A stretch of DNA of 64,000 nucleotides from Ruminococcus sp. FC2018 (lineage in GTDB: Bacteria > Bacillota > Clostridia > Oscillospirales > Ruminococcaceae). Below are positions 1-64,000 of the stretch, one piece after another; the first letter of the stretch is position 1, and each line of letters opens with the position of its first letter. Made by a program: the position numbers and the translations under genes. A model generated the notes under the pieces. That model had not been told where the DNA came from. It did no database searches and saw nothing but the letters and a program-made list of their open reading frames with translations. Location of the stretch: contig NZ_JHXH01000001.1 of the NCBI RefSeq assembly GCF_000621805.1, forward strand, positions 62,001-126,000. Direction: 5' to 3'.

Positions 1-1
1 C

Positions 2-1030
2 GGCGGCGAGATCGTTCAGCCCGAAAAGGCGGAGAAGAAAAAGATCACCGTTGAAAACTTCTCAACAGCAGTAGGTGAGTACGAAAGCGAGATAACCTTT
101 ACATACTGCACCGAAATGCTTATCACCAAAAAGCATGACTGTGCCGACCCATCAAAGCTCCGTGCATACCTTGAAACTATCGGTGACTGCGTTGTAGTGG
201 TTGATGACAATGAGATAATCAAGGTCCATGTCCATACCAATGACCCGGGTAAGGCTATCCAGAAGGGACTTGAATTTGGTTATATCAATCTGCCGAAGAT
301 AGAGAACATGAAGCTCCAGCATGAGGCAAAACAGCAGGAGGTAAAACAGCAGTTTGTCCCTGCAAAGCCTGAAAAGAAATTTGGTTTTGTTGCCGTGGCT
401 GCCGGAAACGGTATCGAGGCAATGTTCCGTGACGTGGGAGTTGACTGCATAGTTAAGGGCGGACAGACAATGAATCCATCCACCGAGGATATTCTGGCTG
501 CTATTATGTCCTGCCCGGCAGAAACAGTGTTTGTGCTGCCCAATAATAAGAATATAATCATGGCTGCCGAGCAGGCTGTAAAGCTTGCCGACAGAAAAGT
601 ATGCGTGCTCCAGACAAGAACTATCCCACAGGGTATGTCTGCTATGCTTGCGTTTGACCCCGATGCGGATTTCAAGACCAACCGCAAGGAAATGACCGAT
701 GCTCTTGAAAGAGTTTCCACGGGTTCCGTTACCTTTGCCGCAAGAGACAGCGACTTTGAAGGTCATTCCATAAAGAAGGGTGAAATGCTGTGTATGGAAA
801 ACGGTAAGCTTGCCTTTGTTGAAAAGGATCTTGCAAAGGCTGCTTATAAGCTTACAAAGAAGCTTGTAAAGGGCGATTCCACATTTATCACCATTCTTTA
901 CGGTGCCGATGTAACCGATGAGGCTGCCGAGGCTCTGTATAAGCAGGTAAGCGCAAAGTATTCAAACATAGATGTAAATCTGATAAACGGCGGACAGCCT
1001 GTTTATTACTACTACATCTCCGTAGAATAA
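2..1030 (+). CDS. fakA: FakA/YloV-type DAK kinase-family protein, 3' part only
   Basis: The reading frame is open from the first bases of the window, so the 5' end lies outside; 342 residues remain. The visible part matches the middle and C-terminal region of the FakA/YloV family. It has a YCTE segment followed by a conserved HVHTNDPGKA motif and a KIENM segment, then the DegV-like C-terminal domain. In known relatives FakA phosphorylates fatty acids presented by FakB (DegV) proteins, acting in the cytoplasm in fatty-acid incorporation. The N-terminal DhaL/DAK2 ATP-binding domain is not in the window, so kinase activity cannot be judged. The gene ends in TAA and is followed after 12 bases by a strong hairpin shared with the convergent metA. 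Family assignment is by motif recognition and is fairly secure; the substrate is inferred. Confidence 0.8.
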   Translation, partial: GGEIVQPEKAEKKKITVENFSTAVGEYESEITFTYCTEMLITKKHDCADPSKLRAYLETIGDCVVVVDDNEIIKVHVHTNDPGKAIQKGLEFGYINLPKIENMKLQHEAKQQEVKQQFVPAKPEKKFGFVAVAAGNGIEAMFRDVGVDCIVKGGQTMNPSTEDILAAIMSCPAETVFVLPNNKNIIMAAEQAVKLADRKVCVLQTRTIPQGMSAMLAFDPDADFKTNRKEMTDALERVSTGSVTFAARDSDFEGHSIKKGEMLCMENGKLAFVEKDLAKAAYKLTKKLVKGDSTFITILYGADVTDEAAEALYKQVSAKYSNIDVNLINGGQPVYYYYISVE

Positions 1031-1042
1031 TACCAAAAATAA

Positions 1043-1074
1043 AAAGAACTGTACATTTTACTGTACAGTTCTTT
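1043..1074. terminator. Bidirectional terminator between fakA and metA
   Basis: A perfect 12-bp stem (1043-1054 with 1063-1074) encloses an 8-nt loop. A-rich sequence precedes it and T-rich sequence follows, so it can stop both convergent transcripts. Confidence 0.85.
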
Positions 1075-1095
1075 GTTTATGCCGATATGTTGATA

Positions 1096-2019
1096 TCATT
1101 TGTACTTTTCCAGCTCCAAAAGATCATAAGGCGTTTTCTGATAAACGCAGTAGTTGAGCCAGTTTGCGTAGGCAAGATTTGCCGAGCACGCCCAGTCGAA
1201 ATTCGGCGTCTTTGTAACATCGTCGCCCGGGAAGTAATGCTTGGGCATATCTATCTTCAGCTTTCTGTCCAGATCACGGAAATACTCCTTTGCAAGCGTG
1301 TCACGGTCATACTCCCAGTGCCCGAAAATGTAGTAATTCCTTTCGGACAGGTCAGCAAGCATATGCAGACCTGCCTCCTTGGACTCGGTAAGGATAACAA
1401 GATCGTCCACCTTTTCGATATCTGACCTGCGGACCTCGGTGTGCCTTGAATGAGGACAGTGGAATGTGTCACCAAAACCCTTTAAGATCGGGTGCTTGCG
1501 CTTTAGATTGCGGTGCCTGAAATCACCGAACATCTTGCTTTCAAGCTGATACTTGGGTATGCCGTAGTGGTAATAAAGCCCCGCCTGGGCTCCCCAGCAG
1601 ATGTGTATCGTGGAAAAAACATTGGTTTTTGACCATTCAAAAACCTCGCAAAGCTCATCCCAGTAGTCCACCTGTTCAAAATCCATAAGCTCCACCGGGG
1701 CACCTGTAATGATAAGTCCGTCGTAGCGGTTTTCCCTTACCTCGTCAAAGCCCTTGTAAAAGGCAAGCATATGCTCCTGTGACGTGTTCTTGGAAACGTG
1801 GTTCATCTGCACAAGGTCAATGTCCACGTGAAGGGGAGTGTTGCTCAAAAGGCGCAGAAGCTGGGTCTCCGTGGATATCTTGTCGGGCATGAGATTTACA
1901 ATGGCGATCTTCAGCGCACGGATATCCTGATGCAGAGCACGCTCGTTGCCGATAACAAATATATTTTCGTCCTCCAGCGTCTGGAACGCAGGAAGATCGT
2001 TAGGTATCTTGATAGGCAT
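1096..2019 (-). CDS. metA: Homoserine O-acyltransferase MetA (probably acetyl-CoA specific)
   Basis: This cytoplasmic enzyme of methionine synthesis acylates the hydroxyl of L-homoserine. The 307-residue length is normal for the family. The catalytic cysteine is Cys141 in HICWGAQAG and the catalytic His/Glu are His234 and Glu236 in HWEYD. In the TGAPVE motif residue 110 (E. coli position 111) is Glu instead of Gly. In characterised homologues Glu at this site goes with acetyl-CoA and Gly with succinyl-CoA, so homoserine O-acetyltransferase is the likelier activity. An AAAGGTGG Shine-Dalgarno precedes the ATG, with a TTGCAA-17-TATAAT promoter further upstream. It is transcribed divergently from glyA. 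No SAM riboswitch fits in the short leader. Unusual features: none besides the specificity residue. Confidence 0.95.
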   Translation of the reverse strand: MPIKIPNDLPAFQTLEDENIFVIGNERALHQDIRALKIAIVNLMPDKISTETQLLRLLSNTPLHVDIDLVQMNHVSKNTSQEHMLAFYKGFDEVRENRYDGLIITGAPVELMDFEQVDYWDELCEVFEWSKTNVFSTIHICWGAQAGLYYHYGIPKYQLESKMFGDFRHRNLKRKHPILKGFGDTFHCPHSRHTEVRRSDIEKVDDLVILTESKEAGLHMLADLSERNYYIFGHWEYDRDTLAKEYFRDLDRKLKIDMPKHYFPGDDVTKTPNFDWACSANLAYANWLNYCVYQKTPYDLLELEKYK

Positions 2020-2055
2020 GTCGATCCCACCTTTGCAATAGAGTTCTGAATATTT

Positions 2056-2084
2056 ATTATAACATTTTTTTTGTTTTTTTGCAA
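2056..2084 (-). promoter_or_regulatory. metA promoter
   Basis: On the minus strand TTGCAA (2079-2084), a 17-bp spacer and TATAAT (2056-2061) stand about 40 bp upstream of the metA start. Confidence 0.7.
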
Positions 2085-2164
2085 CCCCTGACAGGAGATT
2101 TTATAATTTGTTTATCATAATAAGGGCAGGATAAGAAAAAATCGTTAAAAATCGAAAAAAGATA

Positions 2165-2193
2165 TTGCCATTTATAAAAAAATGGTTTATAAT
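2165..2193 (+). promoter_or_regulatory. glyA promoter
   Basis: TTGCCA (2165-2170), a 17-bp spacer and TATAAT (2188-2193). The leader to glyA is only about 40 nt, too short for a glycine riboswitch. Confidence 0.65.
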
Positions 2194-2240
2194 AATTAAG
2201 GTCGTTTTTTGACATGAAATAGTAAAGGAGTATTGTTAAA

Positions 2241-3488
2241 ATGAAAATTCTTGACACTATCGGATTTGTAGAAGGCTTTGACCCTGAAGTCGGAAAAGCA
2301 ATGGGTCTTGAGCTTGCAAGACAGAAAAGAAATCTTGAGCTTATCGCCAGCGAGAATATCGTATCGCCGGCTGTAATGGCTGCAATGGGAAGCGCACTTA
2401 CCAATAAGTATGCCGAGGGCTATCCTTCAAAGAGATACTACGGCGGATGCGAGTGCGTCGATATTGTTGAGAATATTGCAATAGAAAGAGCCTGCAAGCT
2501 GTTTGACTGCAAGTTTGCCAACGTTCAGCCTCACTCCGGTGCACAGGCTAATATGGCGGTTTATTTTGCTCTTTGCGATGTAGGCGATACTATTATGGGT
2601 ATGAGCCTTGATGCAGGCGGACACCTTACCCATGGTTCTCCCGTTAATATGAGCGGAAAAAATTATAATTTCATTCCTTATGGACTTACAGACGACGGCT
2701 TTATCGATTATGATAACCTTGAAAAGCTTGCAAGAGAGAATAAGCCTAAGCTTATCGTTGCAGGTGCTTCTGCTTATCCAAGAGTTATAGACTTTGAGAG
2801 AATATCCAATGTTGCCAAGGAAGTTGGAGCTTACTTTATGGTCGATATGGCGCATATCGCCGGTCTGGTAGCTACAGGAATGCATCCGTCTCCGCTGCCT
2901 TATGCAGACGTTGTTACAACCACCACCCACAAGACTCTGAGAGGACCAAGAGGCGGTATGATCCTCACCAACAGCGAGGAGCTTGCCAAGAAGTTCAACA
3001 AGGCTATCTTCCCGGGTACACAGGGCGGTCCGCTTATGCACGTTATCGCAGGTAAGGCTGTCTGCCTGGGTGAGGCACTTTCTCCTGAGTTCAAGGCTTA
3101 CGGAAAGCAGGTCGTTGCCAATGCAGATGCCCTTGCAAAGGGACTGCTCAAGAGAGGCTTCAACCTTGTTTCCGGCGGTACAGACAACCACCTTATGCTT
3201 GTTGACCTCCAGCCGTTCAGTATTACAGGTAAAGAGCTTGAAAAGAAGCTGGACGAGGTATATATCACAGTTAACAAGAATGCGATCCCCAATGACCCAC
3301 AGAGCCCGTTCGTTACCAGCGGCGTAAGGATCGGTACTCCTGCCGTTACAACAAGAGGTCTTGTTGAAGAGGATATGGAGAAGATCGCCGAGTTTATCTA
3401 TCTCACAGCTTCCGACTTTGAGAATAACGCCGATAAGATCCGTGAGGGCGTTGGAGAGATATGCAAAAAGTATCCTCTGTATGAGTAA
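2241..3488 (+). CDS. glyA: Serine hydroxymethyltransferase
   Basis: This PLP enzyme of the cytoplasm converts serine and tetrahydrofolate to glycine and 5,10-methylene-tetrahydrofolate, feeding one-carbon metabolism. The protein is 415 residues, the normal family size. The PLP-binding lysine is Lys231 in the [11 protein letters not shown] motif. The VDMAHIAGL segment (about 201-209) carries the conserved Asp and His around the cofactor. The N-terminal NLELIASEN and [13 protein letters not shown] motifs are intact. An AAAGGAG Shine-Dalgarno lies 10 nt before the ATG. The gene has its own promoter and terminator and so is monocistronic. Its divergent neighbour metA is also in the one-carbon/methionine network, which may be why they are adjacent. 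Confidence 0.97.
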
Positions 3489-3506
3489 ATTAACCTATTG
3501 AGCTTA

Positions 3507-3550
3507 AAAGCTGCGGCTGGTTGCAAAGACCTTCCGCAGCTTTGTTTTTT
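3507..3550 (+). terminator. glyA terminator
   Basis: A 10-bp stem AAAGCTGCGG/CCGCAGCTTT (3507-3516 with 3534-3543) is followed by a T-rich run. Confidence 0.85.
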
Positions 3551-3585
3551 ATACTGATTTTCTTTAGATAAAAGCATTTTAACGG

Positions 3586-3614
3586 TTGACAAATCCGCTT
3601 GGATGTGCTATCAT
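3586..3614 (+). promoter_or_regulatory. Promoter of the AraC-family gene
   Basis: TTGACA (3586-3591), a 17-bp spacer and TATCAT (3609-3614). Transcription would start near 3621, which rules out the upstream TTG codon at 3620 as the translation start. Confidence 0.75.
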
Positions 3615-3661
3615 AACTATTGCACTATGCAAAAATATTAAACGAATACCGAGGTAATGAA

Positions 3662-4501
3662 ATGACTTCATATTTCTACCCTTCCCATAACGATATCAGC
3701 GAGCTTCCCGTGTATGTGTGCGGTATAGGTATCAGACAGCCGGAAAATCCTGTTAAGAGAAATAATGCCTATGGATTTCATCAGCTGCTGCATTGTATAA
3801 AGGGCGAGGGAAAAGTTATTACAGAGAATAAGAAATATAATCTGAGCGGCGGAACAATAATGTTTATCCCCAAGGGCACTGCCCATGAGCTTGTCCCACT
3901 GCAGGATCAGTGGCAGCTGTTTACCATCGACCTTGACGGCAGCGGAATCGAAGCCCTGCTTGAAGCATTGAAGCTGTCTAAGGTCAGGTGTGAGACTCTC
4001 GCCGATGGGGATAAGTTTACAAGAAAATTCCTGGATATTTTTAACCTTTGCAGACAGGAGGGGAGCGTCCTGCCGTGGGAAAGCTCTGCGCTGGCTTATG
4101 ACCTGCTCATGCAGCTGCACAGGGATATTAACATAAAGGGCAGTAATTCCGACGGGCAGAAGTATAACCAGCTTGCCCCTGTCATACAGTATATGGAGGA
4201 TAACTACCCAAGCGATATGACACTAGATAAGCTTTCCGCAATGATAGATATCTCTCCACAGTATCTTTGCAAGCTTTTCAAGGAGTGTTATAAGATGCGC
4301 CCATTTGAGTATCTGGCAAGAAAACGTATCCAGCAGGCAAAGCTTATGCTTATCCAGGAGGAATACAGCGTAAACGAAGTTTCGCAGCTTGTGGGCTATA
4401 ACGATTGCAGCTATTTCTGCAGCGTGTTCAAAAAACATGAGGGTATTTCCCCGGCCGAGTTCAAGGCTGTCAACTGCAGCAGCGAGGAAAAGCTCCCTTG
4501 A
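3662..4501 (+). CDS. AraC-family transcriptional regulator with cupin sensor domain
   Basis: The protein has 279 residues. The N-terminal half is an AraC-binding cupin domain, with a GEGKV strand and an FIPKGTAHEL motif typical of a ligand-binding beta barrel. The C-terminal third is a double helix-turn-helix of the AraC/XylS type (PQYLCKLFKECYK, then NEVSQLVGYNDCSYFCSVFKK). Such proteins usually sense a sugar and activate nearby uptake or degradation genes, but no sugar gene is adjacent, so the target is unknown. The ATG at 3662 was chosen because GAGGT lies 7 nt upstream and the promoter begins downstream of any longer frame. Its stop codon overlaps the -35 box of the tRNA-Leu promoter. Confidence 0.88.
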   Translation: MTSYFYPSHNDISELPVYVCGIGIRQPENPVKRNNAYGFHQLLHCIKGEGKVITENKKYNLSGGTIMFIPKGTAHELVPLQDQWQLFTIDLDGSGIEALLEALKLSKVRCETLADGDKFTRKFLDIFNLCRQEGSVLPWESSALAYDLLMQLHRDINIKGSNSDGQKYNQLAPVIQYMEDNYPSDMTLDKLSAMIDISPQYLCKLFKECYKMRPFEYLARKRIQQAKLMLIQEEYSVNEVSQLVGYNDCSYFCSVFKKHEGISPAEFKAVNCSSEEKLP

Positions 4502-4526
4502 CATTTGCGCCGTTTGGTTGTATAAT
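4498..4526 (+). promoter_or_regulatory. tRNA-Leu promoter
   Basis: A consensus TTGACA (4498-4503), a 17-bp spacer and TATAAT (4521-4526), 10 nt upstream of the mature tRNA. The -35 box includes the TGA stop of the AraC gene. Confidence 0.85.
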
Positions 4527-4536
4527 ATTTAAGTTA

Positions 4537-4620
4537 GCCGCTGTGGTGGAATAGGCAGACACAAGGGACTTAAAATCCCTCGGTAGTGATACCGTACCGG
4601 TTCAAGTCCGGTCAGCGGCA
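4537..4620 (+). tRNA. tRNA-Leu (anticodon UAA)
   Basis: The 84-nt sequence folds as a class II tRNA with a long variable arm. The acceptor stem GCCGCTG pairs with CAGCGGC and the T-arm carries GGTTCAAGTCC. The anticodon loop gives UAA. The discriminator base is A at 4620 and no CCA is encoded, so CCA must be added enzymatically. Confidence 0.95.
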
Positions 4621-4638
4621 TTTGTTTTATCATTTTCT

Positions 4639-4669
4639 GAGCGTGGAAGGACTGCCACGCTCTTTTTTT
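4639..4669 (+). terminator. tRNA-Leu terminator
   Basis: An 8-bp stem GAGCGTGG/CCACGCTC (4639-4646 with 4655-4662) is followed by seven T. Confidence 0.9.
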
Positions 4670-4701
4670 GTACAAAAGCTCCCGAGGTGTGTTAAAAAAA
4701 C

Positions 4702-4762
4702 GTGTATTACATATGATTTTTTATGTAAAACACTTGTAATTTGCGGCGGATTTTGATATAAT
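4702..4762 (+). promoter_or_regulatory. lepB promoter with an upstream dyad
   Basis: TTGTAA (4734-4739), a 17-bp spacer and TATAAT (4757-4762) form the promoter. Directly upstream a 12-bp inverted repeat with one mismatch (4702-4713 and 4722-4733, 8-nt spacer) abuts the -35 box. It could be an operator or upstream activator site; its protein is not known. Confidence 0.6.
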
Positions 4763-4807
4763 ACTTAGTTGTAGAAATGTTAAACCAAAAATGTCAGAGG
4801 TCAGAAT

Positions 4808-5443
4808 ATGAAAAATGAAAAAAAGCTTTTACAGCCCGATCCCGACGATATAAAGCTGGCAAGTGAGGCTGCTCCCGACGATCTGAAAGAAAAAGAGGAA
4901 ATAAATCTGTTTGATGAGATTCTTGACTGGGTGGAATCCTTTATTTTTGCCCTGTTCGTCATAATCCTTATCTTTATCTTCTTCCTGCGTATCGTAACAG
5001 TGGACGGTCCTTCAATGAATAATACCCTTGAGGATAAGGACAGACTTATTATTACCCATCTTAACTATACCCCTGCCCGTGACGATGTGGTGGTCGTAAA
5101 CAGCACCGTGCTGGATAAGACGATAATCAAGCGTGTTGTGGGAATAGAGGGTGATACGGTCAAGATAGATTACAACGTGAACAAGGTGTATGTGAACGGT
5201 GAAGAGATAAGCAACGAGCATATCGCTTCCACAATGATAAACAAAAGCCTGTTTGACAACACTTACCAGACGGACAGAAATGTCTATGAATACAAGGTCC
5301 CGCAAGGACAGTGCTTTATTATGGGCGATAACAGGAACAATTCCACTGACAGCCGTACCATAGGCTTTATAAATAATAGTGACGTGCTTGGTCATGTGGT
5401 TTTCAGGCTTTATCCATTCAATAAATTGGGCAGAGTCAAGTAG
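4808..5443 (+). CDS. lepB: Signal peptidase I
   Basis: This membrane enzyme removes signal peptides from exported preproteins on the outer face of the membrane. The 211-residue protein has an acidic cytoplasmic N-terminus of about 40 residues and one transmembrane helix (about 43-61). The catalytic Ser69 lies in the VDGPSM motif and the catalytic Lys108 in IIKRVVGIEGD. The conserved box MGDNRNNSTDSR follows near residue 175. This is the Gram-positive type of SPase I with a Ser-Lys dyad. An AGAGG Shine-Dalgarno precedes the ATG. It is the first gene of a run with rbgA, rnhB and yraN, an arrangement common in Firmicutes, where rplS often comes just before; rplS is absent here. Confidence 0.95.
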   Translation: MKNEKKLLQPDPDDIKLASEAAPDDLKEKEEINLFDEILDWVESFIFALFVIILIFIFFLRIVTVDGPSMNNTLEDKDRLIITHLNYTPARDDVVVVNSTVLDKTIIKRVVGIEGDTVKIDYNVNKVYVNGEEISNEHIASTMINKSLFDNTYQTDRNVYEYKVPQGQCFIMGDNRNNSTDSRTIGFINNSDVLGHVVFRLYPFNKLGRVK

Positions 5444-5469
5444 TTTTATCAAAAAGCAGAGGTGATTTT

Positions 5470-6369
5470 ATGAGCGAAGCCACCCATGTGCAGTGGTTCC
5501 CGGGTCATATGGCGAAAACACGGCGTATAATGGCATCAAACATGAAGCTTGTTGACGCTGTGGTTGAGATCACCGACGCAAGGATACCCTATTCCAGCAG
5601 AAATCCCGAGATAAAAAAGATAGTGGGAGCAAAGCCAAGACTCGTGCTGCTTAATAAAGCGGATTCTGCCGATGCAAACATGACCGACCGCTGGATAGAG
5701 TATTATAAGAAACAGGGCGTGAGAGCTATTGCTACCGACTGCCGCAGCGGACGCAACGTAAACAGATTTTACAGCGAGCTTAAAGAGCTGCTGAAAGAGG
5801 ATATTTCCAGATGGGAAGCCAAAGGAATGACAGGCAGACCTATAAGGATAATGATAGTGGGTATACCAAACGTGGGGAAATCCTCGTTTATAAACCGCCT
5901 TGCAGGTGCAAAAACCGCTAAGGTGGAGGACAGACCCGGAGTCACCAGGGGTAAACAGTGGGTGAGCCTTGATGAGGGGTTTGAGCTGCTGGATATGCCC
6001 GGTGTGCTTTGGCCTAAGTTTGAGGATAAGCTGGTGGGGGAAAGACTGGCGTTTACCGGTGCTGTAAAGGACCGGATACTTGATACGGAATTTCTTGCCT
6101 GCCGCCTGCTTGAATTTTTAAAAGATAATTATAACGAGCTGCTTGAAGCCAGATACGGCATAACGACCGGTGATATCCCGCCATGTGACGACGAGACAGC
6201 AGGCTGTGTGGTCGGCTATGAGATACTTGAAAGGATAGGCAGAAAAAGAGGCTTTCTTGTTTCCGGCGGTGAGATAAATACCGAAAGAGCAGCAAATACT
6301 GTTCTCGACGAGTACCGCAGCGGAAAAATAGGCAGAATGACTCTTGAACAGCCCCGGATTAGGAAGTGA
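5470..6369 (+). CDS. rbgA: Ribosome biogenesis GTPase RbgA (YlqF)
   Basis: RbgA is a circularly permuted GTPase needed for late assembly of the 50S ribosomal subunit. The order of motifs shows the permutation: G4 (NKAD, residues 62-65) comes before G1 (GIPNVGKSS, 131-139) and G3 (DMPG, 175-178). The N-terminus HVQWFPGHMAKTRR is characteristic of the family. The C-terminal alpha-helical domain follows, for a normal total of 299 residues. AGAGGTGA lies before the ATG. It follows lepB by 26 bases and precedes rnhB by 4 bases, so the three are very likely co-transcribed. Confidence 0.96.
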   Translation: MSEATHVQWFPGHMAKTRRIMASNMKLVDAVVEITDARIPYSSRNPEIKKIVGAKPRLVLLNKADSADANMTDRWIEYYKKQGVRAIATDCRSGRNVNRFYSELKELLKEDISRWEAKGMTGRPIRIMIVGIPNVGKSSFINRLAGAKTAKVEDRPGVTRGKQWVSLDEGFELLDMPGVLWPKFEDKLVGERLAFTGAVKDRILDTEFLACRLLEFLKDNYNELLEARYGITTGDIPPCDDETAGCVVGYEILERIGRKRGFLVSGGEINTERAANTVLDEYRSGKIGRMTLEQPRIRK

Positions 6370-6373
6370 AGTA

Positions 6374-7000
6374 ATGACTCTTGCAGATTTTGACAGCAGG
6401 TACAGGGAAAAGTATAATATCGTCTGCGGCTGCGACGAAGCGGGCAGAGGACCTCTGGCAGGCGATGTTTTCGCTGCAGCAGTTGTCTTTGATAAGGATA
6501 CGGTGATCGATGGTATAAACGACAGCAAAAAGCTCAGCGAGAAAAAACGTGAAAAGCTTTTTGACGAGATAAAGCAAAAGGCACTGTACTGGTCGATAAA
6601 GACCGCAAGCGTTGAGGAGATAGAAAGTATAAATATCCTTAACTGTGCAATGCTTGCCATGAAAAGAGCGGTGGAGGATCTGCCGGTGAAGCCGGATATA
6701 TGCCTTATAGACGGCAATAAAACACCACAGCTTGACACCGTGACCGAGGCGATAGTTGGCGGCGACGGCAAATCACAGTGTATAGCTGCGGCATCTATTC
6801 TGGCTAAGGTAGCAAGGGACAGATATATGCTTGAAGTGGCAAAGCAGTACCCACAATGGCAGTTTGAAAAGCATAAGGGCTACGGAACAAAGCTGCATTA
6901 TGAGATGATCGATAAGTACGGGGCAAGCCCTGTACACAGACAGAGCTTTTTGAAAAAGTATTATGCAAAATTATCAGAAAAACAGCAGGAAAACAGGTAA
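6374..7000 (+). CDS. rnhB: Ribonuclease HII
   Basis: RNase HII cleaves the RNA strand of RNA/DNA hybrids and starts removal of single ribonucleotides from DNA. The DEAGRGPLAGDV motif carries the catalytic Asp21 and Glu22; a further conserved Asp is Asp113 in LIDGNKTP. The AAASILAKVARD helix is also typical. The ATG at 6374 was chosen over upstream codons because AGGAAG lies 8 nt before it and because it starts 4 nt after the rbgA stop. This gives 208 residues, a usual length. The last 38 bases overlap the start of yraN, indicating translational coupling. Confidence 0.95.
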   Translation: MTLADFDSRYREKYNIVCGCDEAGRGPLAGDVFAAAVVFDKDTVIDGINDSKKLSEKKREKLFDEIKQKALYWSIKTASVEEIESINILNCAMLAMKRAVEDLPVKPDICLIDGNKTPQLDTVTEAIVGGDGKSQCIAAASILAKVARDRYMLEVAKQYPQWQFEKHKGYGTKLHYEMIDKYGASPVHRQSFLKKYYAKLSEKQQENR

Positions 7001-7343
7001 TATCGGCGAGCAGGCAACGGTGGATTTTCTTGTCCGCAACGGCTATAAAATACTTGACAGGAACTATACCGTCCGAGGAGGAGAAATAGATATTATCGCT
7101 TCAAAGGACGGGACCATAGCCTTTGTGGAGGTCAAGACACGCAGGCAGGATCCTCTCCAAGAAGGGGAGCAGGCAATTACACCTGCCAAGAAAAAGCATA
7201 TTATCGCCGCAGCGCAAAGATATATAGATGAAGTTATGAATGACTGTGAGAACTGCCGCTTTGATGTGGCTGTGGTAACGGTCTGTGATAATGCGGTCAG
7301 GCACCTGAAATATTATGTAAGTGCCTTTGATAGCAGCAAATAG
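6963..7343 (+). CDS. yraN: YraN family (UPF0102) endonuclease-fold protein
   Basis: This small protein of 126 residues belongs to the UPF0102 family, which has a restriction-endonuclease-like fold. The N-terminal TGNIGEQATVDFL motif and the RGGEIDIIA...FVEVKTRR segment hold the Glu, Asp and ExK residues of the PD-(D/E)xK active site. Its biological role is not settled; in many genomes it follows rnhB, as here, suggesting a link with DNA repair or recombination. The gene overlaps the end of rnhB and no strong Shine-Dalgarno is seen, so translation probably depends on coupling. The thrC gene starts 20 bases later. Confidence 0.9.
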   Translation: MQNYQKNSRKTGNIGEQATVDFLVRNGYKILDRNYTVRGGEIDIIASKDGTIAFVEVKTRRQDPLQEGEQAITPAKKKHIIAAAQRYIDEVMNDCENCRFDVAVVTVCDNAVRHLKYYVSAFDSSK

Positions 7344-7363
7344 TAAGGAAAGGTCGTATCGTT

Positions 7364-8854
7364 ATGTATTACAAAAGCACAAGAGATTCATCGGTGAATG
7401 TATCCTCCGCCCAGGCAATAGCACAGGGCATTTCCGTTGACGGAGGACTTTTTGTTCCAAGCGAGATACCCTCAATAACCATGGAGGATATAAAGAAGCT
7501 TGGTGGTATGGATTATCGGGAGAGAGCGGTTTTCGTGTTCTCAAAGTTTCTTACCGACTACTCTGAGGACGAGATAACCTACTGTGTAGAAGGTGCATAC
7601 AACACCAAAAGCTTTGACAGCGACAATATTGCAGAGCTGGCACATCTCTTTGACGGCACGTATATGCTGGAGCTGTGGCACGGTCCCACCTGCGCTTTTA
7701 AGGATATGGCACTTCAGATACTGCCTTACCTTCTCACAACTGCCACAAAGAAGATAAATCTTGAAAAAAAGGTGGTTATCCTTGTTGCCACATCAGGCGA
7801 TACAGGAAAGGCTGCACTTGAAGGCTTCAAAGACGTTGAGGGCACATCTATCCTTGTGTTCTATCCCGATAACGGCGTTTCCGCTATGCAAAAAAAACAG
7901 ATGACCACACAGGAAGGCAGCAACGTTGGTGTTTGCGCTATCAAGGGTAACTTTGACGACGCACAGAACGGCGTAAAAGCTATCTTTACAAATGACGAGA
8001 TAAAGCAGCAGCTTGATAAGAACGGATTTATGTTCTCCTCAGCAAACTCCATAAACTGGGGCAGACTCTCCCCGCAGATAGTTTACTATGTTTCCTGCTA
8101 TGCTCAGCTGCTTGCAGACGGACAGATAGACGAGGGCGAAAAGATAAATATCGTTGTGCCCACAGGTAACTTCGGCAATATCCTTGCTGCTTACTATGCT
8201 AAGCATATGGGCGTGCCCGTAAATAAGCTTATCTGTGCCTCAAACGCTAACAACGTGCTGACAGATTTCCTCACCACAGGCGTTTACGACAGAAACAGAC
8301 AGTTCCACGCAACTATCTCTCCCTCAATGGATATACTCATTTCTTCCAATCTGGAAAGACTGCTTTATCTGCTGTGCGGCGAAAACGACGCCCAGATAAG
8401 AGAGTGGTTCGGCGCATTGGCACAGACGGGCAGATATGAGGTCACCGAAAGCGTTAAAAAGGCTTTGTTTGACGAGTTCTATGCAGGCTGCTGCGACGAC
8501 GAGCAGACAAAAGCTACGATAAAGGAATATTACGATAAGTTCTCCTATACCTGCGATACTCATACTGCCGTTGCAGTCAAGGTCTATGAGGACTACGTCA
8601 AGGCGACAGGGGATACAACAAAGACCGTTATCGCTTCCACTGCAAGCCCGTATAAGTTCTCGGGCTCTGTTCTTTCCGCTATCGGAAAGGGCACAGATAT
8701 GGACGAGTTTGACCTTGTTGACGAGCTGGCACAGTGCTCAAAGCTGCCTGTACCTGATTCTTTGGCAGCCCTTAAAACAAAGAGCGTGCGCTTTGATAAG
8801 GTGATAGATAAGTCCGAGATGAAGGACTTTGTATTTGAGACCCTTGGCATCTGA
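7364..8854 (+). CDS. thrC: Threonine synthase
   Basis: This PLP-dependent cytoplasmic enzyme converts O-phosphohomoserine to threonine, the last step of threonine synthesis. At 496 residues it is the longer fungal/E. coli-like class. The N-terminus MYYKSTRDSS is the substrate-binding start of the family. The PLP lysine is Lys113 in the GPTCAFKDMALQ motif, and the phosphate-binding ATSGDTGKAA loop follows. An AAGGAAAGG Shine-Dalgarno precedes the ATG. It lies 20 bases after yraN and may be transcribed with it; no separate promoter was seen. metA in the same window uses the same precursor, homoserine. Confidence 0.96.
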   Translation: MYYKSTRDSSVNVSSAQAIAQGISVDGGLFVPSEIPSITMEDIKKLGGMDYRERAVFVFSKFLTDYSEDEITYCVEGAYNTKSFDSDNIAELAHLFDGTYMLELWHGPTCAFKDMALQILPYLLTTATKKINLEKKVVILVATSGDTGKAALEGFKDVEGTSILVFYPDNGVSAMQKKQMTTQEGSNVGVCAIKGNFDDAQNGVKAIFTNDEIKQQLDKNGFMFSSANSINWGRLSPQIVYYVSCYAQLLADGQIDEGEKINIVVPTGNFGNILAAYYAKHMGVPVNKLICASNANNVLTDFLTTGVYDRNRQFHATISPSMDILISSNLERLLYLLCGENDAQIREWFGALAQTGRYEVTESVKKALFDEFYAGCCDDEQTKATIKEYYDKFSYTCDTHTAVAVKVYEDYVKATGDTTKTVIASTASPYKFSGSVLSAIGKGTDMDEFDLVDELAQCSKLPVPDSLAALKTKSVRFDKVIDKSEMKDFVFETLGI

Positions 8855-8867
8855 ATTTGAATTATGT

Positions 8868-8891
8868 ACCGCCTGACATCGCTCAGGCGGT
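8868..8891. terminator. Hairpin between thrC and the convergent DUF1540 gene
   Basis: A perfect 9-bp stem ACCGCCTGA/TCAGGCGGT (8868-8876 with 8883-8891) with a 6-nt loop. There is no clear T-run on either strand, so its strength as a terminator is uncertain. Confidence 0.5.
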
Positions 8892-8910
8892 AGTGTTTAG
8901 CTGTGAATCA

Positions 8911-9078
8911 TCAGTGCTCTTTTGCCTTGAAGGTCTTGCACTGAGTCTCGTCGCAGCATTCCGGGTCGGAACAAGTGCAGCAAACGCTGATGCTGTCGGC
9001 TGTGCATTCACATTCGTTTTTGTTGAAAACACAGCTGCCTACGTCGCAGCTTATGCCGTGTCTGTTTTTGTTTTCCAT
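8911..9078 (-). CDS. Small cysteine-rich DUF1540 protein
   Basis: A 55-residue protein is encoded on the minus strand, starting at an ATG (9078-9076) with AAGGAG just upstream. It reads with the DUF1540 pattern: a GISCDVGSCVFN start, then ECTADSISVCC, and a DETQCKTF end. It has ten cysteines, giving a likely metal-binding or disulfide-rich mini-domain. The function of the family is unknown; such genes are common in spore-forming Firmicutes. The plus-strand frame over the same region has no ribosome-binding site and no family signature. The gene is convergent with thrC and divergent from the phosphoesterase gene at 9165. Confidence 0.85.
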   Translation of the reverse strand: MENKNRHGISCDVGSCVFNKNECECTADSISVCCTCSDPECCDETQCKTFKAKEH

Positions 9079-9164
9079 TGAGTTGTCGCTCCTTTTTCGG
9101 CAGTAGCCGTAAGATTAGTATGTGAAGTTTTTGTTTGTTTATTACTCAGAAGGGTTTTTAATTT

Positions 9165-9878
9165 ATGAGCGTTTATGCGATAGCCGATCTTCATCTTCCC
9201 CTTGGGGTCAATAAGCCTATGGATATCTTCGGCGGCTGGGATAACTATGTTAAGCGTTTAGAGGAAAACTGGCAGAAAAAGGTTAAACCCGGCGATACGG
9301 TAATAGTTCCCGGTGACATATCATGGGCGCTTAAACTGGAGGAAACGTATAAGGATTTTGAGTTTATCCATAAGCTAAATGGCACCAAAGTATTTATAAA
9401 AGGCAACCATGACCTTTGGTGGAGTACACGCAGCAAGGTGGAGAGCTTCTGGAAGGAAAATGGCTTTGACAGCCTGCACCTTGTTCAGAATGACTGCTAT
9501 CCTTTGGGTAAAACAGCGGTCTGCGGTACAAGGGGCTGGGTCAACGACAATACCGAGACTGCCGATGCAAAGGTTATCGCAAGGGAAGCGCTAAGGCTTG
9601 AAATGTCTGTGCAAACTGCCCTGAAAGCAGGTCTTAAACCGGTGGTTTTTCTCCATTATCCGCCCCTTTACGGCAGCAGCTGCAATTATGAGATACTTGA
9701 TGTGCTGCATAAGTATGAGATAAAGCATTGCTTTTACGGACACCTCCACGGTAATACCCACGCCTTTGCCATAAACGGTACACGTGACGGGGTGACATAT
9801 CAGCTTGTTTCCGCTGATTTTTTGCATTTTGACCCACTGGATATAACTAAAATTGTGCAAAACGACAAATATTATTAA
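9165..9878 (+). CDS. Calcineurin-like metallophosphoesterase
   Basis: The 237-residue protein carries all the metal-binding motifs of the calcineurin-like phosphoesterase fold in order: DLHL near the N-terminus, GDISWA, GNHDLWW, HYPP and GHLHGNTH. No signal peptide or membrane segment is present, so it is cytoplasmic. The substrate is not known. The Shine-Dalgarno (AGAAGGG) is modest and 10 or more bases from the ATG. It is followed by the tig promoter, so it is probably a single-gene unit. Confidence 0.88.
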   Translation: MSVYAIADLHLPLGVNKPMDIFGGWDNYVKRLEENWQKKVKPGDTVIVPGDISWALKLEETYKDFEFIHKLNGTKVFIKGNHDLWWSTRSKVESFWKENGFDSLHLVQNDCYPLGKTAVCGTRGWVNDNTETADAKVIAREALRLEMSVQTALKAGLKPVVFLHYPPLYGSSCNYEILDVLHKYEIKHCFYGHLHGNTHAFAINGTRDGVTYQLVSADFLHFDPLDITKIVQNDKYY

Positions 9879-9882
9879 AACG

Positions 9883-9912
9883 CTGGAAAAAGCAGCGGCT
9901 TTATGATATAAT
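9883..9912 (+). promoter_or_regulatory. tig promoter
   Basis: A TATAAT box (9907-9912) with an extended TG element and a weak CTGGAA -35 box (9883-9888) at 18-bp spacing, about 37 bp upstream of the tig ATG. Confidence 0.5.
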
Positions 9913-9948
9913 GAATAGGATATATTTATATTATTGGAGGAATTTAAA

Positions 9949-11229
9949 ATGAGTTTAAAGTCTACAAATAATGTTGAGACCAATAAGTATGAGCTTGAGG
10001 TCGCAATAAGCGCTGAGGATTTTGAAAAATCCGTACAGCAGGCTTATCAGAGAGAAAAGGGAAAGATACAGCTTCCCGGCTTCCGTAAGGGTAAGGCACC
10101 CAGAAAGCTTATCGAAAGAGAATTCGGCGAGGAGTTTTTCTTCGAGAGCGCAGTAAATATCGCTTATCCCGCAGCAGTTGACGACGCTGTAAAGGAGTCC
10201 GGACTTGAGGTAGTATCAAGACCCGAGGTAGAGGTAACAAGCGTTTCCAAGGCTGAGGGCGTGACTATGAAGGTTACTGTTTTCACAAAGCCTGAGGTTG
10301 AAATAAAAGACTATAAGGGTATAGAAGTTACAAAAGAGGTCAAGACTGTAAGCGATGAGGACGTTGAAAGACAGGTCGATGCTCTCAGAGACAGAAACTC
10401 CAGAATGGTAACTATCGACGACAGAGCTGCTGAGATGGGCGACGATGTTGTTATCGACTTTGAAGGCTTCAAGGACGGTACTGCATTTGAAGGCGGAAAG
10501 GCTGAGGACTTTACTCTTAACCTTGGCAGCGGACAGTTTATCCCCGGCTTTGAGGACCAGGTAGCAGGTCATAATATCGGTGAGGAGTTTGAAATCAATG
10601 TTACATTCCCCGAGGACTATCAGGTCGAGGATCTTAAGGGCGCACCTGTAGTGTTCAAGATAAAGCTCAAGAGCATTTCCAAGAAGGAAGTACCTGAGCT
10701 TGACGACGATATGGTAAAGGATGCTACTGAGTTCGATACTGTTGAGGAGTATAAGGCTGACGTAAGAAAGAAGCTTGAGGAGCACGCTGAAGAGCACGCA
10801 AATGCAGACGTTGAGGCAGCTATCCTTGATAAGGTAGTTGAGAACATGACCGCTGAGATCCCACAGGTCATGTTTGATAACAGAGTAAATGAGATGATGA
10901 TGGAGCTTGAGCAGAGACTTGCACCTCAGGGCATCACTCTTGAGCTTTACTGCCAGTATACCGGTCAGACTGTTGACCAGGTAAAGAAGGCTTATCAGGA
11001 TCAGGCTGAAAAGCAGGTAAAACTCAGACTGGCTCTTGAGAAGATCGCAGAGCTTGAGAATATTGAGGTTACCGATGATGAAGCTGCACAGGAGATCCAG
11101 AAGATCGCTGACCAGTACAAGATGACAGTTGACCAGGTAAAGCAGTATATCACTGAGGAGAATGTAAAGAAGGATATCGCAGTCGGCAAGGCTGTGGATC
11201 TGGTTAAGGATAACGCAGTGATCAAGTAA
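9949..11229 (+). CDS. tig: Trigger factor
   Basis: Trigger factor is the ribosome-bound chaperone and prolyl isomerase that meets nascent chains at the exit tunnel. The signature loop GFRKGKAPRKLIE (from residue 44) docks on ribosomal protein L23. A central FKBP-type PPIase domain (GDDVVIDFEGFKDG...) and a long helical C-terminal chaperone domain follow. At 426 residues the length is normal. The ATG at 9949 was chosen because GGAGG lies 8 nt upstream; an in-frame TTG further up overlaps that ribosome-binding site. It heads the classic tig-clpP-clpX cluster. Confidence 0.96.
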   Translation: MSLKSTNNVETNKYELEVAISAEDFEKSVQQAYQREKGKIQLPGFRKGKAPRKLIEREFGEEFFFESAVNIAYPAAVDDAVKESGLEVVSRPEVEVTSVSKAEGVTMKVTVFTKPEVEIKDYKGIEVTKEVKTVSDEDVERQVDALRDRNSRMVTIDDRAAEMGDDVVIDFEGFKDGTAFEGGKAEDFTLNLGSGQFIPGFEDQVAGHNIGEEFEINVTFPEDYQVEDLKGAPVVFKIKLKSISKKEVPELDDDMVKDATEFDTVEEYKADVRKKLEEHAEEHANADVEAAILDKVVENMTAEIPQVMFDNRVNEMMMELEQRLAPQGITLELYCQYTGQTVDQVKKAYQDQAEKQVKLRLALEKIAELENIEVTDDEAAQEIQKIADQYKMTVDQVKQYITEENVKKDIAVGKAVDLVKDNAVIK

Positions 11230-11242
11230 TATACATAAATGT

Positions 11243-11264
11243 CCCCCGCCTTATATGACGGGGG
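11243..11264 (+). terminator. Hairpin after tig
   Basis: A CCCCCG/CGGGGG stem without a following T-run. It may attenuate rather than end the tig transcript before clpP, or protect mRNA ends. Confidence 0.4.
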
Positions 11265-11315
11265 TACATAATATACAAACAAAGGCGTGAGATACGCCGC
11301 AGGGAGGCATATAAT

Positions 11316-11909
11316 ATGGCATTGATACCTTATGTTGTTGAACAGACCAGCCGTGGAGAAAGAAGCTATGATATCTATTCAAGGCTACTGAACGACCGTA
11401 TAATAATGCTTTGCGACCAGATAGATGACCAGGTGGCAAGCGTTGTTATTGCACAGCTGCTTTATCTTGAGGGTCAGGACCCGGAGAAGGATATAGACCT
11501 TTATATAAACAGCCCCGGGGGAGTTATTACCGCAGGCATGGCTATTTATGATACAATGCAGTATATCAAGTGCGACGTTTCCACGATATGTATAGGAATG
11601 GCTGCATCTATGGGTTCATTCCTGCTTTCAAGCGGTGCTAAGGGCAAGAGATTTGCTCTGCCAAACAGCGAAATACTCATCCACCAGCCGCTTATCGCCG
11701 GCGGCGGACTTTCAGGTCAGTGCACTGATATAAAGATCCATTCGGATCACATGGTCGCTACCAGAGAAAAGCTCAACAGGATACTTGCCGAGAATACCGG
11801 AAAGCCCATCGAGCAGATAAATACCGATACCGAGCGTGATAACTATATGACTGCACAGCAGGCTATGGAGTACGGACTTATCGATAAAGTTATAACCAAC
11901 AGAGAATAG
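11316..11909 (+). CDS. clpP: ATP-dependent Clp protease proteolytic subunit
   Basis: ClpP is the serine peptidase that forms the 14-subunit chamber fed by ClpX or ClpC. The 197-residue protein has the catalytic Ser98 in [10 protein letters not shown], His123 in LIHQPL and the conserved Asp in the INTDTERDN segment. The sequence [10 protein letters not shown] near the N-terminus is the processed start region. GGAGG precedes the ATG. A small GGCGT/ACGCC hairpin lies in the leader at 11284-11298. The gene is 86 bp after tig and 33 bp before clpX. Confidence 0.98.
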
Positions 11910-11942
11910 TATTCTGACCGATTATTTGAAAGGTTGATCTAA

Positions 11943-13208
11943 ATGGCTAACGAACCCAAAAAATGCTGTTTCTGCGGAAAACCCGAAAACAGGGTGACAA
12001 GTATGTTCTCCGCAGGCAATACCCATATTTGTGATGAATGTGTGCTTTATTGCTATGATCTGCTTGCCGAGCAGAACGGACTGCCTTCACCTAAGGGTAA
12101 AAACAAAAAAGGCGGCGCAAATGAAAGGTTTGGTCTTATAGACCTTAAAAAGCCTTCCCAGATCAAGGCTGTGCTGGATCAGTATGTTATCGGACAGGAC
12201 GAGGCAAAGATCGCTCTTTCTGTTGCGGTGTATAACCACTATAAGAGGATCATGTCCCTTGCTGCTGATGATGACGACGTTGAGATCCAAAAGAGCAATG
12301 TTCTGCTTCTTGGACCTACCGGTACAGGTAAAACACTTCTTGCACAGACACTCGCAAGACTGCTGAATGTGCCTTTTGCCATTGCGGATGCAACAACGCT
12401 TACCGAAGCAGGCTATGTGGGCGATGACGTTGAAAACGTGCTTACAAGGCTTATCCAGGCAGCGGATTACAATGTTGAGGCTGCACAGCAGGGAATAATA
12501 TATATCGACGAGATAGATAAGATTTCAAGAAAGTCTGAGAACACCTCTATTACCCGTGACGTAAGCGGCGAGGGCGTTCAGCAGGCACTTCTGAAAATAG
12601 TTGAGGGTACCGTTTCAAATGTCCCACCACAGGGCGGAAGAAAGCATCCCCACCAGGAGTTTATCCAGGTGGATACCAAGAATATTCTGTTTATCTGCGG
12701 CGGTGCGTTTGACGGACTTGAAAAGCTTATCGAGAAAAGGACAGATTCTTCGTCGATGGGCTTTGGCAGCAATGTGAAGAAAAAGGGCGAGGAAAGAAAC
12801 ATAATGAAAAAGGTGCTTCCTCATGACCTTGTAAAGTACGGACTTGTTCCTGAACTTGTGGGAAGACTGCCTGTCATAACAGTTCTTGACGAGCTTGATG
12901 AAGATGCCCTTTGCAGGATACTCACCGAGCCGAAAAACTCCCTTATCAAGCAGTACACCAAGCTGTTCAAGCTCGACGGCATCGACTTTACCATCACCGA
13001 CGACGCTATGAGGGAGATAGCGAAAAAGACTATCGCACAAAAAACAGGCGCAAGAGGTCTGCGTGCCATTGTGGAGAGAATACTTACAAAACTTATGTAT
13101 GACGCGCCCAGCGACGAAAGCATCGTGGCAATAAAGATCAACGCTGATTGCGTTACCGATGATGCAGAGCCGGAGATAACAAGAAAACCTCTGGAACTTG
13201 CACAGTAA
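11943..13208 (+). CDS. clpX: ATP-dependent Clp protease ATPase subunit ClpX
   Basis: ClpX is a hexameric AAA+ unfoldase that feeds substrates to ClpP. The 421-residue protein starts with the C4 zinc-binding domain (Cys8, Cys11, Cys30, Cys33). Next come the Walker A GPTGTGKT (124-131), the GYVGDDVE pore loop and the Walker B YIDEIDK. The sensor and [11 protein letters not shown]-type pore elements are intact, and the C-terminal domain includes [18 protein letters not shown] precedes the ATG. It is the last gene of tig-clpP-clpX, followed by a terminator. Confidence 0.98.
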
Positions 13209-13223
13209 ATATATGTAAGAAAA

Positions 13224-13258
13224 AAGGCTGTTGCTTATTGCGGCAGCCTTTATTTTTA
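13224..13258 (+). terminator. clpX terminator
   Basis: An 11-bp stem (13224-13234 with 13240-13250), including two G-U pairs on the plus strand, is followed by TATTTTTAT. Confidence 0.85.
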
Positions 13259-13287
13259 TGTTTTGCGGTAAAGCATTGAATAACAAA

Positions 13288-13321
13288 AGAGCTTTGCACC
13301 GCCTCTTTGGTACAAAGCTCT
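13288..13321 (-). terminator. Terminator of the secreted repeat-protein gene
   Basis: AGAGCTTTG/CAAAGCTCT stem (13288-13296 with 13313-13321). On the minus strand an inner U-G pair extends it and a T-run follows. It resembles the hairpin at 13996-14030. Confidence 0.75.
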
Positions 13322-13351
13322 GTGTTTATTTTATTTAGTATCAGCCAGTTC

Positions 13352-13798
13352 TCAGACAGCTTCGTTAATATAGTAATTGTAGCCACACTCGCCGGGATGC
13401 TTAACGTTCTCGTTAGCATAGTAATTGTACCCGGATTCGCCGGGGTGCTTGCCGTTTTCGTTAACGTAGTTGTACCCGCACTCACCCGGATGCTTTTCAG
13501 TAGTCTGGTCAAGATTTGCGTTTGCCTTTACAGCTTCAAAGTTGAAGCCGAACATCTGTGGCTGCTGATTGTTTTGTGCGTCCTTTGCCTCAGCAGAAGA
13601 CTTAACGTTTTCGCTTACCTTTTTCTGGCTTGGAACAGCCGTTGCGGTGACAGTGGTCTGCTTGGTTGTTTTAGCAGTTTCAGGTGCAGCTGATACAGTG
13701 AAAATTGTTACTGTGGTTATTACTGCGAATGCTGCTGCAATTGCTCCGATAGTAGCTTTAATGTTCTTTCTCTTCTTTGTAGTGTTTGTGTTTTTCAT
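13352..13798 (-). CDS. Small secreted protein with three HPGE(C/S)GYNY repeats
   Basis: I do not recognise a family. The 148-residue protein begins with a Lys/Arg-rich segment and a hydrophobic stretch (about residues 14-37) ending in SAAPETA, a good signal peptide or membrane anchor. A Thr/Ala/Ser-rich spacer follows. The last 48 residues are three tandem 16-residue units with the core KHPGECGYNYYxNE; the middle unit has Ser in place of Cys. The function could be a surface or wall ligand, a metal- or heme-binding peptide, or a precursor that is processed. AAGGAG lies before the ATG and a promoter stands at 13848-13876 with dyads upstream of it. It has its own terminator and so is a single-gene unit between clpX and pepF, both convergent or unrelated. 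Confidence 0.8.
   Translation of the reverse strand: MKNTNTTKKRKNIKATIGAIAAAFAVITTVTIFTVSAAPETAKTTKQTTVTATAVPSQKKVSENVKSSAEAKDAQNNQQPQMFGFNFEAVKANANLDQTTEKHPGECGYNYVNENGKHPGESGYNYYANENVKHPGECGYNYYINEAV
13355..13498 (-). repeat. Three 48-bp tandem coding repeats
   Basis: Units at 13355-13402, 13403-13450 and 13451-13498 each encode a 16-residue HPGE(C/S)GYNY unit. They differ at several third-codon positions, so the repeat is not a very recent expansion. Confidence 0.9.
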
Positions 13799-13847
13799 AT
13801 TTATGTCTCCTTTTTCATAAGGTTTCGTTATCTCTTGAACTGTCTAT

Positions 13848-13876
13848 ATGATAGCATGGTTTTTACGATGATTCAA
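13848..13876 (-). promoter_or_regulatory. Promoter of the secreted repeat-protein gene
   Basis: On the minus strand TTGAAT (13871-13876), a 17-bp spacer and TATCAT (13848-13853). Confidence 0.65.
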
Positions 13877-13896
13877 TATTCAATTATCCCCCCGGA

Positions 13897-13966
13897 TGTA
13901 GTTAAAGCTACAGGTTTTGACTGCCGTGATGTATAAGCTACACTTTCACGATAAATTGTAGCTTAT
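13897..13966 (-). promoter_or_regulatory. Three AAGCTACA half-sites upstream of the promoter
   Basis: AAGCTACA occurs at 13905-13912 and 13935-13942 and inverted at 13957-13964. The last two form a perfect 10-bp inverted repeat (13933-13942 and 13957-13966). The first half-site also forms TGTAG/CTACA with 13897-13901. The two direct copies are 30 bp apart, about three helical turns, and lie just upstream of the -35 box. This suggests an activator binding region; the protein is not known. Confidence 0.55.
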
Positions 13967-13995
13967 TTCCGCTATGATCGTTTGTGTGTAAAAAA

Positions 13996-14030
13996 AGAGC
14001 TCTGCACCGCCTTTTGCTGTGCAAAGCTCT
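13996..14030 (-). terminator. pepF terminator
   Basis: A 12-bp stem (13996-14007 with 14019-14030) is perfect on the minus strand with a U-G pair and is followed there by seven T. Confidence 0.85.
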
Positions 14031-14040
14031 TTTGTCTTTT

Positions 14041-15843
14041 TTAACTGTACAGTTCGTCCATTTCCTTTATAAGGTCACCAAATACCTTCAGCGCATCGTT
14101 TATTGGCTTTGGCGTTGCCATATCAACACCTGCACCTCGCAGCAGTGAGATTGGGTCCTTTGAGCAGCCGCCTGAAAGGAAACCGATATAGTCTTTTACT
14201 GCGCTTTCTCCCTGTGAAAGTATCCGTGAGGAAAGTGCGATCGCCGCAGCGATACCCGTTGCGTACTGATATACATAGTAATCGTAGTAAAAATGCGGTA
14301 TCCTTGCCCATTCAAGGCTTATCTGCCTGTCCGGAACAATTCCGTCACCGAAATAGAGCTTGTTAAGGTCAAGATACATCTCGTTGAGAGTTTGCGCAGT
14401 AAGGCTTTCTCCCTGAGCCACAAGCTCGTTTATTTTCAGCTCGAACTCTGCAAACATTGTTTGTCTGTAAAGTGTAGTGCGGAACATTTCAAGGAAGTAA
14501 TTGATAAGATAAGCCTTTTCTTTTTTATCCGCAGCGTTTTTAAGAAGGTATCTCATAAGCAGAGCCTCGTTGCAGGTGGAAGCGACCTCTGCCACAAAAA
14601 TTGAGTAGTCGCTGTAACAAACGGGCTGATTTTTGTTTGAAAGGTAGGAGTGTACAGCGTGCCCCATTTCATGGATAAGGGTGAACATACAGTTGAGGGT
14701 GTCCTTGTGGTTCAAAAGAACATAAGGATGTACCCGTGCACCTGCGGAGTATGCTCCGCTGGTTTTGCCCTGGTTTTCATAAACATCTATCCAGCGGTTG
14801 TCAAATCCTTCCCTGATTATTTTCAGGTAGTCCTCACCCATAGGCTCCAGAGCCTTGAGCACAGTCTCCTTTGCCTGCTCAAAGTTTATCTGTATGTCAA
14901 AGTCGCTGACAACCGGGGTGTAAAGGTCGTAGAAATGGAGCTCGTCAACGCACAGCAGCTTTTTGCGCAGCGCAACATAGTCGTACATATAGTGCAAATT
15001 GTCGTGAACTGCACTTATCAGATTGTGGTAGACCTGTGTGGGTATCTCGTTGTCGGAAAGGGAAGCCTCAAGGCTGTCCTTGTAGTTTCTTGCCTTGGAG
15101 TAGAAATTAACGGTTTTTATCTGTGCGCCAAGAGTGGCAGCGCAGGTGTTTTTGAAGCTGTCGTAGGTGGAGTACATAGACTCAAAAGCCGATTTTCTCA
15201 GCACTCTGTCGCTTGACTGCACCAAGGGGATATAGGTGGAGTGAGTGACCTGGTGCGACTTGCCGTCCTTGTCCACAGCATCCGGGAATTTAAGGTCTGC
15301 ATCGGAGAACATTGAATAGATGTTTTCGGCAGATTCACCCATTTCCGAGGTCAGAGCGATTATCTTTTCCTCAGCTTCGGAAAGCACATGGTCCTTTTTG
15401 CTCCTTATTAACTCAAGCTCCCGGCGATAAAGCTCAAGCTCGGGTTTCTGCCTGAACATTTCCTCCAGCCTTGTCTGCTCAATGGCAATGATCTCAGGAG
15501 TCTCAAAGCTGCCTGCGGAGTTGATATACATCATTACGTTTGTGATCTGCCCCGTCATGTTCTGGTACTTTGCCACCGTGGTATCCTCGTCGCTTTTTCT
15601 CTGGGCATAGTTTATCAGACTATCGCATAGAAGCGATATTTGGTCGCTCATCCGGAAATACTCATATAGAAGATCCGCACTTTGTGAGAGCTTTCCCTTG
15701 TAAGAGGGTATTTTTTTGGTGTATCCCTTAAGTTTTTCAAGATCCTCATACCATTTTTCATCTGTGGCATAAATATCGTTGATAGCCCATTTGTATTTTT
15801 CATCAATTTCGTTTCGTTTCATTGTTCTTTTTTCGTTGCTCAT
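14041..15843 (-). CDS. pepF: Oligoendopeptidase F
   Basis: A cytoplasmic zinc metallopeptidase of family M3 that degrades oligopeptides. The HEMGH zinc motif is at residues 391-395, followed by the usual downstream Glu region. The length of 600 residues is that of the PepF family. The ATG at 15843 was chosen because GGAGGA lies 7 nt upstream; a longer in-frame extension would start inside the promoter. The N-terminal helical PepF domain precedes the M3 catalytic domain. It has its own promoter and terminator. Confidence 0.95.
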   Translation of the reverse strand: MSNEKRTMKRNEIDEKYKWAINDIYATDEKWYEDLEKLKGYTKKIPSYKGKLSQSADLLYEYFRMSDQISLLCDSLINYAQRKSDEDTTVAKYQNMTGQITNVMMYINSAGSFETPEIIAIEQTRLEEMFRQKPELELYRRELELIRSKKDHVLSEAEEKIIALTSEMGESAENIYSMFSDADLKFPDAVDKDGKSHQVTHSTYIPLVQSSDRVLRKSAFESMYSTYDSFKNTCAATLGAQIKTVNFYSKARNYKDSLEASLSDNEIPTQVYHNLISAVHDNLHYMYDYVALRKKLLCVDELHFYDLYTPVVSDFDIQINFEQAKETVLKALEPMGEDYLKIIREGFDNRWIDVYENQGKTSGAYSAGARVHPYVLLNHKDTLNCMFTLIHEMGHAVHSYLSNKNQPVCYSDYSIFVAEVASTCNEALLMRYLLKNAADKKEKAYLINYFLEMFRTTLYRQTMFAEFELKINELVAQGESLTAQTLNEMYLDLNKLYFGDGIVPDRQISLEWARIPHFYYDYYVYQYATGIAAAIALSSRILSQGESAVKDYIGFLSGGCSKDPISLLRGAGVDMATPKPINDALKVFGDLIKEMDELYS

Positions 15844-15879
15844 TTCAGTCCTCCAAACATAAAATAATATTACAGTATT

Positions 15880-15908
15880 ATTATACCACTTTTGCTCTGT
15901 CAAATCAA
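15880..15908 (-). promoter_or_regulatory. pepF promoter
   Basis: On the minus strand TTGATT (15903-15908), a 17-bp spacer and TATAAT (15880-15885). A TTGACA at other spacing overlaps it. Confidence 0.55.
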
Positions 15909-15911
15909 GAA

Positions 15912-15941
15912 AAAAACTGCGAGGATATCATCCCCGCAGTT
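15912..15941 (-). terminator. Terminator of the ftsEX/M23 operon
   Basis: AACTGCGGGG-type stem on the minus strand (15915-15924 with 15932-15941, one G-U pair) followed by a T-run. It sits right next to the pepF promoter. Confidence 0.85.
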
Positions 15942-15958
15942 GAATATGTCCGTATTTA

Positions 15959-17443
15959 TCACAGATATCCTATCGGATTGACAGCAGAACCGTTGATACG
16001 CACTTCAAAGTGGAGGTGAGGACCTGTTGACCAACCTGTGGTACCCACCTGACCAAGCACCTGACCTGCCTCAACGTGCTGGTTTGGTAAAACGCTTATG
16101 TTGGTTGCGTGACCGTAAAGTGTCCAAATTCCGTTTCCGTGGTCAATGATACAGTAGCGTCCGTATCCGCCGCCGCAGCCGCAGGAACCGTTCTTAGCGT
16201 AATTGTGTTTGCAGTCGTTTTCAACACGGATAACTGTTCCGGCAGCAGCTGCCGTAATATTCTGTCCCATGATCCCCCATGAGCTGATATCTATGCCCTT
16301 GTGGAAACCTGTGATAGAACCGGCATTTCTGTAGCCGTATCCATAGGAGATAGCGTAATATCCCGGTACCGGCCATGCAAGCTTTCCTGATCCGCCGGGT
16401 CTGTATGTAGGCTCTGTGTAGGAAGGTGTTGTGCTTCCTCCGCTGCTGCTTCCGCCCTGCTGTTGCTGTTGTTGCTGCTGTTGCTGTGCGGCTATGGCAG
16501 CCTGTCTTGCTCTTTCTGCTGCGGCAGCAGCTTCGGCAGCTCTTCTTGCAGCCTCTTCCTGCTCTTTTCTGATACGCTCTGCCTCTTCCTTGGCAGCGAT
16601 CTCTTTACGCTCTGTAAGCAGCTTCTGCATCTCAGCTTCAAACTTGTCCTGCTCGGCGTCAATGGTTTTCTTGTTAGCCTCGTAAGCAGCTTTTCTCTTT
16701 TCAAGCTCTTCGACAAGTGCCTTGCTCTTATTCATAAGATCCTGGAGCTTGTCGACCTGTGCAGTAAGATCCTTCTGCTGAGAAACCAGCTTGCTTTTTT
16801 TACCTTCCAGGTCGGTTTTCTTCTGTTCAAGGATCTTCTTATCCTCCTCATACTGAGCTTTAAGGGAGATAAGATTGTCTATCATCTTGTTATCGTGGTT
16901 TGCAACTCTCTTTACCAGCTCCACTTTCATGAGCATATCGTAAAAATCCGTAGCTCCTGCGATCATGCTGGAATATGAGCTGTCGCCGACTATGTAAAGA
17001 GCACGAAGTCTCTTTTTGAAATCTTCAGTACCCTGGTCGATCTCTTTTCGCTTTTCAAGGATCTTCAGCTCGCTGGCGTTAATATCTGTCTGCAAACTGG
17101 AGATCTGATCGTTCAGCTCTTTTATAGAGGCTTCCAGTGCAAGGATCGTTTTCTGCACCGTTTCGATCTGAGCCTGAATAGCCTTCTGATTTTCTTCTTC
17201 TTTGCTGATGTCGCCCTGTGTAGCATTGATCTGACCGTCGAGATCCTTTTGCTTTTTCAAAAGTTCATCAAGTGTTTTCTGAGTGTTGGAGATATTCTCC
17301 TCATTTTGTTTCTTTTCTTCACTCTCTGCACTTACGGTGATATTGTTTTCGCTGTTTTGCGATGTATAGGAGAAAAGTCCCATGCAAAGCACAGCTGTTA
17401 TAACACAAGCGAGGCATCTCTTTAATAATGAAAATTTTCTCAC
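15959..17443 (-). CDS. Secreted coiled-coil M23 peptidoglycan hydrolase
   Basis: A 494-residue exported protein starting at a GTG with GGAGGG 8 nt upstream. A signal peptide (KRCLACVITAVLCMGLFSYTS) leads into a long coiled coil (about 50-290) of the PcsB/EnvC type. An Ala/Glu/Arg-rich helix, a run of ten Gln and a Ser/Gly linker follow. The C-terminal M23 domain has GFHKGIDIS, LYGHAT and GPHLHFEV, so the LytM zinc ligands are all present. It is the last gene of a cdaR-like/ftsE/ftsX operon. In streptococci and E. coli, FtsX binds the coiled coil of PcsB or EnvC to control wall cleavage at division. The same role is inferred here. The poly-Gln tract is made of CAG/CAA codons and may vary in length. 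Confidence 0.9.
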   Translation of the reverse strand: MRKFSLLKRCLACVITAVLCMGLFSYTSQNSENNITVSAESEEKKQNEENISNTQKTLDELLKKQKDLDGQINATQGDISKEEENQKAIQAQIETVQKTILALEASIKELNDQISSLQTDINASELKILEKRKEIDQGTEDFKKRLRALYIVGDSSYSSMIAGATDFYDMLMKVELVKRVANHDNKMIDNLISLKAQYEEDKKILEQKKTDLEGKKSKLVSQQKDLTAQVDKLQDLMNKSKALVEELEKRKAAYEANKKTIDAEQDKFEAEMQKLLTERKEIAAKEEAERIRKEQEEAARRAAEAAAAAERARQAAIAAQQQQQQQQQQGGSSSGGSTTPSYTEPTYRPGGSGKLAWPVPGYYAISYGYGYRNAGSITGFHKGIDISSWGIMGQNITAAAAGTVIRVENDCKHNYAKNGSCGCGGGYGRYCIIDHGNGIWTLYGHATNISVLPNQHVEAGQVLGQVGTTGWSTGPHLHFEVRINGSAVNPIGYL

Positions 17444-17544
17444 TTTGGAAACCCTCCGTATAAATGGTAACACAATATACCATATAATACATTTTTTACA
17501 CAATTTGCGGCAGGTCAGGCAAATGCCCAAACTGCCGCCTGATT

Positions 17545-18450
17545 TTAAACTTTAAGGTGCTTTCCGGCACTGATTGATGTACCGATAGCTCCGATAAACG
17601 CACCAGCCACCAGATAAGACAATGTAACGGGCCAGAACATAGTCTTGAATGAATAGATATTGTTCAGACCGAAAATACCAAAGAGGTGGTAATCATCGTT
17701 TAGTATCTTGTAAACGCCTTCATAGGCGAACTTTGTGATAACAAGTGCGCATCCTGCGGCAAGCAGACCTACGACCATACCTTCGATAAAGAAAGGTATT
17801 CTGATGAAACTGTTGGTGGCGCCAACATATTTCATGATATTGATCTCCTTACGCCTTGCAAAAACGCTTGCACGAGTTGTGTTGGAAATGATTATAAGTG
17901 AAACAAGTACCAGCGCAACTACGATAGCGATCGCAACGATATAGAAGATCCTTCTGAAGTTGATAAGCACATCGGCGAACTCGGTAGGGGACTGTACGGA
18001 TTCCACGCCGTCCAGAAGTTCTATCTGTGTGGTGGTCTCACGCATTTTTTTAATGTCCTTGATATTGAATCGGAAAACGTCCGGGAGCGGATTGTCCTCG
18101 GCATACTTGAAGTAATCCTTCTGTGCGTCGGTCATCTTTTCCATCATGTCCTTCCAGGCTTCATCTCTGCTGTACAGAGTAACCTCGGTGACATTGGGGA
18201 TATCTTTGATCTTTCCCTCAATTTCGGACATTTTTGATTTTGAAACGTCGTCCTTGATAACGACCATGACTTCGCTTTTTTCTTCTATATTTCCTATTGC
18301 CTTATCAAGGTTAATGGAAATAAGGATCGTAAAGCCAACCATTATCAGTGAAACGAGGAGGATGCAAAACGATGCAAAGGTCATCATTTTATTTCTCCAG
18401 ATCCCTTTAAAGCCCTGACGGATCAGGTAATTGAAACTATTTATCTTCAT
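17545..18450 (-). CDS. ftsX: Cell division ABC transporter permease FtsX
   Basis: FtsX is the four-helix membrane partner of FtsE. The 301-residue protein has a short cytoplasmic N-terminus with RQGFKGIWRNKMMTFASF, then a first membrane helix. A large extracellular loop (about 45-165) follows, and three C-terminal helices form the FtsX/MacB-type permease domain. GGAGG precedes the ATG. The gene overlaps the end of ftsE by 14 bases, so the two are translated together. The extracellular loop is expected to bind the coiled coil of the M23 protein encoded next. Confidence 0.96.
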   Translation of the reverse strand: MKINSFNYLIRQGFKGIWRNKMMTFASFCILLVSLIMVGFTILISINLDKAIGNIEEKSEVMVVIKDDVSKSKMSEIEGKIKDIPNVTEVTLYSRDEAWKDMMEKMTDAQKDYFKYAEDNPLPDVFRFNIKDIKKMRETTTQIELLDGVESVQSPTEFADVLINFRRIFYIVAIAIVVALVLVSLIIISNTTRASVFARRKEINIMKYVGATNSFIRIPFFIEGMVVGLLAAGCALVITKFAYEGVYKILNDDYHLFGIFGLNNIYSFKTMFWPVTLSYLVAGAFIGAIGTSISAGKHLKV

Positions 18451-19123
18451 TGGAACCTCCTATTACCTCGTCAAACTGTATGCTTCCCTTGTTGATATTT
18501 ATGATGCGCCCTCCGAAGTAACGCACAAGATCATGCTCATGAGTTACCATAAGAATGGTGGTACCGCATTCATTGATACCTTTAAGAAGCTCGACGATCT
18601 CATAAGACAGTTCCGGATCTATGTTTCCGGTAGGCTCGTCCGCTATAATAAGCTGCGGGTCGTTTACCAGCGCTCTTGCAAGGGCAACACGCTGCTGTTC
18701 ACCGCCCGAAAGCTCGGTGGGGTAGCTTTTAGCTTTTTTTGAAAGCCCCACAAGACTTATAACATATGGCACCCTGCTTCTGATATACTTTGCAGGTGCG
18801 TCGATAACACGAAGCACAAATGCAATGTTCTCGTAAACAGTCATTGTCGGGATAAGTCTGAAGTCCTGAAAAACTACTCCGATAGTACGTCTTAATTTAG
18901 GTACTTTCTTTCTTCTTAATTTTTTTAGATTAAATCCGTTTACCAAAACTGACCCGCTTGTAGCGTCTATCTCTTTTAATATCAGCTTGATAAGAGTGGA
19001 TTTTCCGGCACCCGAAGGTCCTACAACAAAAGCGAAATCGCCGTCGTTGATCTTCAGGTTGACCCTGTTCAATGCGTCAACGCCACTTGAGTATGTAACG
19101 GACACATCCTTAAACTCTACCAA
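18437..19123 (-). CDS. ftsE: Cell division ATP-binding protein FtsE
   Basis: FtsE is the ATPase of the FtsEX complex at the division site. The 228-residue protein has Walker A GPSGAGKST, the signature LSGGEQQRVALARAL and Walker B LIIADEPTGN. The start is a TTG with AAGGCGGTG upstream, giving the expected N-terminus VEFKDVSVTY. It follows the CdaR-like gene by 44 bases without a visible terminator or promoter, so co-transcription is likely. Confidence 0.96.
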   Translation of the reverse strand: MVEFKDVSVTYSSGVDALNRVNLKINDGDFAFVVGPSGAGKSTLIKLILKEIDATSGSVLVNGFNLKKLRRKKVPKLRRTIGVVFQDFRLIPTMTVYENIAFVLRVIDAPAKYIRSRVPYVISLVGLSKKAKSYPTELSGGEQQRVALARALVNDPQLIIADEPTGNIDPELSYEIVELLKGINECGTTILMVTHEHDLVRYFGGRIININKGSIQFDEVIGGSNEDK

Positions 19124-19167
19124 AATTTACACCGCCTTAGATTTATGCCGGGGATCTTGCTGTCAGA

Positions 19168-20253
19168 TCAGAACTTGACCGGATTAGCGGCAAGATACTT
19201 TTTGACCATAAGTGCGATCTTGAAGATGATAGCGTGGTCAAACTCTCTGAGGTCAAGTCCCGTAAGCTTTTTGATTTTTTCAAGCCTGTATACCAGAGTA
19301 TTTCTGTGTACGAACAGCTTTCTTGAAGTCTCCGAAACGTTAAGGTTGTTTTCAAAGAACTTCTGTATTGTAAACAAAGTTTCGTGATCCAGAGACTCGA
19401 TAGAGCCTTTCTTGAATACCTCACGAAGGAATGTTTCACACAAAGTTGTGGGCAGGTGATAAATGAGTCTTGCGATACCCAGATTGTCGTAGGAAACGAT
19501 ATTTTTGTCCGTGTCGAACACCTTTCCCACTTCAAGAGCGATCTGAGCTTCCTTAAAGCTCCTTGCAAGGTCACGCACACCCTGTATAACGGTTCCGATA
19601 CCAACGTTCACACGAGTGTAGAACTCGCTTGAAAGGGTGTCGGAGATAGAACGTGCAAGCTTCTCAAGATCCTTTGATTCAACACCGTTTGAAACTTCCT
19701 TGACCAGAACAACATCTGATTCGGTGATGTTGAAAACAAAGTCCTTGTTCTTATCCGGAAACAGATTCTGTATAACGTCATATGCAGGAACATCGTTTGA
19801 AGAAACGATCCTTATAAGCAGAACAACACGTGAGATATCACTGCTGAAATGAAGCTCACGAGCCTTTACGTGAACATCTCCGGGGAGCACATTGTCCAGA
19901 ACAACATTTTTGATAAAATTGTTTCTGTCGTACTTCTCATCATAATACTGCTTGATGCTTGAAAGAGTGATGGCAAGAATGCTGGCATACTTTGCAGCCA
20001 CCTCATCGGTACCTTCAACGAAAACCGCATAATCAGGCTTCATGTGTGAGCCGAAGGGCTTGTAGGTATAGCCGTCACGAACAAATACGTCGTGAGACTC
20101 ACCAAGGTCCAGAGAAACGAACTCATTGGTGGTTCCTATCTGTGCCAGCTCCGAGCAAGCGATTATGGTGGCATTTTCGTCGATAACACCGATCACACAG
20201 TCGATGGTATCACGCATCTGATGAACAACGCTCTGAAATAATCTGTTTGACAT
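19168..20253 (-). CDS. CdaR/PucR-type helix-turn-helix regulator
   Basis: The 361-residue protein ends in the PucR C-terminal helix-turn-helix: LNVSETSRKLFVHRNTLVYRLEKI, followed by DHAIIFKIALMVKK. A GGDEF-like middle part (about 180-270) precedes it, as in CdaR regulators. The N-terminus (VHQMRDTIDCVIGVIDENATIIACSE in part) looks like a small-molecule sensor domain. CdaR/PucR proteins usually respond to sugar acids or amino acids. Here the gene lies at the head of the ftsEX/M23 operon, so it may link a metabolic signal to wall hydrolysis; this is inferred from position only. AGGAGA precedes the ATG, and a clear promoter lies about 95 bp upstream. Confidence 0.82.
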   Translation of the reverse strand: MSNRLFQSVVHQMRDTIDCVIGVIDENATIIACSELAQIGTTNEFVSLDLGESHDVFVRDGYTYKPFGSHMKPDYAVFVEGTDEVAAKYASILAITLSSIKQYYDEKYDRNNFIKNVVLDNVLPGDVHVKARELHFSSDISRVVLLIRIVSSNDVPAYDVIQNLFPDKNKDFVFNITESDVVLVKEVSNGVESKDLEKLARSISDTLSSEFYTRVNVGIGTVIQGVRDLARSFKEAQIALEVGKVFDTDKNIVSYDNLGIARLIYHLPTTLCETFLREVFKKGSIESLDHETLFTIQKFFENNLNVSETSRKLFVHRNTLVYRLEKIKKLTGLDLREFDHAIIFKIALMVKKYLAANPVKF

Positions 20254-20347
20254 AGTTATTTCTCCTCTACTTGCATTAAAATTAAACGCATTGTTAAATT
20301 GCTGAATGTCCGTAATTCAAAACAGCACAATTTTGTAGTATAACACT

Positions 20348-20376
20348 ATTATAACAAAAAAGAAATCAATTTGCAA
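20348..20376 (-). promoter_or_regulatory. Promoter of the cdaR-like/ftsEX/M23 operon
   Basis: On the minus strand TTGCAA (20371-20376), a 17-bp spacer and TATAAT (20348-20353). Confidence 0.7.
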
Positions 20377-20592
20377 GTGCTATATAGTAAAAATGTGCAA
20401 AAAAGTTTGTCATTTTTGACAAACAGCCTGCAAGTGACCGAATTTATTACAAATTGTAACATATTTGCTCTGTTTATGTGTGAATATTCTGTTAAATCAG
20501 TAGGCTAAGGGAGTTTTGACAGCTGAACAGGGCACAGTGCCGTGCTTTGTGTAACCATTTTGTAATTTTTAAACTTTTCGTTAACTCCCTGC
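20377..20592. other. Divergent intergenic region with two palindromes
   Basis: No gene is seen. It contains a perfect TTTGTCA/TGACAAA inverted repeat (20406-20423) close to the minus-strand promoter and a 13-bp palindrome TTACAA-A-TTGTAA (20447-20459). Either could be an operator for the CdaR-like gene or for rimM. Confidence 0.4.
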
Positions 20593-20621
20593 TTGAAATA
20601 TAACTGCATATGTGTTACAAT
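20593..20621 (+). promoter_or_regulatory. rimM-trmD promoter
   Basis: TTGAAA (20593-20598), a 17-bp spacer and TACAAT (20616-20621). It shows that an ATG at 20610 lies inside the promoter and is not the rimM start. Confidence 0.7.
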
Positions 20622-20660
20622 AGAAAAAACAGGGATAACCAAAAAAGGGAAGTGGGAATA

Positions 20661-21182
20661 ATGGATAAGCTTATTGAAACAGGAAAAATAGTTTCCGTGT
20701 TCGGCATAAAAGGCGAGGTCAAGGTTCAGCCCTGGTGCGACGATCCGCAGCTGCTTTGCGAGCTGGACAGGCTTTATTATAAAAGCGGCACGCCTGTCGA
20801 GATAGAACGTGCGAGAGTATCAAAGAATATAGTGGTTATGAAGATAAAGGGCATTGACACAGCAAATGATGCCAATAAGCTGCGCAACAGGGTGCTTTAT
20901 CTTGATCGTGACGATATTGAGCTTGAAGAAGGGGCGTATTTTATACAGGACCTTATCGGACTGAGTGTGAAAGATGCGGATACAGGCAGGGAATACGGTA
21001 TAATAACCGATGTTTCCCAGACAGGAGCAAACGACGTTTATCATATCAAAGCTCAGGACGGAAAGATGTATTATATCCCTGCCATAAAAGATGTTGTAAA
21101 GCAGACGGATATTGAAAATAAGTTAATGCTTATAACGCCGCTTGAAGGGCTTTTTGAGGGCGCAGAGGAGATAAGGGAATAG
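20661..21182 (+). CDS. rimM: Ribosome maturation factor RimM
   Basis: RimM helps mature the 30S subunit, binding S19 near the head. The 173-residue protein has the N-terminal beta-barrel (TGKIVSVFGIKGEVKVQPW) and the C-terminal PRC-barrel domain (AYFIQDLIGLSVKDADTG..YYIPAIKDVV). The ATG at 20661 follows GGGAAGTGGG and is downstream of the promoter. It is followed after one base by trmD, the usual order. The 30S-processing partner genes rpsP and rplS that often flank this pair are missing. Confidence 0.95.
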   Translation: MDKLIETGKIVSVFGIKGEVKVQPWCDDPQLLCELDRLYYKSGTPVEIERARVSKNIVVMKIKGIDTANDANKLRNRVLYLDRDDIELEEGAYFIQDLIGLSVKDADTGREYGIITDVSQTGANDVYHIKAQDGKMYYIPAIKDVVKQTDIENKLMLITPLEGLFEGAEEIRE

Positions 21183-21183
21183 T

Positions 21184-21909
21184 ATGAATATTGACATAGC
21201 AACGCTTTTTCCCGAAATGCTTGAGAATTACCTGTCTCAGAGCGTGGTGGGCAGAGCAAGAGAAAAAGGTATATTCAGCGTGAAATGCCACAATATCCGT
21301 GATTATACGCTTGATAAGCACCGCAGGGTGGATGATACGCCGTACAGCGAGCGGCAGGGAATGCTTATGCAGTGCGAGCCTGTTTATAACTGCTACAAGT
21401 CTGTGACCGAGGGCAGAAAGCCCCACGTAATATATATGTCCCCACAGGGAAAAAACCTTACCCAGCAAAGGGCAAAAGAGCTTTCACAGCTCGATGACAT
21501 CTTTATCCTCTGCGGACATTACGAGGGGGTTGATGAGCGTGTTATCGAGGAGATCGTGGACGAGGAGATATCCATCGGGGACTATGTGCTTACCGGGGGA
21601 GAGCTTCCCGCACTTGTTCTTGTGGACAGCGTGGTGAGAATGCTTGACGGAACGCTGTCAAAGGCGGATTGTTATGAGGACGAGAGCCATTATAACGGGC
21701 TTTTGGAGTATCCCCAGTACACAAGACCCGAGGTCTGGCACGATAAACAGGTACCCCAGGTGCTGCTTTCCGGACATCATGCCAATATACAGAAATGGCG
21801 TCATGAACAGGCTTTGATAGCAACCGCAAATAAGCGTCCCGAGCTTCTTGAAAAGCTTGAACTAACGGCTGAAGATTTAGCAATTTTACACAAATATGAC
21901 AGGGAATAA
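21184..21909 (+). CDS. trmD: tRNA (guanine-N1)-methyltransferase TrmD
   Basis: TrmD methylates G37 next to the anticodon of tRNAs read at CNN codons, including the tRNA-Pro(GGG) found in this window, and so prevents frameshifting. The 241-residue SPOUT enzyme has the knot motifs YMSPQGKNLTQQ, LCGHYEGVDERVIE and SIGDYVLTGGELPAL. The catalytic Asp in the SKADCYEDES region is present. It is coupled to rimM by a one-base gap. No clear terminator follows. Confidence 0.97.
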   Translation: MNIDIATLFPEMLENYLSQSVVGRAREKGIFSVKCHNIRDYTLDKHRRVDDTPYSERQGMLMQCEPVYNCYKSVTEGRKPHVIYMSPQGKNLTQQRAKELSQLDDIFILCGHYEGVDERVIEEIVDEEISIGDYVLTGGELPALVLVDSVVRMLDGTLSKADCYEDESHYNGLLEYPQYTRPEVWHDKQVPQVLLSGHHANIQKWRHEQALIATANKRPELLEKLELTAEDLAILHKYDRE

Positions 21910-22089
21910 TGCTTTGAATTCTTGTTGCTTTGTTGAGAGTTGACAAACTTGTTAAGAACTTTTGGACAATTTGGCTTTTGTTTACTCAAAAAGTGTACAA
22001 ACTGCACAGAATAATTATAGATTGTTGACTTGATTTAGTGGATTACTACAAAAATGTCGCAAAAATATACTGTTTGTCTAATTTTTGCG
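21910..22089. other. Intergenic region trmD-ptsH
   Basis: AT-rich sequence without a supported gene or strong hairpin; it ends at the ptsH promoter. Confidence 0.5.
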
Positions 22090-22118
22090 TTGACGAAAAG
22101 TTTAAACAAGAGTATAAT
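22090..22118 (+). promoter_or_regulatory. HPr promoter
   Basis: TTGACG (22090-22095), a 17-bp spacer and TATAAT (22113-22118), with an 83-nt leader to the gene. Confidence 0.8.
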
Positions 22119-22200
22119 ACTATATATGAGAGTGGAAGGGATCTTCGCACTTAAATATAGTGTTTTTATCAAAAGATAATAATGAAATGGAGAGATTATT

Positions 22201-22473
22201 ATGTTCGTTAAAGACGTTGTTGTTCAGAATCAGGTAGGTCTTCATGCTCGCCCTGCAACTTTCTTTATCCAGAAGGCTAACGAGTTCAAGTCTTCTATCT
22301 GGATCGAAAAGGAAGAGAGAAGAGTAAATGCTAAGAGTCTTCTCGGTATTCTTTCCCTGGGTATTGTTGGCGGCACAACTATCAGGATCATTGCTGACGG
22401 CGCTGACGAGGAAGATGCAGTAAAGGGTCTGGTTGATCTTGTTGACAGCGGTTTTGCTGAGGACGCTCGCTGA
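22201..22473 (+). CDS. ptsH: HPr phosphocarrier protein
   Basis: HPr passes phosphate from enzyme I to sugar-specific EII proteins of the PTS. The 90-residue protein has His15 in GLHARPAT, the site of enzyme I phosphorylation, and Ser46 in NAKSLLGILSLG, the site of HPr kinase. Having both, it is an HPr rather than Crh. GGAGAG precedes the ATG. It stands alone with its own promoter and terminator; enzyme I is not in the window. An HPr-kinase-like gene at 51.3 kb belongs to a different, peptide-associated group. Confidence 0.93.
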   Translation: MFVKDVVVQNQVGLHARPATFFIQKANEFKSSIWIEKEERRVNAKSLLGILSLGIVGGTTIRIIADGADEEDAVKGLVDLVDSGFAEDAR

Positions 22474-22495
22474 TTTTTTATATTGTAGATACTTA

Positions 22496-22528
22496 AGAGA
22501 CTTGCGCTGTGCAGGTCTCTTTTTTTTC
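22496..22528 (+). terminator. ptsH terminator
   Basis: AGAGACTTGC/GCAGGTCTCT stem (22496-22505 with 22511-22520, one wobble pair) followed by eight T. Confidence 0.9.
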
Positions 22529-22552
22529 TTTATCCGGTTATAAGGCAATAAA

Positions 22553-22581
22553 AAAGCCTGCACGGTGACCGTGCAGGCTTT
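22553..22581 (-). terminator. Terminator of the acidic peptide gene
   Basis: A nearly loopless GC-rich stem AAAGCCTGCACGGT/ACCGTGCAGGCTTT; on the minus strand a T-run follows. Confidence 0.85.
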
Positions 22582-22599
22582 GTGTCTGATCTCTGATTA

Positions 22600-22821
22600 T
22601 TAGTCCTTGTCAGCCTCTTCTACAGCTTCCTCAACCTTTTCCTCAGCCTCAGCAACTGCGTCAGCTGCGCAATCGTCGCAATCGCAGCAATCATCAAAAT
22701 CGTCATCAAGATCCTCATAATCGTAGTCCTCAAGCTCCTTGTGCTTCTTAAAAGCCAGGAAAGCAGCAACTGCAACTGCAACTGCACCAACTAAAGCAAG
22801 AATCTTAAAAATTGTTGACAT
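22600..22821 (-). CDS. Small membrane-anchored Asp/Cys-rich protein
   Basis: I do not recognise a family. The 73-residue protein starts with one hydrophobic helix (about residues 5-24) and a KKHK stop-transfer segment. The rest is very acidic. Residues about 32-52 (DYDYEDLDDDFDDCCDCDDC in part) contain four Cys among Asp. A Glu/Ala-rich tail follows. The likely arrangement is an N-terminal anchor with an acidic, metal-binding tail; the orientation is uncertain but the positive residues after the helix favour a cytoplasmic tail. TAAGGAG precedes the ATG and a good promoter lies upstream. It is a single-gene unit with a strong terminator, which supports its being expressed. Confidence 0.75.
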   Translation of the reverse strand: MSTIFKILALVGAVAVAVAAFLAFKKHKELEDYDYEDLDDDFDDCCDCDDCAADAVAEAEEKVEEAVEEADKD

Positions 22822-22871
22822 AATAAAACAACTCCTTAAATAAAATTTCTAACCCAAATTAGATTAATGTC

Positions 22872-22900
22872 ATTATAACATATAGTCAAAAGAAAATCAA
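22872..22900 (-). promoter_or_regulatory. Promoter of the acidic peptide gene
   Basis: On the minus strand TTGATT (22895-22900), a 17-bp spacer and TATAAT (22872-22877). Confidence 0.65.
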
Positions 22901-22967
22901 GCACTTTTTGTTCATTTCTTGCAAATTGTATAAGTTTTTTTTAACTTTATTGTCTTATATGCTGTTT

Positions 22968-23693
22968 TCAGATATTTCCTGTAAGGTTCATCACAATGCT
23001 AAGGGCAGTGATCGGGGCGGTTTCGCAGCGCAATATCCGTTTGCCAAGTCCGACGACCGCTGCGCCTTTTTCCCTGCAAAGCTCTACCTCCTTGGGGTCA
23101 AAGCCTCCCTCGCTGCCGATAAACACTCCGATGGTGGAATTTTCCGTCAGTCCCACCTGTGAAAGATTTATACCGCCGCCCTCGTAGCATATAATAGGGA
23201 ATTCGCACTTTCCCAGTTCATCAGCTGCCTGCTGAATATCCATAAGCTGGCAGACCCGGGGGATAATCCCCCTGCCGGATTGTTTTGCCGCTTCAAGAGC
23301 GATCCTGTTTAGCCTTTCCAGCTTTTTGGCAAAGCTCTTTTTATCCGGTCTGGATACGCATCTTGTGGTGAGCACAGGGCAGATCCTGCTTGCGCCAAGC
23401 TCCACAGCCTTCTGAACGATCATATCCAGCTTATCACCCTTTGGTACAGCCTGGAAAAGGGTAAGCTGAACGTTTGGTTCGCTTTCGCATCTTTCTTTTG
23501 ATATAATGCGGCAAACCACCCGCTCGTCGGATATGGTAAGTATTTTACAGGTATATTCCACAGCCTGGCAGCAGACAGTTATATCGTCCCCCAGCCTCAT
23601 TCGCAGGCTCCTGCCAATATGCACCGCATCCGGAGGGGTTATTATTACAGTTCCTTTATCTATATTGGTGATTGGTACAAAAAAGCGCGGCAT
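22968..23693 (-). CDS. rsmE: 16S rRNA (uracil-1498-N3)-methyltransferase
   Basis: RsmE methylates U1498 of 16S rRNA in the assembled 30S subunit. The 241-residue SPOUT protein has the N-terminal PUA-like start MPRFFVP, the HIGRSLRMR motif and the knot motifs IGSEGGFDPKEVEL and GLGKRILRCETAPI. GGAGG precedes the ATG. It usually follows prmA or dnaJ, but here it stands alone behind its own promoter. Confidence 0.95.
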   Translation of the reverse strand: MPRFFVPITNIDKGTVIITPPDAVHIGRSLRMRLGDDITVCCQAVEYTCKILTISDERVVCRIISKERCESEPNVQLTLFQAVPKGDKLDMIVQKAVELGASRICPVLTTRCVSRPDKKSFAKKLERLNRIALEAAKQSGRGIIPRVCQLMDIQQAADELGKCEFPIICYEGGGINLSQVGLTENSTIGVFIGSEGGFDPKEVELCREKGAAVVGLGKRILRCETAPITALSIVMNLTGNI

Positions 23694-23753
23694 AGTAAGC
23701 CTCCATCTGAAATTGTTAATTTTTATATTTACGAAAAGGTTTTCTACAAATTT

Positions 23754-23782
23754 AGTATATCATGTTTTTACATAAAATTCAA
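23754..23782 (-). promoter_or_regulatory. rsmE promoter
   Basis: On the minus strand TTGAAT (23777-23782), a 17-bp spacer and TATACT (23754-23759). Confidence 0.65.
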
Positions 23783-24015
23783 CAAATTTCATATAATATC
23801 CCATATCTTTTAATACGTGAATAATATGGCTGTTGTAACATATACACATGAGATAAATGTATCTCATTACTTGATTTGGTATGTTGGCTTTTACCCCAGG
23901 CCTTCATATATTGTGCAGCGAAAGCTGCCATTTCTCCCCTATAATTTTTTTATTTTTTGGCTCCCACGTTATGAAGTGGGAGTTTTTTTGTTCGTTTTTA
24001 CGCAAAGGCAAACAA
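23783..24015. other. Intergenic region with two dyads
   Basis: No supported gene. It contains a perfect ATGAGATA/TATCTCAT inverted repeat (23848-23867, 4-nt loop) and a CTCCCAC/GTGGGAG hairpin (23961-23982) with T-runs on both sides. The second is a terminator-like structure. It may be the scar of a small transposable element, but no transposase sequence is left to show this. Confidence 0.4.
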
Positions 24016-24051
24016 AAAAGCCGCCGAAAGCATTTGCTTCAAGCGGCTTTT
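24016..24051 (-). terminator. ileS terminator
   Basis: AAAAGCCGC/GCGGCTTTT stem (24016-24024 with 24043-24051) with an inner GAAGC-type stem; T-run on the minus strand. Confidence 0.85.
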
Positions 24052-24060
24052 GCTGTTTTA

Positions 24061-27000
24061 TCAAAGCTTTGTCACGCCTATAGTGACCTTTTCTCCGTTG
24101 ATATCCCACTCTTTTGAGTTCTGAGCATTCTCATTGTAATTGATCTGCTCAGCAAGAACGTCGTGGCTGATCTGATCGGCATTTTTCTTCACAAGCTCAG
24201 CAAGTTTGTCGTTTCCGCTGATCGAAACATTGATGTGGTCCATGACCTCAAAGCCCGAATCCTTACGCATTGTCTGTATCTTGCTGGTGATCTCTCTTAC
24301 AAAGCCTTCCTCGATAAGCTCCTCGGTAAGCGTCGTGTCCAGAGCAACTGTCACACCGCCCTCGGTAAGGGTAAAGAAGCCTTCCTTCTGCTGTGACTCG
24401 ATAAGCAGGTCTTCTTTTGCTAGTGTTATCTCTCCTATGGAGATAGTCATTTTAAGGAAACCAGTGCTGTCAAGCTCAGCCATAGCCTTGTGTCCGTCAA
24501 GCCCGGTAAGATTGTTTCTTATCTCGCCCAGGTTCTTGCCAAACTTAGGTCCAAGAGTTTTCAGCTGCGGCTTGAACTTATAGTCAACAAAATCGGAAAC
24601 ATCGTCGGCAAACTGAACGTCCTTTACGTTAAGCTCATCTCTGATAATATCCGTATAGTAGCTGTCAAGAACATGGTCTGCAGAAACATACATAACGCTC
24701 AGAGGCTGTCTGTTCTTCAGGTTTGAGCCGTTTCTTGCGCTTCGTCCCAGAACAACGATGTCAAGCACCTCGTCCATGTCGCTTTCAAGCTTCTTGTCTA
24801 TCATTGTTTCGTCTGCCTCAGGATACAGGCAAAGGTGTATGCTTTCGGGAGCGGTCTTGTCAACGCTTCTCACCATGTTCTGATATATCTCTTCTGTGAT
24901 GAACGGCACCATAGGTGCAGCCACCTTGCAAAGAGTTACAATAGCGGTATAAAGGGTCATATAAGCGTTTATCTTATCCTGGCTCATGCCCTGTGCCCAG
25001 TATCTTTCTCTGCCTCGTCTTACATACCAGTTGGACAGATCGTCAACAAACTCCTGCATTGCCTTTGCAGCCTCGGGGATCCTGTAATTTGCCAGGTTCT
25101 CGTCGGCAAGCTTTATCATGGTGTTCATCTTTGAGAGCACCCATTTGTCCATTACAGAGAGCTTGTCATACTCTATCTTATGCTGTGACGGGTCAAAGTT
25201 ATCAATGTCTGCATACAGGATATAGAAAGCATAGGTGTTCCACAGCGTGCCCATGAACTTTCTTTGTCCCTCGGTAACAACCTTGCCGTGGAACTTGTTA
25301 GGAAGCCATGGAGCGGAGTTGGTGTAGAAATACCATCTGATAGCGTCTGCACCGTAGGTCTGCAAAGCTTCCATAGGGTCAACTGCGTTGCCCTTTGATT
25401 TGGACATCTTCTGTCCGTTTTCGTCCTGAACAAGACCCAGCACGATAACGTTCTTATAAGGAGCTTTGTCAAATATAAGTGTTGAGATAGCCAGCAGTGA
25501 GTAGAACCAGCCTCTTGTCTGGTCGACCGCCTCTGAGATAAAGTCAGCAGGGAACTGGCTTTCAAACAGCTCCTTGTTCTCGAATGGGTAGTGGTGCTGT
25601 GCAAACGGCATTGAGCCAGAGTCAAACCAGCAGTCGATAACCTCCGGCACTCTCTTCATCTGCTTGCCGCACTTTGGACACGTGATGGTCACAGCGTCGA
25701 TGTACGGTCTGTGGAGCTCGATATCCTCGGGACAGTTGTCCGACATTTCTTTAAGCTCCTCGATAGAGCCGACAGAATGTCTGTGACCGCACTCACATTC
25801 CCAGATGTTAAGCGGTGTGCCCCAGTATCTGTTTCTGGAAATACCCCAGTCCTGAACGTTTTTCAGCCAGTCGCCGAAACGCCCCGAACCAATATTCTCA
25901 GGTATCCAGTTGATGGTGTTATTGTTTGCGATAAGTCTGTCCCTTACATCGGTCATCTTGATGAACCAGGAGTCTCTTGCATAGTAGATAAGAGGGGAGT
26001 TGCATCTCCAGCAGTGGGGATACTCATGCTCAAACTTCGGAGCAGCAAACAGCTTGCCCTGTGCGTCAAGGTCCTTGAGCACCTGCGGGTCAGCATCTTT
26101 TACAAAAAGTCCTGAATAAGGAGTTTCAGCTGTCATGTTGCCCTTTGCGTCAACAAACTGAACAAAGGGGAGGTCATAGTTTCTGCCTATTCTTGCGTCG
26201 TCCTCACCGAATGCGGGAGCGATATGAACTATACCCGTACCGTCTGACATGGATACATAGTCGTCGCAGGTAACGAAATGTCCCTTTTTGCCCTGCTTTT
26301 CGGCACTTTCACCTGCACAGGCAAACAGCGGCTCATATTCTGTATTTTCAAGGTCCTTGCCCACGAAGCTTTCAAGCACTTCGTAAGCTGCCTCGCCGTC
26401 CTTAGCCAGACTGCCAAGCACGGTGTCAAGCAAAGCCTGAGCCATGATATATGTGTATCCGTCAACGGCTTTTACCTTGCAGTATGTGTCTGTGGGGTTT
26501 ACGCAAAGTGCAACGTTAGAGGGCAGGGTCCATGGTGTGGTAGTCCACGCAAGGAAGTATTCGTCCATGCCCCTGAGCTTGAAGCGGACGATAGCAGAGC
26601 GCTCCTTAACGGTCTTATAGCCCTGTGCTACCTCGTGGGAAGAAAGTGGAGTGCCGCATCTTGGACAGTAGGGAACGATCTTGAAGCCCTTATAGAGCAA
26701 GCCCTTGTCGTAGATCTGTTTAAGTGCCCACCACTCGGACTCGATAAAGTCATTATGATAAGTTACATACGGGTTTTCCATATCAGCCCAGAAGCCTACG
26801 GCAGAGGAGAACTCCTCCCACATACCCTTGTACTTCCAGACAGACTCCTTACACATCTTGATAAAAGGCTCAAGACCGTATTCCTCGATCTGGTCCTTCC
26901 CATCAATGCCAAGAGTCTTCTCAACCTCCAGCTCAACAGGCAGACCGTGGGTGTCCCAGCCGGCTTTTCTGGGAACCATTTTGCCCTTCATCGTGTGGTA

Positions 27001-27210
27001 TCTTGGGATCATATCCTTGATAGCACGAGTGAGAACGTGTCCGATATGCGGCTTTCCGTTAGCCGTCGGAGGACCGTCATAAAAGACGTATGAATCGCCC
27101 TTTGCACGGGAATCAACGCTCTTTTCAAAGATCTTGTTGTCTTCCCAGAATTTTTCGATCTGTTTTTCTCTCTGAACAAAGTTCAGGTCTGTGGAAACCT
27201 TTTTGTACAT
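24061..27210 (-). CDS. ileS: Isoleucyl-tRNA synthetase (type 2)
   Basis: This class I synthetase charges tRNA-Ile. At 1049 residues, with the N-terminus NFVQREKQIEKFW and an extended C-terminus, it is the eukaryote-like IleRS2 type, not the shorter bacterial type with a C-terminal zinc finger. The ATP site has HIGH (residues 55-58) and KMSKS (near 600). The CP1 editing domain lies between (about 200-400), with WTTTPWTLPSN at its start. IleRS2 enzymes tolerate the antibiotic mupirocin; the very high resistance seen with an altered HIGH motif is not expected here because HIGH is normal. GAAAGGAAAG precedes the ATG. Expression is controlled by the T-box upstream. Confidence 0.97.
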   Translation of the reverse strand: MYKKVSTDLNFVQREKQIEKFWEDNKIFEKSVDSRAKGDSYVFYDGPPTANGKPHIGHVLTRAIKDMIPRYHTMKGKMVPRKAGWDTHGLPVELEVEKTLGIDGKDQIEEYGLEPFIKMCKESVWKYKGMWEEFSSAVGFWADMENPYVTYHNDFIESEWWALKQIYDKGLLYKGFKIVPYCPRCGTPLSSHEVAQGYKTVKERSAIVRFKLRGMDEYFLAWTTTPWTLPSNVALCVNPTDTYCKVKAVDGYTYIMAQALLDTVLGSLAKDGEAAYEVLESFVGKDLENTEYEPLFACAGESAEKQGKKGHFVTCDDYVSMSDGTGIVHIAPAFGEDDARIGRNYDLPFVQFVDAKGNMTAETPYSGLFVKDADPQVLKDLDAQGKLFAAPKFEHEYPHCWRCNSPLIYYARDSWFIKMTDVRDRLIANNNTINWIPENIGSGRFGDWLKNVQDWGISRNRYWGTPLNIWECECGHRHSVGSIEELKEMSDNCPEDIELHRPYIDAVTITCPKCGKQMKRVPEVIDCWFDSGSMPFAQHHYPFENKELFESQFPADFISEAVDQTRGWFYSLLAISTLIFDKAPYKNVIVLGLVQDENGQKMSKSKGNAVDPMEALQTYGADAIRWYFYTNSAPWLPNKFHGKVVTEGQRKFMGTLWNTYAFYILYADIDNFDPSQHKIEYDKLSVMDKWVLSKMNTMIKLADENLANYRIPEAAKAMQEFVDDLSNWYVRRGRERYWAQGMSQDKINAYMTLYTAIVTLCKVAAPMVPFITEEIYQNMVRSVDKTAPESIHLCLYPEADETMIDKKLESDMDEVLDIVVLGRSARNGSNLKNRQPLSVMYVSADHVLDSYYTDIIRDELNVKDVQFADDVSDFVDYKFKPQLKTLGPKFGKNLGEIRNNLTGLDGHKAMAELDSTGFLKMTISIGEITLAKEDLLIESQQKEGFFTLTEGGVTVALDTTLTEELIEEGFVREITSKIQTMRKDSGFEVMDHINVSISGNDKLAELVKKNADQISHDVLAEQINYNENAQNSKEWDINGEKVTIGVTKL

Positions 27211-27236
27211 GACCTATCTTTCCTTTCAAGAATTTC

Positions 27237-27482
27237 AATAAAAAAAGCCTCCGCCCCGAAAAAAGGACGAAAGCAAAGCTTACGCAACCACCTGTTTTCA
27301 TCATACATGATAGTACGACCCCTTCGTAACGAGAAGGATACGGCTTGGCTTACTGGAGATTTTCAGCCTTGCAACTCGGAAGTGATATTCTGCCCGTTGT
27401 ACTTGTACCGCACTCACACTTTCAGCGGCTCGCTTCAACTTTCCGCAAGGGCATACTGTCTTCGTCAAAGTCATTCACATAT
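27237..27482 (-). promoter_or_regulatory. Isoleucine T-box riboswitch of ileS
   Basis: The minus-strand leader has all parts of a T-box. The specifier loop has AGAATATCAC with ATC (Ile) at 27386-27384. The T-box proper is AGGTGGTTGCG (27293-27283), the region that pairs with uncharged tRNA ends. The terminator is CGTCC with GGGGCG (27270-27241) followed by seven T. Uncharged tRNA-Ile should stabilise the antiterminator and switch ileS on. Confidence 0.9.
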
Positions 27483-27488
27483 GCAAAA

Positions 27489-27517
27489 ATTATATCACAA
27501 ACATTTTTCATTGTCAA
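27489..27517 (-). promoter_or_regulatory. ileS promoter
   Basis: A consensus TTGACA (27512-27517), a 17-bp spacer and TATAAT (27489-27494) on the minus strand, right before the T-box leader. Confidence 0.85.
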
Positions 27518-27590
27518 GAGCATATCCCCATAATTATGCTTTTTTTCCTGCTGTACTGGCTGATGAGGCATAAGAAATTGTGTGATTATA

Positions 27591-27619
27591 TTGACAATAA
27601 GGGGCATTTATTATATAAT
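27591..27619 (+). promoter_or_regulatory. Promoter of the glycosyltransferase-yfhO operon
   Basis: TTGACA (27591-27596), a 17-bp spacer and TATAAT (27614-27619). It lies inside the longest reading frame and so fixes a later start. Confidence 0.85.
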
Positions 27620-27680
27620 AAAAAGGTATGTAGACACTTTGTGTCTGTTTTTACGGACTTTTGAAAGGAGAGGACCCGGA

Positions 27681-28637
27681 TTGCTTTCTGTTATTATACC
27701 AAGCTATAACGAAGAAGGTAACGTTGTCAAGGCTGCGGACGTGGTTTCAAAGCTGCTTGAGGAGAACGATATAGATTACGAACTGATATTTGTAAACGAC
27801 GGTTCAAAGGATAAAACCTGGGAGCTTATAAACGAGCTTGCCACCACCCGTGAGCATATTGTGGGTGTAAACTTTTCCAGGAATTTCGGAAAGGAAAGTG
27901 CTATCTTTGCAGGACTTGAGGTGGCAAAGGGCGATGCCTGCGTACTGCTTGACTGTGACTTGCAGTTCCCGCCGGAGGTTATTATCCAGATGTACAACAT
28001 CTGGAAGAACAATGATGTTGATGTAGTAGAGGGACGCAAAAAGTCAAGAGGCAAGGAAAACTTTATCTACAAGGCATTTTCGCTTATGTTCTACAAGATG
28101 ATAAACTCATCAAGCGGACTGGATATGCGGGCTGCCAGCGACTTCAAGCTTATGGACAGGTCTGTGGTGGATTCACTTAATGCCATGCCAGAAAGGCTCA
28201 CATTCTTCAGAGCTATGTCCAGCTGGGTAGGCTACAAGACAGAGAAGATATACTTTGATGTACGTGACAGAGAGGTAGGAGAGAGCAAGTGGACGGTGGG
28301 CAAGCTTATAAAGTTTGCGCTGAACAATATCACCTCGTTTACCTCTGCACCGCTGCAGATAGTTACCGTCTGCGGTATAATCACCTTCCTTATTTCTGTT
28401 ATCATGGGCGTAAACACCCTTTATAACAAATTCTTCGGTGATGCGTCGGCAGGTTTCTCAACCGTCATCATCCTTCAGCTTTTCACTTCCAGCATAATCA
28501 TGTTCAGCCTGGGAATAATAGGATTTTACATATCAAAGATATATGAGGAGATTAAACAAAGACCCAGGTATATCATAAAGGACCTTGTACGCAAACAAGA
28601 CCCATACAGCGGAGGAGACATATGGAAGAAAGGATAA
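27681..28637 (+). CDS. CsbB/GtrB-type polyprenyl-phosphate glycosyltransferase
   Basis: A GT2-family enzyme of 318 residues that moves a sugar from a nucleotide donor onto undecaprenyl phosphate on the inner membrane face. The GT-A domain has SVIIPSYNEEGN, FVNDGSKDKT and the LLDCDLQFPPE metal/donor motif. Two C-terminal membrane helices (about 228-255 and 265-290) are typical of GtrB/CsbB. The TTG at 27681 was chosen because AAAGGAG is 10-15 nt upstream and the promoter lies before it. The 16-base overlap with yfhO matches the csbB-yfhO pairing of Bacillus, in which the product is used to decorate lipoteichoic acid. The sugar is not known. Confidence 0.88.
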   Translation: MLSVIIPSYNEEGNVVKAADVVSKLLEENDIDYELIFVNDGSKDKTWELINELATTREHIVGVNFSRNFGKESAIFAGLEVAKGDACVLLDCDLQFPPEVIIQMYNIWKNNDVDVVEGRKKSRGKENFIYKAFSLMFYKMINSSSGLDMRAASDFKLMDRSVVDSLNAMPERLTFFRAMSSWVGYKTEKIYFDVRDREVGESKWTVGKLIKFALNNITSFTSAPLQIVTVCGIITFLISVIMGVNTLYNKFFGDASAGFSTVIILQLFTSSIIMFSLGIIGFYISKIYEEIKQRPRYIIKDLVRKQDPYSGGDIWKKG

Positions 28638-31609
28638 AAAAAGCTGCCGTTCCGAAAAAGGGTTTTTGGGATAAGACCAGTTCATGGCTTTATGACAAAC
28701 GCTGGTATTTTCTTGCCTTTTTCCTGCCCGCAGCAATATTGTTCACAGCCTACGCTTTTTTCAAGGTCTACCCTTTCGGGGACAATTCTGTGCTGGTGCT
28801 TGACCTAAACGGACAGTATGTCTATTACTACGAGGCTTACCGTGATGCCTTCTGGGGTGACGGAAGCTTCATTTACGACTGGTCCAGGAACCTGAGCGGC
28901 GAAATGTTCGGTATCTTTGCATATTACCTTGCAAGCCCGTTCATGTTAATAATCTATCTGCTGCCCCGTTCAATGATGCCAACGTCCATACTTATAATGC
29001 AGCTTGCAAAGGTGGGCACCGCAGCGGTGACTTTCAGGTTTTTCTTAAAAAAGATATCTCCCAAGAAGCCTAAAAAAGTCTCGCTTATAGTCTTTCCGAC
29101 TATCTATGCGCTGATGTCCTATATGGTGGTCCAGCTTATGAACCCTATGTGGCTGGATGCGCTTATTTATCTTCCCCTTATATGCTGGGGAGTACAGCGA
29201 CTGGTGCGTGAGGGCAAGATACTGCCGTATATAATCCCACTGTCACTTATGTTCATTTCCCATTTCTATATCGGCTATATGGTGGGGATATTCACTTTTA
29301 TGTATTTTTGCTACGCCTGCCTTTCACTGGAGGACAGGACGCTTCCAAAAAAGTTTTTCAGAAAATGCGTTTACTTTGGAGTGGGAACGCTTATTTCCCT
29401 GATGTGTGCGGCGTTCGTGCTCATACCGGTCTACAACTCTCTGAAGCTGGGCAAGTTCGGTTTTACGACACCGGATTATTCTCTGGCTACCCAGTTCGAT
29501 TTTCTTACCTTTACCACAAAGCTTTTCCCCATGTCCTATGACACGGTCTATCCGGAAGGCTTGCCGGTGATTTACTGTTCAACTGCTGCGCTGCTGCTGG
29601 TGCCGCTGTTTTTCCTTAATTCAAAGATATCCATTAAGGAAAAGACTACCAACGGCGTGCTTGCCGCATTGCTCGTGATATTTATGTATATCAAGCCTAT
29701 CGACATGGCAATGCACGGGTTCCAGATGCCTCAGTGGCTCCCGTTCAGATATTCCTTTATTTTCTCTTTCTTGCTCATTTATATGTCCTTCAGGGCGTTT
29801 GAAAACCTTGACGGCATAACCATGAAAAATGTGGGCGGCATATATGCCGGACTGATGATATTCCTTTTCTGGTGCGAAAGAGAGAATTATAAGCATTTCC
29901 AGATCTTTGAGTCCGTGATCAAAGATGGCAAGACTTCTGTGGTAATCCAGGGAGTATGGATGGGCATGATCTGCCTGAGCATTGTTTTCGCACTTCTTTA
30001 TCTGATTCACAAATACCCTAAGAATAAGACTATCGCTATGGTATTTGCAGCGGTAATATGCCTTGAGCTTTACGCAAACAACCTTGATACCTTCCGCAAG
30101 ATAGACAAGGACGTGGCTTACAGCAAGTATTCATCGTATGAGCCGTATATCTCCGAGGTGAGGGGTGCGGTGGATACAATAAAGAAGTTTGATACCGATC
30201 CCTTCTACCGAATGGAAGCCAATTTCCACAGAACTGTCAACGATCCTATCGGAACGGGTTATATTGGTCTGTCACATTCCAGCTCCACAATGAACGCTCC
30301 TGCCCTTAAAATGCTTCAGAAGTTCGGTTTTGCCTATGGCGGACACTATACCAAATATGACGGTGCCACATATATCACCGATGCACTGTTTGATATAAGA
30401 TATATTATGGAAAAGACCGGTGATCTGAGCTATGTGGATGACAGGATAGTTGTTCCCCAGGAATATAAGCTCACCACCCAGTCTCAGCAAGGCAAGTCTA
30501 CCTATAAGTTCTACAAAAATCCCAATGCACTTGGTCTGGGCGTTGCGGTAAGCAAGGATATTTTTAATATCCAGCTTCTTGACATCGACCCATTTGCAAA
30601 CCAGAATTCTGTGATGAGTGCCCTTACGGGGGAGGACAAAAGCTACTTCAGGAGGCTTGAGGTCTTAGAGGATGAAACCAACAATGTTATCCGGGAAACG
30701 CTTGTTGACGGACATACAAAGTATTCTGTAAACGACAAGAATATTACCGATTCTCACATTGATTTCCTTGTGAAAGTAGACAGCGATTCAGGTGTGTATA
30801 TGTATTTCCCAACGTCCTATGAGCGTAAATGTAATGTCTGGGTGCAGGACGAACGTGACTATGCTATGGCTGAGCAGCCCATGAGTCAGGCAGGACAGTT
30901 CTTTGAGTCAGATGAATATTCTATACTCAAGCTCGGTGATTTCAGTAAAGGTCAGACCCTGAGAGTAAGAATGACTATCGACAATAAATACGACGAAACG
31001 TTCTGGAAGGATTATATTTTCTGCAGCTTTGACTATGACACCTTTGCTCAGGACTGCAAGAAGGTCCAGCAGCGCAGTATGAACGTTACCAAGTTTGAGG
31101 ACACCTACCTTGAGGGAACTGTGACTGCGGATTCCGACGGACAGTATCTGTTTACCACTATTCCTTATGAAAACGGATGGACCGTGACTGTAAACGGAAA
31201 AGAGGTAAAACAGGAGATAGCCCTTGAAAGCCTTATCGCTGTGCCACTTGAAAAGGGTGAAAACAAGGTCACATTCAGATTCCTTCCAAAGTATTATATC
31301 GTTTCTCTTATTGTTACAGGCTTTGGAGTAATATGCCTTGTGCTTGTCTTCCTTTGCGAGGTCAAGAAGTATGACATGGCAAAGCCTTTCAGAAAGCTTG
31401 CAGGCTCTGTGAGGAACAAGGTCGATGCACTGGCTGTAGAACAGGAGGAAACTGACGGCGGAGAATCGGAAGCTTCACAAGATAATGATGAGTCGGAACA
31501 AGAGCCTCATGTGGATGACGACGAGTGCGATGACGACGAGTATGAAGACGACGATTACGAAGATGAAGATGAAGAATACCAGGATGATGAGGAAAGCGAG
31601 GAACAATGA
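28622..31609 (+). CDS. yfhO: YfhO-family membrane glycosyltransferase with acidic tail
   Basis: A 995-residue multispanning membrane protein of the YfhO family. About twelve hydrophobic helices (from residue 29 on) include FYIGYMVG and WLDALIYLPL segments. A large extracellular region (about 500-885) and a last helix (about 890-912) follow. The family uses the polyprenyl-linked sugar made by the CsbB-type partner to glycosylate lipoteichoic or other wall polymers outside the cell. GGAGGAG precedes the ATG inside the glycosyltransferase gene, indicating coupling. The last 50 or so residues are almost wholly Asp/Glu with some Tyr, an unusual cytoplasmic tail for this family. Confidence 0.88.
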   Translation: MEERIKKAAVPKKGFWDKTSSWLYDKRWYFLAFFLPAAILFTAYAFFKVYPFGDNSVLVLDLNGQYVYYYEAYRDAFWGDGSFIYDWSRNLSGEMFGIFAYYLASPFMLIIYLLPRSMMPTSILIMQLAKVGTAAVTFRFFLKKISPKKPKKVSLIVFPTIYALMSYMVVQLMNPMWLDALIYLPLICWGVQRLVREGKILPYIIPLSLMFISHFYIGYMVGIFTFMYFCYACLSLEDRTLPKKFFRKCVYFGVGTLISLMCAAFVLIPVYNSLKLGKFGFTTPDYSLATQFDFLTFTTKLFPMSYDTVYPEGLPVIYCSTAALLLVPLFFLNSKISIKEKTTNGVLAALLVIFMYIKPIDMAMHGFQMPQWLPFRYSFIFSFLLIYMSFRAFENLDGITMKNVGGIYAGLMIFLFWCERENYKHFQIFESVIKDGKTSVVIQGVWMGMICLSIVFALLYLIHKYPKNKTIAMVFAAVICLELYANNLDTFRKIDKDVAYSKYSSYEPYISEVRGAVDTIKKFDTDPFYRMEANFHRTVNDPIGTGYIGLSHSSSTMNAPALKMLQKFGFAYGGHYTKYDGATYITDALFDIRYIMEKTGDLSYVDDRIVVPQEYKLTTQSQQGKSTYKFYKNPNALGLGVAVSKDIFNIQLLDIDPFANQNSVMSALTGEDKSYFRRLEVLEDETNNVIRETLVDGHTKYSVNDKNITDSHIDFLVKVDSDSGVYMYFPTSYERKCNVWVQDERDYAMAEQPMSQAGQFFESDEYSILKLGDFSKGQTLRVRMTIDNKYDETFWKDYIFCSFDYDTFAQDCKKVQQRSMNVTKFEDTYLEGTVTADSDGQYLFTTIPYENGWTVTVNGKEVKQEIALESLIAVPLEKGENKVTFRFLPKYYIVSLIVTGFGVICLVLVFLCEVKKYDMAKPFRKLAGSVRNKVDALAVEQEETDGGESEASQDNDESEQEPHVDDDECDDDEYEDDDYEDEDEEYQDDEESEEQ

Positions 31610-31674
31610 ACGGAAAGTGCGTGTTGTATCTCCTTTATTCGACCGTTTGAGAGTTTGTTTTTGCTTTAACGCTA

Positions 31675-31703
31675 TTGACAATGGTATATAAAAAAGGTAA
31701 AAT
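31675..31703 (+). promoter_or_regulatory. Promoter of the zinc-ribbon membrane protein gene
   Basis: TTGACA (31675-31680), a 17-bp spacer and TAAAAT (31698-31703). Transcription would start at the foot of the terminator hairpin that follows. Confidence 0.7.
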
Positions 31704-31706
31704 GTT

Positions 31707-31737
31707 AGAGGTGAGAAATTCTCACCTCTGATTTTTT
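31707..31737 (+). terminator. yfhO terminator, overlapping the next transcript's start
   Basis: A perfect 9-bp stem AGAGGTGAG/CTCACCTCT (31707-31715 with 31721-31729) followed by GATTTTTT. Confidence 0.8.
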
Positions 31738-31757
31738 ACATATAGGGGATGTTGAAA

Positions 31758-32660
31758 ATGGCAGAACAGAAAAAGGTTTATAAAAAACTGACAAGTGCCA
31801 GCGGTTTTATCCGCCTTCTGAGCATCGTATGCTTTGTGCTTTGCGTTGTGACACTTGTTCTGGAACCGGTAGGAAAGCTGATCTATAACTCTACGTTTGA
31901 AAATGACATCAATTTTCTTCTTGTAAATGGATACAGGGCTTATTTCAATGCCTTCCAGCACGCATTGATATTGTGCATACTTTCGCTGGCTCTGATAATT
32001 GCGGCTTTCAGCTCAAAGACGAGGAAAAATATAGGGCAGGGTTTCAGCGCACTGCTTGTGCTTATACCGCTGGTGTCTTCCATATATCCAACCATTGGTC
32101 TGATAGATTATTTCAATGACGGAGTATTCAAAAGCTATATGAACGGCGCAGATAACATGAAGTTTAAAGGCATAAGCATTCTGCTTGTTTTTGTTATCCC
32201 GCTCTTTGTAGCGCTGATGCTTGTTTTGTGCGGCTTTATCCTTAGCTGCAAGAACCTCGCCGAAAAAAAGCCCACGGAAGTTACATACATTCCGCCAAGA
32301 AAAAAGACACCTGCACCTGCTCAGCAGCATGGTGTGCCCCAGCAGATGGGACAGACTCCCATGCCAGGCAGCCAGCAATTTGCTGTGAATAACGGTGGAT
32401 TTATCCCTTTGCAGAATAATCCGTATGCTCCGCCTGTGTCTGCGGAAAACGTGAAAAAGACTGCGCCTGAGCATGACAGTGACATGAGAACTGCTGCTCC
32501 AACCGAAAAGCCTGAAAAAGAAAGTCCCCCTGAACGGGAAAATAAAACCGTGGAAAAGACAGATGGTGCAGTCTCCGACAAGAAGATCTGCCCAAACTGT
32601 AACGCAGAGCTTGCTGCATCTGCAAAATTCTGTAAAGTCTGCGGTACACCTCAGAAATAA
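31758..32660 (+). CDS. Four-helix membrane protein with C-terminal zinc ribbon
   Basis: I do not recognise a named family. The 300-residue protein has four hydrophobic helices (about 15-40, 65-85, 95-115 and 135-160). A Pro/Gln-rich and then charged linker (about 180-265) follows. The C-terminus is a zinc ribbon, ICPNCNAEL...FCKVCGTP, with the Cys-x2-Cys pairs of the zinc-ribbon_2 class. The ATG at 31758 has GGGG 9 nt upstream; an ATG three codons earlier is also possible. The position after the YfhO operon does not reveal a function. It is a single gene between two terminators. Confidence 0.75.
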   Translation: MAEQKKVYKKLTSASGFIRLLSIVCFVLCVVTLVLEPVGKLIYNSTFENDINFLLVNGYRAYFNAFQHALILCILSLALIIAAFSSKTRKNIGQGFSALLVLIPLVSSIYPTIGLIDYFNDGVFKSYMNGADNMKFKGISILLVFVIPLFVALMLVLCGFILSCKNLAEKKPTEVTYIPPRKKTPAPAQQHGVPQQMGQTPMPGSQQFAVNNGGFIPLQNNPYAPPVSAENVKKTAPEHDSDMRTAAPTEKPEKESPPERENKTVEKTDGAVSDKKICPNCNAELAASAKFCKVCGTPQK

Positions 32661-32676
32661 ATAGTAACAGCTAAGC

Positions 32677-32710
32677 GGTGATGTCCCCCCAAAGGGGCAT
32701 CGCCTTTTTT
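32677..32710 (+). terminator. Terminator of the zinc-ribbon gene
   Basis: GGTGATGTCCC with GGGGCATCGCC (two wobble pairs) followed by six T. Confidence 0.85.
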
Positions 32711-32726
32711 ACTGCCACTGTCTGTA

Positions 32727-32756
32727 TTGACAAAAGCCGTAAAGATATAGTATAAT
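32727..32756 (+). promoter_or_regulatory. Promoter of the SH3-like gene
   Basis: TTGACA (32727-32732), an 18-bp spacer and TATAAT (32751-32756). Confidence 0.8.
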
Positions 32757-32798
32757 CATATAGTAAAAATAAGTCTCTTTTTCGGGAGTTGTAAATAA

Positions 32799-33293
32799 AT
32801 GAGCAATAACAGACGCAAAAGAAAAACCCCTGTCGTGGCAAGGATTAGCCCTACCGGGGCAGCTGCAATAGTCGTAATGGGAATATTTGTAATGTGCCTC
32901 GTGGTGCTGGTTTCAAAGGCTCTTTTCGTAAGTAATTCCAAGGAGCTTCCGGAGGGCATCGATACAGCTACCATTGGCTCACAGACCCAACCTTCAGATC
33001 CACAGAGCGGTGCAGAAGCGACAACTACCACAGCCGCAGCCTCTGTTACCACCACTGTTGCCAAGACCACTACCACCGAGACCACCACTACAACGGCTGT
33101 TGTTAAAATGAAAACATTGAGGATAACCTATCTTAAAGAAGAACCTGATGATGAAGCTAAGAATATCGTCCCTATGTCCGTGGGCATACAGGTGGACGTA
33201 CTTGAAACGCTGGAGAACGGCTGGAGCAAGGTCACATTCCTTAATGTGACAGGTCAGCTCACAGGTTATATCCTTACCAGCTGTCTGGGCTGA
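32799..33293 (+). CDS. Membrane-anchored protein with Thr-rich linker and SH3-like domain
   Basis: The 164-residue protein has a basic N-terminus (NNRRKRK), one membrane helix (about 22-44) and a Thr-rich linker (about 70-103) with strings of Thr that may be glycosylated. A C-terminal bacterial SH3-like domain (about 106-164) has the pattern ITYLKEEP...VDVLETLENGWSKVTF..GQLTGYILTSCLG. The orientation puts the SH3 domain outside, where such domains bind peptidoglycan. The stop codon overlaps the start of the next gene (TGATG), so the two are coupled. Confidence 0.78.
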   Translation: MSNNRRKRKTPVVARISPTGAAAIVVMGIFVMCLVVLVSKALFVSNSKELPEGIDTATIGSQTQPSDPQSGAEATTTTAAASVTTTVAKTTTTETTTTTAVVKMKTLRITYLKEEPDDEAKNIVPMSVGIQVDVLETLENGWSKVTFLNVTGQLTGYILTSCLG

Positions 33294-33985
33294 TGAACAG
33301 GCAAAGGTATACAATATGCCTCAAAGACGGGCATCAGCAAAGCTTCCTGCTGGATGTGGGAAGAAGAAAACGTCTTACAATGGTGTTTGACGAATCAGGA
33401 CTTGTGGTGCGTGCACCTTATGGCTGTACCAACAGGGATATAAACGATTTTATCCTTTCAAATTCAGACTGGATAATCCACCAGGAAAGGAAGCGGCAAA
33501 GCTATATCGGTCTGCCAAAGACCTATGAGCAGGGTGAGAGAATAAGGCTTCTGGGTGAGGTATATGAGATAAGCTTCGTTTACAGCGGCAGGTACTTTCC
33601 CCCGTATCTTTCGGATAAAAAGCTGAACGTGGCGGTAACGGAGCTGAGCGACAAAGCTTATCGAATGCTTCAGATAGACCGTTTTATATCCAATCTTGCG
33701 TCAGCAGCGATAAAAGAATGTTTTGAGCAGGCTTGCCGCCTTGTGGGCAAAGCACCAAGAAAACTTACCATAAAGACAATGTCCTCCCGGTGGGGTTCGT
33801 GTACCTCAAAGGGAAATATTGCTATAAACAGTAAAGTAGTGCAGTTTCCAAGAGAGTGCATTTTGTACGTTTGTATACATGAGCTTTGCCACCTGGAGCA
33901 TATGGACCACAGTAATGATTTCTGGGCAATGGTGGAAAAAAGCTGTCCCGACTGGAAAAGACTGCGAAAAATAATGAATAACTGA
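33293..33985 (+). CDS. YgjP-type zinc metallohydrolase
   Basis: A 230-residue protein of the YgjP/WLM-like metallopeptidase family (formerly DUF45). The zinc motif HELCH is at residues 196-200, in HELCHLEHMDHSNDFW with a third His ligand. The preceding KTMSSRWGSC segment is the family signature. It has no signal peptide, so it is cytoplasmic. In other genomes such genes are near restriction or repair genes; here it is coupled to an SH3-like membrane protein. The substrate is not known. Confidence 0.88.
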   Translation: MNRQRYTICLKDGHQQSFLLDVGRRKRLTMVFDESGLVVRAPYGCTNRDINDFILSNSDWIIHQERKRQSYIGLPKTYEQGERIRLLGEVYEISFVYSGRYFPPYLSDKKLNVAVTELSDKAYRMLQIDRFISNLASAAIKECFEQACRLVGKAPRKLTIKTMSSRWGSCTSKGNIAINSKVVQFPRECILYVCIHELCHLEHMDHSNDFWAMVEKSCPDWKRLRKIMNN

Positions 33986-33995
33986 TGATTACACA

Positions 33996-34027
33996 ACCGG
34001 TGATATTATATCGCCGGTCTTTTTTTG
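33996..34027 (+). terminator. Terminator after the YgjP-type gene
   Basis: ACCGG/CCGGT outer stem with an inner GAT/ATC stem (33996-34018), followed by seven T after C. Confidence 0.85.
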
Positions 34028-34104
34028 CATAATAAAGCCAATAGGGGAATATACTGTTTTAGCGAATGCAAACTCAACATAAAACATAGGAGGCTTGAGA
34101 AGAT

Positions 34105-35670
34105 ATGGATAAAACAGAGTTTAACATCAGCCGTGAAAGCTTCTGCGAAGGGGAGTTGGTCGTTGACACTACCGTGGAGCAGGGTGTGGAGAAGGATTTT
34201 GTGCTGCCTGATTACTGTGCGGACATTTTCAGGATACTCAAATGCATAGTAGAACCTGCTGTGGTGTCACAGACTATAAACGGCGGAAAACTCAGCTTTG
34301 AGATCTGCGTTACTGCACGAGTGCTGTACTGTTCCGAGGGCAACAGCGACATAAACTGTATCGTTCAGAAAATGAACTACACAAAATCAGTGGATATGAC
34401 AGACAACTGCCTTGACCCCGGCATAAGCATACAACCGGTGTGCGACTATGTGAACTGCCGTGTTATAAGCCCCAGAAGACTTGATATCAGAGGAGCGGTC
34501 ACATCAAGGATAACGGTTTGCTGCAACAAAAACCAGTCCCTTGTCAGCGATGCTTCGGGCGGCAATATCCAGCTCAGAAAACAGCTTATGACATACCCCT
34601 CAAAGAGGCTTACCGCAAACAAGCGTGTGACCATGATAGAAGAGGTGCAGCTTGCCGCCGACAAGCCCCCTGTGTCCCAGGTCATAAGGACAGAGTGCTA
34701 CATAAAACCCGGAGAGCAGAAGATGATCGCAGGAAAGCTTGTAACAAAGGGCGATGCAAATATCTATATGCTTTATTCCTGCGTTGATCTTTCCGGAGAA
34801 AACACCCTTGAGAGTATGCGCTTTACCGTTCCCTTCAGCCAGATCATCGACATAGAAGGGATAGACGAGAGTTTTGAGGCAGACGTTGAGATAACCCCTG
34901 CAGGCTGCGAGATACTTACATCTGCCGATAAGACCGCACCGATGGAGTGCGAGATAGTTATGCTTGTAAACTGCGAGGCGGTGAAATATGAAACTGCGGA
35001 AGTGGTTACGGATGCCTATTCCACAAAATACGAGACAGAGCTTACCACAGTATCCGGAAGCTTTGAGGCAACCCCCGTTAAGCTTGAACAGGAGAGCAAT
35101 ATAAGCGCAAAGATAGACTATCCCGACGACGAGATACTGCGTGTATATGACAGCTGGGCAGCAGGCGAAAATGTGAGCATCAGTACCGATGAGCAAACCG
35201 GCAGCCGCACCGTAAGCGGCAATGTGAGATTCAGCGTCCTTGCCAGAAGCAAAAGCGGAATGCCGGTATTTCTTGAAACGGAATCGCCTTTTGAACAGCC
35301 TCTTGAGCTGCCCGAACAGTTTGCAGGTGCAAAAGACCTTGCGCTTGATGCAAAGATAAGCATAAAGGGCTGCGAATATCATATGTCAGACGGCAATACC
35401 GTGCAGGTCACAGCAGGCATGGTCCTGAGAACAAAAGTCTCATCAGGCAGCACAGGGCAGATAGTATCGGATATAAAGGTGGACACCGAAAAGCCAAAAC
35501 AGTGTGATGACAGCTGCTGTGTTAAGCTTTGCTGCTGCGGTGACGGAGAGGATATCTGGGATATCGCAAAGAGATATTCTACCTCGGTATCAGCCATAAT
35601 CGAGGAAAATGAGCTTGATGAAAACAGTTCGGGTACCGGCACGATGCTGCTTATCCCACTGATAAAATAG
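34105..35670 (+). CDS. sipL: SipL-like spore coat/cortex morphogenesis protein (DUF3794 + LysM)
   Basis: A 521-residue protein with DUF3794 domains over most of its length and a C-terminal LysM domain (about 470-519, GDGEDIWDIAKRY..VSAIIEENEL). This architecture and the location directly before spoIVA match SipL of Clostridioides difficile. There SipL binds SpoIVA through its LysM domain and is needed for coat placement around the forespore. AGGAGG precedes the ATG. The stop is 13 bases before the spoIVA start. No sporulation sigma-factor promoter could be assigned with confidence in the 34028-34104 leader, although sigma-E control is expected from the family. Confidence 0.88.
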   Translation: MDKTEFNISRESFCEGELVVDTTVEQGVEKDFVLPDYCADIFRILKCIVEPAVVSQTINGGKLSFEICVTARVLYCSEGNSDINCIVQKMNYTKSVDMTDNCLDPGISIQPVCDYVNCRVISPRRLDIRGAVTSRITVCCNKNQSLVSDASGGNIQLRKQLMTYPSKRLTANKRVTMIEEVQLAADKPPVSQVIRTECYIKPGEQKMIAGKLVTKGDANIYMLYSCVDLSGENTLESMRFTVPFSQIIDIEGIDESFEADVEITPAGCEILTSADKTAPMECEIVMLVNCEAVKYETAEVVTDAYSTKYETELTTVSGSFEATPVKLEQESNISAKIDYPDDEILRVYDSWAAGENVSISTDEQTGSRTVSGNVRFSVLARSKSGMPVFLETESPFEQPLELPEQFAGAKDLALDAKISIKGCEYHMSDGNTVQVTAGMVLRTKVSSGSTGQIVSDIKVDTEKPKQCDDSCCVKLCCCGDGEDIWDIAKRYSTSVSAIIEENELDENSSGTGTMLLIPLIK

Positions 35671-35683
35671 GAGGGTTGGATAT

Positions 35684-37159
35684 ATGGCACATGATATTTA
35701 TTCCGATATCGCCGCAAGAACAGGCGGAGATATATACATAGGTGTGGTTGGTCCGGTGAGAACGGGTAAATCCACATTCATCAACAGATTTATGGAACAG
35801 TTCGTTATCCCAAATATCGAAAGTGATTTCCGCAAGGAACGTGCGATAGATGAACTGCCTCAGTCATCAGCAGGCAAGACCATAATGACCACCGAGCCTA
35901 AGTTTATTCCCGAAGAGGCAGTGCGTGTGAATATTGAGGGCGGGGCAAGCTTTAATGTTCGCATGATAGACTGTGTAGGCTACATAATCCCCAGCGCAAT
36001 AGGTTATATCGAGAACGATGCTCCGAGAATGGTGGATACTCCCTGGTTTGACGATCCTGTTCCATTTAACATGGCAGCAGAGGTGGGAACGGAAAAGGTA
36101 ATAACCCAGCATTCCACCATAGGGCTTGTGGTCACTACCGACGGAAGCATTACCGACCTGCCCCGTGATGAATATGAGGAGTGCGAACAAAGGGTAATAA
36201 ACGAGCTTAAAGGTATTAACAAACCATTTGTTGTGCTTATGAACAGTACAGATCCGGACAGTAAGAGCGTAAAGGAGCTTTGTGATGAGCTTTCACAGCG
36301 CTATGAAGCACCGGTGATGCCGGTAAGCTGTATTGACCTTGATGAGGATGATATAAGAAAGATACTCACCCAGATATTGTATTCCTTCCCGGTCAGAGAG
36401 ATAAACATCTCCATGCCAAGCTGGATAAACTCCCTCAAGAAAGGACACTGGCTGAAGGATTCCGTCTTTGGACACATTAAAACAGCTGCCTTCGGGGTAA
36501 AAAATCTTCGTGATGTAAACTCACTTTCCGATGAGCTGGAGGGGTGTGAATATATAACCGCCTCCAAAGTCACCGAGATCGACCTTGGAAATGGCAGCGC
36601 AAATGTAAAAGCAGACCTTGAGCCAAGTTTGTTCTTTAAGATAATCGGCGAGGTCACAGGGCTTGAGGTGTCTGATGAAAACCAGCTTATGGACAGTATA
36701 TTTGAGCTTGTAAAGGTAAGAAAGCGTTTTGAGAAGTTTTCCGATGCTCTTGATGAAATGGAAGCAACAGGCTATGGAATAGTTATGCCGACTATGGACG
36801 AAATGACCCTTGCCGAACCGGAAATTCTTAAACAGGGGACAAAGTACGGCATACGTCTCAAAGCCTCCGCCCCGGCAGTACATTTGTTAAAGACCTCTAT
36901 CAATACAGAGGTTGCGCCGATAGTGGGCAGCGAGAAACAATCGGAGGAGCTTGTGCTTTATATGCTCAACGACTTTGAAGACTCTCCGGATAAAATATGG
37001 AGTTCAAACATCTTCGGAAAATCTCTCCACGAGCTTGTAAACGAGGGGCTGCACGCCAAAATGAGCAAGCTGCCCTCTGACGCCCGCAACAGGCTGAGAG
37101 AGACTATAGAGCGAATGATAAATGAGGGGTGCTCGGGACTTATATGCTTTATTCTTTGA
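35684..37159 (+). CDS. spoIVA: Stage IV sporulation protein A (coat morphogenesis ATPase)
   Basis: SpoIVA is an ATPase that polymerises on the outer forespore membrane and forms the base of the spore coat. The 491-residue protein starts MAHDIYSDIAARTGGDIYIG and has Walker A GPVRTGKS (about 23-30). The Walker B-like MIDCVGY segment and the middle and C-terminal domains follow (normal family length 490-495). AGGAGGG precedes the ATG. It forms a two-gene operon with sipL. The conserved C-terminus, EGCSGLICFIL here, is intact. Its presence shows that the organism has the genetic means to sporulate. Confidence 0.97.
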   Translation: MAHDIYSDIAARTGGDIYIGVVGPVRTGKSTFINRFMEQFVIPNIESDFRKERAIDELPQSSAGKTIMTTEPKFIPEEAVRVNIEGGASFNVRMIDCVGYIIPSAIGYIENDAPRMVDTPWFDDPVPFNMAAEVGTEKVITQHSTIGLVVTTDGSITDLPRDEYEECEQRVINELKGINKPFVVLMNSTDPDSKSVKELCDELSQRYEAPVMPVSCIDLDEDDIRKILTQILYSFPVREINISMPSWINSLKKGHWLKDSVFGHIKTAAFGVKNLRDVNSLSDELEGCEYITASKVTEIDLGNGSANVKADLEPSLFFKIIGEVTGLEVSDENQLMDSIFELVKVRKRFEKFSDALDEMEATGYGIVMPTMDEMTLAEPEILKQGTKYGIRLKASAPAVHLLKTSINTEVAPIVGSEKQSEELVLYMLNDFEDSPDKIWSSNIFGKSLHELVNEGLHAKMSKLPSDARNRLRETIERMINEGCSGLICFIL

Positions 37160-37217
37160 GTGCAGACTTGCCATGTCCCTTGTATAAAACATAGCCATAT
37201 CTTAAGAGGTACTCCTT

Positions 37218-37262
37218 AAAAAAAGACCGACAGCGCATCAAAAAAGCGTTATCGGTCTTTTT
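37218..37262. terminator. Bidirectional terminator between spoIVA and the HD-GYP gene
   Basis: AAAAAGACCGA/TCGGTCTTTTT stem (37220-37230 with 37252-37262), T-runs on both strands. Confidence 0.85.
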
Positions 37263-37276
37263 AATTATTCTGAAGA

Positions 37277-38974
37277 TCAGCACTCTATGGAGCTGTAATA
37301 TGCCTCAAGCTTGGGTCGTGCTTTTACAAAATACGGTTCAAGCCTTTTGTCAAACTGTGTACCCATTCCGTCAAGGATTATCTGGCTCGCATCGGAGAAG
37401 GAAACCTTTTCCTTGTATACACGCTTGCTGACAAGAACGTCGTAAACGTCTGCAATAGCCGTAATACGTGCCTCGATAGGTATGTCGTCGCCTTTTAGCC
37501 CGTCGGGATATCCCGAACCGTCATACCGCTCGTGATGGTAGTGAGCAACATTTTCGGCGATAAGATGGAATTCCGTATCCTCTGTGTCTTTAAGGATCTC
37601 GTGAACTATCTTTGCACCCTCGGCAGCGTGGGACTTCATTATGGCATATTCCTCGTCGGTAAGCTTGCCGGGCTTTCTGAGTATGGCATCGTCAACAGCG
37701 ATCTTGCCAAGGTCGTGCATTGGAGCAGCTTTGGTAACATTGCGGTAAAACTGATCCGTTAAGCCCATAAAGTGATCTTTTTTCATCTCGTCGGTGAGTA
37801 TTTTCACAGCGGTACTTGTCCTTTTGATGTGACCGCCGGTTGAGTTATCACGGCTTTCGACCAGTGTTGCCATGCCAAGTATCATCTGGTCATGCATTTC
37901 AAGTATTTGTGCAGTCTTTTCCTGCACCTCGTGGATAAGCTCGTCGTTAAAGGTGTCGATAAGCTTTATGTATTGCTGGTTTTGCGTGTCATCGGTTATA
38001 AACAGATGATAGCCTCTGTTTTTGTGCCCATCGAAAAGGAATGATAAGCTGATAAGATAAATCTTATCCTCCTTCTCGTAATAGAACTGACTGCGGGAAT
38101 TTTCGCTTTTGAATACGTCAAGCCAGCGGATAAGCGTATCCTTCACAGCTTCATTATTCTTGATCGTTTTGTCCACCGTCAGATCTTTGAGGGCAGGGAT
38201 GATCTCTCGTGCGGTGTGGTTGCTTCCCAGGTATCTGTATTTAAAATCGACAGATACAAAGCCCTTGTCGCCCTCCTGAACCATTGAATCTATTGCTGCA
38301 TCAGTTACATCATAAAGGGAGATGCGGTTGATGATAAGCAGGTACATGAGCTGAGCGCAGACATAGGAAAGAGGAACAGGGTCAATGTCACGTATCACTG
38401 TTCTTCCCAGGATATAAGCAGTTATTGAAACTGCCTCAGAGATAAAAAGAAAATAAATGTTTCTTCGTGATATCTGATTTTTCTTGACGAGGCTGTATAC
38501 TATTGCGATCAGACCAAGTGTAAAATACCCGAAGACCATTACGGTGAACACAGTGTGCATAAACCCGTATTTCTTGTCAAGATTGGGTATACCGTTGACT
38601 GTATAGAAAACAATTGGTTTTTTGTAAAAAACATCTGAAGTGCCGATGGAGAGTACAGATATGTATACCAGCGTACTCAGCGTCATAAACCCTACCTTTA
38701 CCAGACCGTGCAGTTTTATATGACACAGACTGAAAACAATAAGCATTATGATCAGCAGCAGGTAACATCCGCCGATATAGATGATCTTTTTTGCCATGAG
38801 TGCAGCTTCATAGGACTCGGCTTTTGAGTAAAGCAGATACCCAAGATTTGCCACCGGTATCAGAGCAAAGACCAGCGTTATGTGAACGTCGAAGTGCTTG
38901 CGCCACAGAAATATATATGCAATAGACAAAACCAGCGAAAATGCCAGCATGATAGTATAAAATAACGTGACCAT
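37277..38974 (-). CDS. Membrane HD-GYP phosphodiesterase
   Basis: A 565-residue protein. The N-terminal 235 residues form about seven or eight membrane helices of the histidine-kinase 7TM sensor type. A PAS-like region follows (about 240-340), then a short helix and the HD-GYP domain (about 365-555). Its key motifs are HDLGKIAVDD, HAAEGAKI and HHERYDGSGYPDGLKG, so the metal ligands and GYP loop are intact. HD-GYP enzymes hydrolyse cyclic di-GMP or related cyclic dinucleotides. The signal it senses is unknown. A second HD-GYP protein is encoded at 47.4 kb. Confidence 0.9.
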   Translation of the reverse strand: MVTLFYTIMLAFSLVLSIAYIFLWRKHFDVHITLVFALIPVANLGYLLYSKAESYEAALMAKKIIYIGGCYLLLIIMLIVFSLCHIKLHGLVKVGFMTLSTLVYISVLSIGTSDVFYKKPIVFYTVNGIPNLDKKYGFMHTVFTVMVFGYFTLGLIAIVYSLVKKNQISRRNIYFLFISEAVSITAYILGRTVIRDIDPVPLSYVCAQLMYLLIINRISLYDVTDAAIDSMVQEGDKGFVSVDFKYRYLGSNHTAREIIPALKDLTVDKTIKNNEAVKDTLIRWLDVFKSENSRSQFYYEKEDKIYLISLSFLFDGHKNRGYHLFITDDTQNQQYIKLIDTFNDELIHEVQEKTAQILEMHDQMILGMATLVESRDNSTGGHIKRTSTAVKILTDEMKKDHFMGLTDQFYRNVTKAAPMHDLGKIAVDDAILRKPGKLTDEEYAIMKSHAAEGAKIVHEILKDTEDTEFHLIAENVAHYHHERYDGSGYPDGLKGDDIPIEARITAIADVYDVLVSKRVYKEKVSFSDASQIILDGMGTQFDKRLEPYFVKARPKLEAYYSSIEC

Positions 38975-39032
38975 TTTTACTCCTGTTTCGGCTGCCGCCG
39001 TTTTGGTTGAATATATTACTTATTTATCTTAT

Positions 39033-39060
39033 ATTATACCATATCTGACCGAAAAGTCAA
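39033..39060 (-). promoter_or_regulatory. Promoter of the membrane HD-GYP gene
   Basis: On the minus strand TTGACT (39055-39060), a 16-bp spacer and TATAAT (39033-39038). Confidence 0.65.
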
Positions 39061-39088
39061 CAGATAGGAAGCTGTAGTATATAAATAT

Positions 39089-39886
39089 TTATCTCTTTTT
39101 GTGTTCAATTACCATGAATTTTGTTATCTGTTTTTCAAAGCTTTCAAGCTTGTTGGTGTCCTGTGTTTTTACAAGTGCCACAAAGAACTTGCGGTACATA
39201 TCCAGCACATAGATACCACTGAACGGAGCGATAATGCTGTCGGCTATGCTGTTTAGCTGCTCGAGCGGCACCTGAAAGGCGTTGAAAAGAGCAAGCCCTT
39301 CGCTGGAAAGAAGCTTGTAAATGCTGTTTATGAAATCTTCGCTGAAAGCTTCCGGGTGTATCTTATCGCCGATATAAATGTCTGTGTGTATGTAGTCAAA
39401 TTGTTCTTTCCCCTGTGCCAGAGCAACGTACCGGAAGGCATCGTCGTGTATCAGTCTGAAGCGGGAGCGCATATCGCCGCTTATAAAGAATCTTTTGGCA
39501 ATGTCAACAAATTGCTTTGAGTATTCGACCCCCGTAACAGTGCACTGCTTATAGTGGTTGACCACAAACCTTGGGATAGAGCACCCTGCACAGCCAAGCA
39601 CAAGAGCTTTTTTTGGGGGCTGCTGACAAAAGAAAGCATCAGCTGCCCTTTGAGCCTGTGGATAAAGGGGCTGAAAATGTCTGTGAGGGCTGAGATATAC
39701 TGTGGAATAGATATATCTGCCGTTGTTGAAAAACTCAATGCTGCGTTTGTTTTTCCACGGTGAAAGCTTGTATCTGTAATCAGCCACCTCAAACCTTATG
39801 TGAGAGTCCTCACCCTCTCCGGTAAAGGTGTCAAGCACCACACGCTGCCCTTTGCCGAATATCTTTTTTTCGTTTTTATATCCCAT
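39089..39886 (-). CDS. Spermidine-synthase-like protein
   Basis: The 265-residue protein has a Rossmann SAM-binding core of the spermidine synthase fold: VLGCAGCSIPRF (about 95-106), TGVEYS and an FDYIHTDIYIG segment in place of the DxxD region of true synthases. An N-terminal beta-strand domain precedes it. The catalytic Asp pattern of aminopropyltransferases is not clearly kept, so it may be a methyltransferase-like relative with another substrate. No polyamine genes are near. The start is the ATG at 39886; AAGGAG-like bases upstream are weak (GGCGGAGC). Confidence 0.7.
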   Translation of the reverse strand: MGYKNEKKIFGKGQRVVLDTFTGEGEDSHIRFEVADYRYKLSPWKNKRSIEFFNNGRYIYSTVYLSPHRHFQPLYPQAQRAADAFFCQQPPKKALVLGCAGCSIPRFVVNHYKQCTVTGVEYSKQFVDIAKRFFISGDMRSRFRLIHDDAFRYVALAQGKEQFDYIHTDIYIGDKIHPEAFSEDFINSIYKLLSSEGLALFNAFQVPLEQLNSIADSIIAPFSGIYVLDMYRKFFVALVKTQDTNKLESFEKQITKFMVIEHKKR

Positions 39887-39906
39887 GTTCAGCTCCGCCT
39901 AAACAA

Positions 39907-39930
39907 AGCGGACGGATTTTACCGCCCGCT
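39907..39930 (-). terminator. DUF1508 gene terminator
   Basis: AGCGGGCGG-type stem on the minus strand (39907-39915 with 39922-39930, one G-U pair) followed by a short T-run. Confidence 0.65.
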
Positions 39931-39944
39931 GTTTTAATATTATT

Positions 39945-40319
39945 TTACTCAGCCTCTTCAACAGGAGCATCAGCAGCGTTTTTCTTTACGCTTTCAATGC
40001 CATTTTTGCATGAAGCCTTGGTGGTGTAGCCTTCGCTTGCAGCGATGACCTGGCCGTTGGTTGCTTTCAGACGGAATCTCGTCTCGCCTTTTTTGTCAGT
40101 GTAGATCTCAAACTTAGGGCACTTAGCGGTCTCAAATCCCTCAGTGGTCTGATCCTCGATGTTTGCCACAGGAGCATTCTTGGCAACGCTTGCGCATCCG
40201 TTTTTAGCAGAGCCCAGAGTTGTGAAGACCTCTCCGCCAATGCAGATGACCTCGCCGTTGCCTGCCTTCAGTGACCAAGTGTAGCCCGTGTTCGTCTTTT
40301 TAACAACAAATTTTCCCAT
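39945..40319 (-). CDS. DUF1508 (YegP-type) protein with two repeats
   Basis: A 124-residue protein built of two YegP/DUF1508 repeats of about 50 residues. Each has the pattern F..........(W/R)(S/R)LKA.NG(E/Q)VI..GE.(F/Y)TT..S.KNG..SV. The first covers about residues 3-47 and the second about 70-114. The tail is acidic. The family is widespread and its function is not known; a role in stress response is sometimes suggested. It has its own promoter and terminator. Confidence 0.92.
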   Translation of the reverse strand: MGKFVVKKTNTGYTWSLKAGNGEVICIGGEVFTTLGSAKNGCASVAKNAPVANIEDQTTEGFETAKCPKFEIYTDKKGETRFRLKATNGQVIAASEGYTTKASCKNGIESVKKNAADAPVEEAE

Positions 40320-40357
40320 TGAAATGACCTCACTTTCTTATTGAAGATTACATTGAC

Positions 40358-40386
40358 ATTATAATATAAATTGTCGGATTTGTCAA
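40358..40386 (-). promoter_or_regulatory. DUF1508 gene promoter
   Basis: On the minus strand TTGACA (40381-40386), a 17-bp spacer and TATAAT (40358-40363). Confidence 0.8.
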
Positions 40387-40462
40387 TATTTTCTCGAAAA
40401 ACTAATATAATTTATGTAAAAAGTCAAGGTGGGTGATCGTCACAAATATGTATTTTCAGGGG

Positions 40463-40491
40463 TTGACAAAATGCTCGGGTAATGTTATAAT
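40463..40491 (+). promoter_or_regulatory. tRNA-Pro promoter
   Basis: TTGACA (40463-40468), a 17-bp spacer and TATAAT (40486-40491). Confidence 0.85.
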
Positions 40492-40536
40492 AATACTCGT
40501 GTGAAAGCCGCTTGGCGTGCTTGGATCCAATAATAT

Positions 40537-40613
40537 CGGGGTGTGGCGCAGATTGGTAGCGCGCTACCTTGGGGTGGTAGAGGTCGCCCGTTCAAATCGG
40601 GTCACTCCGACCA
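40537..40613 (+). tRNA. tRNA-Pro (anticodon GGG)
   Basis: A 77-nt tRNA with acceptor stem CGGGGTG/CACTCCG and anticodon arm CTACC-TTGGGGT-GGTAG, giving the GGG anticodon. The T-arm is GTTCAAATC. The 3' CCA is encoded at 40611-40613, unlike the tRNA-Leu of this window. Confidence 0.95.
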
Positions 40614-40616
40614 TAT

Positions 40617-40654
40617 AAAGTCTTATCCGTTTTTTTGCGGGTAAGGCTTTTTTG
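40617..40654 (+). terminator. tRNA-Pro terminator
   Basis: AAAGTCTTATCCG with CGGGTAAGGCTTT (wobble pairs) followed by T. Confidence 0.85.
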
Positions 40655-40683
40655 TTGACTTTATGTACATGGTGTGGTAAAAT
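40655..40683 (+). promoter_or_regulatory. Promoter of the YczE-like gene
   Basis: TTGACT (40655-40660), a 17-bp spacer and TAAAAT (40678-40683), starting immediately at the end of the tRNA-Pro terminator. Confidence 0.65.
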
Positions 40684-40711
40684 ATCACTAAGACGGATAA
40701 GGGGTGATAAG

Positions 40712-41392
40712 GTGGAAAAGCTGAGGGCTATTGGAGCCAGAAGGATAATAATGTCCTTTGTGGGCGTTTTTATCTGTGCTGTAAGTATAGGTATGTTCAA
40801 GTTCGCTGCTTTGGGCGTTGACCCGTTTCAGACGCTTATGGCAGGACTTGACTATGTTGTGCCGATAAGCTTTGGCACGCTTTATGTTATTGTCAATGCG
40901 GTGCTGCTGCTTTTTGCTTTGTTTACAGAAAGACACTATATCGGCATAGCCACAGTGATAAACCTGCTTTTTCTTGGCTATATAGTCAAGTTTACTCAAG
41001 ATCTGCTGGAAAATCTTATCCCCGAGCCGGCTCTTTGGATAAGGATAGTCTTCCTGGTTGTGGGAATTGTTGCGATCTGTCTGTCGCTTTCCCTGTATAT
41101 CACCGCAGATCTGGGCGTGTCAACATATGATGCTGTGGCGTTGGTGATGTATAACAAGTGGAAGATCTGGAAATTCAAATATGACCGGATACTTACCGAT
41201 ATAGTTTGTATTATTATAGGTATCTGCCTGTTTGTGATCGGCGGAGGGAGCTTTGATGAAATAATCGGTTCGGTAGGCGTGGGAACGGTAATAACAGCAT
41301 TTTTTATGGGACCGCTTATAGAATTTTTTAACGTTCATTTTTCCATACCTTTGTTGAAATTAAAAAAGAATAAGAATGATGAGCACGTCTGA
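40712..41392 (+). CDS. YczE-type membrane protein
   Basis: The 226-residue protein has five to six membrane helices and the YczE-family pattern FKFAALGVDPFQTLMAGLDY after the first helix, repeated as DLGVSTYDAVALVMYNK in the second half. This internal duplication is typical of the family, whose transport substrate is unknown. The GTG at 40712 was chosen because the promoter lies within any longer frame and a GGGGTGA Shine-Dalgarno precedes it. It stands alone with its own terminator. Confidence 0.8.
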   Translation: MEKLRAIGARRIIMSFVGVFICAVSIGMFKFAALGVDPFQTLMAGLDYVVPISFGTLYVIVNAVLLLFALFTERHYIGIATVINLLFLGYIVKFTQDLLENLIPEPALWIRIVFLVVGIVAICLSLSLYITADLGVSTYDAVALVMYNKWKIWKFKYDRILTDIVCIIIGICLFVIGGGSFDEIIGSVGVGTVITAFFMGPLIEFFNVHFSIPLLKLKKNKNDEHV

Positions 41393-41411
41393 AAACGGCG
41401 TGTTCTTTTTT
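41381..41411 (+). terminator. Terminator of the YczE-like gene
   Basis: GAGCACG/CGTGTTC stem (41381-41387 with 41399-41405) followed by six T. It overlaps the end of the coding region. Confidence 0.75.
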
Positions 41412-41423
41412 GATATGTTGTGA

Positions 41424-41481
41424 TTGACTTTTTATGTCCGGTGGAGTATAATTGTTTATGTTAAAGGTATATTTTAACATA
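41424..41481 (+). promoter_or_regulatory. NCS2 permease promoter with dyad at the start site
   Basis: TTGACT (41424-41429), a 17-bp spacer and TATAAT (41447-41452). A perfect 9-bp inverted repeat TATGTTAAA/TTTAACATA (41457-41465 and 41473-41481) covers the expected start of transcription and could be an operator. No purine riboswitch is present in the 85-nt leader. Confidence 0.6.
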
Positions 41482-41538
41482 CGTGGTGTGGGGATTTCTT
41501 GGATCAACCTGATTTTCAGGAAAAAAGGAGAAGTATGA

Positions 41539-42900
41539 ATGGAAAAGCTTTTTAAGATCAAGGAGAGGGGAAGTACCGTAGGCACCGAAATTATGGCTGG
41601 CGTGGTAACCTTTATGACCATGGCTTATATCCTTGCGGTAAACCCGGATATCCTTTCGGGCTCCGGTATGGATAAGGACGCAGTAATGCTTGCGACCTGT
41701 CTTGCATCCTTTGTGGGATCAATGTGTATGGGACTTATGGCTAATCTACCCTTTGCGCTTTCTGCAGGAATGGGTGTAAATGCGTTTTTTGCCTTCACGG
41801 TCTGTGGTACAATGGGTTATCCGTGGCAGGTAGCTCTTTTTGCCGTATTTGTCGAGGGCATGATATTCATTATGCTCACACTCACAAATATCCGTGAGGC
41901 TATCTTCAACTGTATCCCCATGTCGCTGAAACAGTCTGTATCGGTTGGTATAGGTCTGTTTATTGCATTTATCGGTCTGCAAAACTCAAACCTTGTTGTT
42001 AAAAGTGATTCTACCCTTGTTGATATGGTGGATTTTTCCGATGCTCTCTATACCAAGGGTATATGCGCTGTGCTTGCAGTCCTTGGTCTTTTGCTTATAG
42101 CTATACTGCACGTTAAGAAAGTGCATGGTTCTATACTTGTCGGTATATTTTTTACCTGGCTGCTGGGCATAGGCTGTGAGCTTCTGGGATTTTACAAGCC
42201 GGACGCTGACGCAGGCTTCTATACCCTTATCCCAAGCTTCAGAATGACTGATTTTTCTGCTCTTGGAAAGACCTTCGGACAATGCTTCAATATCGATTTT
42301 TCGGGCATAGGGATATTCAATTTCATTGTGGTCATGCTTTCGTTCCTGTTTGTGGATACGTTTGATACCATTGGTACGCTTATCGGCGTGTCTTCAAAGG
42401 CAAATATGCTTGATGAAAAGGGAAGACTGCCCGGTGTCAAGCCTGCACTTCTTGCAGATGCCATTGCAACATCAAGCGGAGCAGTGCTCGGAACATCAAC
42501 AACTACCACGTTTGTTGAATCTGCCGCAGGCGTTGGTGCAGGCGGAAGAACTGGTCTTACCGCTGTTGTAGCAGCAGTTTTGTTCCTGATATCCACTCTG
42601 CTTGCACCTATATTCACAGCTATCCCGTCCTTTGCAACAGCTCCTGCACTTATGTTTGTAGGATTTCTGATGTTCAGCAATATCTCAAAGATAAAGTTTG
42701 ATGACGACAATCTTACAGAGGCTATCCCGGCATATTTCTGCATAGTTGCAATGCCTATGTTTTACAGCATAGCAGACGGAATCGCTGTTGGCGTGATCTC
42801 TTACGTGGCTATAAATCTGGCAACAGGAAAATTCAAAAAGATAAATCCGCTCATGTATGTGCTTGCAGGGCTTTTCATTCTCAATTATGTTTTCCTGTAA
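41539..42900 (+). CDS. NCS2-family purine permease (AzgA/PbuG-like)
   Basis: A 453-residue inner-membrane transporter with about 12-14 helices. The AzgA-like subgroup signs are the N-terminus STVGTEIMAGVVTFMTMAYIL and the SAGMGVNAFFAF segment. The motif GTSTTTTFVESAAGVGAGGRTG is also conserved. These transporters import hypoxanthine, guanine or adenine with protons. AAGGAG precedes the ATG at 41539; a second ATG at 41535 is out of frame. It is a single-gene unit. Confidence 0.92.
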   Translation: MEKLFKIKERGSTVGTEIMAGVVTFMTMAYILAVNPDILSGSGMDKDAVMLATCLASFVGSMCMGLMANLPFALSAGMGVNAFFAFTVCGTMGYPWQVALFAVFVEGMIFIMLTLTNIREAIFNCIPMSLKQSVSVGIGLFIAFIGLQNSNLVVKSDSTLVDMVDFSDALYTKGICAVLAVLGLLLIAILHVKKVHGSILVGIFFTWLLGIGCELLGFYKPDADAGFYTLIPSFRMTDFSALGKTFGQCFNIDFSGIGIFNFIVVMLSFLFVDTFDTIGTLIGVSSKANMLDEKGRLPGVKPALLADAIATSSGAVLGTSTTTTFVESAAGVGAGGRTGLTAVVAAVLFLISTLLAPIFTAIPSFATAPALMFVGFLMFSNISKIKFDDDNLTEAIPAYFCIVAMPMFYSIADGIAVGVISYVAINLATGKFKKINPLMYVLAGLFILNYVFL

Positions 42901-42914
42901 TAAAGTGTTGTAAG

Positions 42915-42942
42915 AAAGCGTCCTTTTCAGGGCGCTTTTTTC
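42915..42942 (+). terminator. Permease gene terminator
   Basis: AAAGCGTCC with GGGCGCTTT (one wobble pair) followed by T-run. Confidence 0.8.
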
Positions 42943-42951
42943 TGCTTTTTG

Positions 42952-42980
42952 TTGACTTTAACTGCGCTGTGTGGTATCAT
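42952..42980 (+). promoter_or_regulatory. Promoter of the unknown gene/ldh operon
   Basis: TTGACT (42952-42957), a 17-bp spacer and TATCAT (42975-42980). Confidence 0.65.
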
Positions 42981-43011
42981 TGATATGTAAATATGATTTA
43001 AGGGGGATAAT

Positions 43012-43764
43012 ATGGGACTTGATGTTTATTGCGGAACGCTTATAAGATATTACAGCCGCAACTGGCTTACATCGGTCCAGCAGTGGGGTATCGAGAACGG
43101 ATTTGAAGTCCGTATGGTCCGGGCGAATAACGAAGAGTCTGCATCTGTGGAGGAGATAACCCGGGGAGTCCTTGGCTGGAAAGAACAGCTCCTTCAGATC
43201 TTTGCTCCAAGTCTTACAAAGCCCGTGATCTGGAACGAGGATAACGATATTACCCCTTATTATACAAATAAACCCGATTGGTGCGCATATTATGCACTGC
43301 TTGCTTATGTCTGCGCCCATATCGTTGACAAGCCCCTTACGGAAACTATCCCCAAGGATTACGACTTCCGGAAGGATCCGCTATATGAGCTTTACTGCTC
43401 AAAAGAGCGTGAGGGCATGACGCTTTTTGAGTGTGAGTGGTGGCTTCCTGTTGCGGACGAGTTTATGTGGAAAGGCTATCTGCCAACAGGGCATGAGCGT
43501 GTGGTCGGTACAGTGGGTATGCTTGAGTGGGAGCTTGAGCAGATCAACAATATTGAATGGAAAGCAGATGAACAGACCATACTAAGCTGGACGGACAGTG
43601 AGGGCTACCCGGACGATGCCTATTACAGAAACGGAAAAGTGGAAATGGGGAAGATACATACCGAGTATAATACCCTATCCCTTGCAAAGTTTGCTTATTC
43701 TATAATGTACACAGCGGTTAAACATTCAAAGGAAAACGGTACACTTATAATTCTTGACTATTAA
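43012..43764 (+). CDS. Hypothetical protein, Trp/Tyr-rich, in operon with ldh
   Basis: I do not recognise a named family. The 250-residue protein has no signal peptide or membrane helix and is rich in Trp and Tyr (for example CEWWLPVADEFMWKGYLP and WDNxx-like acidic patches). It starts MGLDVYCGTLIRYYSRNW. The overall composition suggests a compact globular cytoplasmic protein. AAGGGGG precedes the ATG. It lies 18 bases before ldh and shares its promoter, so it may serve fermentation or redox metabolism, but this is inferred from position only. Confidence 0.75.
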   Translation: MGLDVYCGTLIRYYSRNWLTSVQQWGIENGFEVRMVRANNEESASVEEITRGVLGWKEQLLQIFAPSLTKPVIWNEDNDITPYYTNKPDWCAYYALLAYVCAHIVDKPLTETIPKDYDFRKDPLYELYCSKEREGMTLFECEWWLPVADEFMWKGYLPTGHERVVGTVGMLEWELEQINNIEWKADEQTILSWTDSEGYPDDAYYRNGKVEMGKIHTEYNTLSLAKFAYSIMYTAVKHSKENGTLIILDY

Positions 43765-43782
43765 ACAGAAAGGAAGTTTTTT

Positions 43783-44736
43783 ATGACAACCGACAGAAGA
43801 AAAGTTGTGCTTATCGGCACAGGAATGGTGGGTATGAGCTTTGCGTATGCCCTTGTAAACCAGGGAGGTATCTGCAACGAGCTGGTGCTTATCGACATAA
43901 ACAAGGTCAGAGCCAACGGAGAGGCTATGGATCTTAACCACGGTCTTGCTTTTGCAAAATCCAACATGAAGATCTATGCCGGTGAGTATTCCGACTGCAA
44001 GGATGCAGATATTGTTGTTATCGCAGCCGGCGTTGCCCAGAAGGAAGGAGAAACAAGACTTGATCTGCTGCAAAGAAATACCGAGGTGTTCCGCTCTATA
44101 ATCACACCTGTGGTAAAATCGGGCTTTGACGGTATTTTCCTTGTAGCAACAAACCCTGTGGACATTATGACAAGGGTCACATTTGAGCTTTCCCGCTTCG
44201 GCGCAGCTAAGGTCATTGGCACAGGAACATCTCTTGATACTGCAAGACTGCGTTATCTGTTGGGTGATTATTTCAGCGTTGACCCCAAGAATATCCACGC
44301 CTATGTTATCGGTGAGCACGGCGACAGCGAGTTTGTGCCATTGTCACAGGTAATGCTTGCCACCAAATCCGTAGCGCAGATGCTGGACGATAAGCGCAAC
44401 GGCTACTGCCGTGAGGATATGGCAAAAATAGAGGAGCAGGTCCGTACCTCGGCGTATAAGATAATCGAGGCTAAAAACGCTACCTATTACGGTATCGGAA
44501 TGGCAATAACAAGAATAGTTAAAGCTATCCTTGGTGATGAAAACAGCGTGCTTACCGTGTCGGCAAAGCTTTCGGGAGAGTACGGCGGAAACGGCGTTTT
44601 TATCGGCGTACCCAGCATAATCGGCAGAAACGGAGTCAAAGAGGTGCTTGAGCTTTCGCTTACGGACGAGGAAATGGAAAAGTTCAACAAGTCAAAAACT
44701 GTGCTTGCAGAGTCCTTTGACGGACTTAAACTGTAA
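43783..44736 (+). CDS. ldh: L-lactate dehydrogenase
   Basis: The 317-residue cytoplasmic enzyme reduces pyruvate to L-lactate with NADH. The NAD-binding motif GTGMVG is at residues 12-17. A DIN segment (about 38) binds the ribose of NAD. The catalytic His179 lies in VIGEHGDSEF, and the substrate-binding GTGTSLDTARLRY segment follows NPVDIMT. The Gln/Arg at the specificity loop (AQKEGETR) gives lactate rather than malate specificity. GAAAGGAAG precedes the ATG. Confidence 0.95.
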   Translation: MTTDRRKVVLIGTGMVGMSFAYALVNQGGICNELVLIDINKVRANGEAMDLNHGLAFAKSNMKIYAGEYSDCKDADIVVIAAGVAQKEGETRLDLLQRNTEVFRSIITPVVKSGFDGIFLVATNPVDIMTRVTFELSRFGAAKVIGTGTSLDTARLRYLLGDYFSVDPKNIHAYVIGEHGDSEFVPLSQVMLATKSVAQMLDDKRNGYCREDMAKIEEQVRTSAYKIIEAKNATYYGIGMAITRIVKAILGDENSVLTVSAKLSGEYGGNGVFIGVPSIIGRNGVKEVLELSLTDEEMEKFNKSKTVLAESFDGLKL

Positions 44737-44791
44737 TTCTGTCTCATCAACAGAGCCTGTAATTGCTGACTAATATTTTTTGCAAAAAAAT

Positions 44792-44818
44792 CTCCCGAGG
44801 GATCTGTTTCCCCGGGAG
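44792..44818 (-). terminator. Terminator of the PrsA-like gene, also usable by ldh
   Basis: CTCCCGGGG-type stem on the minus strand (44792-44800 with 44810-44818, one G-U pair) followed there by seven T; T-rich on the plus strand too. Confidence 0.8.
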
Positions 44819-44834
44819 TTTTTATGTCGTTGTA

Positions 44835-46100
44835 TCAGGTTATGCTGTCGATAGTCAGCTTGTCCCAGCCGTCACAATATTTAACGGTAAGAGTGTCTGC
44901 TTTTTCCTGTATAAGCTTGTCTATCCTTGGCTGATCGTATTGAGCGATCATGTTGTCTATGTTCTTCTCAACATAATCCATGTTTATCGCACAGCGCTTT
45001 ACAATAAAGAAACCGTAGGTGTCGTTGCTGATAAGATCCTTTGCGACCTCGTTTTCCTTCAGTGTAAAGGTCTTTGATATAAGCTCTGCAGGAAAGTCGG
45101 AGTTTTCCTTGCTGAAGTAGTACCCCTCCGGATTTGCAGCAAGAGCAGTATCCCAGCCGTAGGTCTTTATAAGGCTTGCAAAGTCCTCGCCGGCAGCAGC
45201 CTTTTTAAGTGCTTCCTCCGCCTTTGCCTTTGCAGCATTCTTTACTTTCTCCCTGCCTGCATCATCAAGAGCGGTGTATGCAGTCTGCTTTGCAGCAAGC
45301 TTGCTTTCCAGCGTCATCGTGTTGTAGCTCTTCATAGTCTCCGCATCAAGCTCCGTCTCGGAGAAATAAGGGATCATAATATGCAGCTCGCAGGCATACT
45401 TGGAAGGATCCTTGACAATGTTTCTGAAGTCTGCCTTCTTTGTAGCGTATTTGCCCTCGTTAGTAAAGAGCGTTGTGCTTATCTTGTTTGTGAGCTGGCT
45501 GTATTCAATGTTCTTTCTGAGGATATCTTCGGTGAGATAAGCGTTCTTGAGCTGAGTCTGGAACTCGGTATCGCTGGAGAACTGAGACTTGGTTTGATTG
45601 TAGTTTTCCTCAATAGCCTTCTTGTCATCGTCGTTAAGCGTGATATTTCCGTCCTTTGCGAAAACATCAACGACCATCCTGCTGTTTTTGATATTGTTTA
45701 CAGTCTGTTTGATAAGGTCCTCAAAACCGCCGTTAACGGTTTTCAGAGTATCCAGTGTTGCACCGTAATTCTGGGTGAACTGGTTTACAGTGTAAAAATA
45801 GAAGTATCTGAATGTGAGAAAATCAACGTCAACACCGTTGATAGTCATCATTGTGAAATTGTTTATGTCCATCTTTTTGCCGTCAATAGTCAGAGAAGGC
45901 TCAGAGATAGTAGACTGCTGCTGGGGAGGGACTACCGCACTGTCAGATGAAGAACCGTCTGCAGAGGATGATCCTTCGGCAGAGCTGGAAACATCGGAAG
46001 AACCAGAGTCAGCATCACTTGAACTTGAATTGTTGCAGCCCGAAAGCATGGCAGCACACATGGTAAGTGCTATTATTAAAGCAGAAATTTTCTTTAACAT
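44835..46100 (-). CDS. PrsA-like foldase lipoprotein (parvulin-type)
   Basis: A 421-residue exported lipoprotein with a signal peptide ending in the lipobox MLSGC (Cys22). A Ser/Asp/Gly-rich linker follows, then a SurA/PrsA-like N-terminal helical domain (about 60-220). A parvulin-type peptidyl-prolyl isomerase region (about 235-370) has ELHIMIPYFS and GEDFASLIKTYGWD motifs. Such proteins help exported proteins fold outside the membrane. The ATG at 46100 was chosen because it starts directly with the signal peptide and has AAAGGA upstream; an ATG six codons earlier lacks support. It is monocistronic. Confidence 0.85.
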   Translation of the reverse strand: MLKKISALIIALTMCAAMLSGCNNSSSSDADSGSSDVSSSAEGSSSADGSSSDSAVVPPQQQSTISEPSLTIDGKKMDINNFTMMTINGVDVDFLTFRYFYFYTVNQFTQNYGATLDTLKTVNGGFEDLIKQTVNNIKNSRMVVDVFAKDGNITLNDDDKKAIEENYNQTKSQFSSDTEFQTQLKNAYLTEDILRKNIEYSQLTNKISTTLFTNEGKYATKKADFRNIVKDPSKYACELHIMIPYFSETELDAETMKSYNTMTLESKLAAKQTAYTALDDAGREKVKNAAKAKAEEALKKAAAGEDFASLIKTYGWDTALAANPEGYYFSKENSDFPAELISKTFTLKENEVAKDLISNDTYGFFIVKRCAINMDYVEKNIDNMIAQYDQPRIDKLIQEKADTLTVKYCDGWDKLTIDSIT

Positions 46101-46282
46101 CTCATTTTTCCTTTCCATACTGTATTTGGTTTACAATACAACGTGCAAATTATACTATATTTATGTGATGATTATGTGTGCTATATTATTAAATTTCTGT
46201 GAATGAAATAATTGTCTTGTTGCTAAAATCTGTAAAACAAATATAAATGCAGGAATAAATGTAATATCGGACAAAAAACTCC

Positions 46283-46311
46283 TTGACAAAGGGTTAAAGC
46301 CGTGATATAAT
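46283..46311 (+). promoter_or_regulatory. smpB promoter
   Basis: TTGACA (46283-46288), a 17-bp spacer and TATAAT (46306-46311). Confidence 0.85.
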
Positions 46312-46340
46312 GAAATACTCTTAAAGAGGGAGGGAGAAAG

Positions 46341-46811
46341 TTGGCTGTGAATAAGAAAGGCACTAAGCAGATAGCGGACAACCGCAAGGCTCGCCACGAC
46401 TATTTTGTGCTTGAAAGTATTGAGTGCGGAATTGAGCTTGTCGGCACTGAGGTAAAGTCGATCCGTAACGGCGGCGTAAATCTTAAAGACAGCTGGTGCT
46501 CTATCGACGACGGAGAGATGTGGGTAAAGGGTATGCATATTTCGCCGTATGAACAGGGCAATATCTTCAACCGTGAACCTTTGAGAGTGAGGCGGCTGCT
46601 GCTGCATAAGCGGGAGATAATGCGGCTTCTGGGGAAGGTAAAGCAGGAGGGTCTGACGCTGATACCCCTTTCGCTGTACTTCAAGGACAGCAGGGTTAAG
46701 CTGGAGCTTGGGCTTTGCAAGGGTAAAAAGCTCCACGATAAACGTGAGGACATGGCAAATAAAGCCGCCGCACGGGAAATTGAAAGAACGCTTAAAGAGC
46801 GCAATCAGTAG
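46341..46811 (+). CDS. smpB: SsrA-binding protein SmpB
   Basis: SmpB binds the tRNA-like part of tmRNA and carries it to stalled ribosomes. The 156-residue protein has the oligonucleotide-binding core ([29 protein letters not shown] in part) and the basic C-terminal tail ([21 protein letters not shown]). The start is a TTG at 46341, 6 nt after GGAGGG; a GTG two codons later is less well placed. Its partner tmRNA gene begins 90 bases downstream. Confidence 0.95.
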
Positions 46812-46900
46812 CACGTGGATGTAAGGATTTCGTATCCGGTTTTCTCTCCGCCTCAAGCGGTGAACGCCGGTACTGTCTTTATCATATACCATTATATCAC

Positions 46901-47258
46901 GGGGATGTAAAGGTTTCGACGGGGATCTTGAAGTGTGATAAGCGAGTAGAGTTGTGCAAACTCTTAAAACGGCACACGTTTTAAAATTAGACGACAACGA
47001 TAATTTTGAACTGGCTGCTGCCTAAGCGCAGTGCCCGTCTTGCCTGAGAGTACCACGGCTCAGGTGAAGGCGTCGACTTAGTGGTGAACGCCGCCGGGCA
47101 ATGGCTGTAGCCTTGCGGTGTATCACAGCCTACCGAACAAAAAAGCGTGTCTGCTTGCTTTGAGTAAGGGAAATGGGGCAACCCAAAATAACAGACTAAA
47201 CTCGTAGAAATTCGCAGGGATAGGTTTTCGGACAGGAGTTCGATTCTCCTCATCTCCA
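46901..47258 (+). ncRNA. ssrA: Transfer-messenger RNA (tmRNA, ssrA)
   Basis: The 358-nt RNA has ends that form a tRNA-like acceptor stem (GGGGATG at 46901-46907 with CATCTCC at 47251-47257) and a T-arm with GTTCGATTC. The tag reading frame ends at the TAA 47023-47025 with the C-terminal residues DNFELAAA, a proteolysis signal. The exact resume codon was not proven; GCA at 46972 is in frame. The last base before the missing CCA is A at 47258. It frees stalled ribosomes together with SmpB, encoded just upstream. Confidence 0.95.
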
Positions 47259-47281
47259 TAATACAGCGTTTTGTACGCATG

Positions 47282-47322
47282 GATCGCCTTTTGCATGGCT
47301 GCATTGGGCGATCTTCTTTTTT
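47282..47322 (+). terminator. tmRNA terminator
   Basis: GATCGCC/GGCGATC stem (47282-47288 with 47307-47313) with an inner TGCA pair, followed by TTCTTTTTT. Confidence 0.85.
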
Positions 47323-47385
47323 AGCAGCGAAAAGAGATGATCTGATAGTTTTTATGGAAAATGATATTTTTATTAGCTGCGGTAC

Positions 47386-47414
47386 TTGAAAAACTGTGAC
47401 GTTTGTGATATAAT
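47386..47414 (+). promoter_or_regulatory. Promoter of the REC/HD-GYP/HPt gene
   Basis: TTGAAA (47386-47391), a 17-bp spacer and TATAAT (47409-47414). Confidence 0.75.
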
Positions 47415-47451
47415 GTATAAGATATAACAAATTTGAGGGGAGGGGTAATTT

Positions 47452-48918
47452 TTGCAGCATCATGTTGTCATGGCTGATAATGATGATATAGGTCGTAAGG
47501 CGGCTGAGCTTATCTTGTCCTTTAACGGTTATAAGGTGGACAGCTTTAAATCCGGCGAGGATATGCTGAAATTCCTTGAAGACCATTCTCCGGATCTTGT
47601 TATGCTTGATGTGAAAACTGCGGGTATAGATGGCTTTGAAACGCTCAAACGCATGAAAGCCGATGAGAAAACCGCTAAAATACCTGTTATTTTTCTTGCG
47701 TCGGGTCACGATTCAAATACCGAGAGCAAGGCACTTGCTTCGGGAGCGTTGGATTTTGTGGCAAAGCCTTATGTTACAAGTATCCTGCTTCTGAGGGTCA
47801 AGAATATGATACAGCTGGGCAAACTGAGAAATGAACTCAGTACCGAGGTGGAGCGTAAGTCCGGTGAGGCTGTCAGGGAACATGAAAAAAGCGAAAGACT
47901 CTCTCTTCAGGTGGTGCGCACCCTGGCGGGAGCTATTGACGCAAAGGATAAGTACACCAACGGTCACTCTTCAAGAGTTGCCGATTATACCCGTGAGATA
48001 GCCAAGCGTGCAGGTTATTCTCAAAGCGCACAGGAAGAGATATACATGATGGGACTTTTGCACGACGTTGGCAAGATAGGTGTACCGGATACGGTAATAA
48101 ATAAGCCGTCTAAGCTTACCGATGAGGAGTATTCGCTTATAAAGACCCACCCCATGGTCGGTTACGGTATACTTAAAAATATAACCGAGATGCCAAAGCT
48201 GGCTATCGGCGCAAGGTATCACCACGAAAGATACGACGGAATGGGTTATCCCGACGGACTTAAAGGGGAGGATATCCCCGAGGAGGCAAGGATAATCGCT
48301 GTTGCCGATGCATACGATGCTATGTCGTCCAGAAGAAGCTATCACGGCGTGTTTGCACAGGAGTATATCAGAAGCGAGCTGGAAAAAGGAAAGGGAAAAC
48401 AGTTTGACCCTAACTTTGCAAGGATAATGCTTGAGATAATGAGTGAGGACGAGGATTATAAGCTCCGTGAGCACTATGATACTTCAGATGACGCTCAGGG
48501 ACAGAAAAATGACGGCTTTTCAGACAGCGAGGAAGAGGCTGTTTTTGCGTATATCTCAATGCTGGAAGCAGGCGGTCTGAATACAGCTCTTGGTCTGAGA
48601 TACTGCATGAATGATGTTGATTTCTATGCCGAGATGCTCCGTGAATTTACTGCCGGCGCAGAGGACAGAGAAAAACAGCTTACTTCAAGCCTTGAAAAAG
48701 GCGACGTGTCAAAATACCGTGTATATATCCATTCTCTGAAAAATGCCTCCAGGACTGTGGGAGCGGAAAGACTTTCAAGGCTGGCAGAGGAGATAGAAGA
48801 AGCCGCAAGAAATAAGGATGTTGAGTTCCTGAAAGAGAATAACGACGAGCTTATCGCTAATCTTAAAATGACAGTGGGCGGTATCCTTATGGCGGTCAAT
48901 ATGTATGGAAAAGAATAG
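47452..48918 (+). CDS. REC-HD-GYP-HPt signalling protein
   Basis: A 488-residue cytoplasmic protein of three signalling domains. The N-terminal receiver domain (about 3-120) has the phospho-acceptor Asp53 in LVMLDVK and the acidic pair DND near residue 9-11. A helical linker and an HD-GYP domain follow (about 155-345), with HDVGKIGVPD (His204, Asp205) and HHERYDGMGYPDGLKG intact. The C-terminal region (about 365-480) has an HPt-like helix with His427 in YIHSLKNASRTVGA. REC-HD-GYP proteins degrade cyclic di-GMP under phosphorylation control; an added HPt domain would let the protein pass phosphate on. The TTG start at 47452 follows GGGGAGGGG by 7 nt. No histidine kinase is adjacent. Confidence 0.88.
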   Translation: MQHHVVMADNDDIGRKAAELILSFNGYKVDSFKSGEDMLKFLEDHSPDLVMLDVKTAGIDGFETLKRMKADEKTAKIPVIFLASGHDSNTESKALASGALDFVAKPYVTSILLLRVKNMIQLGKLRNELSTEVERKSGEAVREHEKSERLSLQVVRTLAGAIDAKDKYTNGHSSRVADYTREIAKRAGYSQSAQEEIYMMGLLHDVGKIGVPDTVINKPSKLTDEEYSLIKTHPMVGYGILKNITEMPKLAIGARYHHERYDGMGYPDGLKGEDIPEEARIIAVADAYDAMSSRRSYHGVFAQEYIRSELEKGKGKQFDPNFARIMLEIMSEDEDYKLREHYDTSDDAQGQKNDGFSDSEEEAVFAYISMLEAGGLNTALGLRYCMNDVDFYAEMLREFTAGAEDREKQLTSSLEKGDVSKYRVYIHSLKNASRTVGAERLSRLAEEIEEAARNKDVEFLKENNDELIANLKMTVGGILMAVNMYGKE

Positions 48919-48926
48919 TTTTATCC

Positions 48927-48957
48927 GACCCCTTTCAAAGGGGTCTTCTTTTTTTGA
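48927..48957 (+). terminator. Terminator after the REC/HD-GYP/HPt gene
   Basis: GACCCC/GGGGTC stem (48927-48932 with 48940-48945) followed by TTCTTTTTTT. Confidence 0.85.
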
Positions 48958-48966
48958 TATTATATG

Positions 48967-48995
48967 TTGACAAAACTGGATAAAAATGATATAAT
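48967..48995 (+). promoter_or_regulatory. Promoter of the TIM-barrel/YqeG/VanW operon
   Basis: TTGACA (48967-48972), a 17-bp spacer and TATAAT (48990-48995). Confidence 0.85.
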
Positions 48996-49040
48996 AAATC
49001 GAATATCGCCGAATCAATGTCGTGGGGGAAGTGAGAGAAG

Positions 49041-49709
49041 ATGGAACGCAGACCTGTTCTGGTCGTTATGCTTACATATAATGACCATACAGTCAAGGAT
49101 GCTTATGAGATATTTGACAGATGCAAAGATTCCAAAGCTGAGTACTGGGGCTTTAAAGAGGAGCCTCTGCCTATTGATGAGATGAAAAAGCTTTTTGATC
49201 ATATGCACGCCTGCGGTAAAAAGACTGCTTTGGAGGTAGTTGCGTATACGGAAAAGGAATGTATCCAAGGCGCAAAAATGGCTGTGGAATGCGGATGCGA
49301 TCTGCTTATGGGCACAGTGTTTTTCGATTCGGTAAATGATTACTGCAAGCAGAATAACATGAGATACTGTCCTTTTGTAGGTGAACTTAAAGACCGCCCC
49401 ACCGTTATGAGCGGAGACGTGGAAAAGATGATAAGTGACGCAAAGTACTACATATCAAAGGGTGCATACGGTATTGACCTTCTTGGGTATCGTTATACGG
49501 GAGATGCTGCAAAGCTTATCGAAAAGTTTATTTCAAACGTTGATGCGCCTGTTTGCGTCGCAGGAAGCATAAACAGCTATGAGCGTCTGGACGAGATAAA
49601 GAGGATAAAACCCTGGTCTTTCACCATAGGAAGCGGATTTTTTGATAAGTGCTTCGGTGATGACTTCTGTGAGCAGATAAACACGGTATGTGATTATATG
49701 GAGAAATAG
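49041..49709 (+). CDS. Predicted phosphate-binding TIM-barrel protein
   Basis: The 222-residue cytoplasmic protein shows a (beta/alpha)8-barrel pattern. Strands such as PVLVVMLTY, TALEVVAYT, CDLLMGTVF, GIDLLGYRYT and APVCVAGSI alternate with helices. The late motifs VAGSINSYERL and TIGSGFFDKCFG resemble the phosphate-binding loops of HisA/HisF/TrpF or ThiE-like barrels. I cannot name a specific enzyme; the substrate is unknown. It is the first gene of a tight operon with a YqeG-type HAD phosphatase (1-base gap) and a VanW-like gene, but these do not define a pathway. Confidence 0.68.
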   Translation: MERRPVLVVMLTYNDHTVKDAYEIFDRCKDSKAEYWGFKEEPLPIDEMKKLFDHMHACGKKTALEVVAYTEKECIQGAKMAVECGCDLLMGTVFFDSVNDYCKQNNMRYCPFVGELKDRPTVMSGDVEKMISDAKYYISKGAYGIDLLGYRYTGDAAKLIEKFISNVDAPVCVAGSINSYERLDEIKRIKPWSFTIGSGFFDKCFGDDFCEQINTVCDYMEK

Positions 49710-49710
49710 T

Positions 49711-50244
49711 ATGCTTAAAGAGTATTACCCTTATGAATATGCTCCCGGCGTTTTTGCCATCGATTACAAAAAACTGTGGGCGCTGGGTATCAGAGGAATA
49801 ATATTTGATGTGGACAATACCCTGGTACACCATGGAGATGACTCTAACCCAAAGATAGACCGCTTTTTTGAAAAGCTGCATAAAATGGGATTTAAGACGC
49901 TCCTGCTTTCGGACAATGAAAAAAGCCGTGTGGAGCGATTTAATAAGAATATCGGCACCCTTTATATCTGTGATGCCGACAAACCAAGCCCTCAGGGATA
50001 TCTTAAAGCTCTTGAGCTTATGGGGCTTGAAAAAAAGCAGACCGTTTGTATCGGCGACCAGATCATAACCGATATCAGAGGAGCAAATAATGCGGGCATA
50101 CCAAGCATATTGGTGCGTTTTATACGACTGCCCCAGGAGAAAAGGATCGGCAAGCGAAGATATATTGAATACTTTGTAATGTGGACCTGGAAGCACAGTA
50201 AGAAATACAGGCACAGGTTCGGCAATATTCTGAGGAGTGGATAA
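49711..50244 (+). CDS. YqeG-family HAD phosphatase
   Basis: A 177-residue HAD hydrolase of the YqeG subfamily (IIIA). Motif I is IFDVDNTLV, with the nucleophile Asp33 and general-acid Asp35. Motif II is LLLSDN and motif III/IV CIGDQIITDI. The N-terminal LKEYYPYEYAPGVFAIDYKKL segment is typical of the family. The ATG at 49711 starts one base after the preceding stop and has GGAG upstream. The family is thought to act on a phosphatidylglycerol phosphate or similar substrate in plants and bacteria; the bacterial role is not settled. Confidence 0.88.
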   Translation: MLKEYYPYEYAPGVFAIDYKKLWALGIRGIIFDVDNTLVHHGDDSNPKIDRFFEKLHKMGFKTLLLSDNEKSRVERFNKNIGTLYICDADKPSPQGYLKALELMGLEKKQTVCIGDQIITDIRGANNAGIPSILVRFIRLPQEKRIGKRRYIEYFVMWTWKHSKKYRHRFGNILRSG

Positions 50245-50246
50245 TA

Positions 50247-51080
50247 ATGCTTTGGAAAAAAGACGTGCTTTTTTGCGATATAAGCCCCACAACTTATGCG
50301 ATATCAGAGGCAAAGGAAAAGGCTAAGCGCTACATAAAGGACTTTACCGGAAAGGATGTTTTTGCAAGGGGAACAACTAAAAAGAGACTGCGCAATATTG
50401 TTTCTACCCACAGCAATCATCTTATCAAAAAAGGAAAGGGCATTGACCCTGTTTTGCAGGAGAATAAAGCTGTGAATATTGATATTGCCTGCAAAAAGAT
50501 CAACGGTATAGTTATTCGTCCGGGAGAGACGTTTTCTTTCTGGAGAACTGTGGGAAAGATCACAAGAAAAAAAGGATACAAGGACGGAAGAATAATCTCC
50601 GCAAATAAGCTTACACCCGGTCTTGGCGGCGGACTGTGCAACCTGGGAAACACTATACACCTTCTGGTCCTTCACAGCCCTATGGAGGTTACTGAGTTCC
50701 ATACCCATTCGGATGCCCTTGCACCTGATGAAGGAGAAAGGATCCCAATGAGTTCGGGAACGTCGGTGTGCTATAACTATGTGGATTTTCGCTTTAAAAA
50801 TACTACCGACCAGCCGGTACAGCTGTGTGTATGGTGCCAGGATGGAGAGCTCAGAGGCGAACTCAGGAGCAGGTCACAGTTCCCGTGGACATATGAGATA
50901 GTGGAGGAAGACCACCACTTCGTAAAAGAAGACGATAAGTATTTCAGAGTGTCAAAGATCTATAAGCTTACCAAGGACCGTGAGACAGGCAGGGTAATAG
51001 ACAAAAAGCTTGTAAGAGATAATCATTCCGAAGTTATGTTCGACTATGACCAGATACCTCGTGAGCTTATAAGATTATAA
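50247..51080 (+). CDS. VanW-family protein
   Basis: A 277-residue protein containing the VanW domain. The domain signature (about 88-190) includes RPGETFSFWRTVGKIT, GGGLCNLGNTIH and TEFHTHSDA. VanW occurs in some vancomycin-resistance clusters but its role is unknown, and no vanA/vanB-type ligase is near, so resistance is not implied. It lacks a signal peptide. GGAGTGG precedes the ATG and the gene follows the YqeG gene by 2 bases. Confidence 0.9.
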   Translation: MLWKKDVLFCDISPTTYAISEAKEKAKRYIKDFTGKDVFARGTTKKRLRNIVSTHSNHLIKKGKGIDPVLQENKAVNIDIACKKINGIVIRPGETFSFWRTVGKITRKKGYKDGRIISANKLTPGLGGGLCNLGNTIHLLVLHSPMEVTEFHTHSDALAPDEGERIPMSSGTSVCYNYVDFRFKNTTDQPVQLCVWCQDGELRGELRSRSQFPWTYEIVEEDHHFVKEDDKYFRVSKIYKLTKDRETGRVIDKKLVRDNHSEVMFDYDQIPRELIRL

Positions 51081-51086
51081 TTTCCG

Positions 51087-51118
51087 AAACGGCAGATTTA
51101 TTCTGTCGTTTTTTTTGT
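51087..51118 (+). terminator. Operon terminator after the VanW gene
   Basis: AAACGGCAGA with TCTGTCGTTT (one wobble pair) followed by T-run. Confidence 0.85.
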
Positions 51119-51126
51119 TTAAACGA

Positions 51127-51155
51127 TAGACAAATGATTTTTATTGTGATACAAT
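51127..51155 (+). promoter_or_regulatory. Promoter of the HprK-like/PqqD locus
   Basis: TAGACA (51127-51132), a 17-bp spacer and TACAAT (51150-51155). The leader (51160-51272) contains a TCCTGT/ACAGGA hairpin of unknown meaning. Confidence 0.55.
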
Positions 51156-51272
51156 AAAGCTTAGTGATGCTGTTTTTGTTTCATTCATAAAGGCTGTAAT
51201 AAGCAATAAATAAAAATGGAAGCTTCCTGTGAATGGAGGCTGACAGGATCCCCACCGGATAGGAGAGTGAAG

Positions 51273-52001
51273 ATGAAAGGGATATATAAGATAGCTGACG
51301 TTATTATAAGCGTCAGTTCGCTGTATGATTCGGTGCATGAATACTGCCGTGATTATGAAAGCACGGGCAAACCTGACTTTGAGGTCAATATATCTCAGAA
51401 CGATATAGATCATGAGCGGGAACGCTCTGTTAAAACTGCGCTGGCTGAGGGAAGAAAGCCCTATGACGCCTCTGACGATTATCTTGAAGAGCTTGCTGTG
51501 TACCGTAAGATATCCGAGAGGATGCCTTACTATGATACATTTCTATTTCATGGCTCATGTATAGCTGTTGACGGAGTGGGGTATCTTTTTACCGCCGCCA
51601 GCGGAACAGGCAAATCCACACATTCAAAGCTGTGGCGGGAGTATCTTGGTGACAGGGCGGTCATGGTAAATGACGACAAGCCTCTTATCAAGGTCTCCGA
51701 TAACGGCGTTATCATCTACGGAACTCCTTATAACGGAAAGCATCGGCTTGGTGAAAACATATCTGTGCCGCTTAAAGCAGTAGCGGTGCTTGAAAGGGCG
51801 GAGAAAAACTTTGCAGTTCCTGTAAATGTGCCTGAGGTGTATCCACGGATGCTTCAGCAGATGTACAGACCCTCCGATCCTGTCGCCCTGGCAAGATCTA
51901 TGGCTTCGCTTGATAAAATGCTGGCGCAGACCGAACTTTACAGACTTGGCTGCAATATGGATATCAGTGCGGCTCAGACCGCTTACAATGCAATGAAATG
52001 A
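51273..52001 (+). CDS. HPr-kinase-like P-loop protein
   Basis: A 242-residue protein related to the C-terminal half of HPr kinase. The P-loop SGTGKST is at about residues 110-116 (AASGTGKSTHSKLW) and the acidic VNDDKPLI motif at 132-139. The GTPYNGKH loop resembles that of the kinase. The N-terminal HPr-kinase domain is missing and the HPr-recognition segment is not conserved. Such truncated relatives occur beside PqqD-like recognition proteins in peptide-modification loci, where some phosphorylate a peptide Ser. Phosphorylating a peptide partner rather than HPr is thus the favoured idea, though not shown. The ATG at 51273 follows AGGAG by 7 nt. It is the first gene of the 51.3-54.2 kb locus. 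Confidence 0.75.
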   Translation: MKGIYKIADVIISVSSLYDSVHEYCRDYESTGKPDFEVNISQNDIDHERERSVKTALAEGRKPYDASDDYLEELAVYRKISERMPYYDTFLFHGSCIAVDGVGYLFTAASGTGKSTHSKLWREYLGDRAVMVNDDKPLIKVSDNGVIIYGTPYNGKHRLGENISVPLKAVAVLERAEKNFAVPVNVPEVYPRMLQQMYRPSDPVALARSMASLDKMLAQTELYRLGCNMDISAAQTAYNAMK

Positions 52002-52016
52002 AAGGAAAATAAAGAC

Positions 52017-52277
52017 ATGAAACTCAGAAAAGATTTTATCGTCCATGACACAGGAAAAGAGACAATGCTTGTTGCTACAGGAAAGGCAAAGTTTTCCGGA
52101 ATAGTAAAGGGCAACAAAATGCTTGGCAATGTGCTTGAGCTGCTGAAGAAGGACACCACCGAAGCGCAGATAGTCAGAACGCTTCGTGAGCAGTACGATG
52201 CTCCGGAGGGAAAGATAGAATCTGATGTCCATAAGGTCATCGTTGAGCTGAAAAAAATAGGAGCTATTGATGACTGA
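52017..52277 (+). CDS. PqqD-like peptide-recognition protein
   Basis: The 86-residue protein fits the PqqD/RRE family, winged-helix proteins that bind the leader of a peptide to be modified. The pattern is a beta-strand start (DFIVHDTGKETMLV), a conserved small-residue core and two helices (MLGNVLELLKKDTTEAQIVRTLREQYDAPEGKIESDVHKVIVELKKIGAI in part). AAAGGAAAA lies before the ATG. It lies 15 bases after the kinase-like gene, and its last codons overlap the start of a degraded peptidase-like gene. This supports a peptide-modification operon. Confidence 0.85.
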   Translation: MKLRKDFIVHDTGKETMLVATGKAKFSGIVKGNKMLGNVLELLKKDTTEAQIVRTLREQYDAPEGKIESDVHKVIVELKKIGAIDD

Positions 52278-52409
52278 GATAACAAATTTTCAGGACTAAC
52301 TGAAAAAGAACGGGACATTGACCTATACAAACGTCGGTACCGACATGATGCCTCTGCTTTTGTATATGATGAAAGACCGGAGAGTTATAATGTATTTTAT
52401 AAGAAACGC
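52270..52409 (+). pseudogene. Remnant of an S24/S26 peptidase-like gene
   Basis: A start ATG (52270) overlaps the pqqD-like stop and reads MTEITNFQD, then meets TAA at 52297-52299. The same frame goes on as LKKNGTLTYTNVGTDMMPLL, which resembles the start of S24/S26 peptidase-like proteins that follow pqqD-like genes in gut Clostridia. The active-site Ser of the usual GxSMMP motif is Asp here. A second frame then carries DERPESYNVFYKKR, like the next conserved block of that family. So there is a nonsense change, a lost catalytic residue, a probable deletion with frameshift and a missing 3' part. The assignment rests on recalled family motifs. Confidence 0.5.
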
Positions 52410-52465
52410 TGTTTACGGATAGTGATATCCGGATCGATCCGGTACAGTTTTAAGGAAAGATGTAA

Positions 52466-54175
52466 ATGAAAAATCATATCCTTAGGTGGCTTTATGCCAT
52501 ACCTGGAAGAAAAAAAATATATATCCTTCTGCTGATGTTCGTCCAGGCAATGAACGGTGCCAGCGGTGTTGTTTATGCGGTTTTTCTGCGAAACATTGTT
52601 GACAGTGCCACAGAGGGTGAAAAAAACGAGTTCTGGCTTTATGTCGGTTTGCTTATTGCCCTTGTATGTCTGCAGATAGTTTTGCGTGCTGTAATAAGAT
52701 GGCTTACCGAGCTTTCAAAGGCAACTTTTGAAAACACCTTCAAAGCCCGGCTCATGGATAATATCCTGAAAAAGGACTTTGCTAAGGTCAACGCAGTCCA
52801 TTCCGGTGAATGGCTCAACAGGCTGACTAACGATACCGTTGTGGTGTCGGAAAGCTACGTTGATATACTTCCCGGGCTTGCGGGAATGACGGTAAAGCTT
52901 ATCAGCGCTCTTGTGATGATACTGGTGCTTGATATGCGCTTTGCGTTTATTATCATCCCCGGCGGGATCGTACTTTTGTTTTTCACCCACGCTTTCAGAC
53001 GTGTTTTAAAAAGACTGCATAAAAATACTCAGGAGAAGGACGGAAAACTCCGTATTTTCCTTCAGGAGCATATCGGTGACCTTATGATGATACGTTCCTT
53101 TGCAGCAGAAAAACAAACGTCTGACGAGGCAACGGTAAAAATGGCTGACCATAAGGCAGCAAGAATGCGAAAAACCAGATTTTCAAATTTCTGCAACATC
53201 GGTTTTGGCGTGGCAATGAACGGAATGTATGCCTTTGGTGCTATCTACTGTGCATACGGTATCCTCAGCGGCACCATTTCCTTTGGTACCATGACAGCTA
53301 TAACACAGCTTATAAGCCAGATCCAGATGCCTTTTGCAAATATAAGCGGTTATCTTCCCAAGTTCTATGCAATGACCGCCAGTGCGGAAAGACTTATGGA
53401 GATCGAACAGTTTGAAGATGACGGTGAAACACCTCTTGAACTTGATGAAATAATGGAGTTCTATGACCATGACTTTGAAAGAATGGGACTTGAAAACGCA
53501 GGCTTTACCTATTATCCATTTGTGGACAGCCTTGATGCCTTGAAAAAGGACGACCAGCCAAAGGTGATAAGCGGTATAAGCACATATATCCGAAAAGGTG
53601 AGTATGTTGCGTTCACAGGTCACAGCGGCTGCGGAAAATCCACAGTCATTAAGCTCCTGATGAGCATATATAAGCTTGATGAGGGAGAAAGATATATCTG
53701 TGTTGCAGGCGGTGAGAGAAAGGAGCTTTCCCAGAAGTATCACAGACTCTTTGCTTATGTGCCTCAGGGGAACCGCCTTATGAACGGAACTATAAGAGAA
53801 GTTGTGGCATTTGCGGATAAAAGTGCCGCCAATGATGACCGAAGGATAAACAAGGCTCTTGATATAGCTTGTGCGGGAGAGTTTGTGAGAGAGCTTGACA
53901 AAGGCGCAGATACAATGCTTGGTGAGCGAGGCACAGGTCTTTCAGAGGGACAGATGCAGCGTATAGCGATAGCAAGGGCTATTTTCTCGGGCAGCCCCAT
54001 ACTTCTGCTTGACGAAGCCACAAGTGCCCTTGATGAGCAAACGGAAAAAAAGCTTCTTGAAAATCTCAGAAGTATGACAGACAAGACTGTGGTTATAGTC
54101 ACCCACCGACCTGCGGCACTGAAAATATGTGACAGGGTGCTTAAATTTACCGAGAACGGTATAGTTGAAAAATAA
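52466..54175 (+). CDS. ABC transporter, fused permease and ATPase (exporter type)
   Basis: A 569-residue half-transporter of the peptide/lipid export class. The N-terminal membrane domain has six helices (about residues 18-310). The ATPase domain has Walker A TGHSGCGKST, the signature LSEGQMQRIAIARAI and Walker B PILLLDEATSALDE, followed by a His in the H-loop (VTHRP). No N-terminal C39 peptidase domain is present, so leader removal would need another protease. AAGGAAAG precedes the ATG. It ends the locus of kinase-like, PqqD-like and degraded peptidase-like genes and is the likely exporter of the matching product. Confidence 0.88.
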   Translation: MKNHILRWLYAIPGRKKIYILLLMFVQAMNGASGVVYAVFLRNIVDSATEGEKNEFWLYVGLLIALVCLQIVLRAVIRWLTELSKATFENTFKARLMDNILKKDFAKVNAVHSGEWLNRLTNDTVVVSESYVDILPGLAGMTVKLISALVMILVLDMRFAFIIIPGGIVLLFFTHAFRRVLKRLHKNTQEKDGKLRIFLQEHIGDLMMIRSFAAEKQTSDEATVKMADHKAARMRKTRFSNFCNIGFGVAMNGMYAFGAIYCAYGILSGTISFGTMTAITQLISQIQMPFANISGYLPKFYAMTASAERLMEIEQFEDDGETPLELDEIMEFYDHDFERMGLENAGFTYYPFVDSLDALKKDDQPKVISGISTYIRKGEYVAFTGHSGCGKSTVIKLLMSIYKLDEGERYICVAGGERKELSQKYHRLFAYVPQGNRLMNGTIREVVAFADKSAANDDRRINKALDIACAGEFVRELDKGADTMLGERGTGLSEGQMQRIAIARAIFSGSPILLLDEATSALDEQTEKKLLENLRSMTDKTVVIVTHRPAALKICDRVLKFTENGIVEK

Positions 54176-54185
54176 GTAAGATCAG

Positions 54186-54215
54186 ATCCTCCGTTATTAA
54201 CGGGGGATTTATTTT
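54186..54215 (+). terminator. ABC transporter terminator
   Basis: ATCCTCCGTT/AACGGGGGAT stem (54186-54195 with 54199-54208, one G-U pair) followed by TTATTTTT. Confidence 0.8.
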
Positions 54216-54227
54216 TCTGATAAAAAA

Positions 54228-54681
54228 CCACCTGCTATGCAGGTGGAATAAATAAACTGTAGTAAGAGCATAATCTGTTCCGCACAATAGACAAAAACGC
54301 CTCCTTGATATACAATGTAATAGGCTACCAACCGTATTACAAATAATCAAGGAGGGATCACCAGATGGATAATAAATCTAATGATATGTATAGTTTAGCA
54401 CATACAAGCCGGAAATGTCAATATCATATAGTGTTTGCGCCAAAGTACAGACGAAAAGCTATCTACGGAAAGCTAAAGAGAGATATTGGAGCAATACTGA
54501 GGGAGTTATATGGTGTATGAACAAATATCCTTTAAGGAATACATGGAACCGTTTAAAGATGTAACATAAGTAAAAGAATCCAGTAATGCAGTAGGTAGCT
54601 TTAGCTTATTACGTGCCCCTTAAGGGGCGGCTGGTGAAGAGCCCTTTTAGGACTGTTATAAAACCACCGGCTTTTCCGGTG
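54228..54681 (+). mobile_element. Internally deleted IS200-family element
   Basis: A left hairpin CCACCTGC/GCAGGTGG (54228-54246) and right hairpins (54615-54628; 54665-54681) frame a tnpA remnant. In the leader, CCTCCTTGAT (54300-54309) pairs with ATCAAGGAGG (54346-54355), with an inner TGTAATA/TATTACA stem. This hides the tnpA ribosome-binding site, a known IS200 control feature. The exact ends are not resolved because IS200 elements have no inverted repeats. Confidence 0.75.
54365..54569 (+). pseudogene. tnpA: IS200 transposase TnpA remnant
   Basis: The frame from 54365 codes for 51 residues, starting MDNKSNDMYSLAHTSRK and including CQYHIVFAPKYRRK, the N-terminus of IS200 TnpA. It stops at 54518-54520. 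A second frame (from 54513) continues with EQISFKEYMEPFKDVT, which resembles the C-terminal end of the same family. The middle, with the catalytic HUH motif and Tyr, is deleted. The gene cannot make an active transposase. Confidence 0.85.
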
Positions 54682-54711
54682 TGATATTTATTTGCTTTTG
54701 ATCTGATTTAC

Positions 54712-56754
54712 CTACGATGGATAGAATTCCTTGTCGTAATATTCGCTGCTGCGCTCAAGCCCTTTCATGTACTCCTGACTGCCAAGCTCCTCGCACAGGG
54801 TCTTTGTCCGGGAGAACAGATCCGTACCAAGCCCCAGTCTGTCGCCTTTGATCTGTACACCTATGGCAGAAAGGGCAGTGGGGAACATATCAAGGGATGA
54901 AAACACACGATTCTGTGTACTTGATGCTTGCTTTGCAGGGTTTATGATACAGTTGTATGTTGTCCTTACGTAATCATCATCAATATCTACCATTGTGGTC
55001 TTCTTGTTACCCAGGTGGTCGCCAACAAGTATAATTGTGGTGTTTTCGTAAAACGGCTGCTGTTTTATCCATTTCACAAACTCGGATACCATTTTTGAAC
55101 AGCAGTCAACAGATGCAAGATAATCGTTGTTTATGCTGCTGTCACAGTTTGGACATCTGTGACCGCACTCAAAGGTGTGGGTGTCCATGGTATACATGGT
55201 AACAAAGAACGGTTTGTCCTTTTGGGACATCTGGGTAATAAGCTGTTTTGTAACGTCAATAAGTTTCCTGTCCTCAATACCCCATTTCCATATGTAATCT
55301 GCGTTTTCATCGGTATATCCACGGTCTGAAGCTGTTTTCCTGTCAAATACCTCGCTGTTTTCATATCTTCCCACGTACTTGTCATACATGGAGAATTCTC
55401 CCTTTGAGCCTTCAATATAAAGCTGTTCGTAGCCGTTGTCGTGCAAAATATCTTCAAGTCTGACAGTCGACGGAAACTCCTTGGCAGTATATGGGGGGAA
55501 TATCTTTGTGTTAAGGGATACACCAGAGGTCTGAGCAACTGTGGAGCCTTGTGTAAAGGTGATGGACGGCACAAAGACAGACGCTCCGCCAAGCTGCCGG
55601 GTGTTTGAAAAGCTGACGCTGTCCTTGTCCTTTGTAAGCTCGGTCAGCTCTGAGATATAATTCTTTTCCTGGGAGCCGCCTGCCTGCTTTGAAGCATAGG
55701 TGTTTTCAATGGATTCAAGGTATATGTATATCAGATTGCGCTTTTTTTCGGGGAATGTTATAATGCTTTTGTCGGGCTTGACATAATAGTTTTCATACAG
55801 ATCCGACTTGCCTGACTTCATATTAAGATAGTGAACAAAGTGAGTCTGTGCGGAAAACAGGGAGATACATACCACAAGAAGCGTTGCAGAAACTACAATA
55901 TGTACAGCTCTTTTTCTTTTGTCCAGCCTGAGCGTGTATTTACCTTCGCTGCCGCCGTCAACAACTGTTATTTCATCATTTCCAAAGCATTTGCTCACAT
56001 GATAACACAGATAACTTGTTACCAGTGCAAAGAAAATAAAAAGTGTAAAGCCTGAAATAAGGTCCTCAAGTGCCAGACCACCGGCAGCAAATCTCACAGT
56101 GAACAGTATCGCCTCAAACTCCATGTTTGAGTATACGCTGTGTAAAAACAATGTGACAGTGCCCATAAAAACCGCCAGGGCTATAAACACCATGCATACA
56201 GATGCTGTCACCCAGCCGGCTCTTCCTTGCCGCTTTTGCTTGCTGATAGTTTTCTGCGGCGTGTACATTACAGCGAGGGCATAGACAGCCCTTGCCCAGA
56301 AGCTGCCTTTGGAATACCCTCTGGCAACGGCGTACCCAGCTAGCCTCATGGTAATATAAGCAGCCGCCAGCCCCAGCCACCACAATGCTGTCCAGCCGGG
56401 TATGAATTTGCCTGAAAAGTTTTGTAAGTATTCCTCTGCCAGGGCAGGATCAAAAAACAAATTCGTCATTAGTACGATAGTCATTGGCGCAGCAATATAG
56501 TATACATATTTTGTAAACCAAAGCACTGACCGCTCAGGCTTTTGAACAAGAATATAGAATAAGAATAAAGCGGTAAACGGAATTAGGATCACAAATATCC
56601 AATTTAACGGCGAAAGCATTTTTGCGAACAAGGGCATATTCAATACTGCTAAGCCGCTGAACAGCAAAGCTGCCGTCAAAGCCGTGAAAAAGTTTCGCAG
56701 AGTCATTGCTTTCAGCCTTTTTAATTCGTTTTTTAAAATCGTTGTCACTTTCAT
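54712..56754 (-). CDS. LTA-synthase-like membrane phosphoglycerol transferase
   Basis: A 680-residue enzyme of the alkaline phosphatase/sulfatase superfamily. About seven N-terminal membrane helices (to residue ~300) precede an extracellular catalytic domain. It has the metal-site motifs IYLESIEN and VGDHLGNKK and a TQGSTVAQTSG segment likely to hold the Thr nucleophile (near residue 400). HTFECGH with further Cys pairs (HRCPNCDS, DCCSK) may bind zinc or form disulfides. LtaS-type enzymes polymerise glycerol phosphate from phosphatidylglycerol; MdoB-type ones decorate sugars. A wall-polymer role is inferred. A good promoter is upstream; AAGGAT precedes the ATG. No clear terminator is seen before the IS200 remnant. 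Confidence 0.85.
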   Translation of the reverse strand: MKVTTILKNELKRLKAMTLRNFFTALTAALLFSGLAVLNMPLFAKMLSPLNWIFVILIPFTALFLFYILVQKPERSVLWFTKYVYYIAAPMTIVLMTNLFFDPALAEEYLQNFSGKFIPGWTALWWLGLAAAYITMRLAGYAVARGYSKGSFWARAVYALAVMYTPQKTISKQKRQGRAGWVTASVCMVFIALAVFMGTVTLFLHSVYSNMEFEAILFTVRFAAGGLALEDLISGFTLFIFFALVTSYLCYHVSKCFGNDEITVVDGGSEGKYTLRLDKRKRAVHIVVSATLLVVCISLFSAQTHFVHYLNMKSGKSDLYENYYVKPDKSIITFPEKKRNLIYIYLESIENTYASKQAGGSQEKNYISELTELTKDKDSVSFSNTRQLGGASVFVPSITFTQGSTVAQTSGVSLNTKIFPPYTAKEFPSTVRLEDILHDNGYEQLYIEGSKGEFSMYDKYVGRYENSEVFDRKTASDRGYTDENADYIWKWGIEDRKLIDVTKQLITQMSQKDKPFFVTMYTMDTHTFECGHRCPNCDSSINNDYLASVDCCSKMVSEFVKWIKQQPFYENTTIILVGDHLGNKKTTMVDIDDDYVRTTYNCIINPAKQASSTQNRVFSSLDMFPTALSAIGVQIKGDRLGLGTDLFSRTKTLCEELGSQEYMKGLERSSEYYDKEFYPS

Positions 56755-56817
56755 ATACGATACGATCCTTTTGCTTGTAATTGTAATATTAAGTCGAAAA
56801 AAGTAGAACCAATAGAC

Positions 56818-56846
56818 ATTATATCACATTATTTCACTTTTTTCAA
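56818..56846 (-). promoter_or_regulatory. Promoter of the LTA-synthase-like gene
   Basis: On the minus strand TTGAAA (56841-56846), a 17-bp spacer and TATAAT (56818-56823). Confidence 0.7.
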
Positions 56847-56999
56847 TTTTTTATTGCTGAAAAATTTTTCTTTTTTACAAGTATATTCAGAGCGTGCATT
56901 GTCAGATCCATTGTTTTCTATGTAAATTCACGTTTACTGCATGAAATAAAAACTCCACAGTATAATATAACCGTAGGAGAAAAGATTTTAGAACAAAAA

Positions 57000-57023
57000 A
57001 GCAGCCCTCATACGAGGACTGCT
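57000..57023 (-). terminator. Lipoprotein gene terminator
   Basis: AGCAG-CCTC/GAGG-CTGCT stem (one mismatch); on the minus strand a T-run follows. Confidence 0.8.
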
Positions 57024-57034
57024 GGATCAAGATA

Positions 57035-57571
57035 TCAGTCATTGATTTTGAGCGAATCAAGTATAGCCTGAGCTTCTTTGCTGTTGAAAGTGAACCCCAC
57101 GCAGGAAACTCTCAGATTCTTGCCGCTGTATGAAGCATAAAGCTCAAACCCGGGGTTGATTTCGGCGCCGTACTCAAAGCCGTTCCACTTGATACCGGCT
57201 ATCTCTGTCTCGGGAAGATCCTTCTGATTAAGAGTGTAGGTCCTGTGGTTGTAATCGTACTGCTGTTTCATGACCTCTTCTTTTTCGCTTTTGAAATCAA
57301 GGTATGTAAAATCTGATTTTCTTACCGAGCAGATGTTTTCGTCTTTTTCATCAAAAACATCTCCGCCTTTCAGCGTCCATCCATCAGGCACAAGAACTGT
57401 GAATGATCCCCATGTCTTTGATTCGCCTTTTACTTGTTCGCTGCCTGCTGCCGATGACGATACCTCTGAGGAGCTTTCGGCGTTGCTGCTGTCGCCGCAT
57501 GCGGTCATGCCCAGCATGAGGGATGTGGCAAGAATTATGCTTACGGATCTTGCAAGAATTGACTTTTTCAT
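57035..57571 (-). CDS. Putative lipoprotein
   Basis: A 178-residue exported protein with a signal peptide and lipobox GMTAC, followed by a Ser/Glu-rich linker. The remaining domain (about 50-178) starts WGSFTVLVPDGWTLKGGDVF and has short beta-strands, like lipoproteins of gut Clostridia with a lipocalin-like or DUF4367-like fold; the exact family is not certain. The ATG at 57571 was chosen because GGAGG lies 10 nt upstream. It is a single-gene unit. The function is unknown; partner proteins are not adjacent. Confidence 0.75.
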   Translation of the reverse strand: MKKSILARSVSIILATSLMLGMTACGDSSNAESSSEVSSSAAGSEQVKGESKTWGSFTVLVPDGWTLKGGDVFDEKDENICSVRKSDFTYLDFKSEKEEVMKQQYDYNHRTYTLNQKDLPETEIAGIKWNGFEYGAEINPGFELYASYSGKNLRVSCVGFTFNSKEAQAILDSLKIND

Positions 57572-57670
57572 AGCGATTGCCTCCTTTGTTTTTCTATGTA
57601 GTCTATATTTCTGTCTTTTAGCCAACGGATCTGTTATTGTGCCAGCCAAAAATCTGTAAAGTCTTTTCTA

Positions 57671-57699
57671 ATTATATCATGGTATTTCAAAACTGTCAA
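57671..57699 (-). promoter_or_regulatory. Lipoprotein gene promoter
   Basis: On the minus strand TTGACA (57694-57699), a 17-bp spacer and TATAAT (57671-57676). Confidence 0.8.
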
Positions 57700-57977
57700 T
57701 TTATTTCTTATCCCGAATTTCCTTGATTCTGGATCGAGATTATACAAAATATTTATAAAATCATGATCATCATAAAATCTTACAGATGTAAAATAGCCTT
57801 ACTGATAACTGCCGTGTTTTGTGTATATGAAACGGACGAAGCATCTTTATAAACTGAGTAACTGCCCAAAGGAAGCGATACGCTACGGAAAAATAACCGA
57901 TGACAAGATAATCTATAACGTGGGAAAATACCTTTGACAGGCTGTCGTTACATTAAGTAAAATACACAGTAAATAAT
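57700..57977. other. Intergenic region
   Basis: No supported gene. A 36-codon frame at 57827-57937 lacks a ribosome-binding site. The sequence may hold the remnant of an older gene. Confidence 0.4.
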
Positions 57978-58019
57978 AAAAGGGATATCTCCTTGTTTGA
58001 CCTTGGGGATATCCCTTTT
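57978..58019 (+). terminator. Hairpin before the sensor kinase gene
   Basis: A perfect 12-bp AAAAGGGATATC/GATATCCCTTTT stem. It looks like a terminator, although no gene on the plus strand precedes it, which supports loss of a gene here. Confidence 0.7.
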
Positions 58020-58023
58020 GTGA

Positions 58024-58052
58024 TTGACTGTTTACGCAGATTGTGATATAAT
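58024..58052 (+). promoter_or_regulatory. Promoter of the sensor kinase/regulator operon
   Basis: TTGACT (58024-58029), a 17-bp spacer and TATAAT (58047-58052). Confidence 0.75.
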
Positions 58053-58093
58053 ATGTACGATTGTAGCATCTTGCAGCGGGGTGGTGATCAAAA

Positions 58094-60046
58094 GTGTTGT
58101 GTTCAAAAAAATATTGCAAAGTATCATTGTGCACTATTTCACTGTTGATACTCACTGCTGTATTTAGCTTTGCTTTCCCCTTTTCATTAGCTGCAAGCGC
58201 ACAGCAGTCGGAAGCCGATGTCAGCAGCTGGTCTGAATTGCAAAAAGCGGTAGACAACGCCGTATCAGGTGATACGATCACATTGAATGCGGACATAACA
58301 GCAGGGGAAAATGACACATCGCTCGTCATACCCAATGGAAAAATGCTAACGCTTGACCTTAACGGACATACCATAGACCGTGCTCTGAAGGAACATAAAG
58401 GCAACGAGGGTACTGCCTTTTTTGTGCGCTCCGGTGCTATGCTTACCGTAACAGACAGATCGCTCAGCGCCGCAGGCAAGATCACAGGCGGATATTCAAC
58501 TCACGGAGGCGGCATCAATAATACCGGAGCGGTGATCCTCGAAGGCGGGTGCATCACGGGAAACACCGCCAAGGATTCCGGCGGCGGTATCGCCAACTAC
58601 GGTGACCTGGTCATTAAAGGCGGTTCGGTAACAGCCAACACCTCTCTTACACGCGGTGGAGGGGTGCTTAATGATGTCAAGGGATATATGACTGTTGACG
58701 AGGCGCTGATATACGGCAACAAAGCTCCTGAGGATACCGAGATATACAACCTGGGATCTGTGAAGGCTATCGGAGGCAAAACTGTTGATATCACTGCCGT
58801 TAAGTCAACTATGGATCTGGTAACGCTTCTGCCTTCTCTGGCATTGGTGATCGTTTTGTTCTTTTCAGTTTTTTTGGACAACTATCTGGAAAGAGATCAG
58901 AAAAGGATAATGTATGCTATATCCATACTTGTATTTACTTTGATCCTACAGAATTATTTTGATATATGGGTATACGTTTCGGGAAAAAGTATACTCTTCA
59001 GAACAGTTGTATCTATCTATGGTTATGCTGTGCGCCCTGCCATACTGGCACTGTTTATTCACATAATCAAACCCGGCGGAAAATATAAACTTGTGTGGGC
59101 GGCGGTGTGCATAAATGCCGGGATATATATGACTGCACTATTCTCACCGCTTGCATTTTCATTCTCTTCATTCGGCCATTTCAAATCGGGACCGTTGAAT
59201 CCAAGCTGTCTGGTAGTGAGCGTGCTGCTTTTTTTGTACTGCTTGTATCTTACGTTCAGCGTGTTTCGCCCAAAGGAGAAAAAAGAGACCTGGCTGCCTG
59301 TTCTTGCACTTGTGCTTATAAGCGCATCGGTGATAATGGATTATACCGTTGAATACAGCGAGCTGTCTGTGGGCTTTCTGACGATAGCTATTACCATAAG
59401 CTGCGTAATGTATTACATCTGGCTTCATCTTCAGTTCGTCCGTGCTCATGAGAGAGAATTGCAGGCGGAGCATCGGATCCAGATCATGATGACCCAGATT
59501 CAGCCCCATTTTCTGTTCAATACCCTGACTGCTATCCGTGCGCTTTGTGTAAAAGACCCTGATGCTGCTGTGCATACCATAGGATTGTTCAGTACCTATC
59601 TGCGCCAGAATCTTCAATCCTTGGATAAAGCAGGGCTCATACCGTTTTCAAAGGAACTGGAGCACACACGGGTCTATACCGAGATCGAAATGATACGGTT
59701 TCCCAATATCAGTATACAATACGATATCCGTGACAATGAGTGCTGTGTTCCTGCCCTTACGGTGCAGCCGCTTGTGGAAAACGCCATAAGGCACGGCGTG
59801 CGCAGCAAGGAAAAAGGCATTGTAAAAATAAGCGCTTACCGTGAGGATAACAGTCACCTGATAGTGATAGAGGATAACGGTATCGGATTTGATGTGCATA
59901 AGACAGACGATACGGATGATCTGCATATCGGAATATCTAACGTCCGTGAGCGCATAGAGAAAATGTGCGGCGGCACGGTAGAAATAGACAGCAGACCGGG
60001 TGAAAGCACGAAAGTCTTGATGAGGATACCGGTAAGTGAGGAGTGA
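58094..60046 (+). CDS. LytS-like sensor histidine kinase with beta-helix-type ectodomain
   Basis: A 650-residue membrane kinase. A signal peptide (about 10-35) leads to an extracellular region (about 40-235). Its repeated short strands, such as NTGAVILEGGCITGN, GGGIANYGDLVIKGG and RGGGVLNDVKGYMTV, point to a right-handed beta-helix. Six or seven membrane helices follow (about 240-455). The kinase part is of the LytS/YehU class: the phospho-acceptor His472 lies in MTQIQPHFLFNTLTA and the ATP-binding region ends with EDNGIGFD and GISNVRERIEKMCGGT. GTG at 58094 follows GGGGTGG. The next gene encodes its partner. The ectodomain resembles modules of the secreted protein at 61-63.5 kb, suggesting it senses or responds to a carbohydrate or wall ligand. 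Confidence 0.85.
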   Translation: MLCSKKYCKVSLCTISLLILTAVFSFAFPFSLAASAQQSEADVSSWSELQKAVDNAVSGDTITLNADITAGENDTSLVIPNGKMLTLDLNGHTIDRALKEHKGNEGTAFFVRSGAMLTVTDRSLSAAGKITGGYSTHGGGINNTGAVILEGGCITGNTAKDSGGGIANYGDLVIKGGSVTANTSLTRGGGVLNDVKGYMTVDEALIYGNKAPEDTEIYNLGSVKAIGGKTVDITAVKSTMDLVTLLPSLALVIVLFFSVFLDNYLERDQKRIMYAISILVFTLILQNYFDIWVYVSGKSILFRTVVSIYGYAVRPAILALFIHIIKPGGKYKLVWAAVCINAGIYMTALFSPLAFSFSSFGHFKSGPLNPSCLVVSVLLFLYCLYLTFSVFRPKEKKETWLPVLALVLISASVIMDYTVEYSELSVGFLTIAITISCVMYYIWLHLQFVRAHERELQAEHRIQIMMTQIQPHFLFNTLTAIRALCVKDPDAAVHTIGLFSTYLRQNLQSLDKAGLIPFSKELEHTRVYTEIEMIRFPNISIQYDIRDNECCVPALTVQPLVENAIRHGVRSKEKGIVKISAYREDNSHLIVIEDNGIGFDVHKTDDTDDLHIGISNVRERIEKMCGGTVEIDSRPGESTKVLMRIPVSEE

Positions 60047-60050
60047 AAAA

Positions 60051-60860
60051 ATGTATATCGTATGCGTAGACGATGAACCGTTGGCAGTGGAGGATACTCT
60101 GGCTATGTGCAGGAGCATATATTCCGACGTATATGCAAAAGGATTTTGCAAGGTGGACGATGCACTGGAATGGATAAGCTCAAATCCCATTGATATTGCA
60201 CTGCTTGATATTGATATGCCTGATATGAACGGAATAACCATGGCTGCACGGATCAGGGAGCTCAAGCCTGATACGGTGATACTGTTTCTGACTGCTTATA
60301 AGGAATTTGCCTATGATTCATTTTCGGTGCACCCAAGCGGATACCTGCTCAAGCCTGTGATGCCGCAGATGCTCAAAAGCGAGATAGAGTATGCGATGTC
60401 ATCCCGCCCGAAAAAAGATATTCAGCTTATCAAAGCTCGGACTTTCGGCAACTTTGATCTGTTCGTAAAGGGCAAACAGGTCACATTTAAGCGTTCCAAG
60501 GCAAAAGAAATGATGGCGTTTCTTATCGACCGCCGTGGCATGAGCGTGACTCGTGCGGAGATATCTGCTGTTTTATTTGAGGACTCGCTTTACGATCACA
60601 GCAGACAGAAATACCTTGATGCTATTATCCGCAGTCTGCGTGATACTTTAAGGGAATATGGCATAGATGACCTTCTTCAGATGGAGCGTACAGGTCTGCG
60701 CATAATTCCCGAAAAGATAGAATGTGATATGTACCGCTTCTACCGGGGAGATAGCGAGGCGATCCGGTCATACCGTGGAGAATATATGGAATCATATTCC
60801 TGGGCGAGTCTGATAGAAGCAGATATGCTGTCAATACGCAACAAGCGCAGCCAACAATAG
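60051..60860 (+). CDS. Response regulator with SARP/BTAD-like output domain
   Basis: A 269-residue protein. The receiver domain (1-120) has the acidic pair Asp7/Asp8, the phospho-acceptor Asp53 in ALLDIDMPDMNG, and the conserved Thr and Lys (TAYKEF..YLLKP). The C-terminal part (about 130-265) starts KARTFGNFDLFVKGKQVTFKRSKAKEMM in part, a winged-helix of the SARP/OmpR type. A short BTAD-like helical region follows. LytS-like kinases usually pair with LytTR regulators, so this output domain is less usual. The ATG at 60051 lies 4 nt after the kinase stop, and GAGGAG overlaps that stop. Confidence 0.88.
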   Translation: MYIVCVDDEPLAVEDTLAMCRSIYSDVYAKGFCKVDDALEWISSNPIDIALLDIDMPDMNGITMAARIRELKPDTVILFLTAYKEFAYDSFSVHPSGYLLKPVMPQMLKSEIEYAMSSRPKKDIQLIKARTFGNFDLFVKGKQVTFKRSKAKEMMAFLIDRRGMSVTRAEISAVLFEDSLYDHSRQKYLDAIIRSLRDTLREYGIDDLLQMERTGLRIIPEKIECDMYRFYRGDSEAIRSYRGEYMESYSWASLIEADMLSIRNKRSQQ

Positions 60861-60892
60861 ATGATACAGGACATCAATAATACTGAAAAAAT

Positions 60893-60928
60893 CATCTCTC
60901 TGATCCTGGTCGGAGAGATGTTTTTTTT
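60893..60928 (+). terminator. Operon terminator after the response regulator
   Basis: A perfect 8-bp stem CATCTCTC/GAGAGATG (60893-60900 with 60913-60920) followed by eight T. Confidence 0.9.
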
Positions 60929-60983
60929 ACAGTAGTTTACACACGCTTGCGTCAATCAGCTAAGGGTGCCGATGAAGATGTGA

Positions 60984-63515
60984 ATGGCGGCTGCCACCAA
61001 CACAGCACAACCATCTTACACCCAAAACGGTGTTACTATTGAAGTTGATGACCCGGGTGACACACAAAGCGGAGGCGGCTTCTTTGTTACGGCCGAAAAA
61101 CATGCAACAGTCAGTGCTCCGACCGGGTATGTAATAACGAAAGCAGAGTTTACCGCATCACATTATAATATAGAAATATTAAAATCAAATATAGGAACTG
61201 TAACTTACACCGAAACAACTGCCACCGTTAATGATATTTATGCCGGGACGTTTATTGTTGAAGCGTATGGCAAGAATGATATGGTACAGATCAGCAGTGT
61301 AACGGTCTGCTATGAGCCCAAATCGGACGACGTCAAAGGCGTACTGCTCAACAAGACCGCTGAAACCCTCGGCGTTGGCTCGCAAGTGAAGCTTAAAGCA
61401 AGAGTTATCCAGGAAGTTGCTGATCACAAAGACGTAGTATGGTTGAGCGACAATACGGACGTTGCAACAGTTGATCAAACCGGCAATGTTACAGCTGTAG
61501 CACCCGGCACTGCGACTATCACTGCGACCGCTACAAACGGTACCAATTCAAACACAGCTGACGATAAGACAGCTACCTGCACAATAATGGTGCTTACACC
61601 TATTGCGTATCTTGACTGGGACGCAGATAATAAGGCGGTCGTTGAAAAGAATGGCGATAACGCCTGCAAGCTCTACAACGTTATCCAGAGCACTGACGGC
61701 GATCTGGATCTGGATTCGGGATGGTATATTGTAAACAGCAACGTAACGATCAACGGTCTGGTCAGGATAAAAGGCGATGTTCATCTTATCCTCTGCGACA
61801 ATGCAAAGATGACCGTTAATAATACCGATTCCAAAAATCCCGATAATTATCAGGAATCCCCATTTGCTATCGAAGTCAAAGAAAACAACAGCCTGACCGT
61901 CTATGGGCAGAGCGAAGGTGATAATGCGGGAGTGCTGAATCCTATATGCAGCAAAGGAAATAGCATCAGCCTTCGTGAAAATTCAAGCATGACGGTAAAC
62001 AGCGGCAGGGTGACCACTAAAGCCGGAATCTACGGCGTTTTAACTCTTGGAACACTGACGATAAACGGCGGCGATGTGACATTCCACGGCAACAGCCGCG
62101 GCATTCTTCTTAACAAAAGTGCTAACAGCACCTATAATTATCCGTCCGGCGATCTGACGATAAACGGCGGAAGAACCACTGCTTATTCTGATACGTTTAG
62201 CGGGGCGATCTATAATAATGGCGATGGAGAAGTAAAATTTGCCGATAATATGTTTTTCACAGGGAAGGACAATAGAGACGACAGCTTAAAGGTTTTAAGG
62301 ATCACTGCTCCATTAGACATTTATTATTATTATTATTATTATTGGGTGCGTATCGAACCTGTTGCCGATGTCGCCGAAGTATCCCTCAACAAGTCTGAAA
62401 CAACTATCGCTGTCGGCGGCAAGGAAACGCTGAGCGCAACTGTAAGTCCTATAAATTCTGTTGGCACTGTGACATGGAAAAGCAGTGATGAAACAGTAGC
62501 AACGGTAGATGAAAGCGGTGTTGTGACCGCTGTCAGCGAAGGCACAGCCACCATAACCGCAACCGCCACAAACGGAACAGAAGAAACCGATGATGATAAG
62601 ACAGATACCTGTACAGTTACCGTGGAAGCGGACAAAAACTACATCAGCAGCGCAAGCCTCTCCCTTAACGGCGAGATAGGTGTTAACCTCTACATCAAGC
62701 TCGGCAATCTCATCGGCGATGGCGCTTATGTTATGGTCAAAGGACCAAACGATACCGAGGCAAAGAGAGTAGATCTCAATAGTGAATTGTATGACATCGA
62801 TCAGAACGCCTACAAGGTAAGCTGTCCTGTATATGCTCCGCAGATGGGCGAAAAAGTCGAGTTCACGCTGTACAACAAAAACAACGACCAGCACGAGATA
62901 TGGAACTCTGCAAAAACGGACAGCTACGAAGTTTACAGTTATTCTGTGAACGACTACATCGAAACAGCTAAGATCAACGAAAAGGCTTCTTATAAACTCA
63001 AAACTCTCGCAGGCAAAATGCAGAACTACGGAGCGTGGTCAAGAGATTACCTTATCGCAAGCAAACAGATAAGCAGCGATACAGCTGCGATAGCCACGGC
63101 GAAAGATGTAGAAGATGTTGGCGTAGGTACATTTGAAGACTGCAAGATCATCAAGAGCGACAGCTTTGTTGTGGAAGGATTGAGCGTTTCGCTCAGCCTT
63201 GACTCCAAGACAGCACTCAGAATTTACTACAAAGGCGACAAGATAGATGACATCACAGCATTTTGCGGGGATGAAAGTGTAACTTTAAAAACAGGCACGG
63301 CAAGAGATATGAATTATGTTGAGATAGATAATATCCCTGCACATCATCTTCGCGACAACTATGAATTTACCTTTGGCGACAAGGGAACAGCGACAGTCAG
63401 CGCATATTCATACTGTTATCTTGTACTTGCAAACAGCACAAACGAAAAGCTGAAAAGCACAGTCAAGGCAATGTATGAGTACAGCGAAACGGCAAAAATT
63501 TACTTTAATCAATAA
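60984..63515 (+). CDS. Ig-like (BIG2) repeat protein lacking a signal peptide
   Basis: The 843-residue frame holds, in order, a beta-rich domain (1-110), a BIG2 Ig-like domain (about 115-200, VLLNKTAETLGVGSQVKL..ATVDQTGNVTAVAPGTATITATA) and a carbohydrate-binding-like or beta-helix region (about 205-440) with TINGG repeats. A run of seven Tyr follows, then a second BIG2 domain (about 460-550) and a long C-terminal domain typical of secreted Ruminococcus proteins. No signal peptide is encoded: an in-frame TGA lies directly before the ATG, no promoter is evident and the ribosome-binding site is poor. The first residues (AAATNTAQPSYTQNGVTIEV) look like the mature N-terminus of a secreted relative, so the leader seems to have been lost. 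It may be a non-functional gene. Confidence 0.8.
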   Translation: MAAATNTAQPSYTQNGVTIEVDDPGDTQSGGGFFVTAEKHATVSAPTGYVITKAEFTASHYNIEILKSNIGTVTYTETTATVNDIYAGTFIVEAYGKNDMVQISSVTVCYEPKSDDVKGVLLNKTAETLGVGSQVKLKARVIQEVADHKDVVWLSDNTDVATVDQTGNVTAVAPGTATITATATNGTNSNTADDKTATCTIMVLTPIAYLDWDADNKAVVEKNGDNACKLYNVIQSTDGDLDLDSGWYIVNSNVTINGLVRIKGDVHLILCDNAKMTVNNTDSKNPDNYQESPFAIEVKENNSLTVYGQSEGDNAGVLNPICSKGNSISLRENSSMTVNSGRVTTKAGIYGVLTLGTLTINGGDVTFHGNSRGILLNKSANSTYNYPSGDLTINGGRTTAYSDTFSGAIYNNGDGEVKFADNMFFTGKDNRDDSLKVLRITAPLDIYYYYYYYWVRIEPVADVAEVSLNKSETTIAVGGKETLSATVSPINSVGTVTWKSSDETVATVDESGVVTAVSEGTATITATATNGTEETDDDKTDTCTVTVEADKNYISSASLSLNGEIGVNLYIKLGNLIGDGAYVMVKGPNDTEAKRVDLNSELYDIDQNAYKVSCPVYAPQMGEKVEFTLYNKNNDQHEIWNSAKTDSYEVYSYSVNDYIETAKINEKASYKLKTLAGKMQNYGAWSRDYLIASKQISSDTAAIATAKDVEDVGVGTFEDCKIIKSDSFVVEGLSVSLSLDSKTALRIYYKGDKIDDITAFCGDESVTLKTGTARDMNYVEIDNIPAHHLRDNYEFTFGDKGTATVSAYSYCYLVLANSTNEKLKSTVKAMYEYSETAKIYFNQ
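62321..62341 (+). repeat. TAT trinucleotide repeat within the Ig-like gene
   Basis: Seven TAT codons (Tyr) in a row followed by TGG. A slippage-prone microsatellite that would change Tyr number without a frameshift. Confidence 0.8.
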
Positions 63516-63533
63516 CAAAGGGGAGTAAAAGTG

Positions 63534-63659
63534 ATGAAAAAAGAGTATTTGTAATTGGAAATTGAGGTCATCAGGTTCCAGTCGGAGGATGTTATCGTAA
63601 CAAGCTGTTCAACACAGACTGACTGTGGGTCGGAACTCACACCAATGCCTGTCGGATAG
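63534..63659 (+). pseudogene. Small peptide gene with an in-frame stop
   Basis: An AAAGGGGAG Shine-Dalgarno lies before the ATG at 63534. The frame reads MKKEYL, TAA (63552-63554), then LEIEVIRFQSEDVIVTS and a Cys/Thr-rich end to TAG (63657-63659), 41 residues in all with the stop. The pattern of Lys-Lys-x-Tyr near the start and a hydrophobic/acidic core resembles small peptide genes common in gut Clostridia, often with Pro-Glu where Leu-Glu stands here. The single stop makes it a likely pseudogene, or a sequencing or assembly error. Confidence 0.5.
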
Positions 63660-63684
63660 CTTTTAGATCTTGTTAATAACAGCG

Positions 63685-63721
63685 AAAAGGGATCACTTTT
63701 GATTGAAAGTGACCCTTTTTT
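63685..63721 (+). terminator. Terminator after the peptide gene
   Basis: AAAAGGG-TCACTTT/AAAGTGACCCTTTT stem with one bulged base and a long T-run. Confidence 0.85.
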
Positions 63722-63837
63722 TGTTGCAAAGAAAAATAATAAGACTTGCTTTGCTTGATGGATATTTGATGGATACCGTGTGATAAAATGTAAAGGAGTA
63801 TAAATTGATAGTTCATCAACCGTAAGGAGGACACCAT

Positions 63838-64000
63838 ATGAAAGGAAAAATAGTTAAGCGTTTGGCGGCATTTGCTGTAGCTCTGGCAATGATAGGTTCG
63901 AGCCTGCCTGCCGAACTTGGCGGCATCGGTCTATTTGATGGTTTTTCGCTGACAGCGAGTGCAGCACAGGAAGCTGTATCTTACACAGTATACAGCTGGA
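63838..64000 (+). CDS. Secreted protein, 5' part only
   Basis: The frame starts at the ATG 63838, 7 nt after AAGGAGG, and runs off the window. The 54 visible residues are a signal peptide: basic MKGKIVKRL, a hydrophobic core and a cleavage region ending in TASAA. The pattern SLPAELGGIGLFDG followed by an ASA site is typical of secreted Ruminococcus proteins with Ig-like or carbohydrate-binding domains, and matches what seems to be missing from the Ig-like gene upstream. The rest of the protein cannot be judged. Confidence 0.85.
   Translation, partial: MKGKIVKRLAAFAVALAMIGSSLPAELGGIGLFDGFSLTASAAQEAVSYTVYSW

Follow-up and report, generated by a model that had tools for sequence, protein, structure and literature searches.

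Do the kinase, binder, peptidase and exporter genes lying together in this stretch of Ruminococcus DNA form a system that modifies and exports a peptide, and how much of it is left? We analysed the whole stretch of 64,000 nucleotides, hereafter the window. An earlier note, made from the sequence alone, had placed four elements at 51273-54175 (an HprK-like kinase, a PqqD-like protein, a remnant of an S24/S26 peptidase and an ABC exporter), and all four were found there. We put at roughly 0.8 the probability that they are a damaged cassette of the linear polyphosphorylated peptide (LPP) type, in a variant of Ruminococcus and its relatives that works as proposed below. The main text of the paper defining this class (Popov et al. 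2026, PMC13381572) describes clusters with a precursor, an HprK-like kinase, a RiPP recognition element (RRE), a SipW-like peptidase, an MsbA-like exporter and an NTP transferase. It gives no cyclase among them, and its reference cluster is lppAKBSDN of Paenibacillus alginolyticus.

The kinase and its neighbours

The kinase gene (51273-52001, plus strand, 242 aa) starts with an ATG at 51273, preceded by a GGAGAG ribosome-binding site, and stops at 52001. Its product, an HprK-like peptide kinase of LppK type, keeps the motifs FHGS, SGTGKST and NDDKP, and H93, G111, G113, K114 and D135 are invariant among 33 relatives. The earlier note had described an HPr-kinase-like protein deprived of the kinase's N-terminal domain, and the match is indeed confined to the C-terminal domain (residues 110-166 of the long open reading frame; 18.2 bits, below the cut-off). 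The N-terminal half is the protein's own, not that of HPr kinase, and is conserved across the 33 relatives. No PDB sequence matched the kinase profile significantly, but in a fold search the predicted structure (pLDDT 95) matches PEPCK and HPr-kinase folds, giving a PEPCK/HPr-kinase C-terminal fold. The protein shares with HPr kinase/phosphorylase the P-loop kinase core, the His and Asp-Asp motifs and the fold of the C-terminal domain, and differs from it in the missing N-terminal domain, the low sequence score and its setting among peptide-modification genes.

The second gene (52017-52277, plus strand) encodes an 86-aa PqqD-like RRE of LppB/B1 type with a TbiB1/TfuB1-like fold. The PqqD assignment of the earlier note was borne out by Pfam (2.4e-9, 37.8 bits against a cut-off of 23.4). 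The binder profile matches TbiB1, TfuB1, LppB and PbaB1; the lasso B1 proteins score best, and the match to LppB itself is weak (E 0.003). N33 and D70 of the window protein align without gaps with N33 and D70 of LppB (LppB numbering as in PMC13381572), and among relatives N33 is invariant and D70 nearly so. The last gene (52466-54175, plus strand) encodes a whole ABC protein, an MsbA-like exporter of LppD type (569 aa, ABC_membrane and ABC_tran both above cut-off). The peptide reading of the earlier note had been tied to a PqqD match and to a kinase not alignable with HPr kinase over its whole length; the former lies above cut-off and the latter alignment is partial.

By sequence comparison, the four-gene locus is not a chance assembly, because 360 of 383 pattern-matched stretches of genome contigs encode kinase relatives and the neighbouring genes recur. 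These are PqqD, a SEC11/SipW-type peptidase, the exporter and often NTP_transf_5; a methyltransferase, TraX or a radical-SAM/SPASM gene is rarer. The genes most commonly run in the order kinase, PqqD, peptidase, exporter and NTP_transf_5, with PqqD before the kinase in some loci. We sampled 298 genomes from the same family, and 45 of them encode the kinase.

Decay of the peptidase and a second partial cassette

The nearest relative found is locus L032 (RUG460), with identities of 82% for the kinase, 90% for PqqD and 95% for the exporter. In it, PqqD and the exporter are separated by an intact S24/S26-type peptidase gene and a TraX-like gene, and it thus provides the intact peptidase that the earlier note proposed to look for in related genomes. 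Alignment with L032 (6987-8166) identifies the window's counterpart (52270 to about 52430, plus strand) as the remnant of a SEC11/SipW-type S24/S26 leader peptidase of LppS type, fused to a TraX-like 3' end. Its start carries an in-frame TAA and a change of the nucleophile Ser to Asp (GTSMMPLL to GTDMMPLL), and a single deletion of about 1 kb relative to L032 has joined this start to the last TraX-like codons and removed most of the peptidase as well as the TraX-like gene. The broken peptidase of the earlier note is hence a true remnant. In nine intact sequences from relatives Ser28, His68 and Asp83 are invariant; they look like the counterparts of the catalytic S29, H68 and D93 of LppS, with which we equated them without a direct alignment.

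The locus had been called partly decayed. This holds for the peptidase and for a TraX-like gene; the kinase, PqqD and exporter show no decay. Their dN/dS relative to L032 is 0.086, 0.069 and 0.062, respectively (0.043 and 0.118 for two neighbouring genes), so that all three look to be under purifying selection, a signal that may stem mostly from the time before the deletion. Synonymous divergence between the window exporter and that of L032 (8191-9897) is 0.38, against 1.2 for the kinase and 0.7-0.9 for flanking genes; this low value suggests recombination. Directly 3' of the exporter lies an IS200/IS605-type transposase-like remnant (54365-54520, translation judged by eye), a possible agent of rearrangements.

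The same genome holds a second partial cassette on contig 10, with a kinase remnant, PqqD, an intact peptidase, a methyltransferase-like gene and NTP_transf_5. The latter family is not represented beside the window cassette; contigs 10 and 11 have it, as do 26 of 80 related loci. The two cassettes have complementary losses, and every core function searched for has an intact copy. Hence, it is possible, judging from gene content, that a working pathway is split over two partial cassettes, which we infer to cooperate.

A family of precursor peptides

The earlier note had found no precursor. This is correct for the operon itself, but comparison of related genomes revealed small open reading frames near the cassettes that share a leader and that a precursor profile finds widely. 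The family consists of peptides of 29-50 residues with a conserved leader Tyr, the motif F-[DE]-x-EDVITxS and an acidic variable tail. The residue following Phe-Asp/Glu is mostly small, and EDVITxS comes next. Over 31 peptides, the Tyr is found in 29/30, Phe(-3) in 31/31, Asp/Glu(-2) in 25/31 and the Ser in 30/31, counts for which the anchoring expression fixed some of the EDVI columns, not Tyr or Phe.

A decayed member lies in the window itself, about 9.4 kb downstream of the cassette (63534-63659, plus strand; MKKEYL*LEIEVIRFQSEDVIVTSCSTQTDCGSELTPMPVG). It matches the precursor profile, is interrupted by an in-frame TAA at 63552 and has an intact paralogue at position 129267 of contig 1 (G000:C1:129267). 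The source genome has five copies in all: three intact ones (C1:129267, C1:135277 on the minus strand and C2:202647), the window copy broken by the stop codon and one with a frameshift at C10:5845.

Precursors and kinases occur together. Of the 298 family genomes, 45 have the kinase, and the profile finds a precursor in 27 of these; among the 253 others it does so in 2 (p 4e-24). Because related genomes are not independent, the count by genus is fairer: 17/27 with the kinase against 0/99 without (p 2e-14). Several precursors directly precede a cassette. Against the link speaks that one was detectable, within the fetched stretch, in only 16 of the 59 loci having 2.5 kb upstream. We used the profile for this association because the pattern EDVITA matches unrelated proteins; its matches in many genomes were orotate phosphoribosyltransferase and other such proteins, and were rejected. 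A literature search for EDVITTS returned no match.

Some cores contain Cys. A radical-SAM gene accompanies 4 of 4 loci with a Cys in the core and 1 of 23 without (p 3e-4), two of the four being closely related. This link predicts a product combining phosphate and thioether at those loci. In the source genome, a radical-SAM/SPASM maturase (L114 8972-10294, minus strand) lies close to two intact precursors, about 3.6 kb from C1:129267, and belongs to the same family as the gene beside cassettes L042, L044, L057 and L060.

Association with surface proteins and lipoproteins

Directly upstream of the decayed precursor, the window encodes a large surface protein with Big_2 Ig-like domains (60984-63515, plus strand), which shares its C-terminal domain with the protein (L114 1839-5249) preceding an intact precursor. 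The tandem units of giant surface protein and precursor, at 60984-63659 of the window and at G000:C1:125838-129392, have nearly the same C-terminal domain; scans of three giant proteins gave no Pfam match for it. For 52 distinct peptides the upstream sequence was long enough to look for this arrangement; 39 of them follow, within 120 bp, a same-strand open reading frame of at least 300 residues, against 65 of 1219 control small open reading frames. Of the upstream proteins inspected whose start is covered, most begin with a signal peptide, and the C-terminal domain is common to many.

The tails of lipoproteins adjoining the peptides resemble the core of their own locus (15 pairs, some of them doubtful lipoproteins; permutation p 0.002). 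For example, the core PPEGEEVEI of L103 faces the tail PPEGEEIDPFQ, and the core ILFGDITWEN of L221 the tail IDFGSIIWK. In L075 the lipoprotein ends in a full leader and core, and ELP[FIV][IV]P is common to tails and cores in many loci. Genome-wide, the ELPxxP-tail DNA pattern alone is weakly associated (8/45 against 8/253) and a reversed control pattern matches about as often; therefore, only tails adjoining cassettes or precursors count as evidence. A match to ELPIIPVR at window position 47975, read in an alternative frame within a response-regulator gene, was taken as chance.

These patterns evoke a rather doubtful idea, that in these gut bacteria LPP peptides serve as surface-docking ligands, each encoded together with a giant secreted protein and often with a membrane-anchored lipoprotein. 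The lipoprotein tail, as a mimic of the core, would compete with the modified peptide for one site on the giant protein. The peptide would then govern display or release of that protein. Relative to the main text of PMC13381572, the position of the peptides behind giant secreted-protein genes and the core-like lipoprotein tails are new. That text gives the biological role of LPPs as unknown, and the ties between precursor genes and particular secreted partners in the Ruminococcus variant are a new clue to it.

Proposed pathway and alternative explanations

The earlier note had suggested a system that modifies, perhaps by phosphorylation, and exports a peptide. Comparative evidence and the LPP paper favour this reading, for a system akin to lasso pathways that has no cyclase, and by analogy the gene set very probably phosphorylates, trims and exports small peptides. 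The PqqD-like protein would bind the leader of the small peptide through the conserved Tyr and the strand after it, and the HprK-like kinase would phosphorylate the precursor, once bound, at the near-invariant EDVITxS serine. A SEC11/SipW-type Ser-His-Asp peptidase would then cut after F-[DE]-small. NTP_transf_5 could add further groups, as could a methyltransferase, a TraX-type acyltransferase or a radical-SAM enzyme in some clusters, and the ABC protein would export the core. In the source genome, the window would provide kinase, binder and exporter; the contig 10 cassette, which lost its kinase, would provide peptidase, a second binder and the nucleotidyltransferase; and the precursors would come from C1:129.3 kb, C1:135.3 kb and C2:202.6 kb.

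Across the related cassettes the enzymes are of the same types as in LPP clusters and share their common order: kinase, RRE, SEC11/SipW-type leader peptidase, MsbA-like exporter and often an NTP transferase. There is no cyclase, and the discrete RRE has the Tyr-fixing Asp and Asn of LppB. According to the main text of PMC13381572, LPPs carry several phosphates on one Ser, RRE-dependent cleavage follows F-E-T, and the precursor motif is YxxPxVLxHQxIxFETxxS. The peptides of Ruminococcus and its relatives likewise have a Tyr leader, a hydrophobic position, F-[DE]-small before the likely cut, which fits F-3, E-2 and T-1 of LppA, and a conserved Ser after it. They differ in lacking the HQ element, often the Pro of YxxP (seen in 13 of the 31 peptides, but in no copy from the source genome), in a Tyr-to-Phe spacing of 10 instead of 13 and in the EDVITx between likely cut and Ser. 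Moreover, one genome can have several precursors, scattered and tied to lipoproteins and to the genes of giant surface proteins; there are radical-SAM, methyltransferase or TraX-type extras; and in the source genome the set is split over two damaged cassettes. Ruminococcus, Clostridia, radical SAM and lipoprotein are not named in the main text of that paper. The window has an LppK-type kinase, an LppB-type RRE and an LppD-type exporter; its LppS-type peptidase, intact on contig 10 and in relatives, is destroyed, so that the window does not by itself make up a complete LPP cluster. On sequence grounds we class the whole system as an LPP variant with part of the leader motif and an incomplete window copy.

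The most serious alternative is that both cassettes are decaying, that the pathway no longer works in the source genome and that the locus is a relic. In the window the peptidase and the TraX-like gene are destroyed, as is the kinase on contig 10; of the five precursor copies, two are broken; and an IS200-like remnant sits just downstream of the cassette. Such a dying system is possible, if unlikely, given that dN/dS is 0.06-0.09 for the intact kinase, binder and exporter, that three precursors are intact, and that the complementary losses leave every core function searched for with an intact copy. A different target is quite improbable: the substrates might be the large surface proteins or lipoproteins, whose tails the cassette would, for instance, phosphorylate, with the small peptides as accessories. 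It would account for the 39 of 52 precursors (control, 65/1219) directly behind large, mostly secreted-protein genes, for the tails resembling own-locus cores (p 0.002) and for the L075 lipoprotein ending in leader and core. Yet the leader motif for PqqD-type binding sits on the small peptides, and surface proteins with signal peptides would leave by another route.

Finally, it is very improbable that the locus is what remains of a paeninodin- or pseudomycoidin-type lasso cluster after loss of the cyclase and the B2 protease. As the earlier note stated, HprK-like kinases and PqqD proteins do occur together in such clusters, which share with ours the kinase K, the PqqD-like B1, the nucleotidyltransferase N and the ABC exporter D (PMC8498205, PMC7533575), and lasso B1 proteins are the best matches of the PqqD profile. 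However, our cassettes have no macrolactam cyclase and no lasso-type precursor, the peptides being unlike the lasso precursors reported for Ruminococcus. The source genome has no match to the B2 leader protease (PF13471), relatives have a SEC11-type peptidase instead of B2 in their gene order, and no cyclase-like gene recurs in cassette neighbourhoods. Two full-length Asn_synthase genes lie far from the cassettes and are not told apart from AsnB. These results agree with the earlier view that a full lasso pathway is unlikely. The precursor profile of the Ruminococcus variant can be searched in genomes, and the source genome offers a natural split of the pathway.

Flanking genes

A VanW-like gene (PF04294) lies immediately 5' of the window cassette (50247-51080), and proteins resembling its product are encoded 5' of the cassette in two related loci (L050 581-1411 and L070 4947-5783). 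In the region 5' of the surface protein (58094-60860) a membrane protein is encoded whose C-terminal part resembles a histidine kinase; a response-regulator-like gene follows it.
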